NCBI RefSeq assembly: GCF_900105045.1
Contig: NZ_LT629739.1
Coordinates: forward strand, 868,001-932,000
Direction of reading: 5' to 3'
DNA: 64,000 nucleotides
Source: Brevibacterium picturae
GTDB taxonomy: Bacteria; Actinomycetota; Actinomycetes; Actinomycetales; Brevibacteriaceae
This document shows positions 1 to 64,000 of the stretch, one piece after another. Below the pieces are notes generated by a model. That model was given only the letters and a program-made list of their open reading frames with translations. It was not told where the DNA came from and ran no database searches. Positions within the stretch are counted from its first letter, which is position 1. Each line of letters begins with the position of its first letter. The position numbers were made by a program, and so were the translations under genes.

Positions 1-884
1 CAGTCCTGCACGAAATCGGCAACGCGGGAGATCGAGCGGTAGTCGGCGAGCTCATCGCCCCTGGTGGGACCGTCGGTGACGATGACGACCGGCTTCGACT
101 CCTTCGCGGCCGCCCGGACGAATCGCAGCCCGGAAAGCACCGCGAGTGAGGATCCGAGCACGACGATTCCGCTCGCCTCATCGCAGATGCGATTCGCGTC
201 CTGCAGCCGTGCCGGCGGCACGGAGTCACCGAAGTACACGACGTCTGGCTTGAGCAATCCGCCGCAGCGGGGGCAATCGGTCACGACGAAGTCCGCCGTC
301 TCCTCCAGATCCACGTCACCGTCGGGCGCCGTCTCGACATCGATCGGGTCGATTCCCACGAGTTTCGCGAAGTCGGGGTTGAGCTCACTGAGTCTGGTCT
401 GGACCCAGTCGCGGTCGAACATGTGCCCCTGGTCAAGGCAGATGACGCGATCAAGGCTGCCGTGCAGGTCGATGACCGGGCTGTCGCTGCCCATCTGCCT
501 CGCCGCGGCCTGGTGGAGTCCGTCGACGTTCTGCGTGACGATTCCGGCAACGGGCAGCGCCGCGAGTCCCAGATGGCCCGCGTTCGGACGCGCTGAGCGC
601 ATGCGCGGCCAGCCCACCCAGGAGCGCGCCCAGTAGCGGGCCCGCTGATCGGGGTGGGACAGGAAGGTCTGGATCGTCATCGGCTGCCGTGGCACTGCGT
701 CGGGCCCCCGATAGTCGGGAACTCCCGAGTCCGTGCTCATCCCGGCCCCGGTCAGCACCGCCCACCCGGAGGTGTCAACTCCCACGGTCCCGTCAGCGCC
801 GGTGAGCACGTCGATGATCTCCTCATCACTGTGGCTGGCCGCGGGCCGCGTCCGGCCTCGAAGCGGATCAAAGATGACTGCCAC
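1..884 (-). CDS. Sir2-family NAD-dependent protein deacetylase (3' end beyond window)
   Basis: Sirtuin that would remove acyl groups from protein lysines using NAD+. The minus-strand frame opens at GTG 884 with GGAGG seven bases upstream and runs off the left edge. Visible class II sirtuin motifs are GAGMSTDSGVPDYRG (NAD site), TQNVDGLHQAA, the catalytic His in DLHGS, CPRCGG, LKPDVVYFGDSVP and GSSLAV. Oddity: the first zinc-binding pair, normally CLDC, reads CLDQGH, so one of four zinc cysteines is Gln. Divergent from the flavodoxin-like gene, 42 bp away. The family is certain; deacetylase activity is not, because of the lost ligand. Confidence 0.9.
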   Translation of the reverse strand, partial: MAVIFDPLRGRTRPAASHSDEEIIDVLTGADGTVGVDTSGWAVLTGAGMSTDSGVPDYRGPDAVPRQPMTIQTFLSHPDQRARYWARSWVGWPRMRSARPNAGHLGLAALPVAGIVTQNVDGLHQAAARQMGSDSPVIDLHGSLDRVICLDQGHMFDRDWVQTRLSELNPDFAKLVGIDPIDVETAPDGDVDLEETADFVVTDCPRCGGLLKPDVVYFGDSVPPARLQDANRICDEASGIVVLGSSLAVLSGLRFVRAAAKESKPVVIVTDGPTRGDELADYRSISRVADFVQD

Positions 885-914
885 GAATCCTCCCTCGTCG
901 AACTGCTGCAGGGT

Positions 915-920
915 TAGTCT
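915..920 (+). promoter_or_regulatory. -10 element TAGTCT of a leaderless transcript
   Basis: TAGTCT fits the actinobacterial TANNNT -10 and ends six bases before the ATG at 927. No Shine-Dalgarno is present, so transcription probably begins at the start codon. The -35 is not recognisable. Confidence 0.5.
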
Positions 921-926
921 GGTCCC

Positions 927-1376
927 ATGGTCAGCATATTGCTCGTTCATCATTCTCCTTCACAGGCAACGACTGAAATCGCCGAGGCGGCGCTGTCCGG
1001 GCTGCGCATGCCGGAGCTGGGCGCCGTCGACGTGACGGTCCGTCCCGCGCTGGAGGCGACGTCCGCGGACGTGCTCGCCGCCGATGGATTCGTTCTCGGC
1101 ACGACCGCGAACTTCGGCTACATCTCCGGTGCCCTCAAGCACTTCTTCGACACCACATACGACGAGGTCAGGGAGCCGACCGCCGGCCGCCCGTTCTCCT
1201 ATTGGATTCACGGAGGCTATGACACCACCGGGGCGGAGACCGCGATGAAGCAGATCACCACGGGCCTCGGCTGGAAGCTCGCCTTCGACCCTCTCATCGT
1301 CACCGGTGAGGTCACCGAGGACCACCTCGCCAGTGCGACCGAACTCGCGGCCACCGTGGCGGCTGCGGCCATGTGA
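927..1376 (+). CDS. Flavodoxin/NAD(P)H-dependent FMN reductase-like protein
   Basis: A 149-residue flavodoxin-fold protein, probably a soluble FMN-binding redox protein. It starts MVSILLVHHSPS, the usual first strand and phosphate-binding loop of flavodoxin-like reductases. It then has GFVLGTTANFGYISGALKHFFD, which matches the flavin-contact 'gsPvy...sg.lk.ffD' motif, and an SYWIHGGYDTTGAE loop. There is no signal peptide or membrane segment. Predicted to be translated from a leaderless mRNA. Its partner and substrate are unknown. Confidence 0.75.
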   Translation: MVSILLVHHSPSQATTEIAEAALSGLRMPELGAVDVTVRPALEATSADVLAADGFVLGTTANFGYISGALKHFFDTTYDEVREPTAGRPFSYWIHGGYDTTGAETAMKQITTGLGWKLAFDPLIVTGEVTEDHLASATELAATVAAAAM

Positions 1377-1438
1377 GCGCCGGGCACCACCGGCAGTCTC
1401 CGAGGTGCGCACGACGCTCATTGAGATGAACTTCGCGA

Positions 1439-1473
1439 AAGTACTTTCCAACATGGAAAGTACTTGCTAGTCT
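1439..1473 (+). promoter_or_regulatory. Palindromic operator overlapping a promoter
   Basis: A perfect inverted repeat of 12-bp arms, AAGTACTTTCCA and TGGAAAGTACTT, flanks the spacer ACA (1439-1465). Within it TTTCCA (1445-1450) lies 17 bp before TAGTCT (1468-1473), a credible -35/-10 pair. An operator covering the -35 suggests repression, most simply autorepression by the winged-helix gene at 1973. Confidence 0.7.
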
Positions 1474-1533
1474 GTAATCACTTCCACTCGGAGGACACCG
1501 CATCTCGGTGAAGACAGCAACGAAGGAGTTGTC

Positions 1534-1953
1534 ATGAGCACGCCCACTCCGCAGCAGGCAGAGGACCTTCTTTCGCAGGTCGAGTCACACCAGACTCGGG
1601 CCCGATCCGGCGATGCCTGGCCGCTGGTCACGATGCTCTTCGTCTACAGCGCAGCCGTCTCCGTGGGAATCCTCGCCGTGGGGATCATCGAGGACAATAC
1701 GACTCAGCTGATCCTCCTCGGCGCAGGAGGCGCCTGGTTGGTGCCGGCCATCATCGTCTATGTCGTCAAAGCTCTGAGCTGGAGTCGTCGTTCGACCGTC
1801 CTCCTCTGCACCTGGCTGCCGCTGATCTTCGTCGCCTTCTTCATAGCGATCATCGTCGACTCGTTCACCCCCACTTCCTGGGTGCCGTTCGCTGCCGCCG
1901 GCTTCCTCTGGGTCCTCTCCCCCATCATGGCCCTCTTCGGTCTGCGCCGCTGA
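1534..1953 (+). CDS. Small integral membrane protein
   Basis: 139 residues with a soluble N-terminus (about 35 residues) and four predicted membrane spans in two hairpins: about 36-60, 62-84, 92-110 and 115-135. The start is fixed by GAAGGAG seven bases upstream of ATG. It is 19 bp before the winged-helix regulator and shares its promoter and operator, a common layout in which the regulator controls the membrane protein. No enzymatic motif is seen; the function is unknown. Confidence 0.75.
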   Translation: MSTPTPQQAEDLLSQVESHQTRARSGDAWPLVTMLFVYSAAVSVGILAVGIIEDNTTQLILLGAGGAWLVPAIIVYVVKALSWSRRSTVLLCTWLPLIFVAFFIAIIVDSFTPTSWVPFAAAGFLWVLSPIMALFGLRR

Positions 1954-1972
1954 GAAGGGACGAGGCACCAGA

Positions 1973-2314
1973 ATGAAGAACGAATCACACGAGACGATCC
2001 CCAACCTCGGCGGCTCCCTGGCTCGGATCGAATCAGATCTGGGCAATCCCACGCGACTCGGAATCGTGGCGAGCCTGAAGAATCGGGACAGGGCCGAATT
2101 CAAACTCCTGCGCGATTCTCTCGGAGTCTCAGACTCCGTGCTCTCCCGACATATCTCCGCTCTCGAGAAGGCAGGCATGATCGAGGTCAGCAAGGGCTAC
2201 GTCGGCAAGCGGCCCCGCACCTGGGTGTCCATCACCTCAGGAGGCCGCGATCGTCTCGACGCTCACGTCCAAGCCCTGCGGGAACTCGCCGGTGGTGGAT
2301 CTGACCAGCAGTGA
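1973..2314 (+). CDS. Winged-helix transcriptional regulator (MarR/HTH_34-like)
   Basis: 113-residue DNA-binding protein. The core reads LGNPTRLGIVASL, then FKLLRDSLGVSDSVLSRHISALEKAGMIEVSK (helix-turn-helix with recognition helix around SDSVLSRHIS), then the wing GYVGKRPRTWVSITSGGRDRL. This is the compact winged-helix class often paired with a small membrane protein, as here. It is second in a two-gene operon, and the promoter carries a perfect 27-bp palindrome that is the obvious candidate binding site. The ligand is unknown. Confidence 0.85.
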   Translation: MKNESHETIPNLGGSLARIESDLGNPTRLGIVASLKNRDRAEFKLLRDSLGVSDSVLSRHISALEKAGMIEVSKGYVGKRPRTWVSITSGGRDRLDAHVQALRELAGGGSDQQ

Positions 2315-2366
2315 CCTTCCGGACTTTCCCCGATAGCATGAGGAAAACCGATGCAAGGAGGCGTCC

Positions 2367-3794
2367 ATGGCCAGCAGCAGCACAACCTCGGCGAACAGCG
2401 GGCTCGAGTTCCGCGAACTGCACGAAGTATCGGAACTCATCAGGTCCGGGCGACTGAGCTCCAGAGACGCCACGCAGGCCATGTTCGATCGGATCGCCGA
2501 GCTCGACTCCCACCTTCTGTCCTTCGTCACCCTGATGCGGGAATCGGCACTGGCCGAGGCCGATGCCCTCGATGCGCGTCTGGCTCGCGGGGACTGGCTG
2601 GGACCGCTGCACGGCGTGCCGCTGGCGATCAAGGACCTGGCCTACACCCACGACGCGCCGACGGGCGCGGGCACCACGATCCACGCCGACTTCCAACCCG
2701 ACTACGATGCCACCGTCGTCGCTCGCCTGCGGGCGGCCGGGGCGGTGATCCTCGGGAAGCTGCGTCTGACAGAGGGCGCCTTCACCGGGCATCATCCCGA
2801 TCTGCCGACCCCGGTCAACCCCTGGGAGCCGAACACCTGGTCCGGGGTCTCCTCGAGCGGCTCGGGCGTCGCCACCGCCGCGGGCCTCTGCTACGGATCG
2901 CTGGGCTCGGACACGGGCGGATCGATCCGGCTGCCCTCCTCGGCGAATGGCGTCACCGGACTCAAACCCACCTGGGGCCGGGTCTCGCGCAACGGCATCT
3001 TTCCGCTCGCGCCGAGCCTCGACCACATCGGGCCGATGACGCGCAGCGCACGCGACGCCGCCATCATCCTCGAGGCCATTGCCGGCCATGACCCCAACGA
3101 TCCGACCACGGCGCTCGAACCCGTCCCCAGCTACAGCCAGCAGCTCAGGCTCGAGCGCACACCGGTCGTCGGCTTCGACCGCGACCTGGCCGCCGAACAT
3201 TTCGATGACGACACCAATGAGATGCTCGAATCCACCATTGAGGTGCTCGTCGACCTCGGCTGGCGCGTCCTCGACGTACGCACCCCCGGGTTTCCCGAGG
3301 CGGCGCAGGAATGGACTGCCCTGTGCGGGATCGAAACCGCCGGCGTTCACACGGAGAACTATCCGTCGAGGTCGGCCGAGTACGGACCCGACCTCGCTGG
3401 CCTCATCGAGGTGGGACGCGGACTGTCGGCCGTCGACTACCACGAGCTGCTCGAATCCAGGCGGGCATTCACCGGTCGCATGCGCGCACTCATGGCCGAC
3501 ATCGATCTGCTGCTGCTCCCGGGCATCGGAGCCGCCTCACCGACGATCACGCAGATGGAGAACCTCGGCTCGGACGCCGAGTTGTTTGCCGCGGTGACGG
3601 TCCCCACGGCGCCGATCGACAACTGCGGCATGCCCTCGATCACTCTGCCTGCGGGATTCTCCGATCGCGGCACCCCGCTGGCCGCTCAGTTCGTCGCCGG
3701 AGACTTCCAGGAGGGCTTGCTGCTGGCCGCAGGGCATACGTTCCAGCAGGCCACCGATTTCCACCGGCAGCACCCTCACATCGTGGCGGTCTAG
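2367..3794 (+). CDS. Amidase signature family hydrolase
   Basis: 475-residue amidase, the usual length for the family, hydrolysing a C-N amide bond with a Ser-cisSer-Lys triad. Lys89 lies in GVPLAIKDL, the cis-Ser in the SGVSSSGSG loop (about 159-167), and the nucleophile Ser186 in GSDTGGSIR. The strong site AAGGAGG precedes the ATG. No signal peptide, so cytoplasmic. The glycine-serine loop is SSSGSG rather than SSGGSA. The substrate cannot be inferred. It is not GatA, since gatC and gatB are absent nearby. It converges on the AlkD-like gene with 7 bp between stops. Confidence 0.9.
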   Translation: MASSSTTSANSGLEFRELHEVSELIRSGRLSSRDATQAMFDRIAELDSHLLSFVTLMRESALAEADALDARLARGDWLGPLHGVPLAIKDLAYTHDAPTGAGTTIHADFQPDYDATVVARLRAAGAVILGKLRLTEGAFTGHHPDLPTPVNPWEPNTWSGVSSSGSGVATAAGLCYGSLGSDTGGSIRLPSSANGVTGLKPTWGRVSRNGIFPLAPSLDHIGPMTRSARDAAIILEAIAGHDPNDPTTALEPVPSYSQQLRLERTPVVGFDRDLAAEHFDDDTNEMLESTIEVLVDLGWRVLDVRTPGFPEAAQEWTALCGIETAGVHTENYPSRSAEYGPDLAGLIEVGRGLSAVDYHELLESRRAFTGRMRALMADIDLLLLPGIGAASPTITQMENLGSDAELFAAVTVPTAPIDNCGMPSITLPAGFSDRGTPLAAQFVAGDFQEGLLLAAGHTFQQATDFHRQHPHIVAV

Positions 3795-3801
3795 GTCGGA
3801 C

Positions 3802-4473
3802 TCATCCCGCTTGCTTGCGGTCCACGATCTCCGTGATCCAGGTCGGAGCGAAGGGCGAGGTGCAGTTCGGCGAGGTCGGATAGTCCTCGAGGACGCCGAG
3901 GCGGTTGCCGATGTCGATGGCACGTGGCCGCAGCTCTTCGTTCTCGATGCCGATATACGACAGGGTTTCGTTCATCGCCCACTGCAGGCTCTCTTCGGCG
4001 CCGAGCATCTGCGCTTCGATGATGTCGAGGAGACCTGGCTGGTCGAGGCCCTCGGGCGACTTGTTTACGCGTTCGCTGGTCAGCGCCCACCCGGCGGAGG
4101 CGATGACTGGGTCGGGGTCGTCCATCCAGGTCAGGCGCAGTGCCTCGGCATGCTTCGACTTCTTGACGATGTAGGTGACCAACCAGGCGTGGACCTTGGG
4201 TACGCGGGCCTCTCTCAACATGGCATCGAGCTGTGACGCATCGTAGCTGCGGGGACGCATGATGAGGATCGCGACGAGGCGGGCGGCGGTATCGCCGGTG
4301 TTCCACAACTCGAGTGCGAGCTCGTCGTTCCTCTTCAGTTCCTTGGTCACGGACCGCAGCTTCGTCAGATTCACCCCGTGATCGTCCCCGTGCCTCTCAT
4401 TGATCGCACGAGCCTTGGGATCGTCCATCGCCGCCAATGTCTCCATGACGCTGTCCACGTTCGCTTCAACCAT
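3802..4473 (-). CDS. AlkD-like DNA alkylation repair protein
   Basis: 223 residues, all-helical, matching the HEAT-like-repeat DNA alkylation repair family. Family members remove bulky or positively charged alkylated bases. Recognisable stretches are MRPRSYDASQLDAMLREA, VHAWLVTYIVKKSKHAEALRLTWMDDPDPVIASAGWALTSERV and ESLQWAMNETLSYIGIENEELRPRAIDIGNRLGVLEDYP. The last contains the repeat signature of the YdeN/AlkD branch. ATG 4473 lacks a ribosome site, but TAATCT sits six bases before it, indicating a leaderless message. Confidence 0.8.
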   Translation of the reverse strand: MVEANVDSVMETLAAMDDPKARAINERHGDDHGVNLTKLRSVTKELKRNDELALELWNTGDTAARLVAILIMRPRSYDASQLDAMLREARVPKVHAWLVTYIVKKSKHAEALRLTWMDDPDPVIASAGWALTSERVNKSPEGLDQPGLLDIIEAQMLGAEESLQWAMNETLSYIGIENEELRPRAIDIGNRLGVLEDYPTSPNCTSPFAPTWITEIVDRKQAG

Positions 4474-4479
4474 GGACTC

Positions 4480-4485
4480 AGATTA
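4480..4485 (-). promoter_or_regulatory. -10 element TAATCT of a leaderless transcript
   Basis: On the minus strand TAATCT is followed by six bases (GAGTCC) and the ATG of the alkylation-repair gene at 4473, so the first transcribed base would be at or next to the start codon. Confidence 0.5.
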
Positions 4486-4500
4486 CCGCGTGTGCAGTGG

Positions 4501-5640
4501 TCAGTGCTCGGAGTTCAGCCTGGCCGCCTGACGCACGAGGTGGTCACGTTCGGCCAGGTTGCTCGCCTTGGCCGCGGCCTTGGCGTAGAGCTTCGCCGCC
4601 ACATCGTCGTCTCCTGCCCGTTCTCGCAGGTGCGCTTCGACCGCGAAGTACCGGGGCAGGGAGTCATCGAGCCTGCGCAGTTCGGCCAGTCCGGCCGCCG
4701 GCCCGTCGGCTTCCCCGATCGCGACGGCACGGTTGAGGGACGCGATCGGGCTGTCGTGCAGCCTGAGCAGTTCGTCATACCATTCGACGATCTGGGGCCA
4801 GTCGGTGTCCTCGACTCGCTGTGCATCGGCGTGCAGAGCAGCAATGGCCGCCTGGACCTGGAATTCGTCGAGTTCCTCGCGGGCGAGCGCGGTCTGCAGA
4901 ATGCCGATGCCCTCGGCGATCAGGTGAGAGTCCCACCGGGACCGGTCCTGCTCGCCCAGGGTGATCAGTCCACCATCGGCGCTGAATCGGGCTTCGCGGC
5001 GGGCATGGTGGATGAGCATGAGCGCCAGCAGACCGGAGACCTCGGGATGGTCGATCGATGCTGCGAGTACCCGAGTGAGGCGGATGGCCTCTGCCGCGAG
5101 GTCGACATCTCCCGAGTAGCCCTCGTTGAAGACGAGATAGAGGACCGTGAGGACGGCGGAGATGTTTCCCGGCCGGTTGAGCCGGCGCCCGGCCAGCGTG
5201 CGCTTGGCCCGGGAGATGCGCTGAGCCATCGTCGCCTCGGGCACCAGGTAGGCCTCGGCGATCTGACGGGTCGTCAGCCCGCCGACGGCCCGCAGGGTCA
5301 GCGCCACCGCCGAGGCTGGGCTGAGGTCAGGATGGGCGCACAGGAAGTAAAGGTCGACCGTGTCATCCGCCGAGGTGGTCGCTGCGTCGGTGGTCAATGC
5401 GAAGGAATGCTCCTCCCGCGCTGACCGAGAGGACTCCGCCCGGACTCGGTCGAGGAACTTGCGCCAGGCGACTGTGATCAGCCAGCCCTGCATATCGCGG
5501 GGTTCGTTGACCGGCCACGTGCGAAACGCCTCGATCAGGGCATCCTGGACGGCATCCTCGGCGGTGGAGAAGTCTGCTCCCCTCCGCTCGAGGATGCCGA
5601 TCACGATGGGAACGGCGTTGCGCAGCTCATCGTCGTTCAT
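4501..5640 (-). CDS. ECF42-type RNA polymerase sigma factor with C-terminal TPR/DUF6596 domain
   Basis: 379 residues, about twice a minimal ECF sigma factor. Region 2 is near residues 10-75 (DFSTAEDAVQDALIEAFRTWP...GWLITVAWRKFLDRVR). Region 4 is near 105-160 (TLRAVGGLTTRQIAEAYLVPEATMAQRISRAKRTL). The remaining ~200 residues are the helical TPR-like extension typical of ECF42, with LVFNEGYSG, RARF- and NRAVAI-type motifs. ATG 5640 is chosen because the upstream 44 codons overlap the DGPF gene. It lies 10 bp after the YCII/DGPF gene, the standard ECF42 partner. There is no anti-sigma factor nearby, as known for the group. Confidence 0.9.
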   Translation of the reverse strand: MNDDELRNAVPIVIGILERRGADFSTAEDAVQDALIEAFRTWPVNEPRDMQGWLITVAWRKFLDRVRAESSRSAREEHSFALTTDAATTSADDTVDLYFLCAHPDLSPASAVALTLRAVGGLTTRQIAEAYLVPEATMAQRISRAKRTLAGRRLNRPGNISAVLTVLYLVFNEGYSGDVDLAAEAIRLTRVLAASIDHPEVSGLLALMLIHHARREARFSADGGLITLGEQDRSRWDSHLIAEGIGILQTALAREELDEFQVQAAIAALHADAQRVEDTDWPQIVEWYDELLRLHDSPIASLNRAVAIGEADGPAAGLAELRRLDDSLPRYFAVEAHLRERAGDDDVAAKLYAKAAAKASNLAERDHLVRQAARLNSEH

Positions 5641-5650
5641 GGTCACTCGT

Positions 5651-6058
5651 TCAGTCCGTCGTGTTCGGTGTGACTCCCATGAAGGGACGAAGTTCGAGCC
5701 ATTCGCGGATCGGTTCGCCTCCGGCGCCCGGTGCCGCCGAGAGTTCGCCCGCCAGTTCGAGTGCACGGTCATAGGACTCGACGTCGATGATCATTCCTCC
5801 GGCGATGAGGTCCTTGGTCTCCGCGAATGGACCATCGGTGACCGGCGGCTTTCCCTCTCCGTCGTACCGGACGAACGTGCCCTCTGGGGACAGTGCCTCC
5901 GAGCCGATGTATTCGCCCGTCTCCTTCAGCCTGTCGACGAAAGCGTTCATGTAGTTCATGTGCGCGTCGACTTCGTCCGGCGTCCACTCCTCCATCGGGG
6001 TGTACTGCATGTACTCGGGGGCCATTGTGTAGTGCTTGAGCATCAGGTACTTGGCCAT
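5651..6058 (-). CDS. YCII-related (DGPF-domain) protein, ECF42 partner
   Basis: 135-residue ferredoxin-fold protein with the hallmark VTDGPFAETKD near residue 75 and a YMLLKHY-type first strand. DGPF proteins are encoded beside ECF42 sigma factors and are their usual targets; the molecular role is unsettled. First gene of a two-gene operon, preceded by AGGAGACAATC and by an ECF42-type promoter at 6110-6136, which suggests that the sigma factor drives its own operon. Confidence 0.9.
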   Translation of the reverse strand: MAKYLMLKHYTMAPEYMQYTPMEEWTPDEVDAHMNYMNAFVDRLKETGEYIGSEALSPEGTFVRYDGEGKPPVTDGPFAETKDLIAGGMIIDVESYDRALELAGELSAAPGAGGEPIREWLELRPFMGVTPNTTD

Positions 6059-6109
6059 GATTGTCTCCTCTGATCAATTGCTCGTCGCGAACTTCGCTGA
6101 CATCCCTGG

Positions 6110-6136
6110 GACGAAGCCACATGCGCATTCTCGACA
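6110..6136 (-). promoter_or_regulatory. ECF42-type promoter TGTCGA-N17-CGTC
   Basis: On the minus strand TGTCGA (6136-6131), a 17-bp spacer and CGTC (6113-6110) precede the DGPF-sigma operon. This matches the described ECF42 promoter (-35 TGTCGA, -10 CGA/TC). The second ECF42 module at 10883 has the same architecture and spacing. Confidence 0.75.
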
Positions 6137-6302
6137 TCGGCGGCGAGATATCTTTCGATTCTTCCACGAATGGGCGGCAGATATGCGATGTAACCGACCT
6201 GGAACACGAGTCCCCGAATGCGAACACAGGAGGGCCCACCTCGGCGAATTCCGTTGACAGAGTTGTCGTATACACACCACCTCACGTCATCAGGAGTCCA
6301 CC

Positions 6303-6926
6303 ATGAAGACCACGAAGATCATTCGGTCCATCACCGTCGCCGGCGCCTTCGCCACAGCCCTGTCTCTTTCGGCCTGCGATATGAACATCTCCTTCGGTCC
6401 TCCCGATCAGGATCAGACCCAAGCGCAGCAGGGAGAGGACGGTTCGGCCGATCCTGATGATTCGCGAACAGACGAGACGCGAACCGAGCAGGCTCCCGAT
6501 TCCTCCTCGAGTCAAGGCTCGAACGACGGCACGAGCTCTGGCTACGGCACCTCGTCCTCCGATTCTGGATCGTCGACCTCAACGGGCTCCTCGTCCTCGG
6601 GAACGTCCACCTCGGCGGGACAGGGATCATCGAGTTCAAGCGGTGAGAACACCGGCGCCGGCGAACCCGGGTTCGAAATCGACGAACACGGCAATGGTGA
6701 GATTCCCGCCGCCATGCTCGAGGAGGACATCCGGGATGCGTACTCGAAGCAGGGGACGACGGTCGACGAGGTCGAATGCCTCAACGACCTGATGATCATT
6801 TCGGAGCAGGGCTCCGCCTCGTGCAATGTCACCGCATACGGCGAGAAGCGCTACGGCACGGTCAAGGTTACATCGGTCACGGGCGCGAACGTCCGCTACA
6901 AACTCGACTTTCCGAGCTTCAGCTGA
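6303..6926 (+). CDS. Secreted lipoprotein with Ser-rich linker and C-terminal DUF4333 domain
   Basis: 207 residues. The N-terminal lipoprotein signal MKTTKIIRSITVAGAFATAL ends in the lipobox LSAC (Cys about residue 25), so it should be anchored outside the membrane. Residues about 40-120 are a low-complexity Ser/Gly/Thr/Asp spacer. The C-terminus (about 135-207) reads AAMLEEDIRDAYSKQGTTVDEVECLNDL...ASCNVTAYGEKRYGTVKVTSV, a DUF4333 domain with its two conserved cysteines. The start has AGGAG seven bases upstream. DUF4333 has no established function; a surface role is likely. Confidence 0.85.
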   Translation: MKTTKIIRSITVAGAFATALSLSACDMNISFGPPDQDQTQAQQGEDGSADPDDSRTDETRTEQAPDSSSSQGSNDGTSSGYGTSSSDSGSSTSTGSSSSGTSTSAGQGSSSSSGENTGAGEPGFEIDEHGNGEIPAAMLEEDIRDAYSKQGTTVDEVECLNDLMIISEQGSASCNVTAYGEKRYGTVKVTSVTGANVRYKLDFPSFS

Positions 6927-6961
6927 GCGACCGCGCCGACTCGACACCGGGTCGATACCGG

Positions 6962-6987
6962 GGAACATCTCGCGTCCGCCCAGCGTT
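6962..6987 (+). promoter_or_regulatory. SigR/SigH-like promoter GGAACA-N17-GTT
   Basis: GGAACA (6962-6967) and CGTT (6984-6987) are separated by 16 bp, matching the thiol-stress sigma SigR/SigH consensus GGAAYA-N16-17-CGTT. It lies about 60 bp upstream of the quinone oxidoreductase start. Confidence 0.5.
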
Positions 6988-7049
6988 ATGGCAGGTAAAC
7001 CCCTTCACCCGTCGTGCATCTGCCAAAGAGATCAGCGAGGAGCATTCCC

Positions 7050-8009
7050 ATGACGCGCAGAGTCCAGTACACACAGAACGGCGATATCGACCAGCTTCAT
7101 ATCGCCGAGGCGGAATCCCCTGCCGTTGGCCCCGGTCAGGTCCGCATCGCAGTCCGCTATGCCGGACTCAACCCGGTCGATCTCGCCGTCGTCGGCGGTG
7201 CCTTCGGGGAAGCCACCGGCCCCAAAGGCAACGGTGCCGACTTCTCGGGCGTCGTCGACAGCGTCGGTGACGGTGTCACAGACTTCTCCCCCGGAGACCT
7301 GGTCTTCGGGGGACGGCCGCATCGCACGCAGACGACGCACCTGCTCATCCGGGACCCGGACGAACGCCTCGACACGATTCCTCCAGGCCTCAGCACCGAG
7401 GTCGCCGGAGGCCTGTACATCACAGGGCGCACCGCGGTCGCCGGCATTCGCGCCCTGTCCATCACCGAAGGTGAAACCGTCCTCGTCACCGGAGCCTCTG
7501 GCGGAGTCGGGATCATCGCCGCCCAGCTGGCAGCCAACCTCGGCGCGCGAGTCATCGGCACAGCCAGTGAGGCCAACCATGCCCTGCTGCGCAGTCTGGG
7601 CATCGAATCCATCACCTACGGAGAGGGTCTGGAAGCCCGCCTGCGCGAGGTCGCCCCAGAGGGCATCGATGCCGCGTTCACGACCCAGGGCGAAGACGAG
7701 CTCGCCCGCCTCCTGAACTTCGACATTCCGGCCGAGCGCATCAATTCGATCGGCGCGGGCCCGCAGGTCGCCGACACATACGGGGTACGCATCGACGGTG
7801 AAGCGGCAGCCGGCCGCGGTGACCTCGCCTGGCTGGCCAAAGCGATCGCCTACGGCCATGTGCATGTGCCCGTCGCACGGGTCTTTGCGCTCGACGAAGT
7901 CCAGAACGCCTACCGGTTCCTCCGAGACTCGCACCCTGCCGGCAAGGTCGTCCTCCGCCTCGACGCTGCTCCCCTCAACGAGGAGCAGCGCAGGTTCCTC
8001 GGCCACTGA
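7050..8009 (+). CDS. Zinc-independent NADPH:quinone oxidoreductase (MDR family)
   Basis: 319-residue medium-chain reductase that would transfer hydride from NADPH to quinones or enones. The GroES-like N-terminal domain has RYAGLNPVDLAV and GADFSGVVDSVGDGV...GDLVFG. The Rossmann half has GETVLVTGASGGVGIIAAQLAANLGARVIGTAS (GASGGVG nucleotide loop). The C-terminus ends NAYRFLRDSHPAGKVVL. There are no structural zinc cysteines. ATG 7050 is preferred over the upstream ATG at 7014 because GCGAGGAG precedes it. The SigR/SigH-like promoter suggests induction by disulfide or electrophile stress. Confidence 0.88.
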   Translation: MTRRVQYTQNGDIDQLHIAEAESPAVGPGQVRIAVRYAGLNPVDLAVVGGAFGEATGPKGNGADFSGVVDSVGDGVTDFSPGDLVFGGRPHRTQTTHLLIRDPDERLDTIPPGLSTEVAGGLYITGRTAVAGIRALSITEGETVLVTGASGGVGIIAAQLAANLGARVIGTASEANHALLRSLGIESITYGEGLEARLREVAPEGIDAAFTTQGEDELARLLNFDIPAERINSIGAGPQVADTYGVRIDGEAAAGRGDLAWLAKAIAYGHVHVPVARVFALDEVQNAYRFLRDSHPAGKVVLRLDAAPLNEEQRRFLGH

Positions 8010-8013
8010 GCCT

Positions 8014-8073
8014 CAGGAATATCGGGGCCGGGCGACGGGCGGTCAGGAATATCGGGACCGGGCTGATGCGTTC
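8014..8073 (+). promoter_or_regulatory. Direct repeat carrying a SigR/SigH-like promoter
   Basis: The 21-bp unit TCAGGAATATCGGGNCCGGGC occurs twice, at 8014-8034 and 8044-8064, 30 bp apart. The second copy supplies GGAATA (8047-8052), followed after 17 bp by CGTT (8070-8073), a SigR/SigH-type promoter for the DJ-1/PfpI gene. The first copy has no matching -10. Confidence 0.5.
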
Positions 8074-8145
8074 TCCGTTATGACACCGATGAACAGCACT
8101 CCGTGCTGACGAGTCGGATCCGACAACTGCTAAGGAGCAAGCATC

Positions 8146-8679
8146 ATGGCTATTTCAGACAAGAGGGTCGCATTCCTCCTCACTCGCGGAGTCGAACAGG
8201 TCGAACTCACCAGCCCTCGCGGAGCACTCGATGAGGCCGGTGCCACGACGGTCATCGTCTCGCCATCCGAGGGAACGCTGCAGGCGATGAACGGCGACTG
8301 GGAACATGCCGACGAATTCACCGTCGACGTTCCCGTCTCGCAGGCCAAGGTCGAGGACTTCGATGCACTCGTGCTTCCAGGCGGAACGCTGAATGCGGAC
8401 GCGCTGCGCCTCAATGAGGACGCGGTCGCACTCGTGAAGGCGTTCTTCGCCGCCGAGAAGCCGGTGGCCGCGATCTGCCACGCACCGTGGATCCTCGCCG
8501 AGTCTGGTGTGGCCAAGGGCCGAAAACTGACCTCGTTCGTCTCAACGAAGACGGACCTCGTCAATGCAGGGGCGTCGTGGGAGGATTCCGAGGTCGTCGT
8601 CGACGGCAATCTCATCACCTCACGCAACCCGGGAGACCTCAAGGCGTTCAACTCGGCCATCGCGAACGCGCTGGGCTGA
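8146..8679 (+). CDS. DJ-1/PfpI family protein (type 1 glutamine amidotransferase-like)
   Basis: 177 residues, full length for PfpI/YhbO proteins, which are associated with protein deglycation and stress resistance. The core reads VAFLLTRGVEQVELTSPRGAL (conserved Glu), FDALVLPGGTLNADALR, and AAICHAPWILAE, in which Cys in the ICHAPW nucleophile elbow and the next His form the active site. AAGGAGCAAGC provides the ribosome site. No secretion signal. Probably part of a redox-stress group with the upstream quinone oxidoreductase. Confidence 0.9.
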   Translation: MAISDKRVAFLLTRGVEQVELTSPRGALDEAGATTVIVSPSEGTLQAMNGDWEHADEFTVDVPVSQAKVEDFDALVLPGGTLNADALRLNEDAVALVKAFFAAEKPVAAICHAPWILAESGVAKGRKLTSFVSTKTDLVNAGASWEDSEVVVDGNLITSRNPGDLKAFNSAIANALG

Positions 8680-8847
8680 TGCGCCACTGAGAGTCCTGGC
8701 GTCCACCCAGCCATCGGGCGCCATCGGGACGAATGAAGCCGACGTCAAGCAGGTGGCGGTCACGAGGTCTCCAACGAGGTCTCGTGGCCGGACCGTGACC
8801 GTGTCTGCGCTCGTCAAGTTTTTGAGACAGTTTGTTGATTGTTTCTC

Positions 8848-9687
8848 TTACGCGGCCAGGTCGGCCGTGTCGGAATCGCGGTGCTCGCCCAGAGCCTGTA
8901 CCGGAGTGAGGTGCCCAGCCCTGGCATTCGGGCGCGCCCGGTTGTACCAAGACTCGATGTAATCCATCACCGCAGTCCTGGCCGCCAGCCTCGTAGCGAA
9001 GCTGTGATGGTGATAGAACTCCGTCTTCAGATGCGAGAAGAAATTTTCCGCGACCGAGTTGTCCCAACACACCCCAACCGCACCCATCGACTGGGTGACA
9101 TTATTAGCCGCACACCACTGCTGGAACTGGACAGACGTATACTGGGCGGATTCAATCGGTGGTTGCAACACCTTGAGAGAAAGGACGACTATGGGACGAT
9201 CAGCAGGGTGGCTGAAGGGGCTGACAGGCAGGAACCCGATGATCATCCCGGTGCACAAATCGATGACCGTGGCCAGATACAACCAGCCCTCACCGGTCTT
9301 CAAATAGGTGATGTCGCCGCAGAGTCGGGTCCCGGGCACCGATGCAGAGAAGTCTCGATTGCCGTCGGCATCGAGCATGTGATTGACGATATGAGCAGTC
9401 CTGGCCTGCGGGTCCTGCACCGTCGTTGTCTTCCACGCGCGGACCCTGACCGCGCGCAGCCGGGTTTCACGCATGATCGCCCCGACCGTGGATTCCGACA
9501 CGGCGATGCCGTCGGCACGCAGCATCCGTGTGAGCTGGTCGCGACCGGCCCGACCAGCACACTCGTCGTACTTCGTTGTGATTGCCTCAACGAGCATCGC
9601 GTGACGGCGCGCCCGCGGTGATGGCCCCGATGGCATCCGCCACCGGTAGAACGAGGCCCTCGAGACCTTGAGGACCCGACACATCAT
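8848..9687 (-). CDS. IS3-family transposase OrfB (rve/DDE domain), catalytic Asp apparently lost
   Basis: 279 residues from the first ATG. The frame is open upstream to about 9789 in the -1 phase relative to OrfA, so the normal product is probably an OrfAB frameshift fusion; GGGAAAAG or CTTCTTT near 9765-9777 are possible slip sites. It contains the N-terminal MMCRVLKVSRASFYRW, the first Asp in CGDITYLKTGEGWLYLATVID and the last Glu in CWDNSVAENFFSHLK. The usual HSDRG segment before QYTSVQFQQW is replaced by PPIESA, so the second catalytic Asp is missing. The gene is probably dead through small indels. Confidence 0.8.
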   Translation of the reverse strand: MMCRVLKVSRASFYRWRMPSGPSPRARRHAMLVEAITTKYDECAGRAGRDQLTRMLRADGIAVSESTVGAIMRETRLRAVRVRAWKTTTVQDPQARTAHIVNHMLDADGNRDFSASVPGTRLCGDITYLKTGEGWLYLATVIDLCTGMIIGFLPVSPFSHPADRPIVVLSLKVLQPPIESAQYTSVQFQQWCAANNVTQSMGAVGVCWDNSVAENFFSHLKTEFYHHHSFATRLAARTAVMDYIESWYNRARPNARAGHLTPVQALGEHRDSDTADLAA

Positions 9688-9737
9688 GGCAATGGAATAG
9701 GTGGCCTTCTTCGCTTCGATGAACTCGTAGACGTCGT

Positions 9738-10034
9738 CTACTGTTGCTTCGCGGCAAAGAAGGCGCTGACTTTTCCCAAAAACTCGATCTCGTGCTTGAG
9801 CTTCGCGTTCTCGGCCACGACCCTCTGATGCTCAGCCACGGACACCGTCTCCTGCTGCCCGGTATCGAACTTCTCTGGGTTGTCTTCTCGGTACTTCTTG
9901 ATCCAGTTGCCCAGAGTCCCGGCCTTCACGCCGACGTTCGACGCGACGTGAGTGATCGGCAGATCAGAGGCGAGGAAGAGCTCGACGGCCTCGTCCTTGA
10001 ACTTCTGGGTGTACTTCTTCCTGGTGGTGGCCAT
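9738..10034 (-). CDS. IS3-family transposase OrfA (HTH protein)
   Basis: 98 residues: KYTQKFKDEAVELFLAS, a helix-turn-helix around ITHVASNVGVKAGTLGNWIKKYRE, and a C-terminal leucine-zipper-like helix (VAEHQRVVAENAKLKHEIEFLGK). This is the standard OrfA that binds the IS ends and fuses to OrfB by -1 frameshifting. It appears intact. The ATG lies 30 bp inside the right end of the element. Confidence 0.85.
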   Translation of the reverse strand: MATTRKKYTQKFKDEAVELFLASDLPITHVASNVGVKAGTLGNWIKKYREDNPEKFDTGQQETVSVAEHQRVVAENAKLKHEIEFLGKVSAFFAAKQQ

Positions 10035-10064
10035 GTTTGTGAGTGCTCCTTAAAACCTGTCTCA

Positions 10065-10514
10065 CAAAACCATACGGCCGCAAGTCCGAATCAGCAGTGG
10101 TGGTACACACACATCCGAACCCGCAGAGCATGGAAACTCCTCGCCAATCTCATCCGCGATGACGAACTCTTCACCTGGCTGAAACTCGCCGAAGACGGTG
10201 TGATCATCTCCCGCACGACGAACCCGCTGGAAGGTGGGCCGAACAAGGCGATCAAGGACTTCCTTCGGGCTCACAGAGGCCTGAGCGCGCCCCACGCCGT
10301 CACGGCGATCACGTGGTTGCTCTATCACCGCACCGAACATCCCAAAGACGCCTGGCAGTTCGTGAAGCCAGTTGATTGGGCTGAACCGAATAAACGTCGA
10401 ATCCCGCCGAGGACAGATACTGGAAGGTCGGAGACGAATGCGCTTTACGGGACGTCATTCAGCGTCGAGGACGGGACTGGAATCCGGAAAGGGTGGGGCG
10501 GACGATCATGGTGA
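10065..10514 (+). pseudogene. 3' fragment of an IS256/IS1249-like transposase
   Basis: An open frame without its own start begins exactly at the right end of the IS3 element. It contains SNQQWWYTHIRTRRAWKLL, ISRTTNPLEGGPNKAIKDFLRAHRGLSAPHAV and WLLYHRTEHPKDAW, characteristic of the C-terminal third of IS256-family (IS1249-type) transposases. The missing N-terminal part is not found on the other side of the IS3 element, so this is a deletion remnant, not a gene cleanly interrupted. Confidence 0.65.
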
Positions 10515-10582
10515 AATCCAGATCCAACACGCCGGCCCCATACACACATTCTTGCCGCTAACCCAGAACTGATGCCACTGAC

Positions 10583-10626
10583 GAAGAAGGCTCCCACCCC
10601 GGTGATCCCGGGTGGGAGCCTTCTTC
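10583..10626 (-). terminator. Strong hairpin terminator of tRNA-Ser
   Basis: Perfect 17-bp arms GAAGAAGGCTCCCACCC (10583-10599) and its complement (10610-10626) enclose a 10-base loop, just downstream of the minus-strand tRNA. It can also stop plus-strand readthrough from the transposase remnant. Confidence 0.75.
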
Positions 10627-10632
10627 TCTCTG

Positions 10633-10717
10633 CGGAGGATAGGGGATTCGAACCCCTGAGGGCGTTAACCCAACCCGCGTTCCAGGCGAGCGCCATAGGC
10701 CACTAGGCGAATCCTCC
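10633..10717 (-). tRNA. tRNA-Ser (GGA)
   Basis: An 85-base cloverleaf. The acceptor GGAGGAT (10717-10711) pairs with ATCCTCC (10640-10634) and the discriminator is G. The D-arm is GCCTAGTGGCCTATGGC, and the anticodon loop CTGGAAC places GGA at 10683-10681. There is a long variable arm, as expected for serine, and the T-arm is GGGGTTCGAATCCCC. CCA is not encoded. Followed by a strong terminator. Confidence 0.95.
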
Positions 10718-10882
10718 GCGAGCCAGCCTATCCGAGTCGTGTCGACAATGCGAAATCAAGACGGCCGAGTGTGAACCATCACACTAAGTGCAGGTGAAAG
10801 TCCCGCCGTCTGCCCGCCTCGCCGCGTTCGTGCGGACACGGACCTGAGCGTGGGCCTGCTGGCGAAAACTCTTTCTCAGCTG

Positions 10883-10909
10883 TGTCGATCCGACATAAAC
10901 TTGTTCGAC
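10883..10909 (+). promoter_or_regulatory. ECF42-type promoter TGTCGA-N17-CGAC
   Basis: TGTCGA (10883-10888), 17 bp, CGAC (10906-10909), about 60 bp upstream of the second DGPF gene. Same architecture as at 6136-6110. It indicates that this operon is, or was, an ECF42 target. Confidence 0.75.
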
Positions 10910-10968
10910 GTAGTGCATGAGAGGGTCTTGACCGAGACCTTCCGAAATCAGTTGACAGAGGAGTCATC

Positions 10969-11394
10969 ATGAAATTCATGCTCATCATGCGCGCAGTCGA
11001 CCAGGCTGCCGTGGACGCGTTCGACAACACCGACTTCGACGAAATCATCGCCGCCATGGGCGCATACAACGAATCGATGATCAACGCCGGAGTCATGGCA
11101 GATGGCGCCGGCCTGTCCGACGCCGACGAAGGAGCAGTCGTCGACTTCAGCGACGAGGACCCCGTCGTCACAGACGGCCCCTACGGAGAACTCCGCGAGC
11201 TGTTCAACGGATTCTGGATGCTCGAGGTCTCGTCCAAAGAGGAGGCGATCGAATGGGCGAAGCGCGCCCCGTTGGGGGCCGGATCTCAGATCGAGGTCCG
11301 CCGGGTGACCGGTCCTGAGGACTTTCCCCAGGACAACGAATGGGTCCAGAAGGAACAGGATTGGATCGCCGAAGGGAAGCTGGCCGGCAGTTGA
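10969..11394 (+). CDS. YCII-related (DGPF-domain) protein, second ECF42 module
   Basis: 141 residues with VVTDGPYGELRELFNGFWMLEV, the DGPF signature with Tyr in place of Phe, and a first strand MKFMLIMRAVD. The long form with the RRVTGPEDFP C-terminus belongs to a different subfamily from the DGPF protein at 5651, so the modules are paralogous rather than a recent duplication. GACAGAGGAG precedes the start. The TGA overlaps the TTG start of the sigma gene. Confidence 0.9.
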   Translation: MKFMLIMRAVDQAAVDAFDNTDFDEIIAAMGAYNESMINAGVMADGAGLSDADEGAVVDFSDEDPVVTDGPYGELRELFNGFWMLEVSSKEEAIEWAKRAPLGAGSQIEVRRVTGPEDFPQDNEWVQKEQDWIAEGKLAGS

Positions 11395-12661
11395 TCGCCG
11401 TCTCCGCGAATGACGCTGAGACAGTTCGCCGGGCCCTCGAAGCGACGTGGCGGATCGAGGCAGCGAAGATCATCGCGACCTTGAGCCGCTACGTCGGCGG
11501 CTTCGGCCATGCCGAGGATCTCGCTCAGAAGGCAATGGCCGAAGCGCTGACCCAGTGGCCGGACTCCGGAGTCCCCGCCAATCCGGCAGCGTGGCTGACC
11601 ACGGTCGCCAAACGGCGAGCCATCGACTCGTGGCGAAGACGGGAACGCTTCGACGAACGGATGGTGAAGCTCGCCGGCGAGATCGAGCGCAACGAGCACG
11701 AGAGCAGCGACACCCTGCCCTGGGATCCGGATTCGATCGACGATGATGTTCTGCGCCTGGTCTTCATCTCCTGCCATCCCGTGCTCGGTCGACGATCTCA
11801 GCTCGCTCTCACTCTGCGAGTCGCAGGTGGGCTCTCGACGCCCGAGCTTTCCTCATTCCCGTCGCGACGGTCCAGCAGCGCATCGTGCGTGCGAAGAAGA
11901 CTCTGGCGGACGCGAACGTCCCTTTCGAACTACCTCCCGCGAACGAACGCCCGGAGCGGCTCAAAGCTGTGCTCGGGGTTCTGTTTCTCATGTTCTCCGA
12001 AGGGCATGTGGCGACCTCCGGCCCGGACTGGATGCGCCCCGAACTGGCGATGGAGGCACTGCGCCTGACTCGCGTGACCGCCGGGCTGCTGCCGAAGGAT
12101 CCGGAGGTCCACGGCCTTGTGGCGCTCATGGCGTTCACCGCAGCCAGGTTCCCGTCCCGAATCAACGCGAACGGGGAACCGATACTGCTGGCTGATCAGG
12201 ATCGGTCCGCATGGGACCGATCCCTCATCCGACTCGGCTCTCGCAGGCTGCAGACCGCCTGCTCTCTCCGCGAAGCTCGTGGCCCCTACACCCTGCAGGC
12301 CATGATCGCAGAGCGTCATACCGCAGCGAAGAGCGTTGCGACCACTGATTGGAAGCGAATCGCGCAACTGTACGGCGACCTCAACCGGGCGCTTCCCTCT
12401 CCCATCTCGGAGCTCAACCGGGCCATCGCGATCGCCGAGGCCGAGGGTCCAGCTCAGGGGCTCGCACTCGTGGACCAGCTCGCGTCGGCCGGGACACTCG
12501 CGAAGTTCCATCTCATCCCCAGTGTCCGCGGTGAGCTCCTGTCCCGTCTCGGCAGAACCCAGGAGGCACTGGCCGAATACGAGCGTGCGGTTGCGTTGGC
12601 CACGAACGACCGAGAGCGCGAGGTTCTCCGCGCCAAGGCTCGCAGGATCGAGGACGGTTAG
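11391..12661 (+). pseudogene. Frameshifted ECF42-type sigma factor
   Basis: Region 2 is intact in one frame (TWRIEAAKIIATLSRYVGGFGHAEDLAQKAMAEALTQWP), followed by DDVLRLVFISCHPVL and TLRVAGGLSTPE. From about 11850 homology continues in another frame as FLIPVATVQQRIVRAKKTLADANVPFE and the full C-terminal TPR/DUF6596 part (NRAIAIAEAEGP...AKARRIEDG). About four residues (normally IARA, in the region-4 helix-turn-helix) are missing at the junction, consistent with a 10-base deletion. TTG 11391 overlaps the DGPF stop codon. The downstream frame is otherwise clean, so this is either a recent mutation or a sequencing error. Confidence 0.8.
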
Positions 12662-12763
12662 GCCGAGGACACCGCCGACGAGGCGCAACCTATTGAACAC
12701 CATTGACGAAGCGTCCGCTGAGATCATCCGAGGCTCGTTTTGTGCGCCGAGGACGCTCTCGAC

Positions 12764-12769
12764 TAGACT
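12764..12769 (+). promoter_or_regulatory. -10 element TAGACT of the SRP RNA gene
   Basis: TAGACT ends seven bases before the predicted 5' end of the SRP RNA at 12777; a weak -35, TTGTGC, begins at 12740. Confidence 0.5.
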
Positions 12770-12776
12770 GATCGAC

Positions 12777-12864
12777 GGCTCCCCGTGCGGCGTCATCTTG
12801 TGAACTCCCCCAGGGCCGGAAGGCAGCAAGGGTAAGCGAGCTCTGGCGGGTGCACGGGGAGTCC
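12777..12864 (+). ncRNA. ffs: Bacterial small signal recognition particle RNA (4.5S-type)
   Basis: The conserved apical core CAGGGCCGGAAGGCAGCAAG with the GGAA tetraloop and asymmetric internal loops is unmistakable. The ends CTCCCCGTGC (12779-12788) and GCACGGGGAG (12852-12861) close the stem. It binds Ffh to target ribosomes making membrane proteins. The boundaries are set by the stem and -10 element and could differ by a few bases. Confidence 0.95.
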
Positions 12865-13050
12865 TTCGTTTCTCAACGTTACAATTTCACAACTCCCCCT
12901 CCCCTATGTCAGTCCAGGTCAGAACCCGTATCAACGGCGAGAAATGGTCGTTTCACGACGATTTCAGTCCTTGCTTTAATACTTTCGTGATTTGGCTTCA
13001 CTACCATGGTCTGCAGCTCTCATCCCTTTGCTCGAACGAGGATCCCTGTT

Positions 13051-14583
13051 TTGTCACCCACCAAGATTCACGGGGCGGTTGCTGCCCTATCGGCTATCGC
13101 TCTGCTCACGGCCTGCACACCCTCGGGCCCTGACCCCGATGCCACTCCAAATGATGCGAAGTCGGCCGAGGCCGCCGCCGAGCCCGTGTTCCGGGTCGGA
13201 TCCGTCTCAGATGCCCAGGCGACCAAGTCGTCTGCACAGGAATCGTCATCGCGGGCCACCGACTCCACCGAATCGGCCGAGCCGACCAGCACCACAGCAT
13301 CGACTCCCGAGCAGAGCGGCGAGGTCGTCGAAACCGGGACGGAGACCGAGGTCGAACCAGGTGAGCGCATCAGCCTCAGCGTCGAGAACGCGGTGCTCAG
13401 CGACATCTCGATCACCGAGTCCGACCATCCCCGTATCGATTCCGACCCAGGAGTCTTCTTCGACACCGCTGGTACCGCGCTCGAGGCAGCAGACCAGAGC
13501 AAGAAATCGGCAGATGAGACGTCTGCAGAGCCGACAGATGAGAGCACCGAAGACGCGAAGGCGGGCTCGTCGACGCCGAGCGAAAGCGCTTCGGCCGACG
13601 CCGCCGAGCCCACAGCGAAAAAGGACTCTGCCAAGGAAAAGCACGTCGTCACGGCTCCCGACGACGCTGCGGCGTGGGTCTCGGCCTACGACCTCGTCGC
13701 AGACAGCACCTACGACCTCTCGGCCACAGCCACCTCGGCGGATGGAGAGGAACACGACTTCACCTCCACTGTCACCGTCGCAGCCACCGACGCATCGCCG
13801 ATGTCCGTGCGCACGGTTCTCGCCGATGACCAGACCGTGGGCGTCGGCGCTCCGATCGTGCTCAACTTCGACTCCACCGTGGCGAAGCAGTACCGTGACG
13901 ACGTCGAACACCGTCTGTCCGTCAAAGTCACGGACAAGGACGGCAAAAAGCGCACGGTCGAAGGCTCCTGGGCGTGGCTGCCCGACAACCCGCAGTCGCG
14001 TCTGCATTTCCGCCCCAAGGAATTCTGGCCCGCGCACTCGAAGGTGTCCGTCGACGCTCCCCTGAAGAACGTCCCCACCACCGATGACACGGTTGGCCAG
14101 AACGATCTCACGCTCGATTTCGAGATCGGACGCAAGCAGATCGTCAAGGCCGACGCCAAGTCTCACCGCATGGTCGTCACCCGCGACGGCAAAGAGGTCA
14201 TGGACTTCCCCGCCTCACTGGGTGCTGCGAAGTCTCCGTCCTACAACGGAACCCACGTGGTCATGTCGAAGGCGGCGGACTACACGATGACGTCCGAACA
14301 GTGGGACTACGAAACCGACGTGCGCTGGGCGGTGCGCATCCACAACAACGGAGAGTTCATCCATGCCGCACCCTGGTCGACCGGGGTGCAGGGATCGGCA
14401 AACGTCTCCCACGGCTGCATCAACCTGTCCACCGCGCGGGCCAAGCAGTACTACGACTCGGCGCTCTACGGCGATCCTGTCGAGATCACCGGTTCGAATG
14501 TCAGCCTGTCCACCTCGGCCAGCGACATCTCCGACTGGGTCTACGACTGGGATGAGTGGACGAAGCTGAGCGCACTCGACTGA
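13051..14583 (+). CDS. L,D-transpeptidase lipoprotein (YkuD domain)
   Basis: Peptidoglycan 3-3 cross-linking enzyme. The start is TTG 13051, with GAGG nine bases upstream, because translation from there gives a clean lipoprotein signal ending LLTAC; an in-frame ATG at 13006 has no ribosome site. Residues about 25-190 are an Ala/Ser/Glu-rich spacer. Ig-like LDT domains follow (SPMSVRTVLADDQTVGVGAPIVLNF...). The YkuD domain is C-terminal, with FIHAAPWSTG and the catalytic SHGCINLS (Cys about residue 456). Length and order match LdtMt2-like enzymes. Confidence 0.9.
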   Translation: MSPTKIHGAVAALSAIALLTACTPSGPDPDATPNDAKSAEAAAEPVFRVGSVSDAQATKSSAQESSSRATDSTESAEPTSTTASTPEQSGEVVETGTETEVEPGERISLSVENAVLSDISITESDHPRIDSDPGVFFDTAGTALEAADQSKKSADETSAEPTDESTEDAKAGSSTPSESASADAAEPTAKKDSAKEKHVVTAPDDAAAWVSAYDLVADSTYDLSATATSADGEEHDFTSTVTVAATDASPMSVRTVLADDQTVGVGAPIVLNFDSTVAKQYRDDVEHRLSVKVTDKDGKKRTVEGSWAWLPDNPQSRLHFRPKEFWPAHSKVSVDAPLKNVPTTDDTVGQNDLTLDFEIGRKQIVKADAKSHRMVVTRDGKEVMDFPASLGAAKSPSYNGTHVVMSKAADYTMTSEQWDYETDVRWAVRIHNNGEFIHAAPWSTGVQGSANVSHGCINLSTARAKQYYDSALYGDPVEITGSNVSLSTSASDISDWVYDWDEWTKLSALD

Positions 14584-14610
14584 TCACATCCAGTGCGCCT
14601 ACGTCTGCTG

Positions 14611-15636
14611 CTACTTGACGTTTTCGGCAGCCTTGTCGATCATCGGGACGTAGCGCTCCAAGGTCCACGGGACGGTGAGCGGGTTGATGATCGATGATGC
14701 GGTGACGAAGGGCTTGTCCTCGGGTGCCACGACCGCGCCGGCCTTGATCGCTGGGATGTTCGAGTACACGCTCTGTGACGTGATCTCCTTTTTGCTCTTC
14801 TCATCGGAGTAGAACGTGAAGATGAGATCGGAGTCGTCGAGTTTGTCGGCGTTCTCGAGGCCGATGAGAGCCGAGTCCGTGCCCGGCGCGTCATAGTCTT
14901 TCCTGAGTTCGTCGATGACGGGATCGGGGGTCAGGCCCAGCGCCGAGACCATCGCCACTCTCTGCTCATTCGGGTAGAAGACACCGAGAGTGCCCGGTCC
15001 GGAGTTGTAGATATAGGAGAATGTGAGTCCTTCGTATTCCGGCCGCTTCGCCTCGGAAAGTTGCGTCTTGATGTCCTCGACGAGCCCCTCGGACTCCTTC
15101 TCCTGGCCCAGTGCCTTGCCGATGGTCGTGATCTGCTCGTCCCATTCGATCGTCCACGGCTGCTCGGGGTAGGCGACTGTCGGAGCAATGGCGTCGAGCT
15201 GCTTGTACTGCTCGGCGGTGACGCCGGACCAGGGCGCGAGGATGACATCGGGTTCGAGCTCGGCGACGGCCTCGACATCGAGCTCGGTATCTCCCTGGAA
15301 CTGTTCGGGCAGCTTCTCGCCCTTCTCCTTCACCGCCTCGTAGATCCACGGCATATAGCCGGTGTCATCGCTGCCCCAGGCGTATTCCTCCATGCCGACG
15401 GGAGTCTTCCCCAACGCGATGGCAGTCTCGGTCGAGCCCTGTCCGAGCGTGACAACACGCTTGGGCTCGGCCTCGATGACGGCCTTGCCCAGTGCGTGTT
15501 CGATCGTGACGGTCTGGAAGTCGCTTGAGGCTGACTTCGCAGACTCCGCCGAGTCCTGACTGCAGGCGCTCGCACTGAAGGCGAGTGTGACGATGGTGCC
15601 TATGGCCATGGCCCGGCGAGAGAGTTGAGCTGACAT
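14611..15636 (-). CDS. Iron-siderophore ABC transporter substrate-binding lipoprotein
   Basis: 341 residues. The signal peptide ends FSASAC (lipobox Cys about residue 25), so it is membrane-anchored outside. The FepB/FhuD-type core reads KRVVTLGQGSTETAIALGKTPVGM, VAELEPDVILAPWSGVTAEQYKQLDAIAPTVAYP and WTLERYVPMID. ATG 15636 is chosen because GGGCAGGA and the signal peptide follow the usual pattern; the frame upstream overlaps the iron box. No permease or ATPase lies beside it, so it must use components encoded elsewhere. Regulation by IdeR/DtxR is likely. Confidence 0.9.
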   Translation of the reverse strand: MSAQLSRRAMAIGTIVTLAFSASACSQDSAESAKSASSDFQTVTIEHALGKAVIEAEPKRVVTLGQGSTETAIALGKTPVGMEEYAWGSDDTGYMPWIYEAVKEKGEKLPEQFQGDTELDVEAVAELEPDVILAPWSGVTAEQYKQLDAIAPTVAYPEQPWTIEWDEQITTIGKALGQEKESEGLVEDIKTQLSEAKRPEYEGLTFSYIYNSGPGTLGVFYPNEQRVAMVSALGLTPDPVIDELRKDYDAPGTDSALIGLENADKLDDSDLIFTFYSDEKSKKEITSQSVYSNIPAIKAGAVVAPEDKPFVTASSIINPLTVPWTLERYVPMIDKAAENVK

Positions 15637-15700
15637 TCCTGCCCTTTCGACTGGTGACGGTCGTGGTCGGCTCGATTGCGAACACGACCCCGAGGTTAAC

Positions 15701-15719
15701 ATAGGACAGCCTAACTTAA
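15701..15719 (-). promoter_or_regulatory. IdeR/DtxR iron box
   Basis: The minus-strand sequence TTAAGTTAGGCTGTCCTAT matches 15 of 19 positions of the DtxR/IdeR consensus TTAGGTTAGGCTAACCTAA. It lies 65 bp upstream of the siderophore-binding protein, so repression when iron is plentiful is expected. Confidence 0.8.
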
Positions 15720-15741
15720 CCTTGCGGTGCTGGTGCAACCT

Positions 15742-15839
15742 GACCGGGTCTCGGTGCGGCCCGACTGGGTCTCGGTGCAGCTGCTATCCGTCTGCTCAGA
15801 GCAGAAATTCGCGCCATCGGCGGCGAATCCTCCTAGGAT
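15742..15839 (+). promoter_or_regulatory. Promoter region of the ClgR-like gene with repeats
   Basis: GACYGGGTCTCGGTGC occurs twice (15742-15757 and 15763-15778), 21 bp apart. An inverted repeat ATTCGC (15807-15812) / GCGAAT (15823-15828) lies just upstream of TAGGAT (15834-15839), which ends six bases before the ATG. This suggests a leaderless, autoregulated promoter. Confidence 0.45.
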
Positions 15840-15845
15840 CGCCTC

Positions 15846-16184
15846 ATGGAATCACTTCACGTCACGGGCGGACATGGCGATCGGGCCCCGGCGCTGCTGT
15901 GGCGCGAGATGCTCGGGCAGGTGCTGAGACTGCGCCGCACCGAGCTGGGGCTGACCCTGGCTCAGGTGTCTCGCCGTTCTGGAGTCTCGACCCAATACCT
16001 GTCCGAGGTCGAGCGCGGGCTCAAAGATCCATCATCGGAGGTCATCGAGGCGATCGCTGTTGTTCTCGGCCTCGCACTCCCCCAGGTGCTCGTCCTCGCC
16101 GCAGCCTCGACGCCGACCGCTGCGCCCGCGACGGCGCCCGCGTTCGGGCTCACCGGTCGGGCGCAGCTGTCGCTCGTGGCCTAG
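15846..16184 (+). CDS. ClgR/PopR-like XRE-family transcriptional activator
   Basis: 112 residues. The helix-turn-helix core MLGQVLRLRRTELGLTLAQ...SGVSTQYLSEVERGLKDPSSEVIEAI...LGLALPQVL is very close to actinobacterial ClgR, which activates clp genes and is itself degraded by Clp proteases. The C-terminus is Ala/Thr/Pro-rich and ends SLVA, compatible with a Clp-degradable tail. The clpP pair 2.5 kb away carries two ClgR-type boxes, making it the probable target. It could be the housekeeping ClgR or a paralogue like PopR. Confidence 0.8.
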   Translation: MESLHVTGGHGDRAPALLWREMLGQVLRLRRTELGLTLAQVSRRSGVSTQYLSEVERGLKDPSSEVIEAIAVVLGLALPQVLVLAAASTPTAAPATAPAFGLTGRAQLSLVA

Positions 16185-16202
16185 TCGCAGCGGCCAGGCG
16201 AC

Positions 16203-16490
16203 TCAGCTCGTCCCGGAATCGAGCCGGTTGGCTCGCAGCACCTCGAGTCGGCCACGATACTCGGCCTCGTCGATGTCACCTTGGGCGAAGCGCTCGGACA
16301 GAGTCGCCTCCGCGCTCTTCGTCGACCCGAACCGGCCCTGACCATCTGCCCAGGGCGGTCCGCCGGCCTGACGCCAGCGTCGCCGGTTGAGCGTGATGAT
16401 GAGGGTGACGACCAATCCGATGATGAGCACCCAGAAGATGGGGATGAGGAAGAAGAGCGGCCAGGCCGCGGGTCCGTGTTCCATGTGCAT
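16203..16490 (-). CDS. SHOCT-domain small membrane protein
   Basis: 95 residues: one N-terminal membrane helix (about 9-33), a basic turn NRRRWRQ, and a C-terminal SHOCT motif SAEATLSERFAQGDIDEAEYRGRLEVL. SHOCT proteins are poorly characterised, but the motif is thought to mediate oligomerisation. AGGAGG precedes two possible starts (16490, 16484). Lies 118 bp downstream of the response regulator on the same strand. Confidence 0.85.
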   Translation of the reverse strand: MHMEHGPAAWPLFFLIPIFWVLIIGLVVTLIITLNRRRWRQAGGPPWADGQGRFGSTKSAEATLSERFAQGDIDEAEYRGRLEVLRANRLDSGTS

Positions 16491-16608
16491 GATGCCTCCT
16501 TGTCAGAAATCCACGTCGATCGTGGACATGACATCCATCCTTCGCCGGCGTCCGCCTCGGCGAATCCCCCACCGGGAGTCACTTCGGGTACTCGCTGCGG
16601 ACGATCCC

Positions 16609-17283
16609 CTACTGCCCGTGCAGCCAACCTGGGGAGACAAGCCCGGACTCATAGGCGAGCACGACGAGGTGGACTCTGTCGCGAGCGGCGACCTTGCTCA
16701 TGATGCGCGAGACATGAGTCTTGGCCGTCAGCGGGGAGAGCACCAGCTTGGCTGCGATCTCATCGTTCGACAGCCCCTGACCGACGAGGGCGAGCACCTC
16801 ACGCTCACGTTGCGTCAGCACGTCGAGGTGCGTCGCCGGCTCGGCCCGCAGCCCCAGAGACATCCTCGCCAACAGGTACTTGGTCACCCCGGGCGAGAGC
16901 AGCGCCTCCCCTTCGGCGACGACGCGCACCGCTCGGATCAGGTCGACCGGTTCGGTGTCCTTGAGGAGGAATCCGCTGGCGCCTGCCCTGACCGCGCGCA
17001 CGATGTATTCGTCGAGGCCGAAGGTCGTCACCAGCACGACGCGCACGTTGTCGAGGCTGGAATCGGCGGCGATCTGCTCGGTGGCCCACAGTCCGTCACC
17101 GTCGGGCATCCTGATGTCCATGAGGACGACGTCGACCGGCGTCGCCGCCAGCTTCTCCAGCAGCTCTTCCCCGCCGGATGCCTGCACCCGCACGCCGATG
17201 TCCGGTTCCGCGTCGAGCAGCGAGGCGAAGCCGGCGCGGACAAGTTGGTGGTCATCGGCGATCGCCACCGAGATCTCGGTCAT
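16609..17283 (-). CDS. NarL/LuxR-family response regulator
   Basis: 224 residues. The receiver domain has the acidic pair in IADDHQLVR, the phospho-acceptor Asp in VVLMDIRMPDGDG, Thr in VLVTTF and Lys in GFLLKD. The C-terminal LuxR helix-turn-helix reads LTQREREVLALVGQGLSNDEIAAKLVLSPLTAKTHVSRIMSK. Its ATG overlaps the stop of the upstream kinase by four bases, so the pair is translationally coupled. Targets unknown; the adjacent SHOCT gene is a candidate. Confidence 0.92.
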   Translation of the reverse strand: MTEISVAIADDHQLVRAGFASLLDAEPDIGVRVQASGGEELLEKLAATPVDVVLMDIRMPDGDGLWATEQIAADSSLDNVRVVLVTTFGLDEYIVRAVRAGASGFLLKDTEPVDLIRAVRVVAEGEALLSPGVTKYLLARMSLGLRAEPATHLDVLTQREREVLALVGQGLSNDEIAAKLVLSPLTAKTHVSRIMSKVAARDRVHLVVLAYESGLVSPGWLHGQ

Positions 17284-18620
17284 GTCTGCGCCTCCGTGCC
17301 TGGTCGTCCATCGTTGCCTGCCCAGGGCAGCCTGACGCTGATGTGTGTGCCTTCTCCGCTCGCCGAGGTGATCGCGAAGGTTCCGTCGAGAAGTTTCGCT
17401 CTCTCCCGCATCCCGATGATGCCTGAGCCTTCGTCTCGCCCGTGCATCGCGTCCTCGGTTCCCTGGCCGTCGTCGCTGATCTCGATGCGCACGAATCCGT
17501 TCTCGCGGAAGATTGCGACCATCGCCGAGGCGGCGTGGGCGTGGCGGACCACGTTCGTCAGTGCCTCCTGCACGATCCGGTAGGCGGCCGCATCGGCGGC
17601 ACTGCCGGGAGTCGCTCGGGTACCGTCGGCTCGGAGTTCGCGCCGATCATCGAGGTCGAGGGCAGGTCGTGAAGGCATCGCGGCGATGAGAGCCGCCAGG
17701 TCATCGAGGCCCGGCACGGGAGCCAACGGTTCGGCTGTGCCGTCGACGGCGTCGGAGCGCATCGTGTGGAGCACTGAGCGGACCTCGTTGAGCCCGGTTC
17801 GGCTCAGCTCCTTGATGGCGGCGAGCGCGAGTCTGGCCTGTTCGGGGTCACGGTCGATGAGGTGTTCGCCCATGCCGGCCTGCACATTGATCTGGGACAG
17901 GGAATGGCCCAGCACGTCGTGGAGGTCGCGGGCGATGCGCAGCCGCTCGGCCGCGATCATCTCGAGATGTCGGGCCTGCGCCTCCTCCTCCGCGATCCTC
18001 CTGCCCTCGCGTCTGCTTCTCACGAAGGCGCCGATGCCCAGAGTGATGAGCAAACCGATCGTCGCCGAGGCCACGCGCCCCACCGACCATTCGACTCCGA
18101 GGAAAGGACCGAGCAGCAGGGCGCCCAACCAGACACCCGCCGCCGAGGCGATGGCCCAGATCTGGCGACCGCGGACCATGGCCACGACGAGAGCGAAGAG
18201 GAACGCCGCGTAGAACGGTGTCATCTCAGGCCCGGTGAGATCCTGCGCCCACATCCCACCCGGACCCTCCCCTGACCAGGGACGATTGCTTGGACCGTGG
18301 GCCCACGCAGCGGAAAGGCTGGATCTCGCCAGAGCGGCCCAGAAGACGATGTCGACCAACGTCAGTCCGGCGATGATCGCAACTCTCGGGCCCGGCCACC
18401 GCGCACACACCAGGAAGATCACCGGGGAGAGCAGAGCCACGGCAATGCGCACACCACCGACCAGGGCATCGGCACCATCGTGAGTGGCCATGAACACGGC
18501 GAAGGGCAGCTGCAGCAGCAGTGCCAGAACACTTAGGGCAATCAGGCGCAGTCGCAGTTGATGCGGGACACGACGATCGGGGTCGGTCGCCTCGGCGGGG
18601 TCACGCCTGGATCGGCTCAT
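17280..18620 (-). CDS. Two-component sensor histidine kinase (HisKA_3 type)
   Basis: About 446 residues. The N-terminal half holds five or six membrane spans (MASE/7TM-like, no large extracellular domain). The dimerisation motif ERLRIARDLHDVLGHSLSQINVQAGM carries the phospho-acceptor His. The C-terminal ATPase domain has QEALTNVVRHAHA, SDDGQG and GIIGMRERAKLLDG. This is the DesK/NarX-like class, cognate to the overlapping regulator. ATG 18620 is uncertain, since AGAGG is only two bases away; a downstream GTG is possible. Confidence 0.88.
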   Translation of the reverse strand: MSRSRRDPAEATDPDRRVPHQLRLRLIALSVLALLLQLPFAVFMATHDGADALVGGVRIAVALLSPVIFLVCARWPGPRVAIIAGLTLVDIVFWAALARSSLSAAWAHGPSNRPWSGEGPGGMWAQDLTGPEMTPFYAAFLFALVVAMVRGRQIWAIASAAGVWLGALLLGPFLGVEWSVGRVASATIGLLITLGIGAFVRSRREGRRIAEEEAQARHLEMIAAERLRIARDLHDVLGHSLSQINVQAGMGEHLIDRDPEQARLALAAIKELSRTGLNEVRSVLHTMRSDAVDGTAEPLAPVPGLDDLAALIAAMPSRPALDLDDRRELRADGTRATPGSAADAAAYRIVQEALTNVVRHAHAASAMVAIFRENGFVRIEISDDGQGTEDAMHGRDEGSGIIGMRERAKLLDGTFAITSASGEGTHISVRLPWAGNDGRPGTEAQT

Positions 18621-18722
18621 CCTCTGATCGTAGTCACCGGCCGAGGATTCGGCGTCGTACCACGGCAGTATTCGGCCAGACATCCTCCGGAGTACGGCGG
18701 CCCTGGAGTACCTCAGATCAGC

Positions 18723-19304
18723 TCAGAGGATCTGGTCGACGAGGCCGAAGTCTCGGGCCGCATTTGCATCCAGGACGAGGTCTCGGTCGAGGTCCGCATG
18801 GATCTGCTCCATGCTGCGCCCGGTTCCCTGCGCGAGCATCGCCTCGACCTCACGGCGCTGCCGGGCGATCTCGTCGGCGGCGACGATGAGGTCAGGGATG
18901 GCCCCGCGTGCGCCCTCGGCATGGGGTTGGCGCAGAACCGCTCGAGCGTGTTCGAGCATCGAGCGCTGACCGGGTTCCCCTGCTGCCAGGAGCACCGCAG
19001 CATCAGCTGCCGCCTGTCCCACGCAGATGGTCGCCACGGGTGCGCCGATATGGCGCATCGCGTCGTAGATGGCGGTCATGGCCGTCAGCGACCCGCCCGG
19101 TGAGTTGATGTACATCTGGATCGGGAGTTCGCGACTGCTGGCTTCGAGGTGGAGCAGCTGCGCAATGACCGTGTTGGCAACCCCGTCGTCGATCGGCACA
19201 CCCAGGTAGATGATGCGATTGCCCAGCAGGTGCGAATACACATCGACGATCTTCTCGTTGCTGCCCGAGCGGTCGACGACATTCGGAATCGTGTACTGGC
19301 TCAT
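18723..19304 (-). CDS. Catalytically dead ClpP paralogue (ClpR-like)
   Basis: 193 residues with the full ClpP fold (SHLLGNRIIYLGVPIDD, YINSPGGSLTAMTAIYD, RDFGLVDQIL). The active-site motifs are changed. The nucleophile motif GQAAS reads GQAAAD, so Ser is Ala100. The catalytic HQP reads RQP, so His is Arg125. The third Asp is kept (about 175). It cannot be a serine protease as read, and the sequence around these sites is in frame. Translationally coupled to the active clpP by an ATGA overlap, so mixed heptamers or a regulatory ring are likely. Chloroplast and cyanobacterial ClpR provide the precedent. Confidence 0.9.
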   Translation of the reverse strand: MSQYTIPNVVDRSGSNEKIVDVYSHLLGNRIIYLGVPIDDGVANTVIAQLLHLEASSRELPIQMYINSPGGSLTAMTAIYDAMRHIGAPVATICVGQAAADAAVLLAAGEPGQRSMLEHARAVLRQPHAEGARGAIPDLIVAADEIARQRREVEAMLAQGTGRSMEQIHADLDRDLVLDANAARDFGLVDQIL

Positions 19305-19957
19305 GGCGCCCCGATCCCGCCGCGCAGATCTGCCGGTGAGTCGACGATGCGATCGATGAGCCCGTAGTCCAGGGCCTGCTCGACCGTGAACCACCGATCG
19401 CGCAGGGAATCGCCGAATATTCGCTCATAGGTCTTCCCTGTCGCCTCGGCGATGCGGTGCAGGACCGAGTCCCTGACGCTGCGCAGGTCCCCTGACTGCA
19501 GCTCGATGTCGGCGGCGGCTCCCCCGATGCCCGATGACCCCTGGTGGAGGAGGATCCGGGCGTGGGGCAGGGCGAGCCGTTTGCCCGGCGTGCCCATCAT
19601 GAGCACGAACTGCCCCGCCGAGGCGGCCCACCCGAACGCCACCGTGACCACATCGTTGGGCAGAGTCTCGATCGTGTCGGCGATCGCGTGCATCATCGGC
19701 ACCGATCCGCCCGGTGAGTTGATCCAGAGGTGGATGTCGCTGTGCGGATCCTCGGCGGAGAGGAGGATGAGTCGGGAGATGATCTCCATGCCGTTCTCGT
19801 CGCGCAGCTCCCCGTTGAAGACGACCGAACGGTAGGCGTAGAGCATTCTCTGGGATTCGGGGATGGGGGTCGTCGGGGCGTCCTCGTTCTCGCCCCACCT
19901 CGGCGGGGGTGAGGTTGGCTGGCTGTGGGTACTGTGGGGTGCGAATCGTGTGTTCAT
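19301..19957 (-). CDS. clpP: ATP-dependent Clp protease proteolytic subunit (active)
   Basis: 218 residues with all three catalytic residues: Ser113 in FGWAASAGQF, His138 in RILLHQ and Asp187 in SLRDRWF, plus the INSPGGSV handle. The N-terminal 35 residues are an extra Pro/Ser/Thr-rich tail beyond a normal ClpP and may be a propeptide or use a later start (Met38). GGAGG lies only one base before ATG 19957. First gene of a two-gene operon with an inactive paralogue, behind two ClgR-type boxes. Confidence 0.92.
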   Translation of the reverse strand: MNTRFAPHSTHSQPTSPPPRWGENEDAPTTPIPESQRMLYAYRSVVFNGELRDENGMEIISRLILLSAEDPHSDIHLWINSPGGSVPMMHAIADTIETLPNDVVTVAFGWAASAGQFVLMMGTPGKRLALPHARILLHQGSSGIGGAAADIELQSGDLRSVRDSVLHRIAEATGKTYERIFGDSLRDRWFTVEQALDYGLIDRIVDSPADLRGGIGAP

Positions 19958-20000
19958 GCCTCCACTGTGTCGCTCACCTCACCGCCCGGGAAGGTGTTTC

Positions 20001-20031
20001 CGCCCTGAGCGGGAGGGTGCCGCTGTGAGCG
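20001..20031 (-). promoter_or_regulatory. Two ClgR-type operator boxes
   Basis: On the minus strand CGCTCAGGGCG (20011-20001) and CGCTCACAGCG (20031-20021) both fit the ClgR core CGCYNANRGCG. They sit exactly 20 bp (two helical turns) apart, 43-74 bp upstream of clpP. This fits activation by the ClgR-like protein encoded at 15846. Confidence 0.7.
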
Positions 20032-20121
20032 GACGACGAACCTGTACCCACGGTGCCGTGGCCCCGCCGTGATAAAATCGGGCGAGGACTTGAGACTATT
20101 TCAATGAAGGGCCGAGACGGA

Positions 20122-20427
20122 ATGCTGCTGAACCTGTGGATGACAGTTCAGTTCATCGTGGTGCTGCTCAGCCCCGATGCCGATACGGTCATTCCTCAGT
20201 CGTCCATGCATCTGATCGTCCTCGTGCTGCTGGGTGCGGCGCTGCTGTCGCCGGTGGCACCCTGGGCGGCAAAGGCTCTCGTCAGGGTTCTGTCCCTGGC
20301 TCCCCACGGTCCCTGGGTGCGACGCGAACGAACCGTGGTTCGCGAGTTCCACATGCCCGAGGAACCCGGCACTCCGGGCACCGCTCAAGCCAGAGCCCCC
20401 TCTTTCGTCGTTCGCTCCTTCGCCTGA
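20122..20427 (+). CDS. Small membrane protein (DUF6412-like) upstream of yidC
   Basis: About 101 residues with two hydrophobic segments (LWMTVQFIVVLLS; SMHLIVLVLLGAALLSPVAPW). The Arg-rich cytoplasmic tail HGPWVRRERTVVREFHMPEEPGTPG resembles DUF6412 proteins that actinobacteria encode next to a second YidC. ATG 20122 has GAAGGG ten bases upstream; ATG 20104 is an alternative. No direct functional evidence; the neighbour suggests a link to membrane-protein insertion. Confidence 0.6.
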   Translation: MLLNLWMTVQFIVVLLSPDADTVIPQSSMHLIVLVLLGAALLSPVAPWAAKALVRVLSLAPHGPWVRRERTVVREFHMPEEPGTPGTAQARAPSFVVRSFA

Positions 20428-20610
20428 ACGACGACCTCTCCGTGCCCTGAAGCACGATCACTGACGCCACTCCTGTCTGATTCTTTTGTGGAGCCTGCCT
20501 GTGGTGTCGTCCTGCGTCGTTGAGTCACTGAACACCCATGACGACATCACCACTGCTGCCCATCGATGCATGGCCGAGTTGCCTGCATCGGCAGCACCCA
20601 GGAGGGCACC

Positions 20611-21438
20611 ATGAACATCTACGAATTTCCACCCATCGAACTGCTCGTCAACGCCGCCTATTGGGTCGTCACCTGGCTGACGGCTCTGCTCGAACCGGTG
20701 GCCGGCAGCGCAAGTGCCGCACTGGCCATCGTGGTGCTGACGATCATTGTCCGCGCCGTCCTCATCCCCGTCGGCCTGTCCCAGGTCAGAGCCGGAATCA
20801 CCCGCAAACGACTGGCTCCGAAGATCACCGAGCTGCAGACCCGGCACAAAAAGAATCCTGAACTCATGCAGCAGAAGATCATGGAACTCTACAAGGAGGA
20901 GAAGGCCTCCCCGATGGCCGGCTGCCTGCCCGTCCTGGCACAGATGCCGGTGCTCATGGCCGTCTACGGGATCTTCATCCAATCCACGATCGGCGGGCAT
21001 GCCAACGACCTGCTCAATCATTCTCTGCTGGGCATCCCCCTCAACGCCGGTTTCGTCGGTCTCCTGACCGGCGGGAACCTGAGCGTGGTCTCGGCCGCGG
21101 TCTTCGCCGTCATCGTGATCATCATCGCCGTCGTCGCCGCCCTGTCGCGGCATCTGCTCACACCCGATATGCCGCAGACGCCGCCTGCCCCGACGTCCGG
21201 CAGCCAGAGCTCCGGCAGCGACAAACCCGCTATGCCGGACCTGACAGCTGTGACCAAGGTCTTAAGCTTCATGCCATTCATGACCGCCGTCATCGCACTG
21301 TTCGTGCCATTGGCGGCCACGCTCTACCTGATGACGACGACGGCCTGGACCTTGGGAGAGCGCCTCGTGCTCAATCGTGCTCTCAAGGTCAATGTGAAGG
21401 ACGACGATCAGCGGGAGCGACAGGGCTCTGCTGCCTGA
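20611..21438 (+). CDS. YidC/Oxa1-family membrane protein insertase
   Basis: 275 residues, the short Gram-positive form. It has five membrane spans (about 20-45, 100-125, 140-165, 170-190 and 225-250), the cytoplasmic hairpin VRAGITRKRLAPKITELQTRHKK...QQKIMELYKEEKASPMAGCLPVLAQMPVLMAVYG, and the groove arginine in IIVRAVLIP. GGAGGG precedes ATG 20611. It is probably a secondary YidC, because it lies outside the rnpA-yidC-jag locus. A Pro/Ser-rich loop (about 190-215) is family-typical. Confidence 0.9.
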   Translation: MNIYEFPPIELLVNAAYWVVTWLTALLEPVAGSASAALAIVVLTIIVRAVLIPVGLSQVRAGITRKRLAPKITELQTRHKKNPELMQQKIMELYKEEKASPMAGCLPVLAQMPVLMAVYGIFIQSTIGGHANDLLNHSLLGIPLNAGFVGLLTGGNLSVVSAAVFAVIVIIIAVVAALSRHLLTPDMPQTPPAPTSGSQSSGSDKPAMPDLTAVTKVLSFMPFMTAVIALFVPLAATLYLMTTTAWTLGERLVLNRALKVNVKDDDQRERQGSAA

Positions 21439-21465
21439 AGGCTGTGGGCGTTGAGCATCATGGCC

Positions 21466-21471
21466 TAACAT
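21466..21471 (+). promoter_or_regulatory. -10 element TAACAT of a leaderless transcript
   Basis: TAACAT ends seven bases before the ATG at 21479 and no ribosome site is present. Confidence 0.45.
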
Positions 21472-21478
21472 CGCAGTC

Positions 21479-22126
21479 ATGAACGCACGAAGCCCCAGCG
21501 CCGAGCAACGCGAACTCGCACGTCGCCTGGTCAGCGAGCACGGTCGCACCTTCGCGGCCGAGGCTTCGATCACGCTGCGGGACATACCCGCACCTCTGTG
21601 GCAGCTCCTCGTCCTCAGCCTGCTGCTGTCGACGCGGATCAGCTCCGATATTGCCCTCGACACCGCCCGGGAGCTCTTCTCCACGGGGTGGAGGACACCG
21701 CAGCGTCTGCGCCAGAGCACGTGGCAGCAGCGGGTCGATACTCTGGGACGCGGTGGTTACCGCCGCTATGACGAGAGCACGGCGACCCGCCTGGATGAGG
21801 CCGCCGCACTGCTCAGCACACGGTGGAAGGGCGACATGCGCAAACTGCGCGACGAAGCCGATGGCGACCCGGATCGAATCTCGAAGCTCCTGCAGGAGTT
21901 CACCGGGATCGGCCCCACCGGAGCCGACATCTTCCTGCGTGAGGCGCAGCAGGTGTGGCCCGAGGTCCGCCCGTTCACCGACAAGCTCGTCCTCAAGGGC
22001 GCTGGAGCCGCAGGCCTGCCCGAGGACGCGAAGGAGTTGGGCGAACTCGTCGCATGCAACGATATCGCGAACCTGGCCGCGGCACTCGTGAGAGTGGCCC
22101 GAGACCCCGGCATTATCACCGACTGA
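21479..22126 (+). CDS. Endonuclease III-like HhH protein (no iron-sulfur cluster)
   Basis: 215 residues. All-helical, with SLLLSTRISSDIALDTARELFS at the position of EndoIII's first helices and a helix-hairpin-helix LLQEFTGIGPTGADIFLREAQ. The C-terminus lacks the four-cysteine cluster of Nth/MutY. No clear catalytic Lys is visible between HhH and the usual Asp. It probably binds damaged DNA or acts as a divergent glycosylase. Converges on clpC with a strong bidirectional terminator between. Confidence 0.7.
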   Translation: MNARSPSAEQRELARRLVSEHGRTFAAEASITLRDIPAPLWQLLVLSLLLSTRISSDIALDTARELFSTGWRTPQRLRQSTWQQRVDTLGRGGYRRYDESTATRLDEAAALLSTRWKGDMRKLRDEADGDPDRISKLLQEFTGIGPTGADIFLREAQQVWPEVRPFTDKLVLKGAGAAGLPEDAKELGELVACNDIANLAAALVRVARDPGIITD

Positions 22127-22170
22127 GTCCGGCTGTTCGAGGCGTGGCTCGCCGTCAGGCGCTCGCGCGA

Positions 22171-22218
22171 CAGAAGGGCCCGGGTCAGAGGAAACAATCT
22201 CTGACCCGGGCCCTTCTG
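22171..22218. terminator. Bidirectional terminator between endonuclease gene and clpC
   Basis: A perfect 20-bp inverted repeat, CAGAAGGGCCCGGGTCAGAG, with an 8-base loop lies between two converging genes. It ends 14 bp before the clpC stop. Confidence 0.85.
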
Positions 22219-22232
22219 TGCAGGTGGTCGCC

Positions 22233-24827
22233 TCAGGCTGCCACGGGCACCTCGGGAGTTCCCGCGATCACACGCAGCATTCCATCAACGACGGTGGCAC
22301 TGACGGATCCGCCCTCGGACACGGCCTCATTGACGAGGAGGTCCGAGATGCGGTCGTCGAGCTCACGCTGGATCACGCGTCGCAGCGGACGGGCACCGAA
22401 CTCCGGTTCGTACCCGGCGTCGGAGAGGAATTCCACGGCGTCCTCGGACACGCTCAGGCCGATGCCCTGGTGCGCCAGACGCTGCACCGACTCTTCCAGC
22501 TGGAGGCGCACGATGACACGCAGCTGCTCACGGTCGAGCCGCGAGAACATCACGGTCTCGTCGATCCGGTTGAGGAACTCGGGACGCATGACCTCCTTGA
22601 GCTTGCCCATCACCTTCGCGCTCAGGTCCTTCTCGGTGACCTTCGCGTCGGTGGAGCTGAAGCCCAACGGAGTGCTGCCAGCCATGAATTCGGATCCGAG
22701 GTTGCTCGTCATGATGATGACGGTGTTCCGGAAGTCCACGGTCCTGCCCTGTCCGTCGGTCAGGCGACCGTCGTCGAGGACCTGGAGCAGCAGGTTGAAT
22801 GCGTCAGGGTGGGCCTTCTCGACCTCGTCGAGAAGGATCACCGAGTACGGCCGCCGCCGGACCTGCTCGGTGAGCTGGCCGGCTTCGTCGTAGCCGACGT
22901 AGCCGGGAGGCGAACCCACCAGACGGGACACGGTGTGACGCTCGCCGAATTCGCTCATGTCGAACCGGATCATCGCCGACTCGTCATCGAACAGGGTCGC
23001 AGCCAGAGACTTGGCCAACTCAGTCTTGCCCACGCCCGTGGGGCCGAGGAAGAGGAAGCTGCCGATGGGACGATTCGGATCTCCCATTCCCATCTGCGAC
23101 CGGCGCACGGCCTTCGACACTGCGCCCACCGCATCGTCCTGGCCGATGACTCGACCGTGGAGGACCTCTTCGAGCCTGGCCAGCTTGGCCTTCTGGCCCT
23201 GAGTCATGCTCGCCGCCGGGATTCCGGTGGCACGGGACACGACCTGTGCGATCTGATCGGCATCGACGACGCTGGACACAGCGTCCTTACCCTGACCGAC
23301 ACTGTTCTGACCGTTGCCGTTCGGACCGGCGCTGTGGTCAATCGCGGTCTCGTCCGGGTTCTCAGCCGCCTGTAGCTTCTCGCCCAGGTCCATGACCTCG
23401 TCGCGGAGCTGACCGGCACGCTCATAGTTCTCTTCGCTGATGGCGGTCGACTTCTCGGTTTCGAGCCGTTCGATCTCCGCCCGCAGAGCTTGGGGATTGA
23501 CCTTGGGCCCACGACGCAAAGACAGACGGGCACCCGCCTGGTCGATGAGGTCGATCGCCTTGTCCGGCAGGAACCTGTCGTTGATGTAGCGATCCGAGAG
23601 CTCGACCGAGGCGCGTATCGCCTCCGGCGTGAAGGTCACGTTGTGGTGCTCGGCGTAGCGGTCCTTGAGTCCGTCGAGGATCGCCACAGCATCCTCGATG
23701 TTCGGTTCCCCGACGCGCACCGGCTGGAACCGACGTTCGAGGGCTGAATCCTTCTCGATCGTGCGGTATTCCTTCAGGGTGGTCGCGCCGAGCAGGTGGA
23801 GGTCTCCCCGAGCCAGCCTGGGCTTGAGGATGTTGCCGGCGTCCATCGAGTTGGATTCGCCGTTGCCGCCCGCACCGACGAGGGTGTGGAGCTCATCGAC
23901 GAAGACGATCATCTCGCCGTCCTCGGCGATCTCGTCGAGTGCTCCGGTCAGGCGCTCCTCGAAGTCACCGCGGTAGCGTGTGCCCGCAAGCATTCCCGGC
24001 AGGTCGAGTGCGATGACTCGTTTGCCGGACAGCTGCGCCGGGATCTCGCCGGTGTGGATGGCCTGAGCCAAGCCTTCGGCGATCGCGGTCTTGCCGACGC
24101 CTGCCTCGCCGAGGAGCACCGGGTTGTTCTTGGTGCGGCGGGCGAGGATCTCGATGGTCTCCTCGATCTCCTGCCCACGTCCGATCACCGGATCGAGTTC
24201 GCCGTCGGCTGCCAGTGCCGTGAGGTCCGTGGAGAACCTCTCGAGCATGGTCTCCTCCGACTGGCCCGCTCCGTGGCCCCCCTGGGCTTCGCCGGCTTCA
24301 GCGGCTTCCGCACCGGCCTGCAGCCGCTCCTGCGTGACGCCCGCTTGGGCGAGGATGCGGCCGGCAGGCATCTCATGGTTGAGCACGAACGCGAAGAACA
24401 GGTGCTCCGGGTCGACGTAGGTCGAGCCGAATGCCCGCGCCACCTGGTAGGCGTCGAGGAGCGCACGCTGTCCGGATCCGGTCAGCGTCAGTGCCCCTTC
24501 GGGCTTCGTGCTCGAGGATGCGGGCAGGCGCTCTTCAACGGCGTGTGCGACCTGCTCCGGGTCCGCGCCCGCCTGGCGGATCGCGGAAACTCCGGGTTCG
24601 GTCTCTGCCATGGTGCGCAGGATGTGCAGGGCGTCGACCTCCGACTGACCGTGCTCTCTGGCATAGTCGGCGGCGTTGTCGATGACCTCGTGACTGCGCT
24701 TGCTCAGCAGCTTGTTGATGTCGACGCTGCGCCCCTGTCGGGCGCCCTGCTGTCCCTGCAGAAAACGGGCAAGGAATTCGTCGAATGAATCTCCGCCAGA
24801 ACCGGCGGATCCGTAGAACGTAGCCAA
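22233..24827 (-). CDS. ClpC-type AAA+ unfoldase (Clp protease ATPase subunit)
   Basis: About 864 residues. The N-terminal repeat domain is divergent ([22 protein letters not shown]...). D1 has Walker [11 protein letters not shown] and Walker B VFVDELH. A short UVR-like middle segment, [20 protein letters not shown], indicates ClpC rather than ClpB. D2 has [19 protein letters not shown] and the arginine-finger region. It starts at TTG 24827 with AGGAG six to seven bases upstream; the extension [22 protein letters not shown] is unlike the usual MFERFTDRARR start. A HAIR element at 24847-24865 suggests HspR control. Likely partner of the clpP pair. Confidence 0.9.
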
Positions 24828-24846
24828 TCTGATCTCCTGTCGAAAG

Positions 24847-24865
24847 TTGAGCCTATACGACTCAA
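24847..24865 (-). promoter_or_regulatory. HAIR-like operator (HspR)
   Basis: The minus strand reads TTGAGT-N7-GCTCAA, matching 11 of 14 positions of the HAIR consensus CTTGAGT-N7-ACTCAAG, 20 bp upstream of the clpC start codon. Heat-shock repression by HspR is expected. Confidence 0.65.
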
Positions 24866-24917
24866 TCAACGACGAAGGCGGTGGTCTTATTCCCGAGGGA
24901 ACCTCTCGACTTCCCGA

Positions 24918-25748
24918 TCAGCCCTGCGAGGGCCAGCCGTTGGGTTCACAGCCCTGCAGCCCCTTGGTCTGCTGCTGCATGAGCGGGGCCGTCTCACCCG
25001 GGCCCGGGCACGTTTCGTGGCCGTGGCCCAGAGCGTGGCCGACCTCATGATTGATGAGGTAATGGCGGTACAGAGTGATGTCGTCGAACTCGTCGGTGGC
25101 AGAGACCCAGCGCTTCGCGTTGAGGATGACATCGTTTCCGTTGCGGCAGGAGAGCTTTCCCAGGGTGCGCAGCGGCAGGCACATCTCATCCACGGTGTCG
25201 GGGCTGGCGATGGAGATCATCGCGTCTTCCCCCTCGTCGACCATTTCGATCGACACGTCGTCGATGGTCTGCCAGCCGCGCTCGTCCTGCAGGGTGGCGA
25301 TGATGAAGGCCGCGGCCTCATCGACGTCGATCGGGAGGTTGTCCTCGACGCGCAGCGCGACCGTGAATGTCTCGCCTTCGTCCCGATTCGGGCCGGTCTC
25401 CTCCTTCGGACGCTCCCACTCGCCGCTGCCGTGCATATCGATGTCGCCTTCGCTGACACCAGCGGCACCGGCCGACTCCACGTCGGGCTCAGCGGACTCA
25501 GATTCCTTCGGCCCGGCGGACTCGCCCGGCGAGGCGCTGTCCGTCGGTTCGCTCGATTCACTCGGAGTGGAGGTCTCGCCCACGCCGATCGTCTCCGCCG
25601 CGTGCGGGGTCGGTCGCGTCTCCGCCTCGGGCCCGGGCGCGCAGGCGCTGAGCCCGATGAGCAGGGACGCAGAAACCGCCGCCGAGCCGGTGAGCAGTCG
25701 ACGTGATGAGCGCAGGGTGCGCGATGCAGGGCGGGGAGATCTCGACAC
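24918..25748 (-). CDS. Secreted DUF3152 zincin-like lipoprotein
   Basis: 276 residues from GTG 25748. The signal peptide ends IGLSAC (lipobox), followed by about 65 residues of Ser/Glu/Pro spacer and a DUF3152 domain. The zinc motif [32 protein letters not shown] (HEVGHxxGHxH plus the Met-turn-like LMQQ) marks a metzincin-type peptidase fold. Two further Cys (MCLPL, SCRNG) probably form disulfides. TAGACT 8 bp upstream of the GTG is a -10 candidate. No substrate is known. Confidence 0.85.
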
Positions 25749-25817
25749 CCTCTAGAGTCTAGCCTTTCAGCGCCGTTCCTCCGGTGGCTATCGACCTCAG
25801 AACTCTGCTGTCGAGCC

Positions 25818-26486
25818 TCAGAACTCGAGGAGCCCGCCGGGACCGCGCAGGCGCGCATGCAACCGGTGTTCGCTGCCGTCGACAACCTGAGTATCTGCGG
25901 CACCGAGCACATCGAGGGCACGGCGGGTCGCCTCGGCGTCCGGGGATTCGATGGAGAACTCGAGCAGTTCCACCGCCGGCAGCCCAGCCTCGGCGGGATG
26001 GGTCGACTCTCCCCAGTCGATGAGGAAGGGCTGCGCGCCCTTGTCCGGCAGCGGGGACCGCGAGGTCAGGCGCCATTCGAGCAGCTCCCCCTCGGCGGTC
26101 TCCCGGGACATGTCGCGCACCTCGCCGAAGTCGATTCCTTCGGTGTTGGCCCCCGCCACCTTCGCGAGGAAGGCGTGCGGGTGGATTGCCCAGGTCTGCA
26201 GGGTCAGGGCCTGAGCCAAATGTGCATCCAATGGCAGGGTGCCGTCGGCCGACGCCGTCTGCTGCGGGTCGGGGCCGAGGATCTCCAGATAGGTGTGGGC
26301 ACCTGCGGGCCAGCCGGCCGGGGTGAGTCCGACCAGGTAGTTCGCGGTTCCGCGGCCCGGGTGTCGCCCGCCGGAGACAGCCCGGACTCCGGTGAGGCGT
26401 TCAAATTCGGCGACCCCGGCTTCGAGCTCGGGCACCGTGATGATGAGGTGGTCAAGATTGGCGGGAATCGTACTCAGATCGTCCAT
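25818..26486 (-). CDS. VOC/glyoxalase-like protein (tandem copy 2)
   Basis: 222 residues of the Glyoxalase_3-type VOC fold. The first strand reads LDHLIITVPELEAGVAEFERLTGVRAVSGGRHPGRGTANYLVGL, the central ALTLQTWAIHPHAFL, and the C-terminal module FLIDWGESTHPAEAGLPAVELLEF. Conserved His and Glu could bind a metal. About half its positions recur in the neighbouring gene, which overlaps it by 13 bases, so the two are an ancient tandem duplication. The reaction is unknown. Confidence 0.85.
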   Translation of the reverse strand: MDDLSTIPANLDHLIITVPELEAGVAEFERLTGVRAVSGGRHPGRGTANYLVGLTPAGWPAGAHTYLEILGPDPQQTASADGTLPLDAHLAQALTLQTWAIHPHAFLAKVAGANTEGIDFGEVRDMSRETAEGELLEWRLTSRSPLPDKGAQPFLIDWGESTHPAEAGLPAVELLEFSIESPDAEATRRALDVLGAADTQVVDGSEHRLHARLRGPGGLLEF

Positions 26487-27142
26487 GATCCACCGGGACC
26501 TTTCACTGTGGCGTGCAGGGATTCTGTGTCACCTGCCTCAACCTCGATGGTAGCCCCCAAGGATCGCAGAACTCTGGATGTTGTGTCCACATCCGGGCTC
26601 GTGGCCCAGAACCGCTCGAGTTCGACGGTGGGCATCGTCTGCCGCGCGGGGTGCGGTGAGTCCTTCCAATCGATGAGGAAGGGCTGGATTCCTCCCAGTG
26701 CCAGGGGTGTCCGCCTCGTCAGTCTCCATTCGAGAAGCGTGCCGTCAGGGGTGCGTCGCGTCATGTCGTGAACCTCGCCGAGGTCGATGTGCGCTTCGAT
26801 GGATCGTTCGGCTGAGGTGACGAGTCCATCGAAGTCAACCGGGTGGATCGCCCACCGCTGCACGGTGGCTTGGGTGATCCCGGCCAGGCGCGAAGCCGCG
26901 AGGGCCGGGTCCTGTTCGGGGTCGGGCCCGAGGATCTCCAGATAGATATCGCGGTGCTGATCGTCAGCCTCGCCGTGCCCGTCGTCCACCGCGAGTCCGA
27001 GCAGGGCATTGGCCGTCCCCAGCCCCGAATGGGCTCCGCCGGGAAGGGGTTCCACGCCGAGAATGTTGTGACATTGCTCAACACTTTCAGCGAGATTCGG
27101 CACGGCAATGACGAGATGATCGAAATTCGGAGGCAGCAACAT
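26474..27142 (-). CDS. VOC/glyoxalase-like protein (tandem copy 1)
   Basis: 222 residues, paralogue of the next gene: FDHLVIAVPNLAESVEQCHNILGVEPLPGGAHSGLGTANALLGL, QRWAIHPVDF and QPFLIDWKDSPHPA. The pair keeps identical spacing of motifs. Possible partners in one enzyme, or enzymes for related substrates. Divergent from the ABC importer operon across 212 bp that holds an inverted repeat. Confidence 0.85.
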   Translation of the reverse strand: MLLPPNFDHLVIAVPNLAESVEQCHNILGVEPLPGGAHSGLGTANALLGLAVDDGHGEADDQHRDIYLEILGPDPEQDPALAASRLAGITQATVQRWAIHPVDFDGLVTSAERSIEAHIDLGEVHDMTRRTPDGTLLEWRLTRRTPLALGGIQPFLIDWKDSPHPARQTMPTVELERFWATSPDVDTTSRVLRSLGATIEVEAGDTESLHATVKGPGGSWTI

Positions 27143-27150
27143 GACTCAAT

Positions 27151-27300
27151 GTTAAGCGATCGGATTGACTGTCAGTGTGCCGATGCGCTTAACTCAAAGC
27201 ATGCAGACACAACCGGAGACGCGAATGCTGTGGCGCCGGCTCCACATCGATCTCAAGAGGCTCACCAGCTCCAATTGTTGAGCTAAATCAGCGACTGATT
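27151..27300. promoter_or_regulatory. Inverted repeats between VOC genes and ABC operon
   Basis: GTTAAGCGATCGG (27151-27163) is mirrored by CCGATGCGCTTAAC (27180-27193) with one extra base, immediately upstream of the VOC pair. AATCAG-CGA-CTGATT (27286-27300) lies nearer the ABC operon. Both are operator-like. No regulator gene is adjacent. Confidence 0.4.
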
Positions 27301-27354
27301 GAGCAACTGATCCACCCCCGACCCCGGTTTCATCTGCACAAAGGACCACATTCC

Positions 27355-29064
27355 ATGACGGACCTCCGTCCCTCCACCTCGGCGAGCCCCAGGCGTTCCT
27401 ACGGCCGACGCAATTTCCTCAGCCTCGGGCTGGGACTGGGCACCATCATCACGCTCAGCGCGTGCACGCCCTCGGACACCGAGCCGCTGCCCGAGGGCGG
27501 CGACCCTGTGCAGGGCGGGGTGCTCACGTACTTCGAGCCCCAGACGTGGACGCTGCTCTACCCGCCCTCGGTCGGTTTCTATCCCAATGGCGGCATCATG
27601 AACAACATCTCCGCTCGTCTGCTGTGGCAGGACCCGGAGACCCTCGAACTCCACCCCTGGCTGGCCACGACGCTGCCCGAGATCAACGAGAACGCCACGC
27701 AGTACACGTTCACGATCCGCGACGGTGTCACCTACTCCGACGGCTCGCCGCTGACGGCGGAGAACGTGGCGGCGAACTTCGACCTCTTCGGACGAGGCGA
27801 CGAGGCGCGCACACTTCCGGTCTCCGAGCAGATCTCGAACTATGAGAGCAGCGAGGTCCTCGACGAGAACCGAGTCCGCTTCCACTTCAGCGCCCCCTCC
27901 CCCGGCTTCGCCCAAGCGACGTCGACGATGAACGCGGGCCTGCTCGCCGACTCGACCCTGGGACTTGATGCCGAGGGGTTCGGCCCCGGCGGCGCCACCG
28001 GGATCCACACCTGCGGTCCCTTCCACATCACCGAGGAGACCATCGGAACGAAACTGTCGGTGCGTGTCCGCGAAGACTACGACTGGGCGCCACCGCACTT
28101 GGAGCACCAGGGCAGGGCCCACCTCGACGGCATCGACTATCTGGCCAACAACGAGTACTCGGTGCGCATCGGAGCCGTCCTCTCCGGGCAGGCCGACGGC
28201 GTCCGCGACGTCGAAGCCCCCGACGAGGCGCGGGTGAGCGAGCAGGGGCTGCGCCTCTACGCCAAGGCCACGAACGGCATCAACAACAGCATCAACTTCC
28301 GCTTCCGGCACGAACTGCTGGCCGACCTCAGGGTCAGGCAGGCCATCATCGCCGCGGTTGACCGGCAGGAGATCGTCGACAAGCTCTTCACCCCCAACTA
28401 CCCGCTGGCCACCGGGCTGTTGGCCAAGGGCGCCATGGGCTATAAGGACCAGTCGGGGTCCTGGGTCCACGACCCCGAGGAGGCCAACCGACTCCTCGAC
28501 GAGGCGGGCTGGTCCGAACGCAACGCCGCCGGGTTCCGCACCAAGGATGGCCAGATCCTGGAGCTGACCGTCAACATCGCCTTGCCGCAGCCCCGCTCGA
28601 ACGAGGTGCAGACCCTCATCCAGCAGCAGCTGCGTCACGTCGGCGTGCGTCTGTCCATCAACCCCGGTGACCAGTCCAAGCAGACGCTTGATGCCCGCGA
28701 TCTCGACACTGTCCAGATCTACCATTCGATGGTCGCCCGAGCCGACTTCGACAATCTGCGCTCGAACTATTCCTCGGTCAACCGCGACGTCTTCCTCAAC
28801 GGCAAGGACCGCGACGACGCCGCCGATGAGAGCATCGACCCCGAGATCGACCGGCTGCTGGATGAACTCGCCTCGGAACCCGTCACCGCGAAGCGGCAGA
28901 CGGCCGCCGAGAAGGTCCAGGACTACCTCGTCGCCAACGCCTATGTGCTGCCGTTCTTCGAGGAGCCGCAGGTCTTCTCCTTCCGCCGCCGCGTCCACGG
29001 GTTCGCGACTGAACCGGTGGGCCGCCCCGACTTCTACAGCACATGGTTGACAGGTGGACAATGA
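27355..29064 (+). CDS. Peptide-type ABC transporter substrate-binding protein (Tat lipoprotein)
   Basis: 569 residues, SBP_bac_5 family. The N-terminus has a twin-arginine motif YGRRNFLSLGLGLGTIITLSAC that runs into a lipobox, so it is exported folded and lipidated. The body reads YTFTIRDGVTYSDGSPLTAENVAANFDLF, KLSVRVREDYDW and DLRVRQAIIAAVDRQEIVDKLF. First gene of a six-gene operon with a monooxygenase and a CMD protein, matching the SBP family (KPN_01854-like) that travels with those enzymes. The ligand is unknown. Confidence 0.9.
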   Translation: MTDLRPSTSASPRRSYGRRNFLSLGLGLGTIITLSACTPSDTEPLPEGGDPVQGGVLTYFEPQTWTLLYPPSVGFYPNGGIMNNISARLLWQDPETLELHPWLATTLPEINENATQYTFTIRDGVTYSDGSPLTAENVAANFDLFGRGDEARTLPVSEQISNYESSEVLDENRVRFHFSAPSPGFAQATSTMNAGLLADSTLGLDAEGFGPGGATGIHTCGPFHITEETIGTKLSVRVREDYDWAPPHLEHQGRAHLDGIDYLANNEYSVRIGAVLSGQADGVRDVEAPDEARVSEQGLRLYAKATNGINNSINFRFRHELLADLRVRQAIIAAVDRQEIVDKLFTPNYPLATGLLAKGAMGYKDQSGSWVHDPEEANRLLDEAGWSERNAAGFRTKDGQILELTVNIALPQPRSNEVQTLIQQQLRHVGVRLSINPGDQSKQTLDARDLDTVQIYHSMVARADFDNLRSNYSSVNRDVFLNGKDRDDAADESIDPEIDRLLDELASEPVTAKRQTAAEKVQDYLVANAYVLPFFEEPQVFSFRRRVHGFATEPVGRPDFYSTWLTGGQ

Positions 29065-30116
29065 TCCTCGACATCCGTTACCTCTTCCTTCGCCTCGGCC
29101 AGGCGGTTCTCGTTCTGCTCCTGGCCTTCACCGCGGCGTTCATCCTGCTCAGCCTCATCCCCGGCGACGGTGTCACCGCCAGGTTCGCTGACCCTGCACT
29201 GGGACTCTCCGCCGACCAGATCGCTGCGATCCGGAGCGAGACCGGGGCCGATGAGTCCTGGATCAGCCGTTACTTCATCAGCCTCGGCGGGTTCCTCACC
29301 GGTGACTTCGGCTTCTCCGTCCAGACCGGTGCTGCAGTGTCGACGATCATCGCCGCGGCGCTGCCCTCGACCGCGGTGCTCGCCCTCTCCGGATTCGTCT
29401 CCGCCCTGGTCCTGGCCGTTCTCATCGCGGTGCTGGCAACCTACGGACCTTATCGCTGGCTGCGCAAGCTCCTCGACTCGGTGCCCAGCCTCTTCATCTC
29501 GATTCCCGTCTTCTGGTTGGGGATCCTGCTCATCCAGTTCTTCTCCTTCCGGCTCGGGTTCGTCTCCGTCGTCTCCCCCGGCCCCGCCGAGGCGCTCGTC
29601 CTCCCGACCCTGACCGTGGCGGTGCCGCTCTCGGCCCCGATCGCGCAGGTCCTCATCCGCTCCATCACCGACGTCAGGGCCTCCGGGTTCGTCAAGGTCA
29701 CCTCGGCGAAGGGCGCGAGTGAACTGTGGATCCTCGTCCACGCCGTCGCCCGCAATGCCGTCCTGCCGGGACTGACGATCATCGGCCTGGTCTTCGGTGA
29801 ACTGGTCGCCGGTGCCGTGGTCACCGAGACCGTGTTCGGGCGCAACGGCATCGGCCAGATCACCGCCCAGGCCGTGACCCACCGCGACAACCCGATCCTC
29901 CTGACCGTCGTCGTCATCGCGACCCTGGCCTATGTGACCATCAACCTCATCGTCGACCTCCTTTACCCCGTCATCGACGTCCGCCTGCGAACTGCGCCCG
30001 GGGCCACCTCGGCGGGGAAGAAGCCTGCCGACGAACCCACCCGCCGGGCGCTGTCGACAACCGCCGCGAGCGTCGGGGTCGACCTCGCCTGGGACGAGAA
30101 GGACACTCACTCATGA
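29061..30116 (+). CDS. ABC transporter permease (DppB-like)
   Basis: 351 residues. ATG 29061 overlaps the TGA of the preceding gene (ATGA) and gives a proper N-terminus MILDIRYLFLRLGQAVLVLLL. Six membrane spans, a periplasmic loop after the first, and the permease signature VTSAKGASELWILVHAVARNAVLPGLTIIG (EAA loop). The C-terminal 35 residues are a hydrophilic tail. Pairs with the next permease. Confidence 0.9.
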   Translation: MILDIRYLFLRLGQAVLVLLLAFTAAFILLSLIPGDGVTARFADPALGLSADQIAAIRSETGADESWISRYFISLGGFLTGDFGFSVQTGAAVSTIIAAALPSTAVLALSGFVSALVLAVLIAVLATYGPYRWLRKLLDSVPSLFISIPVFWLGILLIQFFSFRLGFVSVVSPGPAEALVLPTLTVAVPLSAPIAQVLIRSITDVRASGFVKVTSAKGASELWILVHAVARNAVLPGLTIIGLVFGELVAGAVVTETVFGRNGIGQITAQAVTHRDNPILLTVVVIATLAYVTINLIVDLLYPVIDVRLRTAPGATSAGKKPADEPTRRALSTTAASVGVDLAWDEKDTHS

Positions 30117-30988
30117 GCCTCATCGACTCCTTCGCCCGCACCTCGGGCACCGGCGCACCGCGCCCGGCGGCGAAACGGCGCAGCCGCACCCGGGCGAGCA
30201 TCGGGCCCGCCACCATCATCTCCGGGTTGGTCCTGCTCATCGCCGTTGCGTGGGCACTCTTCCCGGGGCTGTTCACCCACCATGATCCCAATGACGGCGG
30301 AACCACTCCCGCGCTGCTGGCCCCGAGCCTCGACCATTGGTTCGGCACCGACCAGACCGGGCGTGATGCCTTCACCCGCGTCGTCTACGGCGCATCTCAG
30401 TCCCTGCTGGCCGCGCTCGTGGCAGTGGGAGTCGGCCTTGTCGTGGGAACGGCGATCGGACTCATCGCCGGCACCCGCCGCGGCTGGGTCGACGATGTGC
30501 TCATGCGCTTGGTCGACGTGCTGCTCTCGATCCCCGCGATCCTGCTCAGCCTCTCGATCGTCGTCGTCCTGGGCTTCGGCACCATCAACGCGGCCATCGC
30601 CGTCGGCGTCACGGCCATCGCCCAGTTCGCACGCCTGTCGAGGTCAGAGGCGGTGCGCATCAACACCAGCGACTTCGTGGCGGCCGCCTACGGATCCGGC
30701 GGAACCTTCTTCTCCGTCCTCTTCCGCCACATCCTGCCCAACTCGACCTCCCCGGTTCTGTCCCTGGCCGTCCTCCAGATCGGGTCCGCGATCCTTCAGA
30801 TCTCGACGCTGGGCTTCCTGGGCTACGGCACTCCCCCGCCGACACCGGAATGGGGTCTCATCATCGCCGAGGGCCGCAACTTCGTGGCCACCGCCTGGTG
30901 GCTGACCGTGTTGCCCGGCTTCGTCGTCATGGCCATCGTCCTGGCCACCCACCAGATCGGCAACACCCTGCGAAAGGCGACATCATGA
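30113..30988 (+). CDS. ABC transporter permease (DppC-like)
   Basis: 291 residues. Six spans, with the DppC N-terminal helix and the LDHWFGTDQTGRDAFTRVVYGASQSLLAA motif. The EAA loop is VAAAYGSGGTFFSVLFRHILPNSTSPVL. The start overlaps the previous stop (ATGA), and the stop overlaps the next start the same way. Confidence 0.9.
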   Translation: MSLIDSFARTSGTGAPRPAAKRRSRTRASIGPATIISGLVLLIAVAWALFPGLFTHHDPNDGGTTPALLAPSLDHWFGTDQTGRDAFTRVVYGASQSLLAALVAVGVGLVVGTAIGLIAGTRRGWVDDVLMRLVDVLLSIPAILLSLSIVVVLGFGTINAAIAVGVTAIAQFARLSRSEAVRINTSDFVAAAYGSGGTFFSVLFRHILPNSTSPVLSLAVLQIGSAILQISTLGFLGYGTPPPTPEWGLIIAEGRNFVATAWWLTVLPGFVVMAIVLATHQIGNTLRKATS

Positions 30989-32664
30989 CCGAGTCCGCAC
31001 CACTGCTGTCCGTCGAAGATCTCAGTGTCGCCTACTCCCAGTCCTCGGCCCCAGCCGTCGACGGCGTCTCGTTCGCCGTTGCTGCCGGGTCGATGACCGC
31101 GGTCGTCGGCGAATCCGGGTCCGGGAAGTCGACGACCGCGAACGCGGTCATCGGTCTGCTCCCGGAATCCGCGCAGATCACTGGTGGGCACATCCGATTA
31201 GGCGAGGTCGATCTCGGTGCGCTGGGCGCCAGCACCTGGCGGGGAGTCCGCGGCAGTCAGATCGGCTATGTTCCCCAGGACCCCGGCAGTTCCCTCAACC
31301 CCCTGCAGACCATCGGGAAATCCGTCGCCGAGGCGCTGCGGATCCACAAGCGTGCCGACCGGAAGTCCGCCCGCGCCCAGGTCATCGACCTGCTGGCCAA
31401 GGTCGGCATCGATCGTCCGCAGATGCGTGCCGATCAGTTCCCGCACGAGCTCTCCGGAGGCATGCGTCAGCGGGTGCTCATCGCTTCGGCCATCGCACTG
31501 CGTCCGCGTCTGCTCATCGCCGATGAGCCGACCTCGGCGCTTGATGTGACCGTGCAGAAGCAGGTCCTCGATCTCCTCGATGGGCTGCGGGCCGAGACCG
31601 GGATGGGCGTCCTCTTCATCACTCACGATCTGGCTGTCGCCGGTGAACGCGCCGATGATGTCGTCGTTATGCAGTCTGGGAAGGTCGTCGAGGCCGGTCC
31701 GGCAGCTCGGATCTTCTCCCGCCCTGCGACCGACTACACCGCCCGACTGCTCGCCGATGCTCCGGCGTTGAAGACGAAGGCGCGCCACACCGCGACCGCC
31801 GAGGACTCGCAGGCAGACTCATCCTCAGCAGCCTTCGTCTCCGTCGAGGGACTGACTCAGGTCTATGCCCGCAACGAGGATCAGGTCATCGGCGTCGACG
31901 ATGTCTCGCTGAGCGTTCAACGCGGGACCACACACGGCATCGTGGGCGAATCCGGGTCCGGCAAGACCACAACCGGCAAGGCCCTGGCAGGGTTCCTCAC
32001 CCCGCAGTCCGGGCGCATTCGCATCGGCGATTTCGACACCGCCGATTCCGTGAAGGGCAATGCCGCGCGCGTCCGCCGTCGGGACTTCCGACGCAGAGTC
32101 CAACTGGTGCACCAGAACCCGTATTCGGCATTGGACCCGAAGCACTCGATTCGGCAGATCCTGACCGAACCCCTGCGCAATTTCCGCATCGGGACCAGGG
32201 CTTCGCGTGCCGGACTCGTCGCCGAGGCTCTTGACCGGGTGTCGCTGCCGACAGAGTTCCTCGACCGGCGGCCGCAGGAGCTCTCCGGCGGTCAGCTGCA
32301 GCGAGTGGCGATCGCCCGGGCGCTCATCGCCGGTCCGGAACTCGTCGTCTTCGATGAAGCGGTCTCCGCCCTCGACGTCACCGTGCAGGCCCAGATTCTG
32401 GACCTCCTCGATGAGCTCCAAGTGGAGCTTGGTCTGACATATGTCTTCATCTCCCACGATCTTGCTGTCGTGCGTCAGATCGCTGATACGGTGTCGGTGA
32501 TGTCGCAGGGACGCCTGATGGAGAACGGACCGACGGAGGACCTCTTCGCTCGCCCGCAGACACACTACACACGCACCCTCCTCGACGCGATCCCCCGCCC
32601 CGTGATGCTCCACGGCGGCGAGGACGCGAAGAATCCGACACCGCTCGCAGCCGCAGAAAGATGA
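30985..32664 (+). CDS. Dual-domain ABC transporter ATPase (DppDF fusion type)
   Basis: 559 residues with two complete nucleotide-binding domains. The first has Walker A GESGSGKST, signature LSGGMRQRV and Walker B LLIADEPTSALD. The second has GESGSGKTT, LSGGQLQRV and LVVFDEAVSALD. In the second the usual Glu-Pro after Asp is Glu-Ala. Corresponds to DppD and DppF fused, as in several actinobacterial peptide or opine importers. Coupled by an ATGA overlap to the permease. Confidence 0.92.
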   Translation: MTESAPLLSVEDLSVAYSQSSAPAVDGVSFAVAAGSMTAVVGESGSGKSTTANAVIGLLPESAQITGGHIRLGEVDLGALGASTWRGVRGSQIGYVPQDPGSSLNPLQTIGKSVAEALRIHKRADRKSARAQVIDLLAKVGIDRPQMRADQFPHELSGGMRQRVLIASAIALRPRLLIADEPTSALDVTVQKQVLDLLDGLRAETGMGVLFITHDLAVAGERADDVVVMQSGKVVEAGPAARIFSRPATDYTARLLADAPALKTKARHTATAEDSQADSSSAAFVSVEGLTQVYARNEDQVIGVDDVSLSVQRGTTHGIVGESGSGKTTTGKALAGFLTPQSGRIRIGDFDTADSVKGNAARVRRRDFRRRVQLVHQNPYSALDPKHSIRQILTEPLRNFRIGTRASRAGLVAEALDRVSLPTEFLDRRPQELSGGQLQRVAIARALIAGPELVVFDEAVSALDVTVQAQILDLLDELQVELGLTYVFISHDLAVVRQIADTVSVMSQGRLMENGPTEDLFARPQTHYTRTLLDAIPRPVMLHGGEDAKNPTPLAAAER

Positions 32665-32674
32665 GACCACCACG

Positions 32675-33718
32675 ATGACGAACAGCTCCCCCGGACCCCG
32701 GCTCGGATTCTTCACACGCCTGCTCGAGGACGCTCCGGCCGACCAGCGCTACCGGTTCGCGCGCGAACAGATCCAGGCGGCCGAGACCCACGGCTTCGAT
32801 TCGGCCTGGGTCGCCCAGCACCACTTCTCCGCGGCCGAGGGTGGTCTTCCCTCCCCGCTCGTGTTCCTCGCCCATGCGGCGGCGCAGACGTCTCGGATTC
32901 GACTGGGCACAGCGATCATCACCCTGCCGATGGAGAACGGTGTGCGTGTGGCCGAAGACGTCGCAGTCACCGATGTGCTCTCCGGCGGACGCCTTGAGAT
33001 CGGACTCGGTTCGGGCGGAAACCCCAAGTCGTTCCCGGCCTTCGGCACCAGTTTCGATGTCCGCCGCGAAGTCTTCGCCGACAACCTCGCCGCGCTGAAG
33101 ACTCTGCTGGCAGGGAGATCATTGGACACCGGACACACCCTCTACCCGCAGGCCTCCTGCCTGTCTGACGGTCGCGGACTCTCCGAACGACTCTGGCAGG
33201 CCACCTTCTCCTCCGGCGGTGCCGGAGCGGCCGGTGCCGCGGGTGATGGCCTCATGCTCTCTCGCACGCAGCCCCGTGCACAGGACAACCCAGGGGCACC
33301 CCTCGACGAGGTGCAGCTGCCGGTCATCGACACCTATCTGTCGAACCTGCCGGCGGGGATCGAGCCCCGCATCCTCGCCTCCCGCACGGCCGTCGTCGCC
33401 GAGGCCAAGGATCTGCCGGCGCTGCGTGCGCTGACGGAACCGGCGCTGCGGTCCGAGGCAGACCGCCTCGTCGGCTACGACACCTCGGGCCTGAGCCTTG
33501 ATGAGCTGCTCGTCGCCACGGATACGTTCCTGGGCACCTCCGAGCAGATCGTCGAACGCCTCTCGACAGACCGTGTCCTCTCACGGGCCACCGACGTCAG
33601 CTTCCAGGTGCACTCGGTGCCCGCGACGAATGAGACCACCCTGCGGTCCATCGAGTTGTTGGCCACCGAGGTGGCACCGGCTCTGGGACTGACATTGACG
33701 ACAGAACAGGCGGCCTGA
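32675..33718 (+). CDS. FMN-dependent luciferase-like monooxygenase
   Basis: 347 residues, LLM-class flavin oxidoreductase (TIM barrel): LGFFTRLLEDAPADQRYRFAREQIQAAETHGFDSAWVAQHHF, TSRIRLGTAIITLPMENGVRVAEDVAVTDVLSGGRLEIGLGSGGN. This corresponds to the KPN_01858-like family found beside this importer. It needs a flavin reductase, and none is in the operon. It would oxidise the imported compound. Separated by one base from the CMD gene. Confidence 0.88.
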   Translation: MTNSSPGPRLGFFTRLLEDAPADQRYRFAREQIQAAETHGFDSAWVAQHHFSAAEGGLPSPLVFLAHAAAQTSRIRLGTAIITLPMENGVRVAEDVAVTDVLSGGRLEIGLGSGGNPKSFPAFGTSFDVRREVFADNLAALKTLLAGRSLDTGHTLYPQASCLSDGRGLSERLWQATFSSGGAGAAGAAGDGLMLSRTQPRAQDNPGAPLDEVQLPVIDTYLSNLPAGIEPRILASRTAVVAEAKDLPALRALTEPALRSEADRLVGYDTSGLSLDELLVATDTFLGTSEQIVERLSTDRVLSRATDVSFQVHSVPATNETTLRSIELLATEVAPALGLTLTTEQAA

Positions 33719-33719
33719 C

Positions 33720-35063
33720 ATGACCGACATCATCAACACCCTGGCGGGAATCGCCGCGCAGGACCCGCTCGATGCTCTCCGCGATCACCGTGCACAGGCC
33801 AAGGAGAATGCGCAGCTCAGCTTCGAAGCTCTCTTGGAACCTGCCGAGGCCGAGGAGTTCTCCCAGCGAGATCGCTACGCCGTCGCCGCCTTCACCGCCG
33901 GGCTGCTGGGATCTCCTGCCGCCGAGGAGTTCTACCGCGACCTCCTTCGCGACGAGGACGAGGTCGCGTCCTGGGCAATCGCCGAACTCCTCGACGAGGC
34001 TCTGCCCGAACTCGACTCCCGGGCATCCGGGCACGGTCCCTATGGAATCTTCGAATCCGCTGCACTCGCTGACGAGAACGTCATCGGACCATGGTTGTCA
34101 GTGGAGAAGAAGTCCATCGAAGTCCTCGGTCCGCAGCTGGCCGCCGGGCTCGAGTTCGCTCATCTTCTGGTCCTGCATCCGCGAGATTCTCGACCCGAAC
34201 ATATGGCACTGCTGCTCGATGCCGGATGGGACGAGGATTCGATCGTCACGCTCGCGCAGCTTGTCTCGTTCCTCAACTTCCAGATCCGCATCAGCACCGG
34301 GCTGACGGCACTGGTCCACGCACCGGCCGCGGCCCTGGCCCCCGTCGCAGACGAGCCACCGGAAGCGGTCGACGATGACGGCGAGGCCACCTCGGCGAGG
34401 GAATCCGCTGCCTCTTCGAAAGGCAGCGAAGCTCTGTCCCGGGTGGGCGATCGTGTCAGCTCCTACTCCGATCTCAAACGGCCCTCATTGTTCCAGCAGT
34501 CCGGATTGGGGTGGGTGCCCTGGATCGCACCCGTCGCCGAGGCGGAGCTGACCGATGTCCAGCGCGAGGCTCTGATCGAGGCGGGGCGGGCGAAGAACCC
34601 CTACTTCCGTCTGTTGGCCAGAGATCCTGCGGCTCTGCGGGCCCGGACGCTGACCGATCTCGACATCTTCTTCAACACCACCGACGGACTCGGCCGGGCC
34701 GAACGCGAGCTTGCCGCGACCGTGGCCTCACGTCTCAACGGGTGCCTGTTCTGCGCCTCGATCCACTCGGACCGGGCCACTGAGGAATCCGGGCGCCGCG
34801 ACCTGGTGCAGTCGCTGCTCGACTCTGGCATTCACACACCGCCGAACCTCGGCGACGCGGTCTGGGATGCTGTCGTCGACGCCTCCGCGGCGCTCACGCT
34901 CACGCCCCAGGCGTTCGGCCCGGCGCATGTGACTGCACTGCGCGAGGCCGGTCTCGAAGACGCGGACATCGTCGACGTCCTCAACTGCGCGGCCTTCTTC
35001 AACTGGGCCAATCGGCTCATGCTCTCCCTGGGAGAACCGGAGGTGCTGGCACCCGGAAAGTGA
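33720..35063 (+). CDS. Two-domain carboxymuconolactone decarboxylase/AhpD-like protein
   Basis: 447 residues, an in-frame fusion of two CMD-type domains. The N-terminal one (about 30-205) lacks cysteines (RYAVAAFTAGLLG...HLLVLHPRD). The C-terminal one (about 265-447) has the AhpD redox motif GCLFCASIH with downstream His. In other bacteria these are separate Avi_7170- and Avi_7169-like proteins encoded beside the same importer and monooxygenase. Between them is a Glu/Ala-rich linker (about 205-240). Its peroxidatic or decarboxylase role is unproven. Confidence 0.85.
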   Translation: MTDIINTLAGIAAQDPLDALRDHRAQAKENAQLSFEALLEPAEAEEFSQRDRYAVAAFTAGLLGSPAAEEFYRDLLRDEDEVASWAIAELLDEALPELDSRASGHGPYGIFESAALADENVIGPWLSVEKKSIEVLGPQLAAGLEFAHLLVLHPRDSRPEHMALLLDAGWDEDSIVTLAQLVSFLNFQIRISTGLTALVHAPAAALAPVADEPPEAVDDDGEATSARESAASSKGSEALSRVGDRVSSYSDLKRPSLFQQSGLGWVPWIAPVAEAELTDVQREALIEAGRAKNPYFRLLARDPAALRARTLTDLDIFFNTTDGLGRAERELAATVASRLNGCLFCASIHSDRATEESGRRDLVQSLLDSGIHTPPNLGDAVWDAVVDASAALTLTPQAFGPAHVTALREAGLEDADIVDVLNCAAFFNWANRLMLSLGEPEVLAPGK

Positions 35064-35069
35064 CCAGGC

Positions 35070-35690
35070 TCAGCGATCGCGCCGTGCCCTGACCATGACG
35101 TCGTCGATGGTGATTGTGCGGCCTCCAGGTCCGACCATCGTCCGCTGGGACTCTTCGGCGGTGACGAGGGTCCAGACCGCTGGACCGAGACGGTCCGTGA
35201 TGGAGTCGGCGGTGGCTGAGGCTTCTGCAGGTGGGTGAGATTCGCCATGGCCGTGGTGGTGGAGGTGGCCGACGATGAGCAGGGTTCCGCCGGGTGCCAC
35301 CCAGGCGGCGATGCGGGCGTAGAAGTCCAGCTGCCCCATCGCAGGATGCGCATAGTGGGTGGTGACCAGGTCAAACTGCGTCTCCGGTTCCCATACGGAC
35401 AGGTCAGCCTGGACCCATGCGATTCGTCCGGCCTTCCCGGCAGCGGCCGCACGATCCTCGGCATAGTTCAGCGCAGTGTCGGCGACGTCAGCGCCGGTGA
35501 CGTCCCACCCCTTGTCCGCCAGCCAGATGGCTTCTGCTCCGGCACCGCAGCCGGCATCGAGGGCAGTCCCGGGTTCGAGCTCACCGATCTCGTGGACCAG
35601 GTGGGGGTTCGGATCGCCTGAGCTCATCATGGGGGCTCGTTCGCCGTCCCAGGTCTCGTCCCAGTAGTTCTTATCGAATGAGTGAGTCAT
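35070..35690 (-). CDS. Class I SAM-dependent methyltransferase
   Basis: 206 residues with the Rossmann motif I in GTALDAGCGAGAEAIWLADKGWDVTGADVAD, an acidic residue after strand 2 and QADLSVWEPETQFDLVTTHY at motif III. Begins on the last base of the upstream oxidoreductase stop (TGATG), so the two are coupled. The substrate is unknown. His-rich HLHHHGHGESH at about 138-148 could bind metal. Possible thiopurine/tellurite-type methyltransferase (small, free-standing). Confidence 0.85.
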   Translation of the reverse strand: MTHSFDKNYWDETWDGERAPMMSSGDPNPHLVHEIGELEPGTALDAGCGAGAEAIWLADKGWDVTGADVADTALNYAEDRAAAAGKAGRIAWVQADLSVWEPETQFDLVTTHYAHPAMGQLDFYARIAAWVAPGGTLLIVGHLHHHGHGESHPPAEASATADSITDRLGPAVWTLVTAEESQRTMVGPGGRTITIDDVMVRARRDR

Positions 35691-36661
35691 CAGCTTGCCT
35701 TCCCGGCCTGCTCGTCGTTCAATTCTGCCGCTGCACGATCGAGGTCTTTGAAGATGAGATCGGTGTTGATGTGCTGGGCGGCGAGCGCTCCGGCTGCCGC
35801 CGCACCGCTGACCTGTGCTCCGATGTCTGTGGCGTTGCCTGCGACCCAGACACCCGGGACCGAGGTCAGTCCGAAGGATTCGGTTTCGATGAAAGCTCCT
35901 GCTGGATGTGCCGTGGGTTCGAGACCGATGCCTGCGAACAGTTCGGTCCGCGCGACCATCGGCGTTGCCACGACCGCGGCGTCCACAGCGACGACCCGCC
36001 CATCGTCCAGACGTACACCGGTGAGTGTGTCGTCGATGATCTCGAGGCTGGCGATCCCGCCTTCGATCACTGGGATGTCGAGTGCCTGCAGCTTGATCTG
36101 CTCGTCCTCGCTGAGCTCGTGGTCTCCGGCGAAGAGCATCACCTGGTCACTCCACTGGCGGAACAGGAATGCCTTGTGGACGGCCATCGGGGTGGTGACG
36201 AGGACTCCGATGCGGCCATCCCGAACTTCCCACCCATGGCAGTACGGGCAATGGAGCACGCCATGGCCCCACTGTTCGCGGACACCCGGGATCTCGGGCA
36301 GCTCATCGACCAAACCGGTGGCCATGAGCAGGCGCCTGCCTTCGACCGCATTCCCACTGCGCAAGCTGAGCGTGAATCCGTCCTCGGCGCCGCTGACGGC
36401 GACGACTTCATCGTCGATGAGCTCCCCTCCGTAGCCGAGCACCTCTTCTCGTCCTCGCGTCAGCAGCTCCTGAGGACTGATGCCTTCGTGGCCCAACAGC
36501 CCGTGCACTCCGTCCGCGGGTGCGTTGCGCGGTTGGCCCGCGTCGATCACGGTCACGCTCCGGCGTGCGCGGGCCAGGGTCAGGCCCGCACTGAGGCCGG
36601 CCGCTCCCGCTCCTACTATCACGACGTCTCTGATTGCGCTCTTCTTCTCTGCCACGCTCAT
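35690..36661 (-). CDS. Thioredoxin reductase-like FAD/NAD(P)H oxidoreductase
   Basis: 323 residues. N-terminal FAD motif VVIVGAGAAGLSAGLTLARA, redox motif HCPYCHGWE, NAD-binding region RIGVLVTTPMAVH and the C-terminal FAD motif GVWVAGNATDIG. CPYCHGWE with the preceding VLH suggests the gliotoxin/holomycin-type or plain bacterial TrxR-like oxidoreductase group. First gene of a pair with a methyltransferase; divergent from an XRE-cupin regulator with an operator between them. Confidence 0.85.
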   Translation of the reverse strand: MSVAEKKSAIRDVVIVGAGAAGLSAGLTLARARRSVTVIDAGQPRNAPADGVHGLLGHEGISPQELLTRGREEVLGYGGELIDDEVVAVSGAEDGFTLSLRSGNAVEGRRLLMATGLVDELPEIPGVREQWGHGVLHCPYCHGWEVRDGRIGVLVTTPMAVHKAFLFRQWSDQVMLFAGDHELSEDEQIKLQALDIPVIEGGIASLEIIDDTLTGVRLDDGRVVAVDAAVVATPMVARTELFAGIGLEPTAHPAGAFIETESFGLTSVPGVWVAGNATDIGAQVSGAAAAGALAAQHINTDLIFKDLDRAAAELNDEQAGKAS

Positions 36662-36750
36662 GCCTCTCGTCCTCCCAAGAAATCAGGAACTGCCTCTGCA
36701 ACGTTCCAATACTTCGATGGTGACAAGCACGACGCGCCATTGCAAATGAG

Positions 36751-36766
36751 TTTGCCGAATGGCAAA
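36751..36766. promoter_or_regulatory. Operator-like palindrome TTTGCC-GAAT-GGCAAA
   Basis: TTTGCCGAATGGCAAA (36751-36766) lies 9 bp before the XRE-cupin start and 90 bp from the oxidoreductase start. A likely binding site for that regulator, controlling both directions. Confidence 0.55.
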
Positions 36767-36775
36767 ATAGTGAGC

Positions 36776-37375
36776 ATGGATGAACTCATGGACCGCACCC
36801 TCGATGCTGTCGGACCGCGCCTGAAGCAGCTGCGACAGCGCCGCGACATCACTCTCACCGATCTTTCCGAAGAGACCGGCATCTCGATCAGCACACTGTC
36901 CCGACTCGAAGCCGGTCACCGCCGCCCCAGCCTCGAGCAGCTTCTGCCCTTGGCACGCGCATTCGGAGCCACTCTCGACGAACTCGTCGACGCGCCCCCG
37001 ACCGGGGATCCGCGCATCAATCTGCGGCCCCTGCCCACTCGCGACGGCCGGACGATCCTGCCGCTGACCCGTCGGGCAGGGGGCATCCAGGCCTATAAAT
37101 TCGTGCTGCCGACAGGCTCGGATGAGGCCACGCCAGAGCTGCGCAGCCACGAGGGCTACGACTGGGTCTTCGTCCTCAACGGCAACCTTCGCCTCGTCCT
37201 CGGCGAGCACGATCTCATCATGGAACCCGGCGAGGCAGCCGAGTTCGACACCCGCACCCCGCACTGGTTCGGCGCCACCAGTGCAGGGCCCGTCGAGTTC
37301 CTCAGCCTCGTCGGCAAGCAGGGCGAGAGAGCCCACGTCCGTGCGGCACCGAAGCGCCACCTCGGCGAGGGTTAG
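36776..37375 (+). CDS. XRE-family regulator with C-terminal cupin domain
   Basis: 199 residues. The helix-turn-helix LKQLRQRRDITLTDLSEETGISISTLSRLEAGHRRPSLEQLLPLARAFG is followed by a cupin (about 100-190: RSHEGYDWVFVLNGNLRLVLGEHDLIMEPGEAAEFDTRTPHWFG). ATG 36776 is chosen because the palindrome and the divergent gene exclude longer starts. Cupin-XRE proteins sense small ligands and often regulate a neighbouring oxidoreductase, as here. Confidence 0.9.
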   Translation: MDELMDRTLDAVGPRLKQLRQRRDITLTDLSEETGISISTLSRLEAGHRRPSLEQLLPLARAFGATLDELVDAPPTGDPRINLRPLPTRDGRTILPLTRRAGGIQAYKFVLPTGSDEATPELRSHEGYDWVFVLNGNLRLVLGEHDLIMEPGEAAEFDTRTPHWFGATSAGPVEFLSLVGKQGERAHVRAAPKRHLGEG

Positions 37376-37382
37376 CGGTATC

Positions 37383-37802
37383 TCAGCCGACGTCCATGAG
37401 GGTGGACCGGATGATGAAGCGGTTGCCTGTCGGGGACTCGACGCTGAAGCCGCTGCCACGTCCAGGAACCACATCGATCGTGAGATGGGTGTGCTTCCAG
37501 TACTCGAACTGCTCGACCGACATCCAGAAGTCGAGGCCCGCCTTCTCTGCGTCATCGACGGGCAGTTCGAAGTGGCCGAGGAGAACGTCGGCCTCCGAGG
37601 TCAGGAAGTCGCCTTCGGGGAAGCACATCGGCGAGGACCCGTCGCAGCAGCCACCCGACTGGTGGAACATCAGTTGGCCGTGCTTGGCGACCAGATCGCC
37701 GAGGAGGTCGACAGCGGCCTGTGTCATGGCCACCCTCGACTTCTCCTCCCCGTCGATGGTCGGCGCTGATTCCAGCGCCGCGGTCTGTGTAGATTCACTC
37801 AT
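37383..37802 (-). CDS. DUF779 protein, aldehyde dehydrogenase partner
   Basis: 139 residues. DUF779 core GQLMFHQSGGCCDGSSPMCFPEGDFL with a Cys-rich patch that may bind metal, then WMSVEQFEYWKHTHLTIDVVPGRGSGFSVESPTGNRFIIR. DUF779 genes follow aldehyde or alcohol dehydrogenase genes in actinobacteria; function undetermined. The start overlaps the preceding stop by one base. Confidence 0.88.
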   Translation of the reverse strand: MSESTQTAALESAPTIDGEEKSRVAMTQAAVDLLGDLVAKHGQLMFHQSGGCCDGSSPMCFPEGDFLTSEADVLLGHFELPVDDAEKAGLDFWMSVEQFEYWKHTHLTIDVVPGRGSGFSVESPTGNRFIIRSTLMDVG

Positions 37803-39325
37803 CAGAAAAATCCTTTCGCGTTCTCCGAGTAGCTGACCAGCAGGTTCTTCGTCTGCTGGTAGTGGTCGAGCATCATCAGGTGGTTCTCTCGGCCGATTCC
37901 CGATGACTTGTATCCGCCGAAGGCAGCGTGTGCCGGATAGGCGTGGTAATTGTTGACCCAGACGCGACCGGCCTGGATGTCTCGGCCTGCCCGGTAGGCG
38001 GTGTTGCCGGTCCGGGCCCAGACGCCGGCGCCGAGTCCGTAGAGCGTGTCATTGGCCGTGGTGATGGCGTCGTCGTAGTCCTTGAACGAGGTCAGGGCGA
38101 CGACGGGGCCGAAGATCTCCTCCTGGAAGATCCGCATATTGTTCGAGCCCTTGAAGATGGTGGGCTGGACGTAGAAGCCTCCGGAGAGGTCGCCCTCGAG
38201 TTCGGCCTTGTCACCGCCGATGAGCACCTCGGCGCCTTCGTCCTTGCCGATCTTCAGGTAGGACATGATCTTCTCGTACTGATCGTTCGAGGCCTGCGCG
38301 CCGACCTGGGTGTCGGTGTCGAGCGGGTTGCCCTGCTTGATCGAGCGGACACGTTCGACTCCGGCAGCGACGAAGTCATCGAAGATCGACTCCTGGACGA
38401 GTGCACGCGATGGGCAGGTGCAGACCTCGCCCTGATTGAGAGCGAACATTGCGAAGCCCTCGAGTGCCTTGTCGCGGTAGCTGTCATCAGCGGCGAGCAC
38501 GTCTTCGAAGAAGATGTTCGGCGACTTGCCGCCGAGTTCCAGAGTCACCGGGATGATGTTCTGCGAGGCGTACTGCATGATGAGTCGGCCGGTCGTCGTC
38601 TCGCCGGTGAAGGCGATCTTCTTGATCCGCTTGTTCGAGGCCAGGGGCTTGCCCGCTTCGACTCCGAAGCCGTTGACGATGTTGAGCACACCGGCTGGCA
38701 GCAGATCGCCGACGAGTTCGGCGAGGATGAGGATCGATGCCGGGGTCTGCTCGGCGGGTTTGAGGACGACGCAGTTGCCTGCCGCCAGTGCCGGTGCCAG
38801 CTTCCACGTGGCCATGAGAATGGGGAAGTTCCACGGAATGATCTGTCCGACGACGCCGAGCGGTTCGTGGAAGTGATAGGCGACGGTATCGTCGTCGATC
38901 TGGGACAGGCCGCCTTCTTGGGCCCGGATCGCTGCGCCGAAATAGCGGAAGTGGTCGATGGCCAGTGGGATGTCGGCGGCCAGTGGTTCGCGGATGCCCT
39001 TGCCGTTGTCCCAGGTCTCTGCGACCGCGAGCATCTCAAGATTGGCCTCCATGCGATCAGCGATCTTGAGGAGGATGTTCGAACGCTCGGTCACCGAGGT
39101 CTTCCCCCAGGCGGGTGCTGCTGCCCAAGCCGCATCGAGGGCGGTTTCGATGTCCTCGGCGGTGGAGCTGGGGATCTCTGTGAATGCCTGTCCGGTGACG
39201 GGAGTGATGTTGTCGAAGTAGTCGCCGTTCTTCGGCGGCACCCACTCGCCTCCGATGTAGTTCTCGTAGCGCGACTTGAACGTGACGAGCGAACCTTCGG
39301 TACCGGGTGCTGAGTAGACTGCCAT
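37802..39325 (-). CDS. NAD-dependent aldehyde dehydrogenase
   Basis: 507 residues. Motifs: [36 protein letters not shown], the general base Glu in [12 protein letters not shown], the catalytic Cys in [11 protein letters not shown] and [10 protein letters not shown]. Oxidises aldehydes to acids, resembling ExaC/AldA acetaldehyde dehydrogenases. ATG 39325 has AGGAG five bases upstream. Forms an operon with DUF779, which supports alcohol or aldehyde detoxification. Confidence 0.92.
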
Positions 39326-39423
39326 GACACTCCTTCGCGTGAGTCCATCCGCTCGCATCGCACGCATAGTTTCGCGTGCAGTGCATGGTCGTGGTCGACT
39401 GCGCGGAGCGGATGTGTCCGTGT

Positions 39424-39460
39424 CCTCTCACCTTAGGGTGGAGAGAGTCTGCGAACAATA
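39424..39460 (-). promoter_or_regulatory. Promoter with imperfect palindrome of the aldehyde dehydrogenase operon
   Basis: CTCTCACC-TTAG-GGTGGAGAG (39424-39447, one bulge) lies just downstream of the minus-strand -10 TATTGT (39460-39455). Looks like an operator at the transcription start. Confidence 0.4.
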
Positions 39461-39606
39461 GCCTGCACGATTTCGAGGTGAAGTTGAGAGAATGACTCCA
39501 TGCATGTCCGACCGTTCTCTCCTGCTGATTGCGAATCGCTCTCTGCTCTCTTCACAAGAGCAGGCGAGAGATCACCCGGAAACATAATCTGCCTCAGCGT
39601 AATGTC

Positions 39607-40629
39607 ATGACTGCGCGCGTGGAAAGTGCCCGTAGAATCTCTGCCGAGATCCACAGACTCGATGATTCACAGGTATGTGCGCTCGTCGACGCCGCCGAGA
39701 AAGTAGGGGTCGGCATCGGTGGAACCACGAGAACTGCTGAGATCGATGGAACTCCTGTCTTCATCAAGCAGCTTCCACTCACACACAGCGAAGCGTCGGA
39801 TCCGACCGCCACCCGCAATCACGCTGGACTGCCGTTCGTCAGCCACTATGGGATCGGGAGCCCGGCGCATGGTGTCGGGCGCGAGCTGGCAGCACACACG
39901 CTCACCTCCGATTGGGTCCGCTCCGGGGAGGCAGACTTCTTTCCGCTTCTGCTCGGGTGGAGAGTCGTCGATCTTCCGTGCGAATCCGACCTCAGCGAAT
40001 TCGACGGAGACGGACCGAAACACCGATGGGGCACCTCGTGGCCGCACGTTGAGACGAAGCTCGCCGAGATGTCGTCCGCGCCCACAAGTGTGGTGCTCTT
40101 CCTTGAACATGTGCCTGTGACCTTGGGGTCGTGGGTGCGCCGAAGCGTGGCCGAAGGCAGCGGATCGACAGTGTTTGCTGAGGCCGTGGGCCAGATCATC
40201 GATGCCACGGCGTGGATGGAGAAGCAGGGATTCCACCACTTCGACGTTCATCCGGGAAACATCCTCGTCCATGACGGCAGACCGATCTTCACGGATTTCG
40301 GACTCTCGCTCCACCGCGATTTCGAGCTCACCGCGGACGAAGAGTCATCGCTGTCCACTCATCAGGGCTTCGACCGCGACACCGGCCTCATGCACCTGTT
40401 CCACTGGACGCTGTTCGAACTCGGATACACCTCCAGGTCCAGACGTTTGGAGCTGCTGCGTGCCGCAGCAGCTGATCCGGCAGCCTCAGCGCTGAATCCG
40501 GTTCGCGCAGCTCTCGGTAAAAAGGGTGCCGACCTGATCGCTGAGCATGCGAGCGTCGCTGTCCGCATGACGGAGATGTTCGCCGTTCTCATGCGGGATG
40601 CGTTCGGCGCCAAGTACGACAGACGATAG
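39607..40629 (+). CDS. Protein-kinase-like phosphotransferase
   Basis: About 340 residues. Ser/Thr-kinase-like motifs: a Gly loop IGGTTRTAEIDG, Lys in VFIKQLPL, the catalytic loop HFDVHPGNIL (HxDxxxxN) and the magnesium motif FTDFGLSL. Arg is absent before the catalytic Asp (HFD, not HRD) and no membrane or sensor domain exists, so it is closer to small-molecule or atypical kinases than to Pkn proteins. ATG 39607 has a weak ribosome site, so the start is uncertain. It stands alone, with no phosphatase or substrate gene beside it. Confidence 0.7.
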   Translation: MTARVESARRISAEIHRLDDSQVCALVDAAEKVGVGIGGTTRTAEIDGTPVFIKQLPLTHSEASDPTATRNHAGLPFVSHYGIGSPAHGVGRELAAHTLTSDWVRSGEADFFPLLLGWRVVDLPCESDLSEFDGDGPKHRWGTSWPHVETKLAEMSSAPTSVVLFLEHVPVTLGSWVRRSVAEGSGSTVFAEAVGQIIDATAWMEKQGFHHFDVHPGNILVHDGRPIFTDFGLSLHRDFELTADEESSLSTHQGFDRDTGLMHLFHWTLFELGYTSRSRRLELLRAAAADPAASALNPVRAALGKKGADLIAEHASVAVRMTEMFAVLMRDAFGAKYDRR

Positions 40630-40637
40630 CGCTGGTT

Positions 40638-41090
40638 CTAGTCGGTTCTGAGTATATTTCGCCGGAGGAGTTCGAGGCTGAAGTCCCACCCGTCGGCGAA
40701 GAAGTCGCGCGCTTCGCCTCGGCGTTCGATTGGAATGTCGTCAAAGCGATGCACGATGACCACCTTCGTATCCTCCCCGTGTGGTTGCAGGGTGATCTCG
40801 ACTCTGTCGGATCGGCCGAAGCGCCCATTCGTCCGCCGAAGGATCGCGATGCAGCACCGCTCGTCGAAGACGGTGATCTCACCAGTGAGCACGTACTCGT
40901 GGGAGTCGTCTCTGTAGTGCTCCTCGTAGGGGCTGCCGACTCGTGGTTCGAAGTCGATCTGCACTGTCGGCGGCGGACACCACCATCTGCTCAATCGAAT
41001 CGGGTCTGCCACGTGCGGCCAGACCTGGGCAGCCGGCGCTTTGATCACCAGCGATCTGTCGAAGCCCCAATCCGGATTCTTGTCGGCCAT
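40638..41090 (-). CDS. SRPBCC/AHSA1-type domain protein
   Basis: 150 residues. START/Aha1-C-like fold: FDRSLVIKAPAAQVWPHVADPIRLSRWWCPPPTVQIDFEPRVGSPYEEHY, then GRSDRVEITLQPHGEDTKVVIVHRFDDIP. This family binds hydrophobic ligands and is often found next to small regulators. ATG 41090 is preferred over ATG 41096. No partner is visible. Confidence 0.75.
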   Translation of the reverse strand: MADKNPDWGFDRSLVIKAPAAQVWPHVADPIRLSRWWCPPPTVQIDFEPRVGSPYEEHYRDDSHEYVLTGEITVFDERCCIAILRRTNGRFGRSDRVEITLQPHGEDTKVVIVHRFDDIPIERRGEARDFFADGWDFSLELLRRNILRTD

Positions 41091-41175
41091 GGGCACATTC
41101 TTCAGTGCCCGGCATCAAGCCACAAGGATGATTCCGATCAGCCGGTCGTACTAGGCGAGTTCTCATTCGAGCGCA

Positions 41176-41796
41176 CTACCGCGAGACAACCGAACCATTC
41201 GACGGCAATGCGCCTCTGAACGCAATGCGCGTAGCCACAGCGTGCTCAATGTCGACGCGGTCGATCGCTTGGACATGCAGGTGCGGTTCCGTGCTGTTGC
41301 CGGAGTTTCCGCACCGGCCGATCTCTTCGCCGATCTCAATGTGCTGTCCCGCCCGAACTCGTGTGCTGAGATGCTGGAGATGGCAGAGCGAGACTATACC
41401 GCCGTCGCACCGGATCATGACGTGATTGCCGGCGAGCGCACGCCAGCCCTCGCCGACACGCCGGGCCTGTGTCAGGGAGTATCCGATCGACGGGACACCG
41501 CGGTACGAGAAATGATCACGCTCAGTGTCATGAGAAGCCACGACAGTTCCTGCGACCGGAGAGAGCACCGGGCGGCCGAAGCCGACAAAGCTCTCCGGAG
41601 GTTCCGGACGGAGGAGGGAGCCGAAGGTGAAGGGCGCCGATCTCCCAGAGCCATCGACCGGCACGAAGTCGATTGCGTATGAGGTCGCGAAGAGTGTCGT
41701 GCCGTGGCTCGGCACCCGGTCGGCGGGACTGTTTTGAACCAGCCATCGGCCGGTGAAGGGGTAGTCCATATCGAGCAAGTCGGCCATGGGGTTCAT
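41176..41796 (-). CDS. M23-family metallopeptidase without signal peptide
   Basis: 206 residues. LytM/lysostaphin fold with the zinc ligands in the HGTTLFATSYAIDFVPV (H...D) and PHLHVQ (HxH) motifs, and the central VLSPVAGTVVAS, HVMIRCDGG and LCHLQHLSTRVRAGQ. There is no secretion signal or membrane helix, unusual for a cell-wall enzyme. AGGAGGTG lies at ATG 41796, which overlaps the GNAT stop by one base. Third gene of the aquaporin operon. Confidence 0.85.
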   Translation of the reverse strand: MNPMADLLDMDYPFTGRWLVQNSPADRVPSHGTTLFATSYAIDFVPVDGSGRSAPFTFGSLLRPEPPESFVGFGRPVLSPVAGTVVASHDTERDHFSYRGVPSIGYSLTQARRVGEGWRALAGNHVMIRCDGGIVSLCHLQHLSTRVRAGQHIEIGEEIGRCGNSGNSTEPHLHVQAIDRVDIEHAVATRIAFRGALPSNGSVVSR

Positions 41797-42356
41797 CACC
41801 TCCTGGAGTGGCCCCGTCGTACCGAGGAATACAGGATCATGTCGCGACATTCGCCGCCGACCAGCTGATGGCTGACCAGGAGTTCCTCGCGAACATAGCC
41901 TGCGCGTTCGGCGGTGCGAATCGATGCGATGTTCCACGGTTCGATGAATAGGGCGATCCGCTGTACTCCCGGTACAGTCCACCCGAACTCGGTCAGGGCC
42001 GCGAGTGCCTCGGCCGCATAGCCGCGCCCACGCTCGGACGGTGCAACGGCATATCCGGCGCTCGCCTGCCCCTCGTCGAGATCCTTCAGCCAGAGACCGC
42101 AGTGACCGATCGCGAACTCTTCGGTTCGCCGCGCAATCGTGAACGAGAAGCCGGTTCCCTCTGCATGACGACCCTGCTGGCGTTCGACCCAGTCGCTGGC
42201 CTCCTGCATGGTGGCGTTTCCTGGCAGTGAACTCGTCTGCGGCACATAGGGATCGGTCGACAGCTGCTGAGCCATTGCGGCGTCCCGCGCCTCCACTGCT
42301 CGCAGCAGAACCTGCCCACAAGCCGGTGGCTCCGCGGGCCAGGGTGGCAGTGTCAT
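41796..42356 (-). CDS. GNAT-family acetyltransferase (RimJ/RimL-like)
   Basis: 186 residues: LLRAVEARDAAMAQQLSTDPYVPQ, ASAGYAVAPSERGRGYAAEALAALTEFGW (acetyl-CoA loop RGRGYA) and RIALFIEPWNIASIRTAERAGYVRE. Overlaps aqpZ by four bases (ATGA) and the M23 gene by one, so it is translationally coupled on both sides. Substrate unknown. Confidence 0.85.
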   Translation of the reverse strand: MTLPPWPAEPPACGQVLLRAVEARDAAMAQQLSTDPYVPQTSSLPGNATMQEASDWVERQQGRHAEGTGFSFTIARRTEEFAIGHCGLWLKDLDEGQASAGYAVAPSERGRGYAAEALAALTEFGWTVPGVQRIALFIEPWNIASIRTAERAGYVREELLVSHQLVGGECRDMILYSSVRRGHSRR

Positions 42357-43111
42357 CCGCCCTCGGTGATGGGAACTTCGACAGCCTTCGGGAACAGAAG
42401 GTTATAGGTGAGTCCGGCGACGGCGGCACCGGCGAGCGGTGCGAGGAAGAACACCCACACCTGACCGAGCGCGTCTCCACCGGCGAATACCGCGACACCG
42501 AAGGAACGCGCCGGATTGACCGAAGTGTTCGACACCGGAATGGCGACGAGGTGGATGAGTGTGAGTGAGAGGCCGATCGCCAGAGGTGCCATTCCGACCG
42601 GGGACCTGTCGTCGGTCGTCCCGAGGATGACGTAGAGGAAGATGGCGGTGAGGACGAACTCGGCGATGAGCACGCTGACCATGGAGAATCCGTTCGGGGA
42701 GAATTCTCCATAGCCGTTCGTCGCCAGACCGTCCTTCGCAAGCGAATAGTCGGGATTGCCCGAGGCGATGAGGAGCACGACTCCACCGGCGACGATGCCG
42801 GCGACCAGCTGTGTGATCCAGTAGGGAACGGCGTCCTTGACCGGTGTCCTGCCCGCAAGTACACAGCCCAGCGTCACCGCGGGATTGAAGTGTCCACCGG
42901 AGATATGTCCGACGGCGTAGGCCATGACGACGACGGTGAGACCGAAGGCCAGCGCGACGCCGAGGAATCCGATGCCCATGTTGATGCCGTCGTCACCGAC
43001 GACCTTTGCTGCGAATACGGCCGCGCCGCAGCCGCCGAAGACGAGGACGAAGGTACCGAGGAATTCGGCGAAGATCTTCGAGACCAGGGAGGGTTTCTGC
43101 AGGAGCACCAT
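42353..43111 (-). CDS. aqpZ: Aquaporin (AqpZ-like water channel)
   Basis: 252 residues with six membrane spans and both Asn-Pro-Ala half-helices: GGHFNPAVTLG and TSVNPARSFG. The selectivity-filter context (His in VSNTSVNPARS follows ...LTLIHLVAI) points to a water-selective channel rather than a glycerol facilitator. First gene of a coupled operon with a GNAT and an M23 peptidase. Preceded by palindrome ATGTGTGACACAT (43132-43144). Confidence 0.9.
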   Translation of the reverse strand: MVLLQKPSLVSKIFAEFLGTFVLVFGGCGAAVFAAKVVGDDGINMGIGFLGVALAFGLTVVVMAYAVGHISGGHFNPAVTLGCVLAGRTPVKDAVPYWITQLVAGIVAGGVVLLIASGNPDYSLAKDGLATNGYGEFSPNGFSMVSVLIAEFVLTAIFLYVILGTTDDRSPVGMAPLAIGLSLTLIHLVAIPVSNTSVNPARSFGVAVFAGGDALGQVWVFFLAPLAGAAVAGLTYNLLFPKAVEVPITEGG

Positions 43112-43131
43112 GATGATTCATCCCATCTGTG

Positions 43132-43144
43132 ATGTGTGACACAT
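43132..43144. promoter_or_regulatory. Palindrome ATGTGTGACACAT upstream of aqpZ
   Basis: Six-base arms around a central G, 20 bp upstream of the aqpZ start. Operator-like (GntR-style TGTNACA core); no regulator is linked. Confidence 0.4.
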
Positions 43145-43231
43145 ATCATGCCGTTTCCTATACTGCAGTCACGTCTCAGCAGATGAACCCATGTCGCTCT
43201 GTCGTCTCCTCTGACCGGGAACGACGCGGGC

Positions 43232-43702
43232 TCATACCAACGGCATGACCATGATCAGGCAGGGCGTCTGCTCATCCCACAGGTCGATCTCCTCGAGCGG
43301 GAAGAATCCCACCTTCTGGTAGAAGTGTCGTGTTCGGTCGTAGTTGGGATCGGGGTTCGAAGCCCCCAACGTCTTCACCTGCAGCAGCGTGGCGCCCCGT
43401 CTGCGCACATCGACTGCAATCGCTCGCATCATTGCTGTGCCGGCCCCTGTCCCATGTTCCGATCGGTCGACAACCGTGAAATGGACTTCGGCAGAGTGAT
43501 CGAAATGCCACGACACCAGGGTGACCCCGACGACCTCGCCAGCCTCGTTTCGCACCGTCCAGGTCTCCATGGTTCGTGCATCATCGACGTACTCGGCGTT
43601 GGATTCCGGCCTGCCGAACCACTCCGGAACAGTCAGCAGAAGACGATCCACATCGTCGGGCACCTGATCATCTCTCACTGCACTCCATCGTGTCTGTGCC
43701 AT
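43232..43702 (-). CDS. GNAT-family acetyltransferase
   Basis: 156 residues from ATG 43702: TVRNEAGEVVGVTLVSWHFDHSAEVHFTVVDRSEHGTGAGTAMMRAIAVDVRRRGATLLQVKTLGASNPDPNYDRTRHFYQKVGF. The acetyl-CoA loop is EHGTGAGTAM and the C-terminal tail RHFYQKVGFFPLEEID is typical of GNATs. Stands alone between oppositely oriented genes. Confidence 0.85.
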   Translation of the reverse strand: MAQTRWSAVRDDQVPDDVDRLLLTVPEWFGRPESNAEYVDDARTMETWTVRNEAGEVVGVTLVSWHFDHSAEVHFTVVDRSEHGTGAGTAMMRAIAVDVRRRGATLLQVKTLGASNPDPNYDRTRHFYQKVGFFPLEEIDLWDEQTPCLIMVMPLV

Positions 43703-43747
43703 ACCCTCAACCCTAGCGCCCACCTCGGCGAGCGGACCGGCACTTGG

Positions 43748-43753
43748 TACGCT
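43748..43753 (+). promoter_or_regulatory. -10 element TACGCT of a leaderless transcript
   Basis: TACGCT ends seven bases before the ATG at 43761; no ribosome site. Confidence 0.45.
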
Positions 43754-43760
43754 GACGAAC

Positions 43761-43976
43761 ATGAGCGATGTCGACAGCCCGGTTCTCCGCCTGATTCCCT
43801 ATCTCGCGGCATTCACGGTCGCGGTGTTCCTCGGCCTGCCCGCGATGGGCAACGGAGATCTGCTGGCGGCCGTCGTCGTCGCCGCCGTCGCCTACTTCGT
43901 GACCTACTACCTGGTCAGGTACATCATCGGACTCATCGTCCGCAACCGCCGCAACAGCACCGACGACCAGGACTAG
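43761..43976 (+). CDS. Small two-span membrane protein
   Basis: 71 residues: two hydrophobic helices (about 10-30 and 34-58) followed by a positive tail (RNRRNSTDD). Predicted leaderless. No homology is recognised; its stop lies 3 bp from the convergent transporter stop. Confidence 0.6.
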   Translation: MSDVDSPVLRLIPYLAAFTVAVFLGLPAMGNGDLLAAVVVAAVAYFVTYYLVRYIIGLIVRNRRNSTDDQD

Positions 43977-43979
43977 CAG

Positions 43980-45050
43980 CTACCTCTCGTCCTGCGCAGG
44001 CACGACGACTTTGCGGATGATGATCATTCCCGAGGCGGCCACGGGCACAGCGACCACGGCCCCGAGGACTCCGCCCAGGGTGCCGCCGGCGATGGCCGCG
44101 ATGATGACGAGCGCACCGGGCACATTGACCGCGGTCTTCATGATGCGGGGGCTGAGCAGGTACGCCTCCACCTGCATGTACACGAGGTAGTAGATGCCGA
44201 CGGCGATCCCCAGCCCCGGAGAGACCATGAGGCAGGATCCGGTGATGATGATCGCACCGGTGATCGGGCCGACGAGTGGGATGAGTGAGGCGAGGAACGC
44301 GATGAACGCCAACAGCGCCGGCAGCGGGGCACCGATGATGGTGAGGAAGATCGCCGAGCACACGCCGTTGACGATGCCCAAGGACACCTGACCCAGAACG
44401 TAGCGTCCGATGGATCGGGTGACTTCCTCGGTGACGGATTCGACGGTCGGTCGGGAGCTCGCAGCGACGAGGGAGAGCATGGCCGACTTGATCGTCGGCA
44501 TCGTCACGGCGAAGTAGATGGTGAGGATGACGACGATGACGACGCCGGCGAGGAAGCTGATAATGCCGGCTCCGATGGACACGACCCCGCCGCCCAGCGA
44601 CACCACGTTCTTCGGGTCGGATGCCCACTCGCCGAGGTTGGCGAAGATCTTGTCGAGATCGACCGCTCCGGTGAATCTCTGTTCGAGGTCGGCGACCCAC
44701 CCTGTGGCCGCCAGGCTCGCGACGATGTCCGGAAGATCACCGATGAACTGCTGGATCTGGCTGATGACGGCAGGGGCGATGAGCAGCACAGCACCCGCGA
44801 CGATGGCGAGGAAGGCCAGAACGACGAGGACGACCGACAGGGACCGGGGCAGCCTGCGCTCGACCAGCCACAGCACGATCGGTTCGAGTCCGAGCGCGAG
44901 GAACAGGGCCAGACCGATGTAGATGATGACGGTCGCCACGGACTGCAGGGCCGTGATCAGCCCGAATGCGAGTCCCACACCGAGCGTTCCGGTGAAGCCG
45001 ACCCGGAATGCGCTGTTGAGAGTCAGCGATTTTCCCTGCCCTTTGCCCAT
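43980..45050 (-). CDS. AI-2E family transporter
   Basis: 356 residues, seven or eight membrane spans. Family motifs: LALGLEPIVLWLVERRLPRSLSVVLV, the long amphipathic middle, and the C-terminal ALLAFIAFLASLIPLVGPITGAIIITG...MKTAVNVPGALVIIAAIAGGTLGGVLGAVVAVPVAA. Family members include AI-2 exporters and Na+(Li+)/H+ antiporters. ATG 45050 has CAAAGGGCAGGG upstream. Confidence 0.85.
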   Translation of the reverse strand: MGKGQGKSLTLNSAFRVGFTGTLGVGLAFGLITALQSVATVIIYIGLALFLALGLEPIVLWLVERRLPRSLSVVLVVLAFLAIVAGAVLLIAPAVISQIQQFIGDLPDIVASLAATGWVADLEQRFTGAVDLDKIFANLGEWASDPKNVVSLGGGVVSIGAGIISFLAGVVIVVILTIYFAVTMPTIKSAMLSLVAASSRPTVESVTEEVTRSIGRYVLGQVSLGIVNGVCSAIFLTIIGAPLPALLAFIAFLASLIPLVGPITGAIIITGSCLMVSPGLGIAVGIYYLVYMQVEAYLLSPRIMKTAVNVPGALVIIAAIAGGTLGGVLGAVVAVPVAASGMIIIRKVVVPAQDER

Positions 45051-45157
45051 GGTGACAAGTGTAACCAGCGACCATGCGCTTCAGCGTGTTCACGCGTTAG
45101 GATCGAGGGCGAGACCTGGCACAATCCTTCAACCGTGTAGAAAGTGGTACGTCGACG

Positions 45158-47734
45158 ATGAGCTCCGATCCGAACAGCATCGATGTCTGGGAGGCCTTCC
45201 TCGACCCACAGGGCGACTTCTCACTGCCCGATTTCTCCGCGGTCACTCCGGCATCACTGATCGCTGCGGTCAGGGCGGCCACCGACTTCGCGCGATCCGA
45301 GGTCGAAGACATCATCGGTGATGAGAACGAGCCGACGTTCGTGTCGACAACCGTGCGCTTCGAATCCGCGACCATTCCCATGGCCCGCATCTCGGCCGTG
45401 GTGAGCGCCGTGGAGTCGAATCATCTCCGTCCCGAACTCGCCGATGCCGTCGCCGAGGTGTGGGATCGTCTGTCCGCGGCACGGACCCGGATCTTCCTCG
45501 ACGTCGATCTCTTCCACCGCATCGAACAGGTCCCTTCCAGCGATCTCAACCCCGAGGACAAACGTCAGCAGGAGCTCACGGTCGAGGAATTCGTGCGTGC
45601 GGGAGCCCGCCTCGGCGAAGAAGAACGCGAGCAGATGTCCACGATCGCGGCCGAACTCACGACCCTGGCGACCTCCTTCTCCCGGGCACTGCAGAAAGAC
45701 ACCCGGGATCTCGCAGTCCACCTCCGCGACGCGCAGCAGCTGGCCGGGATGAGCGAGGACCAGGTCGCCGCCGCCGCGAACCGGGCCGCCGAACGTGGCA
45801 CGGACGGGTATCTGCTGCCACTGAACAACTTCACTCAGCAGCTCGTCCTCGAATCCCTGGAATCCGCCGAGACCCGCAGACTGGTGCTCGACAATTCGAC
45901 CTCGCGCGGGGCTCGAGGCGGCGAAGGCGACACCCGTACCCAGGTGGCCGACACCACGGCGCTGCGAGCGCTGCAGGCGAAACTGCTGGGATACCCCTCG
46001 TACTCATCATTCGCAGTCGACAACCAGACCGCCGGCGGACCGGATGCAGCCGCGGACATCGTCTCCTCACTCATCGCCCCGGCCAACGCTCAGCTGTCGA
46101 CGGAGCTGGCGCAGGTCAAGGACCGCTACGGCCTGAATGATGTCGCCCCCGAGGATGTCAAGCACCAGCTCGCGCGATACCGGGCGGATGAGTTCGGCAT
46201 CGATGCCGACGAGGTGGCCAAGTACTTCGAGTTCGACACTGTCCTCAATGAGGGCGTCTTCCGCGCCGCAACGGGCCTCTACGGAATCACCTTCGCCCCG
46301 CGTGAGTCAGTCATCGGCTGGCACGAAGATGTTCGCTCCTTCGAGGTCACGGACACCAACGAACGCACCCTGGGACTCATCCTCCTCGACCCGTATTCCC
46401 GGGACACGAAGCGCGGCGGTGCCTGGATGGGCGAGTTGGTCACGAGTTCACGACTGACCGGGCACCTGCCCGTCGTCACCCTCTCACTCAACCTGGCCAA
46501 ACCCGGCGAGGGCCGACCGACGCTGCTCAACCCCACCGAGCTCAACACCTTCTTCCACGAATTCGGCCACGTCCTCCACGGCCTGTTCGCCAACTCGACC
46601 TACCCGTCGACCGCCGGCACCGCCGTTCCACGCGACTACGTGGAGTTCCCATCCCAGCTCAATGAGATGTGGCGCTTCCACCCGCAGGTCCTCCCCCACT
46701 ACGCCAAACACGTCGACACAGGCGAGCCGATGCCAGAGTCGCTGGTCACAGCCCTTATCGAGAGCGAGAAGTTCGGGCAGGGATTCGACACGACCGAATA
46801 CCTGGCTGCGGCCATGCTCGACCTGTCGTGGCATTCCCTTGAAGCCGGTGAACACATCACCGACGTCCTCTCCTTCGAATCCGAGGTCCTCGCCGCTGCC
46901 GGGTTCACCACTCTCGTTCCGCCCCGCTATCGCACCACCTACTTCGGCCACATCTTCGCCTCAGGCTATGCCGCCGGCTACTACTCCTACCTCTATTCGG
47001 AGGTCATTGCAGCCTGGGTCAGCGAATGGTTCGAAGCTCAAGGCGGACTCAACCGTGAGGCCGGCGATGCCTTCCGCGAAGCGATACTGGCCCCCGGCTT
47101 CTCCATCGATCCGATGAGCGCGATCGAACGCTTCTTCGGCACACGCCCCGATGTGGCGCCGCTGCTGCGCCGCCGCGGACTGGCGGAGCCGGTGGAGGAA
47201 TCGGTCGAAGCCGTCGAAGAGCCCACCGAGGCCGAAGCCGTCGAACCGCAGGAACACCGCAACCATGCTGAGGTCGCCAAGGTCCTCGAGGCGAATGGAA
47301 TCGAGCCGCAGATCAGACTGTTCACCGATGCCACGCCCACGGCAGCCTCGGCGGCGGAGAAGGTCGGTGTCGAGGTCGGCGCGATCGCCAACAGCCTGAT
47401 CTTCTCCGCTGAGGGCGAACCGGTGCTCATCATGACCTCCGGTCGCCACCGCGTGGACACGGACTTCGTGGCCGGACTCATCGGGCTGAGCTCCCTCGAT
47501 CGGGCCGATAAGGATCTGGTGCGCACCGCGACGGGGCAGATCATCGGCGGGGTCGCCCCATGCGGGCATCCGCAGCCGATCCCCACGTATGTCGACGTGG
47601 CGCTGAAGGACTATCCTGTTCTCTGGGCTGCGGCCGGCACACCGAACTCGATGATGCCGCTGACGTATGAGCAGCTGCTGGCGATCACCGGAGGGAAGGA
47701 AATCACTGTTGTCGAAGAAGGTGCCGAAACCTGA
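45158..47734 (+). CDS. M3 oligopeptidase fused to YbaK-type aminoacyl-tRNA deacylase
   Basis: 858 residues. Residues 1-675 form a full M3 thimet-oligopeptidase-like zinc peptidase with the active site TFFHEFGHVLHGL (H467, E468, H471). An acidic linker (about 676-702, AEPVEESVEAVEEPTEAEAVEPQ) joins a C-terminal YbaK/ProX editing domain (about 703-850): NHAEVAKVLEANGIEPQ, IANSLIFS...EPVLIMTSGRHRVD, IIGGVAPCGHPQPIP. Both domains look intact and in frame. Proteolysis of cytoplasmic peptides plus removal of mis-charged Cys/Ala from tRNAPro would be joined in one protein. Confidence 0.85.
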   Translation: MSSDPNSIDVWEAFLDPQGDFSLPDFSAVTPASLIAAVRAATDFARSEVEDIIGDENEPTFVSTTVRFESATIPMARISAVVSAVESNHLRPELADAVAEVWDRLSAARTRIFLDVDLFHRIEQVPSSDLNPEDKRQQELTVEEFVRAGARLGEEEREQMSTIAAELTTLATSFSRALQKDTRDLAVHLRDAQQLAGMSEDQVAAAANRAAERGTDGYLLPLNNFTQQLVLESLESAETRRLVLDNSTSRGARGGEGDTRTQVADTTALRALQAKLLGYPSYSSFAVDNQTAGGPDAAADIVSSLIAPANAQLSTELAQVKDRYGLNDVAPEDVKHQLARYRADEFGIDADEVAKYFEFDTVLNEGVFRAATGLYGITFAPRESVIGWHEDVRSFEVTDTNERTLGLILLDPYSRDTKRGGAWMGELVTSSRLTGHLPVVTLSLNLAKPGEGRPTLLNPTELNTFFHEFGHVLHGLFANSTYPSTAGTAVPRDYVEFPSQLNEMWRFHPQVLPHYAKHVDTGEPMPESLVTALIESEKFGQGFDTTEYLAAAMLDLSWHSLEAGEHITDVLSFESEVLAAAGFTTLVPPRYRTTYFGHIFASGYAAGYYSYLYSEVIAAWVSEWFEAQGGLNREAGDAFREAILAPGFSIDPMSAIERFFGTRPDVAPLLRRRGLAEPVEESVEAVEEPTEAEAVEPQEHRNHAEVAKVLEANGIEPQIRLFTDATPTAASAAEKVGVEVGAIANSLIFSAEGEPVLIMTSGRHRVDTDFVAGLIGLSSLDRADKDLVRTATGQIIGGVAPCGHPQPIPTYVDVALKDYPVLWAAAGTPNSMMPLTYEQLLAITGGKEITVVEEGAET

Positions 47735-48461
47735 GGGCTCGGACGAGCCGAGCACTGGAGGCCCGGAGGCGCTGAGCGCTGCGGGCAGATTGGCGGCCTT
47801 CGCCTCCTCCCGAGGACGCTACTATGCGGTGATTCTGGCCGTGTTCTCTGCGGTGCTCATCATCTCCAACATCTCCGCGACGAAGGTCATCGGCTTCGGA
47901 CCCATCGTCACCGACGGCGGTGCATTCCTGTTTCCCATCGCCTACATCCTCGGCGATGTGATCAGCGAGGTCTACGGTTTCAAAGCCGCCCGCAAGGCCG
48001 TCATCACCGGTTTCGGACTCCAGATCCTGGCGACTCTCGTGTTCTGGCTCGTCCTCATCTCACCCCCGGGACCCGGCTATGAGAACCAGGACGCCTTCGC
48101 CGCCGTCCTCGGCTTCTACCCGCGCATCGTCGCCGCGTCCTTAGTCGGCTACTTCTTCGGCCAGCTGCTGAACTCGTATGTGCTCGTGGCTGTGAAGAAG
48201 CGCATGGGCGAACAGAAGCTGTGGGTCCGCCTGCTCACCTCTACCGGGGTCGGAGAGTTCGTCGACACTCTGCTGTTCTGCGTCATCGCCTTCGCCGGGG
48301 TCATCCCCGGACTCGATTTCATCAACTACATCGTCTTCGGCTTCGTCTACAAGGTCGCCGTCGAAGTCATCCTCATGCCCGTCACCTACCGGGTGATCAA
48401 GCTGGTGAAGAAGCACGAACCCAGCTACGAGCTGCCCGGTAGCGGCGCGGAGACGCACTGA
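47709..48461 (+). CDS. Queuosine precursor transporter (YhhQ/VUT family)
   Basis: About 250 residues with six membrane spans: YYAVILAVFSAVLIISNISATKVIGFG, GGAFLFPIAYILGDVISEVYGFKAARKAVITGF, VGYFFGQLLNSYVLVAVKKRMG, DTLLFCVIAFAGVIPG. YhhQ imports preQ0/preQ1 or queuine. TTG 47709 is the likely start (GGAGGG upstream) inside the end of the M3-YbaK gene. Convergent with tgt, which uses the imported base. Confidence 0.85.
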   Translation: MSKKVPKPEGSDEPSTGGPEALSAAGRLAAFASSRGRYYAVILAVFSAVLIISNISATKVIGFGPIVTDGGAFLFPIAYILGDVISEVYGFKAARKAVITGFGLQILATLVFWLVLISPPGPGYENQDAFAAVLGFYPRIVAASLVGYFFGQLLNSYVLVAVKKRMGEQKLWVRLLTSTGVGEFVDTLLFCVIAFAGVIPGLDFINYIVFGFVYKVAVEVILMPVTYRVIKLVKKHEPSYELPGSGAETH

Positions 48462-48782
48462 CCGCAACGGCGCTGGTTACGGGGCGAAGTGACCGCAGTC
48501 TCCCGCGAAAACAGGGTCGGCGGGGGACCGTCGCAGGGCGCGGAGTTTTGCAGAGCAGGTCTCGCTCGGTCAACGCTCAGGTCGAGTATGTCGTCACCGG
48601 CGACGACATACTCAGCGTTCCCGACGATCGAGGCGGTCGCTCACGCGTGACTGCGCGCGACCGATCACGTCTAGTGCACTCCCCGATCACGTTTAGTGCA
48701 GTGAGCCTGTTTGCGAACTGCTCTACTGCGCTAAAAGTGATCAGGATGAGACCCGATCGGGGCGGCGCGATCGTTGCTGCGC
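48462..48782. repeat. Intergenic region with hairpin and three copies of a 16-18-bp motif
   Basis: 321 bp without a gene. A perfect 12-bp hairpin GAGTATGTCGTC/GACGACATACTC lies at 48584-48613. The motif GATCACGTYTAGTGCA occurs at 48663-48678 and 48685-48700. A third, inverted, copy at 48725-48742 forms 18-bp arms (16 of 18 matching) with the second. The copies are 22 bp apart. No promoter is clear. Confidence 0.6.
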
Positions 48783-50093
<1,311 letters not shown>

Positions 50094-51047
50094 ATGTCGA
50101 CAACCTTCATCCAGATGCTCCAGGCCGCTGTGCGCTCGGGCCAGCCCATCATCATCGACGGCGGTTTGGGCACCGCGCTCGAATCCCGCGGCATCGATCT
50201 GCGCCACGAACTGTGGTCCGCATCCCTGCTGCGCGATGCTCCGGATACGCTGGCCGAGGTGCACGCCGACTTCATCCGCTCCGGTGCCCGAATCGTCACG
50301 ACCGCCAGTTACCAGGCGACTCCGCTGGGCTTCGAGCGGACATCGATATCCGCCGAGGAGGGCCGACGCCTCATCGAGCGCAGCGTTGAGGTCGCGGCCG
50401 AGGCTGCCGCCGCGGTCGCTGCCGAACCAACCGACGTGGAGTCTGTGGACACCGCGCTCGTGGCCGGGTCCGTCGGCCCCTATGGGGCTGCGTTGGGCGA
50501 TGGCTCCGAATACACGGGCGACTATCACCTCGGCGAAGAGGAGTTCGCGAACTTCCACCGTCCTCGCATCGAAGCCCTGGTCAGCGCCGGTGCCGATCTG
50601 CTGGCCATCGAGACGCAGCCCAGCCTGGCAGAAATCAAAGTGCTCGCCGGCCTTGCCGAAGAGTTCGACGTTCCCGCGTGGCTGAGTGTGACTCTCTCGG
50701 ACACTCACCATCTGGCCGATGGCTCCTCCCTCGCCGAAGTCGTCGAGGCTATCGCCGGCACCACGATGATCCGCGCGATCGGCGTCAACTGCGTTCGCCC
50801 ATCTTTGGTCGAAGGGGCACTGCGGACCTTCGCCCAGCACACCGATCTGCCGCTGATCGCCTATCCCAATTCGGGCGAGAGCTACGACGCGACAGCGATG
50901 GAATGGCAGTCTGGCCCGCACTTCGATGCGAGCCCGGTGACCATCGCCGCCTGGAGAAATGCCGGTGCCCGCATCATCGGCGGCTGCTGCCGGACGACAC
51001 CCGAGGACATCGCCGGACTCGCAGCAGCGGTGACCGCCTCAGCGTGA
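50094..51047 (+). CDS. mmuM: Homocysteine S-methyltransferase
   Basis: 317 residues. Transfers methyl from S-methylmethionine or S-adenosylmethionine to homocysteine. Pfam S-methyl_trans motifs: ILDGGLGTALESRG-like start, ASYQAT and GSVGPYGAALGDGSEYTGDY. The zinc cysteines are in IGVNCVRP and GGCCRTTPEDI. Usual length. It has a leaderless start shared with tgt. Cobalamin- and folate-independent. Confidence 0.9.
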   Translation: MSTTFIQMLQAAVRSGQPIIIDGGLGTALESRGIDLRHELWSASLLRDAPDTLAEVHADFIRSGARIVTTASYQATPLGFERTSISAEEGRRLIERSVEVAAEAAAAVAAEPTDVESVDTALVAGSVGPYGAALGDGSEYTGDYHLGEEEFANFHRPRIEALVSAGADLLAIETQPSLAEIKVLAGLAEEFDVPAWLSVTLSDTHHLADGSSLAEVVEAIAGTTMIRAIGVNCVRPSLVEGALRTFAQHTDLPLIAYPNSGESYDATAMEWQSGPHFDASPVTIAAWRNAGARIIGGCCRTTPEDIAGLAAAVTASA

Positions 51048-51053
51048 CCGGGC

Positions 51054-52454
51054 TCAGCCGAACATCTTCCCCGGGTTGAGGATCCCCAAGGGATCGAGAG
51101 CTTCCTTGATCTTCTGGTGCATCAGCGTCGCGCCGGCGTCGAGCTCGTGCCCGAGCCACTCGCGTTTGAGGAAGCCGACACCGTGCTCGCCCGTGATCGT
51201 GCCGCCGAGGTCGAGGCCCAACTGCATGATCGCCGCGAAAGCCTCCTGCGCCTGCGCCACCTGGGATTCGTCGCCGGCGTCGAAGATCACGGAGGGGTGC
51301 ATGTTCCCGTCACCGGCATGACCGGCGGTGGCGATCTCGACGTCGAATTCGGTCGCGATGGCGCGCAGCTTCTCGAAGAAGTCTCCGAGCGCCGAGCGCG
51401 GCACGCAGACGTCGTCGACGAGCTCTCCGCCCCCGCGCTCATTGGCGTACTTCTCCATCGCCGGGGCCACGGCACGACGGGCCGCAACGAGCAGTTCGGA
51501 GTCGGCCGGGTCATCGGAGACGAAGACCTCGGTGCCGCCATTGGCCTCGGCGATGCGTTGAAAGGCTTCGAGCTCTTCTACTGCTCCGGCGCCCGACGCA
51601 TTCGACTGCACCAGCAGCAGGGCACCGACATCGTCGGGCAGGCCGAAATCACCGTAGGCATTGATCATCGCCACGCTCGGCCCGTCGATGAGTTCGAGCA
51701 GCGACGGGGCGGCTCCGGATCCCATGTACTCGGTGACCGTGCGTCCGGCCGAGGCCGTGTCGGGGAAGATCCCGACGGCGGTGATCGGCGGGGGCAGTGC
51801 CGGTTTGAGGGCCAGCGTCACCTCGACGATGGTGCCCAGAGTGCCCTCGGAGCCGACGAGGAGGGCCGCCAGGTCGAGTCCCGCGACGCCTTTCGCGGTG
51901 GCTGTGCCCAGCTTCGTCACGGTGCCGTCGGCGAGCACCACGGTCATGGCGCGCACGTAGTCCTTGGTCACTCCGTACTTCACGCAGCACATTCCGCCCG
52001 CGTTCGTGGCGACATTGCCGCCGATCGTCGAGATCGCGACCGAGCCGGGGTCGGGAGGGTAGGACAGTGCGTGCTCGGCCAATGCCGCCTTGAGGTCCTG
52101 GTTGATGACTCCGGGCTGGACTCGGCACGTCTGGTTGACGGGGTCGATGGCGACGATCTCGTCCATCGCAGCGACGTTGAGCAGCAGACAGCCGTCGATC
52201 GCATTCGCCGCTCCGGACAGCCCGGTCCGCGCACCCTGCGTGACGACGGGGACGCGGTGTTCGGTGGCGAAGGCCATGACGGCCACGACGTCGTCGACCG
52301 ATCGTGCTCTGACCAGGGCGAGCGCTTGCCCGGCGGGGCAGAACAGGGCCTTATCGGAGGCGTAGGCGTCGATGACGTCCCGGTCCGTGACCAAAGATCC
52401 GGCGCTCAGCTGCGCTTCGAGATCCTGCGTCGGAGCCTGCACCGTCGTGCTCAT
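51054..52454 (-). CDS. FAD-linked oxidase (GlcD/D-2-hydroxyacid dehydrogenase type)
   Basis: 466 residues. FAD-binding PCMH domain PVVTQGARTGLSGAANAIDG and DPGSVAISTIGGNVATNAGGM. C-terminal oxidase domain ATAGHAGDGNMHPSVIFD and LGGTITGEHGVGFLKREWL. Oxidises glycolate or D-lactate to glyoxylate or pyruvate. Its start overlaps the previous stop by four bases (ATGA), so it is coupled to the aminotransferase. No GlcE/GlcF subunits are nearby. Confidence 0.9.
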   Translation of the reverse strand: MSTTVQAPTQDLEAQLSAGSLVTDRDVIDAYASDKALFCPAGQALALVRARSVDDVVAVMAFATEHRVPVVTQGARTGLSGAANAIDGCLLLNVAAMDEIVAIDPVNQTCRVQPGVINQDLKAALAEHALSYPPDPGSVAISTIGGNVATNAGGMCCVKYGVTKDYVRAMTVVLADGTVTKLGTATAKGVAGLDLAALLVGSEGTLGTIVEVTLALKPALPPPITAVGIFPDTASAGRTVTEYMGSGAAPSLLELIDGPSVAMINAYGDFGLPDDVGALLLVQSNASGAGAVEELEAFQRIAEANGGTEVFVSDDPADSELLVAARRAVAPAMEKYANERGGGELVDDVCVPRSALGDFFEKLRAIATEFDVEIATAGHAGDGNMHPSVIFDAGDESQVAQAQEAFAAIMQLGLDLGGTITGEHGVGFLKREWLGHELDAGATLMHQKIKEALDPLGILNPGKMFG

Positions 52455-53536
52455 GCGGTCCTGGACTCCATGAACGCCGTCGCCACCTCGCGCACCCGAT
52501 CAAGCGCCTCATCGGGCCCGACGCTGATGCGCACGCCCCCACTCAGACGCCTGATGGCCACGGCCTGCGCGGCGCAGGCCTCCTCGAAGGCCTGCGCGTC
52601 TTCGTCGCCGAGGCTGACCCACACATAGTTGCCCTGCGAATCGGAGACGGTCAGGCCCGCATCGCGCAGGTCCTGTTCGAACTGGTCACGGGTCGATGCG
52701 ACTTCCTTGGCACGGACGAGGACTTCATCGTTGCGCGACAGCGATTCCACGGCCGCGACCTGGGCCGCCGAGGTGACGCTGAACGGTGCGATCACCTGGC
52801 GCAGTGCGGTTGCAATGGTCGGATCGGCGACGCCGAAGCCCACGCGCAATCCGGCCAGACCGTGTGCTTTGGAGAAGGTCCGTGCCAGCACCAGATTCGG
52901 GAACTTCCGGTACGCCGCCATCCCATCGACCACCTCGGCGTCGGTGGCGAATTCGAAATATGCTTCGTCGAGGACGACGATGACCTCGGCCGGGACCTCT
53001 GCCATGAAGCCGTCGAGCTCCACCGTCGAGACCGACGGTCCGGTCGGATTGTTCGGCGAACACAGCAGGATGAGACGAGTCGTATCGTCGATGGCGGCAA
53101 CCAGACCCTGGAAGTCATGGCGGCCGTCTTCGAGCAGCGGCACGGGACGCTTCTGCGCACCACGCGCCGAGGCGAGGATCGGGTACATCTCGAACGAAGG
53201 CCACGGGTAGACGACGGAGGTTCCGGCCTCGAGGGTGATGTTCGTCAGTGCGGACAGGATCTCCGAGGCACCGGCACCGGGCACGATCTCGGAGGCATCG
53301 ACATCGAGGTGGGCCGCGAGGTCGGCAACCAGCTTCGTCGACTTCGGGTCGGGATAGTTCGCGGGCACCTGCCCGGCCTCTGCGATCGCGTCGACCACAC
53401 CCGGCAGCGGCGCCAGGTGGTTCTCGTTCGAGGACAGTTTGTAGGGTTTCAGACCCGGCGCGGTGGTCGGGGGCTTGCCCGGTACGTAGGGCGGGAACTC
53501 GGCCAGGGCATCACGAAGAAGGAAGCGATTCGACAT
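52451..53536 (-). CDS. PLP aminotransferase (HisC2/Pat type)
   Basis: 361 residues. Fold-type I aminotransferase: KLSSNENHLAPLP, GAGASEILSALTNI, SPNNPTGP, DEAYFEFA, and the PLP lysine in LARTFSKAHGLAGLRVGFGV. The length and the N-terminal YVPGKPPTTAPGLKPYKLSSNE match histidinol-phosphate or aromatic aminotransferases of actinobacteria. Without the his operon nearby, an aromatic-acid role (Pat) is as likely as HisC. ATG 53536. Confidence 0.88.
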   Translation of the reverse strand: MSNRFLLRDALAEFPPYVPGKPPTTAPGLKPYKLSSNENHLAPLPGVVDAIAEAGQVPANYPDPKSTKLVADLAAHLDVDASEIVPGAGASEILSALTNITLEAGTSVVYPWPSFEMYPILASARGAQKRPVPLLEDGRHDFQGLVAAIDDTTRLILLCSPNNPTGPSVSTVELDGFMAEVPAEVIVVLDEAYFEFATDAEVVDGMAAYRKFPNLVLARTFSKAHGLAGLRVGFGVADPTIATALRQVIAPFSVTSAAQVAAVESLSRNDEVLVRAKEVASTRDQFEQDLRDAGLTVSDSQGNYVWVSLGDEDAQAFEEACAAQAVAIRRLSGGVRISVGPDEALDRVREVATAFMESRTA

Positions 53537-53746
53537 GTGCCCATATTTGCACACCCTGTGGCCGACGACACAAGGTGTCCACCGGCTAAACGTCCGAATG
53601 GTCGGAAAATGCGCCTGACTGCGGACGAACATCCGCTGTGAGAATCATCGCACGGCCATTCCGGGCCCCCTCCCGGGTTACTGGTTCGCCTGACGTGGAG
53701 AGTAGTCTGAGAGTCGAATACGTAGTCGCTTAGTCATTGACGAGGA

Positions 53747-55234
53747 ATGAGAGTTGAAATGCCCTCAACGCAGGAAAAGGTTGACGTTGTCTTGATCGGC
53801 GGCGGCATCATGAGCGCCACTCTGGGCGCCATGTTGACCGAGCTTCAGCCCGAATGGGACATCCGGGTCTACGAGAAGCTCGACTATGTCGCCGAGGAGA
53901 GCTCCGATCCGTGGAACAACGCCGGCACCGGCCACGCCGCCCTGTGCGAGCTCAACTACACTCCCGAGGACGAGAACGGCCACATCGATCTGGCGAAGGC
54001 CTCGCAGATCAACGAGCAGTTCCACCACTCCCGTCAGTACTGGTCACACCTCGTCGACAACGGCGTCCTGCCGGACCCGAAGTCCTTCATCAACCAGGTC
54101 CCCCACATCAGCTACGGCCGTGGCCAGAAGGGACGCGACTACATCAAGAACCGTCACGAGCAGATGGTGCGCAACCCGCTGTTCTCCGAGATGGAGTACA
54201 CCGACGACCCCGACACCCAGGCCGAGTGGCTGCCGCTGATGTTCGAGGGCCGCGGGCCCGGACAGATCAACGGCATCTCACGGACGAAGATCGGCACAGA
54301 CGTCAACTTCGGATCGCTGTCCAGCCAGCTGCTGCGCTACGTCGGCGACAAGGGTACCACCGTTCGCACCAGTCACCAGGTCACCGAGCTCGAACGATCC
54401 TCCGACGGGTGGGTCGTCACCGTCAAGGACCTGCTCTCGCACGAGACCCACAAGGTCAACGCGAAGTTCGTCTTCGTCGGCGCCGGCGGCGGTGCTCTGC
54501 CGCTGCTGCAGAAGTCGGGCATCCCCGAAGGCCGCGGCTACGGCGGATTCCCCGTGTCGGGAATCTTCCTGCGGACCTCGAACCCCGACCTCGTCGCCCG
54601 CCACCAGGCCAAGGTCTACGGCCAGGCGTCCTTCGGCGCCCCGGCGATGTCCGTGCCTCACCTCGACACCCGAGTCGTCGACGGCAAGGACCACCTGCTG
54701 TTCGGACCCTACGCCGGCTTCTCGCCGAAGTTCCTCAAGGGCGGCAGCTTCACCGACCTGCCCTTCTCGGTGCGTGGGAACAACCTGGCCACGATGCTCA
54801 ATGTCGCCAAGGACAACACCGACCTCGTCACCTACCTCGTCTCCGAACTGGCTTCGTCGAAGAAGGCCCGCTTCGAGTCGATGCGCGAGTTCATTCCGAA
54901 CATCGACCCTGACGACTGGGAGTTCATCCAGGCCGGTCAGCGTGTGCAGGTGATGAAGAAGGACTCGAAGAAGGGCGGAGTGCTGAGCTTCGGCACCGAA
55001 CTCATCTCCTCGGCCGACGGGTCGATCGCCGCTCTCCTCGGCGCCTCCCCCGGCGCCTCGACCGCAGTATCGATCATGATCAACCTGCTCAAGACCTGCT
55101 TTCCGCGCCAATACAGCGGCTGGGAGCCTGCGCTCAAGGACATGGTGCCGTCGCTGGGCCATAGCCTCGCCGAGGACGAGACCCTGCTCAAGGAACTCTC
55201 CGAGTACACGGCTCGCACGCTGCAGCTGATCTGA
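53747..55234 (+). CDS. mqo: Malate:quinone oxidoreductase
   Basis: 495 residues, membrane-associated FAD enzyme that oxidises malate to oxaloacetate and passes electrons to quinone. Motifs: VDVVLIGGGIMSATLGAML, WNNAGTGHAALCELNYTPE, GFPVSGIFLRTSNP, KVYGQASFGAPAMSVPHLDTR, GALPLLQKSGI and GASPGASTAVSIMINLL. ATG 53747 and ATG 53759 are both possible. Preceded by -10 TAGTCT at 53703. Malic enzyme 3 kb away uses the same substrate. Confidence 0.95.
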   Translation: MRVEMPSTQEKVDVVLIGGGIMSATLGAMLTELQPEWDIRVYEKLDYVAEESSDPWNNAGTGHAALCELNYTPEDENGHIDLAKASQINEQFHHSRQYWSHLVDNGVLPDPKSFINQVPHISYGRGQKGRDYIKNRHEQMVRNPLFSEMEYTDDPDTQAEWLPLMFEGRGPGQINGISRTKIGTDVNFGSLSSQLLRYVGDKGTTVRTSHQVTELERSSDGWVVTVKDLLSHETHKVNAKFVFVGAGGGALPLLQKSGIPEGRGYGGFPVSGIFLRTSNPDLVARHQAKVYGQASFGAPAMSVPHLDTRVVDGKDHLLFGPYAGFSPKFLKGGSFTDLPFSVRGNNLATMLNVAKDNTDLVTYLVSELASSKKARFESMREFIPNIDPDDWEFIQAGQRVQVMKKDSKKGGVLSFGTELISSADGSIAALLGASPGASTAVSIMINLLKTCFPRQYSGWEPALKDMVPSLGHSLAEDETLLKELSEYTARTLQLI

Positions 55235-55278
55235 GCAGCTGACGGACAACCGCTCGGCGCAGGTACCGCTCAGCCAGT

Positions 55279-55344
55279 AACCGCTTGGCGAAAGTGTGTA
55301 GGCACATCATGTGTGCGCTACGCTCACACTTTCGCCGAGCGGTT
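55279..55344. terminator. Bidirectional hairpin between mqo and allE
   Basis: AACCGCTTGGCGAAAGTGTG (55279-55298) pairs with its near-perfect complement at 55325-55344 (one mismatch) around a 26-base loop, between converging genes. Upstream the unit CGCTCGGC/CGCTCAGC recurs. Confidence 0.7.
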
Positions 55345-55390
55345 GTTGCATTCACCCCCGCGGCGTGCGCGCCACTGCGGCTGGCGGCTG

Positions 55391-56215
55391 CTAGAGCTCG
55401 ACCTGGCGGTTGACGTCTTTGTAGAGCAGGTAGCGGAAGCGGCCCGGTCCACCGGCGTAGCAGGCCTGGGGGCAGAAGGCTCGCATCGAGATGAAGTCAC
55501 CCTCCTGCACTTCTACCCAGTCGCCGTTGAGGCGGTAGACGGCCTTGCCTTCGAGGACGTAGAGGCCGTGCTCCATCTCGTGGGTCTCGGCGAAGGGAAT
55601 CACGGCACCGGGTTCGAAGGTCACGATATTGACGTGCATATCGTAGGCCAGGTTCTCCGGATCGAGAGGCCGGGTCGTCCGCCACCTGTTGTCGGTGCCC
55701 GGCATCGACGCCGGCTCGACGTCTGACTCCTCGCCGAACTTGGCTTCAGGATTCAGCCCGGCCACAGGCTGGTAGCGCTTGCGCACCCAATGGAAACGGG
55801 CCGCCTCGGCGCCGGTGGATTTCGCACTCCAGGTCGAACCCGCGGGCAGGAACCCAAAGCCGCCTGGCGTCAGGGTGTGGGCCTGGCCCTCGTGGGTGAT
55901 CTCGAGCTGACCGGCCATGACGAAGATGAATCCCTCGACCTCGGCCTGCGGTTCGGGCTTGTCCGAGCCGCCGCCCGGGGCGACCTCGAGGATGGACTGT
56001 GAGAAGGTCACCGCTCCCCCGGCCACCGGTTTGCTCAGCACCCAGGAGCGGGTCCTGGTCCACTCGGGCAGGTTCGAGGTCACGATGTCGCGCATGACTC
56101 CGCGCGGAATGACCGTGTACGCCTCGGTCACGATCGCACGGTCGGTGAGCAGGTCCGACTGCGGCGGATGCCCGCCGGTGGGTGCCCAATAGGTGTAGGG
56201 GTCGGTCGTTGTCAT
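55391..56215 (-). CDS. allE: (S)-ureidoglycine aminohydrolase
   Basis: 274 residues. Bicupin: TVIPRGVMRDIVTSNLPEWTRTRSWVLSKPVAGGAVTFSQSILEVAPGGGS, then the manganese-binding second cupin EPGAVIPFAETHEMEHGLYVLEGKAVYRLNGDWVEVQEGDFISMRAFCPQACYAGG. Releases ammonia from ureidoglycine in purine-ring catabolism. Downstream of DUF6986 (72 bp), consistent with one operon. Confidence 0.92.
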   Translation of the reverse strand: MTTTDPYTYWAPTGGHPPQSDLLTDRAIVTEAYTVIPRGVMRDIVTSNLPEWTRTRSWVLSKPVAGGAVTFSQSILEVAPGGGSDKPEPQAEVEGFIFVMAGQLEITHEGQAHTLTPGGFGFLPAGSTWSAKSTGAEAARFHWVRKRYQPVAGLNPEAKFGEESDVEPASMPGTDNRWRTTRPLDPENLAYDMHVNIVTFEPGAVIPFAETHEMEHGLYVLEGKAVYRLNGDWVEVQEGDFISMRAFCPQACYAGGPGRFRYLLYKDVNRQVEL

Positions 56216-56287
56216 GTGTGCGTATTCTCCTTCGGATCGGTGCTGGTCAGCACCAGCTGGTGGTGTGTCGCCGAGGCGGTCGGCAGG

Positions 56288-57601
56288 TCACTCGGCCGCG
56301 CCGGTGGCGGCGATGCGGTTGAGGGTCTGAACCGACATCTTCGTCCGGTCGGTCACGAACGCCTCGGTGTGGGCGCCACAGGAGAGGCCGCGGCCCAGGT
56401 AGCGGGCCAGCGCTTTGGCGGTCGCGGGCTCGTCGAGAACGGCGGAGTCCTCCTGGAACACATAGTTGCGCAGTCGGGTGGCAGCTCGCTCGGCGCTTTC
56501 GCGGTAGAAGCGGAATGTCGCAAGGAAACGCGTGGGAAGCTGGTGCGGGTGCATGTCCCAGCCCTGGTAGATTCCGCGCTTGAGGTGCCTGCGGACCAGC
56601 CCGGAATGCAGGGTCCAGGCACGTTGGACCTCCTCGGGCTCCCCGAGCGGCATGATGTTCGTCGAACCGTCGGAGAGGTGGACGCCCGTGCCGGCGACCG
56701 CGAGCATCATCTGGTTCTTCGCGAAGTCGGCCACCGGGTGGTCCATGGCCTGGTAGGCGGCGGCGACGCCCATCGACGCCGAATAGTCGTAGGTGCCGTA
56801 GTGCAAGGAAGTGATGCGCCCAGCGCCGGCGTCGAGGACCGGTGCCAGCGGCACGGATCCGTCGGCGCCGAGGATGAGCTGCGGGGTCTCAACCTGAACC
56901 TCGAAGGTGATCGACCCCTCTGCCAGGCTGTGCTGGGCCTCGAGCGCACGGCAGGCGATGACCATGGCCTCGACCTGGTCGACCGTGCTGACCTTGGGCA
57001 GCGTGAGCACCAGCTGTTTGGGCAGGGATCCGTGGGCGGCGATCACCTCGGCGAGGAAGAGATCCAGGGTGCGCAGACCGCGGGCACGGGTATCGGCCTC
57101 CATGCATTTGAAGCGAATGCCGAAGAATGCCGAGGCACCGGGCTCGTCCAGTCCGGCGACCGCGTTGCGCGCGGCCTGGCGGACACAGCCGTCCTCGGTG
57201 TCGTCTCCACGGTTGCCGAACCCGTCCTCGAAGTCCAACCTGAGGTCCTCGATCGGTTCGGTGGACAGTTTCCGGGTGACCGCCTCGGCGAGCATCTCTG
57301 CCTCCCGAGCAACCTGGTGCAGATTCGGCATGGTCTGGCTGTCGGGGGCCAGGGTCTCCTTGCGGGAGGCGACGATGACGCGTTCGGCAAGCTGAACCAT
57401 GCCGCCGTTGGCCTCGACGCATTCGAGCGCCTGCTCACCCCATTCACGGGGCAGGGCCGGGGTCGAGAGGTGCCCGGGGACGTAGACGGTGTGCACGGGC
57501 TGTCGGACATCACGCTCGCCGGGGTACCGCGAGTTCAGCAGTTCGTCCGTGTCCGCGAGGAGTGTGTCGATGTCGGCCAACGTTGAGTGATCCAATTTCA
57601 C
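56288..57601 (-). CDS. DUF6986 aldolase-like protein
   Basis: About 437 residues from GTG 57601 (AAAGAGA upstream); ATG 57658 is an alternative without a ribosome site. TIM-barrel-like, related to HpcH/HpaI and malate-synthase-like aldolases: RLDFEDGFGNRGDD, LVLTLPKVSTVDQVEAMV, FEVQVETPQLILG and LHYGTYDYSASMG. The acidic residues in these strands could hold the metal. In actinobacteria this family accompanies purine-degradation genes; an enzymatic role in glyoxylate handling is inferred, not proven. Confidence 0.75.
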   Translation of the reverse strand: MKLDHSTLADIDTLLADTDELLNSRYPGERDVRQPVHTVYVPGHLSTPALPREWGEQALECVEANGGMVQLAERVIVASRKETLAPDSQTMPNLHQVAREAEMLAEAVTRKLSTEPIEDLRLDFEDGFGNRGDDTEDGCVRQAARNAVAGLDEPGASAFFGIRFKCMEADTRARGLRTLDLFLAEVIAAHGSLPKQLVLTLPKVSTVDQVEAMVIACRALEAQHSLAEGSITFEVQVETPQLILGADGSVPLAPVLDAGAGRITSLHYGTYDYSASMGVAAAYQAMDHPVADFAKNQMMLAVAGTGVHLSDGSTNIMPLGEPEEVQRAWTLHSGLVRRHLKRGIYQGWDMHPHQLPTRFLATFRFYRESAERAATRLRNYVFQEDSAVLDEPATAKALARYLGRGLSCGAHTEAFVTDRTKMSVQTLNRIAATGAAE

Positions 57602-57700
57602 ATTCTCTTTCGTAGCATCATTGCGCGGGAGGGCTGGTCTCCCAACATTGTCTCTCATAAAACAGCGACCGGCCCCCTGTATGAGGAGACCGGTCGAGGT

Positions 57701-59080
57701 TCAGGACGAGACGGCCGCGACGGCTTCGGCCACCTTCTTCGCCACGTCGGGGTCGAAGACCGAGGGCACCACGTAGCCGGGATGGAGTTCCTCGGCCGGA
57801 ATGCACGAGGCGATCGCATCTGCGGCGGCAACCATGATGTTCTCGTCGATGTCGGTCGCTTCGGCATCGAGGAGCCCGCGGAAGATGCCCGGGAACGCCA
57901 GAACGTTGTTGATCTGGTTCGGGTAGTCGCTGCGTCCCGTGGCGACGACGGCCGCATGTTTGAGCGCCTCGGCGGGGTCGACCTCCGGATCGGGGTTGGC
58001 CATCGCGAAGACGAGGGCATCCTTGTTCATCGCCTGGATGTCGCTGCCGTCGAGCACGTTCGGGGCCGAGACTCCGATGAAGACGTCCGATCCGACGACG
58101 GCTTCCTTCAGGGTGCCGTCGAAGCCTTCGGGGTTCGTGTTCTGCTGCAGCCACACCTTGTGCTCAGTGTCGACGGTGGATTTGGGTCCGATCGCGCCGT
58201 CGCGGCCGCAGGCGATGATGTTCGTCGCACCGGCGACCTGGAGGAGGCGGATGATCGCGTTGCCCGCAGCACCGACGCCGGAGACGACGATGCGCTGGTC
58301 TTCGAGCTTGCGGCCCACGACCTTGAGGGCGTTCTTCAGCGCGGCAAGGGTCACGATGCCGGTGCCGTGCTGGTCGTCGTGGAAGACGGGGATGTCGAGC
58401 TCTGCGCGGAGCCTGGCCTCGATTTCGAAGCACCGCGGGGCGGAGATATCCTCGAGGTTGATGCCGCCGTAGGCCGGGGCGATGGCTTTGCAGATGGAGA
58501 TGATCTCCTCGGTGTCCTTCGTATCGAGGGCCACCGGCCAGGCGTCGACGCCGGCGAACTGCTTGAACAGAACCGCCTTGCCCTCCATCACCGGCATCGC
58601 GGCCTCGGGGCCGATGTCGCCGAGGCCGAGGACCGCGGTGCCGTCGGTGACGACCGCGACAGTGTTGCGCTTGATCGTCAGACGGCGGGCATCAGCCTTG
58701 TTCTCTGCGATGGCCGTGCACACGCGGGCCACGCCCGGCGTGTAGGCGCGGGAGAGGTCATCGCGGTTGCGCAGAGGTACCTTGGGGGCAGATTCGAGTT
58801 TGCCGCCGAGGTGGAGCAGGAAGGTGCGGTCGGAGACCTTGTGGACCTCGACGCCATCAAGCTCGCCGAGTGCGGCTGCGACCTCGTCGGCATGTGCGAC
58901 GTCGCGTGTATCGGCGCTGACGTCGATCATCACCGTGCGCGGGGTGGATTCCACAACGTCGAGAGCGGTGATCGCCGCACCTGTTGCTGCGGCAGCGGCC
59001 ACGAGGTCGGACGTCGAAGTCTGACCGACCGCGGTCTCCACTCGAAGAGTGATTGAGTATCCGGGACTGGGAGCAGCCAT
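57701..59080 (-). CDS. NAD(P)-dependent malic enzyme with N-terminal ACT domain
   Basis: 459 residues. N-terminal ACT-like regulatory domain (about 1-85, [24 protein letters not shown]). Catalytic half: [27 protein letters not shown], the active-site [19 protein letters not shown], and the Rossmann [21 protein letters not shown]. Converts malate to pyruvate. Directly upstream of DUF6986 and allE on the same strand; IclR is divergent. Confidence 0.93.
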
Positions 59081-59107
59081 GGAAGTTATCCTCTCTGATA
59101 AGTCTTT

Positions 59108-59120
59108 TCCGTAGTACGGA
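59108..59120. promoter_or_regulatory. Palindrome TCCGT-AGT-ACGGA between malic enzyme and IclR genes
   Basis: A perfect 5-bp-arm palindrome, 28 bp upstream of the malic-enzyme start. Further GGAAA/TTTCC-like half sites occur at 59135-59143 and 59163-59180. Candidate binding sites of the divergently encoded IclR protein. Confidence 0.5.
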
Positions 59121-59307
59121 TATTATCTTCTGTATAGTGGAAAATCTAGCCAGAATGCTCGTGAACGGAAACTTTCTTCCATTTCAGGACTAGACTGAGT
59201 GGAGTTTCGCTGAACGATCCTGGTTGTCACGTCGGTGGCACTCAATGTCGAGCCTGCCACGCATGTCAACGAACACGAATCTCAATGGACGAGGAAGAGG
59301 AAATGGG

Positions 59308-60093
59308 ATGACCAGCAATGATACTAAGCCCCCCGCGATCCGCCAGACAAAGGGCGGCGTCCAATCCGTCGAACGCGCCTTCGGGCTCCTCGAGTGCATC
59401 GCAAATTCCTCGGGCTCTGCGACGCTCAGCCATATCGCTGCCGAGGTGAGCCTACCGCTGCCGACGATTCACCGCCTGCTCAACACTCTGGTCAACCTCG
59501 GCGTGGTGCGTCAACTGCCCAACCGCGGCTATGCGCTGGGCCCGGGCCTCATCCGCCTGGGCAACCTCGCCGGGTCCCAATTGGGCGCGATCGCCCGCCC
59601 CTACCTGCGCACACTCGTGGATGAGCTGGGCGAGTCCGCGAACGTCGCGACCATCGACGGCGACATGGTCGTCTACGTCGATCAGGTTGCCTCACAGCAC
59701 CAGATGCGGATGTTCACCGAGGTGGGCCGCCGCGCCCATATGCATGACACCGGAGTCGGCAAGGCGATGCTCGCCTGGCTCGACCCTGAACAGGTCCGCC
59801 ACATCGTGACGACCGCCGGGATGCCGACACCGACGGAATACAGCATCGGCACCCTCGAGGACCTCGAGGCCGAGCTCGTGCGCATCCGCGACCGCGGCTA
59901 CTCGATCGATGAGCAGGAGCAGGAGCTGGGCGTGCGGTGCTTCGCAATGTCGATCCCGGATGCGCCGGCTCCCCTGGCGATCTCCGTCTCCGGCCCCGTC
60001 AGCCGCGTCGACCGGGCCTTCGCCGACCGGGCGATCCCGCTGCTGCGCTCGGCCGCCGGAGCGATCTCGGAGGACATGCGCGGCGGAGTCTGA
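59308..60093 (+). CDS. IclR-family transcriptional regulator (AllR-like)
   Basis: 261 residues from ATG 59308 (AGAGGAAA upstream). N-terminal winged helix: SVERAFGLLECIANSSGSATLSHIAAEVSLPLPTIHRLLNTLVNLG. C-terminal effector domain (about 85-255): LIRLGNLAGSQL, EVGRRAHMHDTGVGKAMLAWL, RDRGYSIDEQEQELGVRCFAMSIPD. AllR-type repressors sense glyoxylate or allantoin, which fits its divergent position from malic enzyme, DUF6986 and allE. Confidence 0.92.
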   Translation: MTSNDTKPPAIRQTKGGVQSVERAFGLLECIANSSGSATLSHIAAEVSLPLPTIHRLLNTLVNLGVVRQLPNRGYALGPGLIRLGNLAGSQLGAIARPYLRTLVDELGESANVATIDGDMVVYVDQVASQHQMRMFTEVGRRAHMHDTGVGKAMLAWLDPEQVRHIVTTAGMPTPTEYSIGTLEDLEAELVRIRDRGYSIDEQEQELGVRCFAMSIPDAPAPLAISVSGPVSRVDRAFADRAIPLLRSAAGAISEDMRGGV

Positions 60094-60109
60094 GCGGCTC
60101 GGGCGCATC

Positions 60110-60867
60110 TCCTTTGCCGGCGAGTTCGTGACTGACACGCTCAGTCGCGATGACCGGCGGTCGACGACACCGCGTGTTCACCGATGACCAACGGGCTCAC
60201 ATCGATCCGTTTCTGCCCTCGACCGAGTCCGCCCATTTGAGAGCGAGCGCCGCATCGTCGACGGCAGCCGGGCGCAGGGCGAGGGCTTCGAGAAACTGGC
60301 CATAGCGCTCACACAGGAGCGTTCGCACCGCACGGTGCCGCAATGGTTCTCCGGGCTCCGACGTCGGAGAGTCCGCAGGTATCCGGCATTGAGATCGCAT
60401 GTTCCCAGTTCGAACGTGACGAGAGGCTGTCGTACGGACGGATCGAGATCTCGCAGTCGGCGACCTTCCACGCAGAATCATGAGTGTCGAACGCGATCGT
60501 GTGCCGATCGTAGGGTTCGGTGGCGGAGTGCTTGGTCGATGGAACATGGATTCTGTGTTCGTCGCGTCGTTGACAGAAGAGTCGGGCAGTTGCCCGCCAT
60601 CGTTCAGTCAATGCGCTCAGTCAGGCCCGAGCTGCCCGGCTTTTCCGGCCTCATAATACTGTTCGGTCTCTTCCTCGGTCGGGTCATTCTCGAATGTAGA
60701 GAACTCGAAAGCTCCTGCTTCCACGGCGATGAATCTGTCAAGATCCCGGCTGCATGAGCGGACAGCACCCCGTGCGTCCACTTCCGCAGAGCTACCGTGG
60801 CCAGTCCGAGGTCGCTGGTGCTCGTCACCGGCACACGCCAATCGCTATCCGCCGACGGGCCGAGCCT
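60110..60867 (-). pseudogene. Decayed coding region (unidentified)
   Basis: 774 bp between IclR and the symporter hold no intact gene. On the minus strand, stretches with protein-like composition change frame: LGLATVALRKWTHGVLSAHAAGI (about 60760-60830), FEFSTFENDPTEEETEQYYEAG (60620-60700), DTHDSAWKVADCEISIRPYD (60420-60490), LRHRAVRTLLCERYGQFLEALALRP (60230-60320). The pieces follow one another and could be one or two broken genes. No family is recognised. Confidence 0.4.
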
Positions 60868-62193
60868 CTAGCGGCGACTGCGACTTCGTTTCCGCACCCG
60901 AGACGGTTCTTCGACCTGCCCCTCGGTCTGGGCGACGATGCGGGTGACGACCAGGTCACCCGTGACGTTGCACATGGTCCGGGCCATGTCGAGAAGGGCA
61001 TCGACCCCAGCGACCAGCGCCACTGCGGCGAACGGCAGGCCAGCCTGTGAAATCACCAGCGACAGCATGATCAGCCCGGCTCCAGGAACGCCGGCCGTGC
61101 CGATCGACGCCAGCACTCCGACCGCAACGGCCTCGAGCAATTGAACGAAGCTGAGGTCGACTCCGGACACATTGGCCACGAAAAGCGTGGACGCACCCAC
61201 GTAGAGAGCGGTTCCGTCCATATTGATAGTCGCGCCCAAGGGCAGGCTGAAACCGTAGGTTCCTTCCCGGATCCCCAGCTTCTCCGCGGCCCGCATGGTC
61301 ACCGGCAGGGTCCCACTGGATGAGCGGGTCACGTAGGCGGTCAGCATGGGGTCCTTGGCGGCACCGAAGAATCGGGCGATGTTGACTTTGAATGCCAGAA
61401 GCAACAGCGAGTACGCCACGATCATCAACGCGATGCCGAGGTAGACGGTGCCGGTGAGATTGAGCATGGGCAGCAAGGAGTCGGTGCCCGTCTCGCCCAC
61501 GACGACTGCGATCAGGGCGAACACGCCGATCGGTCCGTATTCCAGAACACCGCGCACGATCTTGAACATGACCTCGCAGCCGGCGTCGGCCAGCTTCTTC
61601 ACCGGTTCGGCGAGCTCTCGCAGCCTTGCGTCCTCGCTGTAGGCCATCGTCCCCACAGCAAAGCCTATGATCACGGCGACGAAGATGACTGCCAGAACGT
61701 TGCCTTCGGCCAGCGCCTGGAAGATGTTCTCCGGGAAGATGTTCAAGAACGTCTCGATCAGGGGCGGAGCCTTTTCGGGGTCCTCGCCTGTGCTGGGCAT
61801 GTCCAGGCCGGTGCCGGGTCCGATGAGCAGACCGAGCCCGAGTCCGAGGCTGATGGCGACGACCGAGGTGAGCAGATAGAAGCCGAATACTTTGCCTCCG
61901 ACACGGCCCAGGCTCGACGGCGCAGCCGATGCGGCACCGGAGATCAGCGTCACCAGCACCAATGGGATCACCAACATCTGCAGCAACCGGAGGAACAGAT
62001 CGCCCAACGGTTCGATGGTCGCGATCGGCGGGCCCACGATCAGCCCGGCGATCACTCCCAGGACCAGAGCTATTCCGAATTTCCAGATCAGAGGGAAGCC
62101 GATGTAGCGCTGCCACCACGTCTTCTCTGTCCGATCCGTTCGCGATGAGTCCGGTTCCGGTTGGGTCGAGCCCGGGTCGGATGTCTGTTCCAC
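60868..62193 (-). CDS. Dicarboxylate/amino acid:cation symporter (DAACS family)
   Basis: 441 residues, eight membrane helices plus two hairpins. GltP/DctA motifs: the serine-rich loop TRSSSGTLPVTMRAAEKLG, GATINMDGTALY (cation site) and SIGTAGVPGAGLIMLSLV. Imports C4-dicarboxylates or glutamate/aspartate with H+ or Na+. The frame opens at GTG 62193; a weak AGG is upstream. Lies downstream of aceE on the same strand, 118 bp apart. Confidence 0.92.
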   Translation of the reverse strand: MEQTSDPGSTQPEPDSSRTDRTEKTWWQRYIGFPLIWKFGIALVLGVIAGLIVGPPIATIEPLGDLFLRLLQMLVIPLVLVTLISGAASAAPSSLGRVGGKVFGFYLLTSVVAISLGLGLGLLIGPGTGLDMPSTGEDPEKAPPLIETFLNIFPENIFQALAEGNVLAVIFVAVIIGFAVGTMAYSEDARLRELAEPVKKLADAGCEVMFKIVRGVLEYGPIGVFALIAVVVGETGTDSLLPMLNLTGTVYLGIALMIVAYSLLLLAFKVNIARFFGAAKDPMLTAYVTRSSSGTLPVTMRAAEKLGIREGTYGFSLPLGATINMDGTALYVGASTLFVANVSGVDLSFVQLLEAVAVGVLASIGTAGVPGAGLIMLSLVISQAGLPFAAVALVAGVDALLDMARTMCNVTGDLVVTRIVAQTEGQVEEPSRVRKRSRSRR

Positions 62194-62311
62194 GAAGATG
62201 AACCTGCCCTTCTGCTTGCGTTCTCCATTGATCAGCAGATGACCGACTGTCGATCCTGCGGCGTCAGGTCATCACGCTATCCCCTTGTGGCTCACGCTTC
62301 AATGGTCGAAC

Positions 62312-64000
62312 CTAGGAGTCACCTCCGGCAGCGCCCGAGGTTCCCGCGTTGACGTCGTCCAGTCGGTACCTCTTCGCCGCCTCGACCGGCACCGAACGCT
62401 CGATCTCGCCCCGGTCGGCCAGCAGCTGCAGGGTACGGACGACCATCGAGTGGGCGTCGATCTTGAAGTGACGCCTGGCAGCGGCGCGGGTGTCGGAGAA
62501 TCCGAAGCCGTCGGCACCCAGGGTCGCGAAGTCCTGGCTGAGGAAGGGTCGGATGAGGTCCGGCTGGGTGGAGTCGAAGTCGCTCGTGGCCACGATCGGC
62601 CCCGCTTGCGAGCCCAACCGCTCGCGCACATAGGGCACGCGCGGTTCGGCCTCGAAGTTCTCGAGCTTCTCGGCCTCGCACTTCAGACCGTCGCGGCGCA
62701 GCTCGGCCCACGAGGTGACCGACCAGACAGCCGCATCCACTCCCCACTCCTGGGCCAGCAGACCACGAGCCTCAAGAGCCCACGGGACGGCAACCCCCGA
62801 TGCGAGCAGCTGAGCCTGCGGACGATCGCCGGCATCCGCCTCGGTGCCGGTGCCCACTCCTGCTTCGGCCACCCGATGGATCCCACGCAGGATCCCATCG
62901 ACGTCGACGTTCTCCGGCTCTGCCGGCTGGAGCATCGGCTCGTTGTACACGGTCAGGTAGTACATGACGTTGCGGGCGTCGTCGCCGAGGTCGTGCTCGC
63001 CGTACATGCGGTGCAGACCATCGCGCATGATGTGCCCGATCTCGTACCCGTAGGCCGGGTCGTAGATCCGCACGGCCGGGTTGGTCGCGGCCAGCACAGG
63101 CGAGTGACCATCAGCGTGCTGGAGGCCCTCACCGGTCAGCGTCGTGCGTCCGGCGGTGGCGCCGATGATGAACCCGCGGGTCATCTGGTCACCGGCGGCC
63201 CAGAAGGCGTCGCCGGTGCGCTGGAACCCGAACATCGAGTAGAAGACGTAGATCGGGATCATCGGCTCGCCGTGCGTCGAGTACGAGGTTCCGGCGGCGG
63301 TGAATCCGGCTGCGGCACCGGCCTCGTTGATGCCCACGTGGAGCAGCTGTCCCGAGGTCGCCTCCTTGTAGGACAGGAACAGTTCGCGGTCGACTGCCAG
63401 GTAGTTCTGCCCGTTCGGGTTGTAGATCTTCGCGGTCGGGAAGAACGCGTCGATGCCGAACGTGCGTGCCTCGTCAGGGATGATGGGCACGATCCGGTTG
63501 CCGACCCCCTTCTCCCGCATGAGGTCCTTGAGCAGTCGCACGAATGCCATCGTGGTCGCCGCCTGCTGCTGGCCCGAGCCCTTCTTCGTCTGCGAGAACG
63601 CCTTGTCGGACACCGCAGGCAGGGTCTTCTTGCTGTTCTCGAGCTTGCGGTTGGGCAGGAACCCGCCGAGTGACTTCCGCTTCTCCAGCATGTACTGGAC
63701 TTCTTCGGCGTCGTTGCCCGGATGGTAGTAGGGCACCGCGTAGGGGTCGTCGTCGATGACCTTGTCGGTGATCGGAATGTCCATCCGGTCGCGGAAGGCC
63801 TTGACGTCGGCGGCGGTGAACTTCTTCATCTGGTGGGTGGCGTTGCGCGACTCGAAGGTCGTGCCCAGGCCGTAGCCCTTGACCGTCTGAACGAGGATCA
63901 CGGTCGGCTTGCCGGTGGTGTTCACGGCCTGCTGGTAGGCGGCGAAGACCTTGTGGTAGTCGTGGCCGCCGCGTTTGAGGTTCCAGATGTCGTCATCGGA
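62312..64000 (-). CDS. aceE: Pyruvate dehydrogenase E1 component (5' part beyond window)
   Basis: The last 563 codons of the homodimeric E1: [123 protein letters not shown] and [11 protein letters not shown] at the C-terminus. Decarboxylates pyruvate and acetylates E2 lipoyl groups. Reads to the right edge without a break; the TPP-binding N-terminus is outside the window. Confidence 0.96.

Follow-up and report, generated by a model that had tools for sequence, protein, structure and literature searches.

An accessory clpP pair of Brevibacterium picturae with a probable non-catalytic second subunit, and one-sided loss of the active site among its relatives

The window analysed here is a stretch of 64,000 nucleotides of the Brevibacterium picturae genome (contig NZ_LT629739.1, positions 868,001 to 932,000; positions below are counted from its first letter). 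Two overlapping clpP genes lie on its reverse strand:

19301..19957, reverse strand: clpP3-like gene, 218 aa (P0002), triad Ser113/His138/Asp187 intact; PF00574, 179.6 bits
18723..19304, reverse strand: clpP4-like gene, 193 aa (P0001), with Ala100/Arg125/Asp175; PF00574, 200.6 bits
19301..19304, reverse strand: ATGA overlap of the clpP3 stop and the clpP4 start, suggesting translational coupling
19005..19007, reverse strand: Ala100 codon of clpP4, at the position of the nucleophilic Ser
18930..18932, reverse strand: Arg125 codon of clpP4, at the position of the catalytic His

Translation of the open reading frames, alignment, the PF00574 profile and a structural model agree with the first-pass annotation that the second clpP carries Ala for the nucleophilic Ser and Arg for the catalytic His, with the fold kept. 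In ClpP4, the aligned triad positions lie in the contexts VGQAA[A100]DAAV, AVL[R125]QPHA and LDR[D175]LVLD; the protein matches the PF00574 family profile and has Ala, Arg and Asp where the Ser-His-Asp triad would stand. Its predicted structure is a confident ClpP fold (mean pLDDT 89.7), and the first PDB match of the model is M. tuberculosis ClpP1P2 (6iw7_E, TM 0.91). ClpP3, for which the best PDB matches are ClpP1-type chains, was said to retain Ser113, His138 and Asp187, and all three are read in the translated frame (FGWAA[S113]AGQF, ILL[H138]QG and LR[D187]RWF). The two genes are indeed joined by ATGA at 19304-19301, and among the matches listed 67 of the 77 named loci with both genes have such a four-base overlap (ATGA in 56, GTGA in 11). 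That equal amounts of ClpP3 and ClpP4 should be made, as had also been proposed, does not follow from the gene overlap.

It had been asked whether the genome holds another clpP1P2 pair. One is found elsewhere, of the ordinary kind and with intact triads, and PF00574 returns four genes in total, in two pairs. Given this separate, normal pair, the clpP3-clpP4 pair is of the accessory type known from Streptomyces. The accessory clpP operon, its regulator PopR, and asymmetric Clp cores are already known. No statement that ClpP4 lacks catalytic residues was found in the open-access full texts searched; the original clpP3P4 papers lie outside that scope and may mention it.

Among the matches listed, the nearest named loci are those of Brevibacterium antiquum, B. 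sp. RIT 803 and B. aurantiacum, with second subunits 94-97% identical to that of the window. An unbroken clpP4-type second subunit is present in 32 of the 57 Brevibacterium genomes searched, with the state Ala-Arg-Asp in 31 of them and Ala-His-Asp in the remaining one (G010, a more distant pair). The first-pass annotation had named Ser and His in a resequenced allele as a refutation; all 30 same-genus loci (L085-L114, the window itself being represented by L085) show Ala/Arg/Asp. Sequencing error is ruled out by the reading of these residues in many independent genomes. In a set of 19 Brevibacterium sequences (the window and L005-L022), Ala100 is encoded by GCC (9), GCT (6) or GCG (4), and Arg125 by CGC (11), CGT (4), CGA (3) or CGG (1); with three Ala codons and four Arg codons in use, the dead residues persist under DNA drift. 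Over the 19 Brevibacterium pairs, median dN/dS comes to 0.108 for the dead ClpP4 and 0.213 for the active ClpP3, while seven housekeeping pairs give 0.066 for ClpP2 and 0.129 for ClpP1. The dead ClpP4 is under purifying selection.

Two observations bear on the history of the module in the genus. Broken clpP3P4 remnants in genomes G008 (L157) and G049 (L158) suggest module loss within Brevibacterium. Furthermore, the divergent pair of G010 (L156; 58% identity, Ala-His-Asp) sits in the tree with rows of other families, and may represent a horizontal replacement.

To place the pair in its phylum, second and first subunits were gathered from named loci (the best 80 of 338 relatives) and same-genus loci, with further rows from the best matches in 396 genomes sampled across the phylum and from protein searches (the best 120 of 7523 with query P0001, of 7985 with a Streptomyces-type second subunit, and of 7882 with query P0002). 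Every one of these lists was ranked by similarity to its query (P0001 for the two locus searches), and members that are intact or distant may therefore be under-represented. A tree was built with FastTree from 346 rows, reduced to 230 at 93% identity; it left out L002, the window copies L003, L004 and L085, the same-genus loci L086-L113, the incomplete proteins P0044 and P0046, and L115-L117, L119, L120, L157, L158 and L161. Second and first subunits separate with a local support of 100, at a point where the program warns of long branches meeting, and the second subunits group toward the housekeeping ClpP2-type rows. Set aside from the tally were the basal row L068, 17 rows of second type that fall outside the clade (among them L077, from a Frankiaceae pair whose triad is intact), and the first rows of L068 and L077, both intact. 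The named loci represent Nocardioides, Jiangella, Cellulomonas, Brachybacterium and Acidimicrobiales, among other groups, and the named protein rows of the second subunit include Mycobacterium, Nocardia, Kribbella and Actinomycetospora.

Among the matches listed, Ser or His is gone in 103 of the 120 distinct second subunits. Of these 120 listed proteins, 84 have lost the nucleophile, 19 lack His but retain Ser, 12 differ in Asp only, and five have an intact triad (L038 of Serinicoccus, L063 of Cellulomonas, L130, P0063 and P0077); with the basal Streptomonospora row L068, in which the triad is intact, the last figure becomes 6 of 121 among those listed. At the Ser position the 120 listed proteins have Ala (63), Ser (36), Gly (9), Trp (6), Glu (3), Pro (2) or Phe (1), and at the His position His (68), Arg (21), Gln (9), Gly (8), Thr (5), Asp (4), Ala (2), Ser (2) or Glu (1). 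The Asp position is altered in 33 of the 120 listed, a change that need not by itself abolish activity, as Listeria ClpP1 is reported to have Asn for Asp and to be active in its complex (PMC9765437). The first-subunit partners, on the other hand, have an intact triad in all 86 distinct rows among the matches listed. A separate search centred on P0002 (best 120 of 7882) finds the partner intact in 116 of 119 rows; of the remaining three entries, two are truncated and one is frame-shifted. When the search is centred instead on the Streptomyces second subunit (query of genus code g9, for which the rows bearing an organism name are all Streptomyces; best 120 of 7985, the fused P0123 left out), His is missing in 119 of 119 rows, with Ser-Gly-Asp in 113, Ser-Gly-Glu in five and Ser-Ala-Asp in one. 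As controls, the triad is intact in all 17 second-type rows outside the clade and in 39 of 40 further ClpP2-like sequences, hand-picked by sequence, without regard to gene context, from lower-scoring matches in the 396-genome sample.

On a 138-row tree made without the triad columns, the Ser-plus-His state requires at least 12 changes by parsimony, or 21 losses if loss is irreversible; these counts are approximate, because parsimony treats loss and regain alike and the rows were chosen by their closeness to dead sequences. Within this sample, catalytic loss in the second subunit recurs by many different substitutions and always on the same side. The first-pass annotation had thought a mixed complex of an active and a dead ClpP in an actinobacterium worth describing. 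The pairing of the two genes stands, beside a separate clpP1P2, but it is no singular case, the pair being an accessory clpP3-clpP4-popR module in which the loss recurs in many of the families sampled. What is probably new is that the second subunit of the module appears to be a pseudo-protease in most relatives sampled, reached by many routes.

A few individual rows deserve mention. Those with an intact triad inside the degenerate clade are L130, L038, L047, L051, L063, P0063 and P0077. Genome G238 (genus code g9) encodes a third ClpP2-like protein (L213:3397-4584) that retains Ser and Asp but has Arg in place of His, and no ClpP1-type partner or PopR-like gene was found within the 7.5 kb examined around it; this is perhaps a second kind of dead ClpP. 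Two ClpP domains share one open reading frame in P0123 and P0044 (331 and 337 aa), which are likely assembly or frameshift fusions, a natural fusion being possible. Finally, P0255, labelled Bacillus subtilis, is 82% identical to Brevibacterium ClpP3 and probably stems from a mislabelled or contaminated record.

The window also carries a gene and sites that resemble the Streptomyces PopR system:

15846..16184, forward strand: popR-like gene, 112 aa, with an XRE-type HTH and ending ...SLVA; ClgR is the best NCBIfam model, with 66 bits against a cut-off of 170
19999..20033, reverse strand: double PopR-type operator upstream of clpP3, its two dyads repeating every 20 bases, from an alignment of 19 Brevibacterium upstream regions
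15791..15805, forward strand: perfect PopR-type dyad TCTGCTCAGAGCAGA, about 40 bases 5' of popR, suggesting auto-regulation

A pattern written from the Brevibacterium alignment fits only 19999-20033 in the 64 kb (0.00 expected), a unique fit that is no independent test since the pattern derives from the same alignment. When the 450 bases preceding each accessory pair's domain start were scanned, the core dyad was present 5' of 86 of 97 pairs (double in 47), many of those in other genera at a period of 15, compared with 13.5% of 1940 random windows from the same loci. None of eight housekeeping clpP loci gave a match (0/8; seven distinct, all Brevibacterium). All 18 named Brevibacterium loci have a dyad before popR; counting every locus, the figure is 44 of 96, versus 7.7% of control windows. 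Of 98 accessory loci, 97 have a PopR-like gene that converges with the gene of the second subunit, and in 88 of them the two lie within 600 bases of each other; the single locus lacking one (L049) is a short locus. In the named Brevibacterium loci popR stands some 2.5 kb from clpP4 in nine of 18, and within 600 bases in the other nine. In the window, the interval between clpP4 and popR (16609-18683) holds a LuxR-type response regulator and a HisKA_3 sensor kinase as a pair. A C-terminal Ala-Ala or Val-Ala terminates 94 of 97 PopR-like proteins, compared with 3.9% of 6958 open reading frames, and the ...SLVA end is probably an ssrA-like degron.

In Streptomyces, PopR is reported to activate clpP3P4 and to be degraded by ClpP1P2 (PMC9765437, PMC12607617, PMC9775585), its published site being TCTGCC-N3-GGCGAATCTGCC-N3-GGCAGA (PMC9775585), and S. 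lividans is described as expressing clpP3P4 only on failure of ClpP1P2 (PMC9765437). By analogy, the same circuit may operate in Brevibacterium.

A possible ATPase for the core is encoded nearby:

22233..24869, reverse strand: ClpC-type ATPase, 878 aa, with a UVR motif and a PLGF loop of the ClpP-docking kind; candidate partner

The name ClpB was rejected for this protein, which scores 929 bits against a ClpB cut-off of 1232 and has both the PLGF loop and the UVR motif, hence its designation as ClpC-type. Further ATPases of the genome are an LGF-loop protein, ClpX, and one that lacks such a loop in the part examined; the first is taken as ClpC1 and the last as ClpB. Orthologues of the ClpC-like protein (at least 62%) occur in 47 of the 57 Brevibacterium genomes, with one internal stop in G006 and in G021, and G054 adds a two-piece copy. 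They are found in 31 of the 32 genomes with the clpP3P4 pair and in 17 of the 25 without it. Because 17 of the 48 genomes with the ClpC-like gene lack the pair, the idea of a strict link between the two was rejected, and the protein is best regarded as a possible partner of ClpP3P4, neither obligate nor dedicated. A window scan for a 15-base dyad with at most one mismatch gave no PopR-type dyad before this gene, so that co-regulation of the ATPase is not claimed. A gene for a YidC/60KD_IMP-family membrane protein (20566-21438) adjoins the module.

Docking positions, numbered as in mature E. coli ClpP, were placed by distance from the triad, with Tyr75 and Tyr95 of M. tuberculosis ClpP2 taken as the equivalents of Tyr62 and Phe82. 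Among the matches listed, the position of Y62 is Tyr in 120 of 120 second subunits versus 25 of 86 first subunits, and that of F82 is aromatic in 98 of 120 versus 0 of 86; in the other 22 listed second subunits, the ClpP4 of the window included, it is His. The window copy keeps the N-loop Pro7 and the pocket Tyr65, the next pocket position being this His. The N-loop Pro is present in 120 of 120 listed second versus 30 of 86 listed first subunits, a comparison that gaps make loose, and the presumed inter-ring Arg170 in 118 of the 120 second subunits listed. At other positions it is the first subunits that hold the hydrophobic residues: among the matches listed, I90 is replaced by Thr in 78 of 120 second subunits, while V, L or I stands there in 85 of 86 first subunits, and at F112 the listed second subunits have Ser, Ala or Thr in 92 of 120 and Phe in nine, against F, Y, L, V or M in 82 of the 86 listed first subunits. 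Since housekeeping ClpP1 of Brevibacterium also has Tyr62 (four of four rows) and Tyr82 (three of four), these residues alone are no marker of the docking ring. The picture given by the docking residues is mixed, leaning toward the ClpP4 side.

In M. tuberculosis, ClpX and ClpC1 are reported to require the ClpP2 face only, and mutation of Y75 and Y95 in ClpP2 to block both ATPases (PMC4416901). Streptomyces ClpP2 is likewise described as recruiting the ATPases, its own Ser being dispensable and a swap to Ala keeping activity (PMC9765437, PMC12607617). The dead subunits of the accessory module look like a fixed version of this laboratory-proven state. ClpP3P4 is reported to be ADEP-insensitive (PMC12607617), with which the altered pocket of ClpP4 could be compatible.

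We consider it probable that the pair is the Brevibacterium form of the clpP3-clpP4-popR module and encodes an emergency Clp core with ClpP4 as a non-catalytic docking subunit and ClpP3 as the sole peptidase. From the sequences we infer that ClpP4 lacks activity and forms the docking side, and a mixed complex of ClpP3 and ClpP4 is the most economical reading. ClpP4 would fold as a ClpP that cannot cut, its ring or ring positions serving as the docking site for a Clp ATPase, be it ClpX, ClpC1 or the ClpC-like protein whose gene lies 2.3 kb away, and unfolded substrate would be handed from the ClpP4 side to the ClpP3 side, where all peptide cleavage would take place. A working ClpP1P2 would destroy PopR via its C-terminal Val-Ala; on failure of ClpP1P2, PopR would accumulate and bind both the double operator of clpP3 and the single operator of popR, and the spare core would be made. 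A catalytic ClpP3 ring would be stacked on a ClpP4 docking ring, separate rings being proposed because other two-isoform cores form them. A result from S. cattleya counts against the inertness of ClpP4: 'ClpP4' and 'ClpP5', each with ClpX in E. coli, are reported to have shortened the half-life of RelB (PMC4989188), though the genes are named differently in that study and the E. coli host possesses a ClpP as well.

Other arrangements of the two proteins have to be weighed against stacked rings. ClpP3 and ClpP4 could share each ring, the dead subunits diluting the active sites in the alternating manner of the cyanobacterial ClpP3/R core, for which mixed 3:4 rings are reported in Synechococcus (PMC4673316); pocket residues are partly kept in both proteins, as if the pockets sat between unlike neighbours. 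We regard this as rather unlikely, given that other two-isoform bacterial cores are reported as separate homo-heptameric rings (PMC9753991, PMC4673316, PMC8182300). ClpP4 might otherwise act mainly apart from ClpP3, as a poison or adaptor that enters the housekeeping ClpP1P2 core or captures ClpX or ClpC, damping or redirecting it. Its retention of some docking residues would suit such a role, and a precedent exists in the S. hawaiiensis ClpP-ADEP, said to disrupt ClpP1 complexes and to pair with ClpP2 (PMC12607617). Against this stand the conserved coupling to an intact ClpP3, seen in the four-base overlaps of the listed loci, and the reported viability of S. lividans with either clpP1P2 or clpP3P4 (PMC9765437), which implies that clpP3P4 gives a working protease by itself; a poison or adaptor is accordingly quite unlikely.

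As to how ClpP4 reached its present state, two accounts appear very improbable. One is relaxed decay, with ClpP4 on its way to becoming a pseudogene, which the two broken remnants and the variety of substitutions at the triad positions would fit. Pseudogene decay was rejected on the dN/dS of ClpP4, which lies below that of the active partner, and the unbroken second subunit in more than half of the Brevibacterium genomes, together with the fixation of the dead residues despite synonymous change, argues the same way. The other account, transfer of a true cyanobacterial or plastid-type ClpR gene, has in its favour the identical end state of lost catalytic residues and a kept fold. The second subunits group, however, with the actinobacterial ClpP2-type rows, in a tree built without ClpR rows, and the best PDB matches by sequence and fold are ordinary ClpP proteins of Streptomyces, Thermus, M. 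tuberculosis and Staphylococcus. Of the likeness to ClpR drawn by the first-pass annotation, the functional comparison is retained; in this tree the dead subunit falls with actinobacterial ClpP2.

Returning to ClpP4 as the docking half of an emergency core, we tentatively extend the proposal to the phylum, with a likelihood somewhat short of even: the emergency core of the Actinomycetota may have become one-engined by selection. After duplication of clpP1P2, the docking subunit would have been stripped of its active site repeatedly (at least 12 Ser/His changes) and its partner not, half the active sites making a better backup under ClpP1P2 inhibition, for example through fewer targets for covalent inhibitors or slower or reshaped degradation, and Streptomyces ClpP4 would be a pseudo-protease too. 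If this is true, a protein so far described as half of a second peptidase has to be seen differently, and the Streptomyces backup protease, which is relevant to resistance against ClpP-targeting antibiotics, needs a new understanding. The question touched upon is why bacteria build Clp cores from two ClpP isoforms. Evolution has apparently repeated a separation-of-function experiment here, deleting catalysis on one side and, within the sample, never on the other. The division of labour is testable through natural pairs in which the second subunit is Ala-Arg-Asp, Ser-Gly-Asp, Trp-His-Asp or, in a few cases, intact.

The closest known system is the clpP3-clpP4-popR module of Streptomyces, which is likewise described as a two-gene accessory clpP operon beside clpP1P2 (PMC9765437, PMC12607617, PMC9775585), with a PopR-type regulator that has an Ala-Ala end and with published TCTGCC-N3-GGCAGA operators. 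Streptomyces ClpP4 also misses the His in every row listed; Brevibacterium ClpP4 has lost both Ser and His. The dyads are spaced by 20 bases in Brevibacterium and by 15 in the published Streptomyces site, and the window differs further in that popR lies 2.5 kb off, with a two-component pair in between. The housekeeping ClpP1P2 of M. tuberculosis and Streptomyces are the likely parent paralogues, ClpP3 being ClpP1-like and ClpP4 ClpP2-like. They are alike in asymmetry, with ATPases docking on the ClpP2 ring, but both ClpP1 and ClpP2 have triads, which ClpP4 does not.

Two other systems combine unlike ClpP subunits. Listeria ClpP1P2 resembles the present pair in having two ClpPs of which one has an altered triad (PMC9765437); there ClpP1 is reported to have Asn for Asp and to work in the complex, whereas in Brevibacterium ClpP4 both nucleophile and base are gone. 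The cyanobacterial ClpP3/ClpR and plastid ClpP/ClpR cores combine active and dead ClpP homologues, as the Brevibacterium core would. A separate origin of ClpR and ClpP4 is suggested by the position of ClpP4 in the tree (one without ClpR rows), and the dead positions differ between the lineages.
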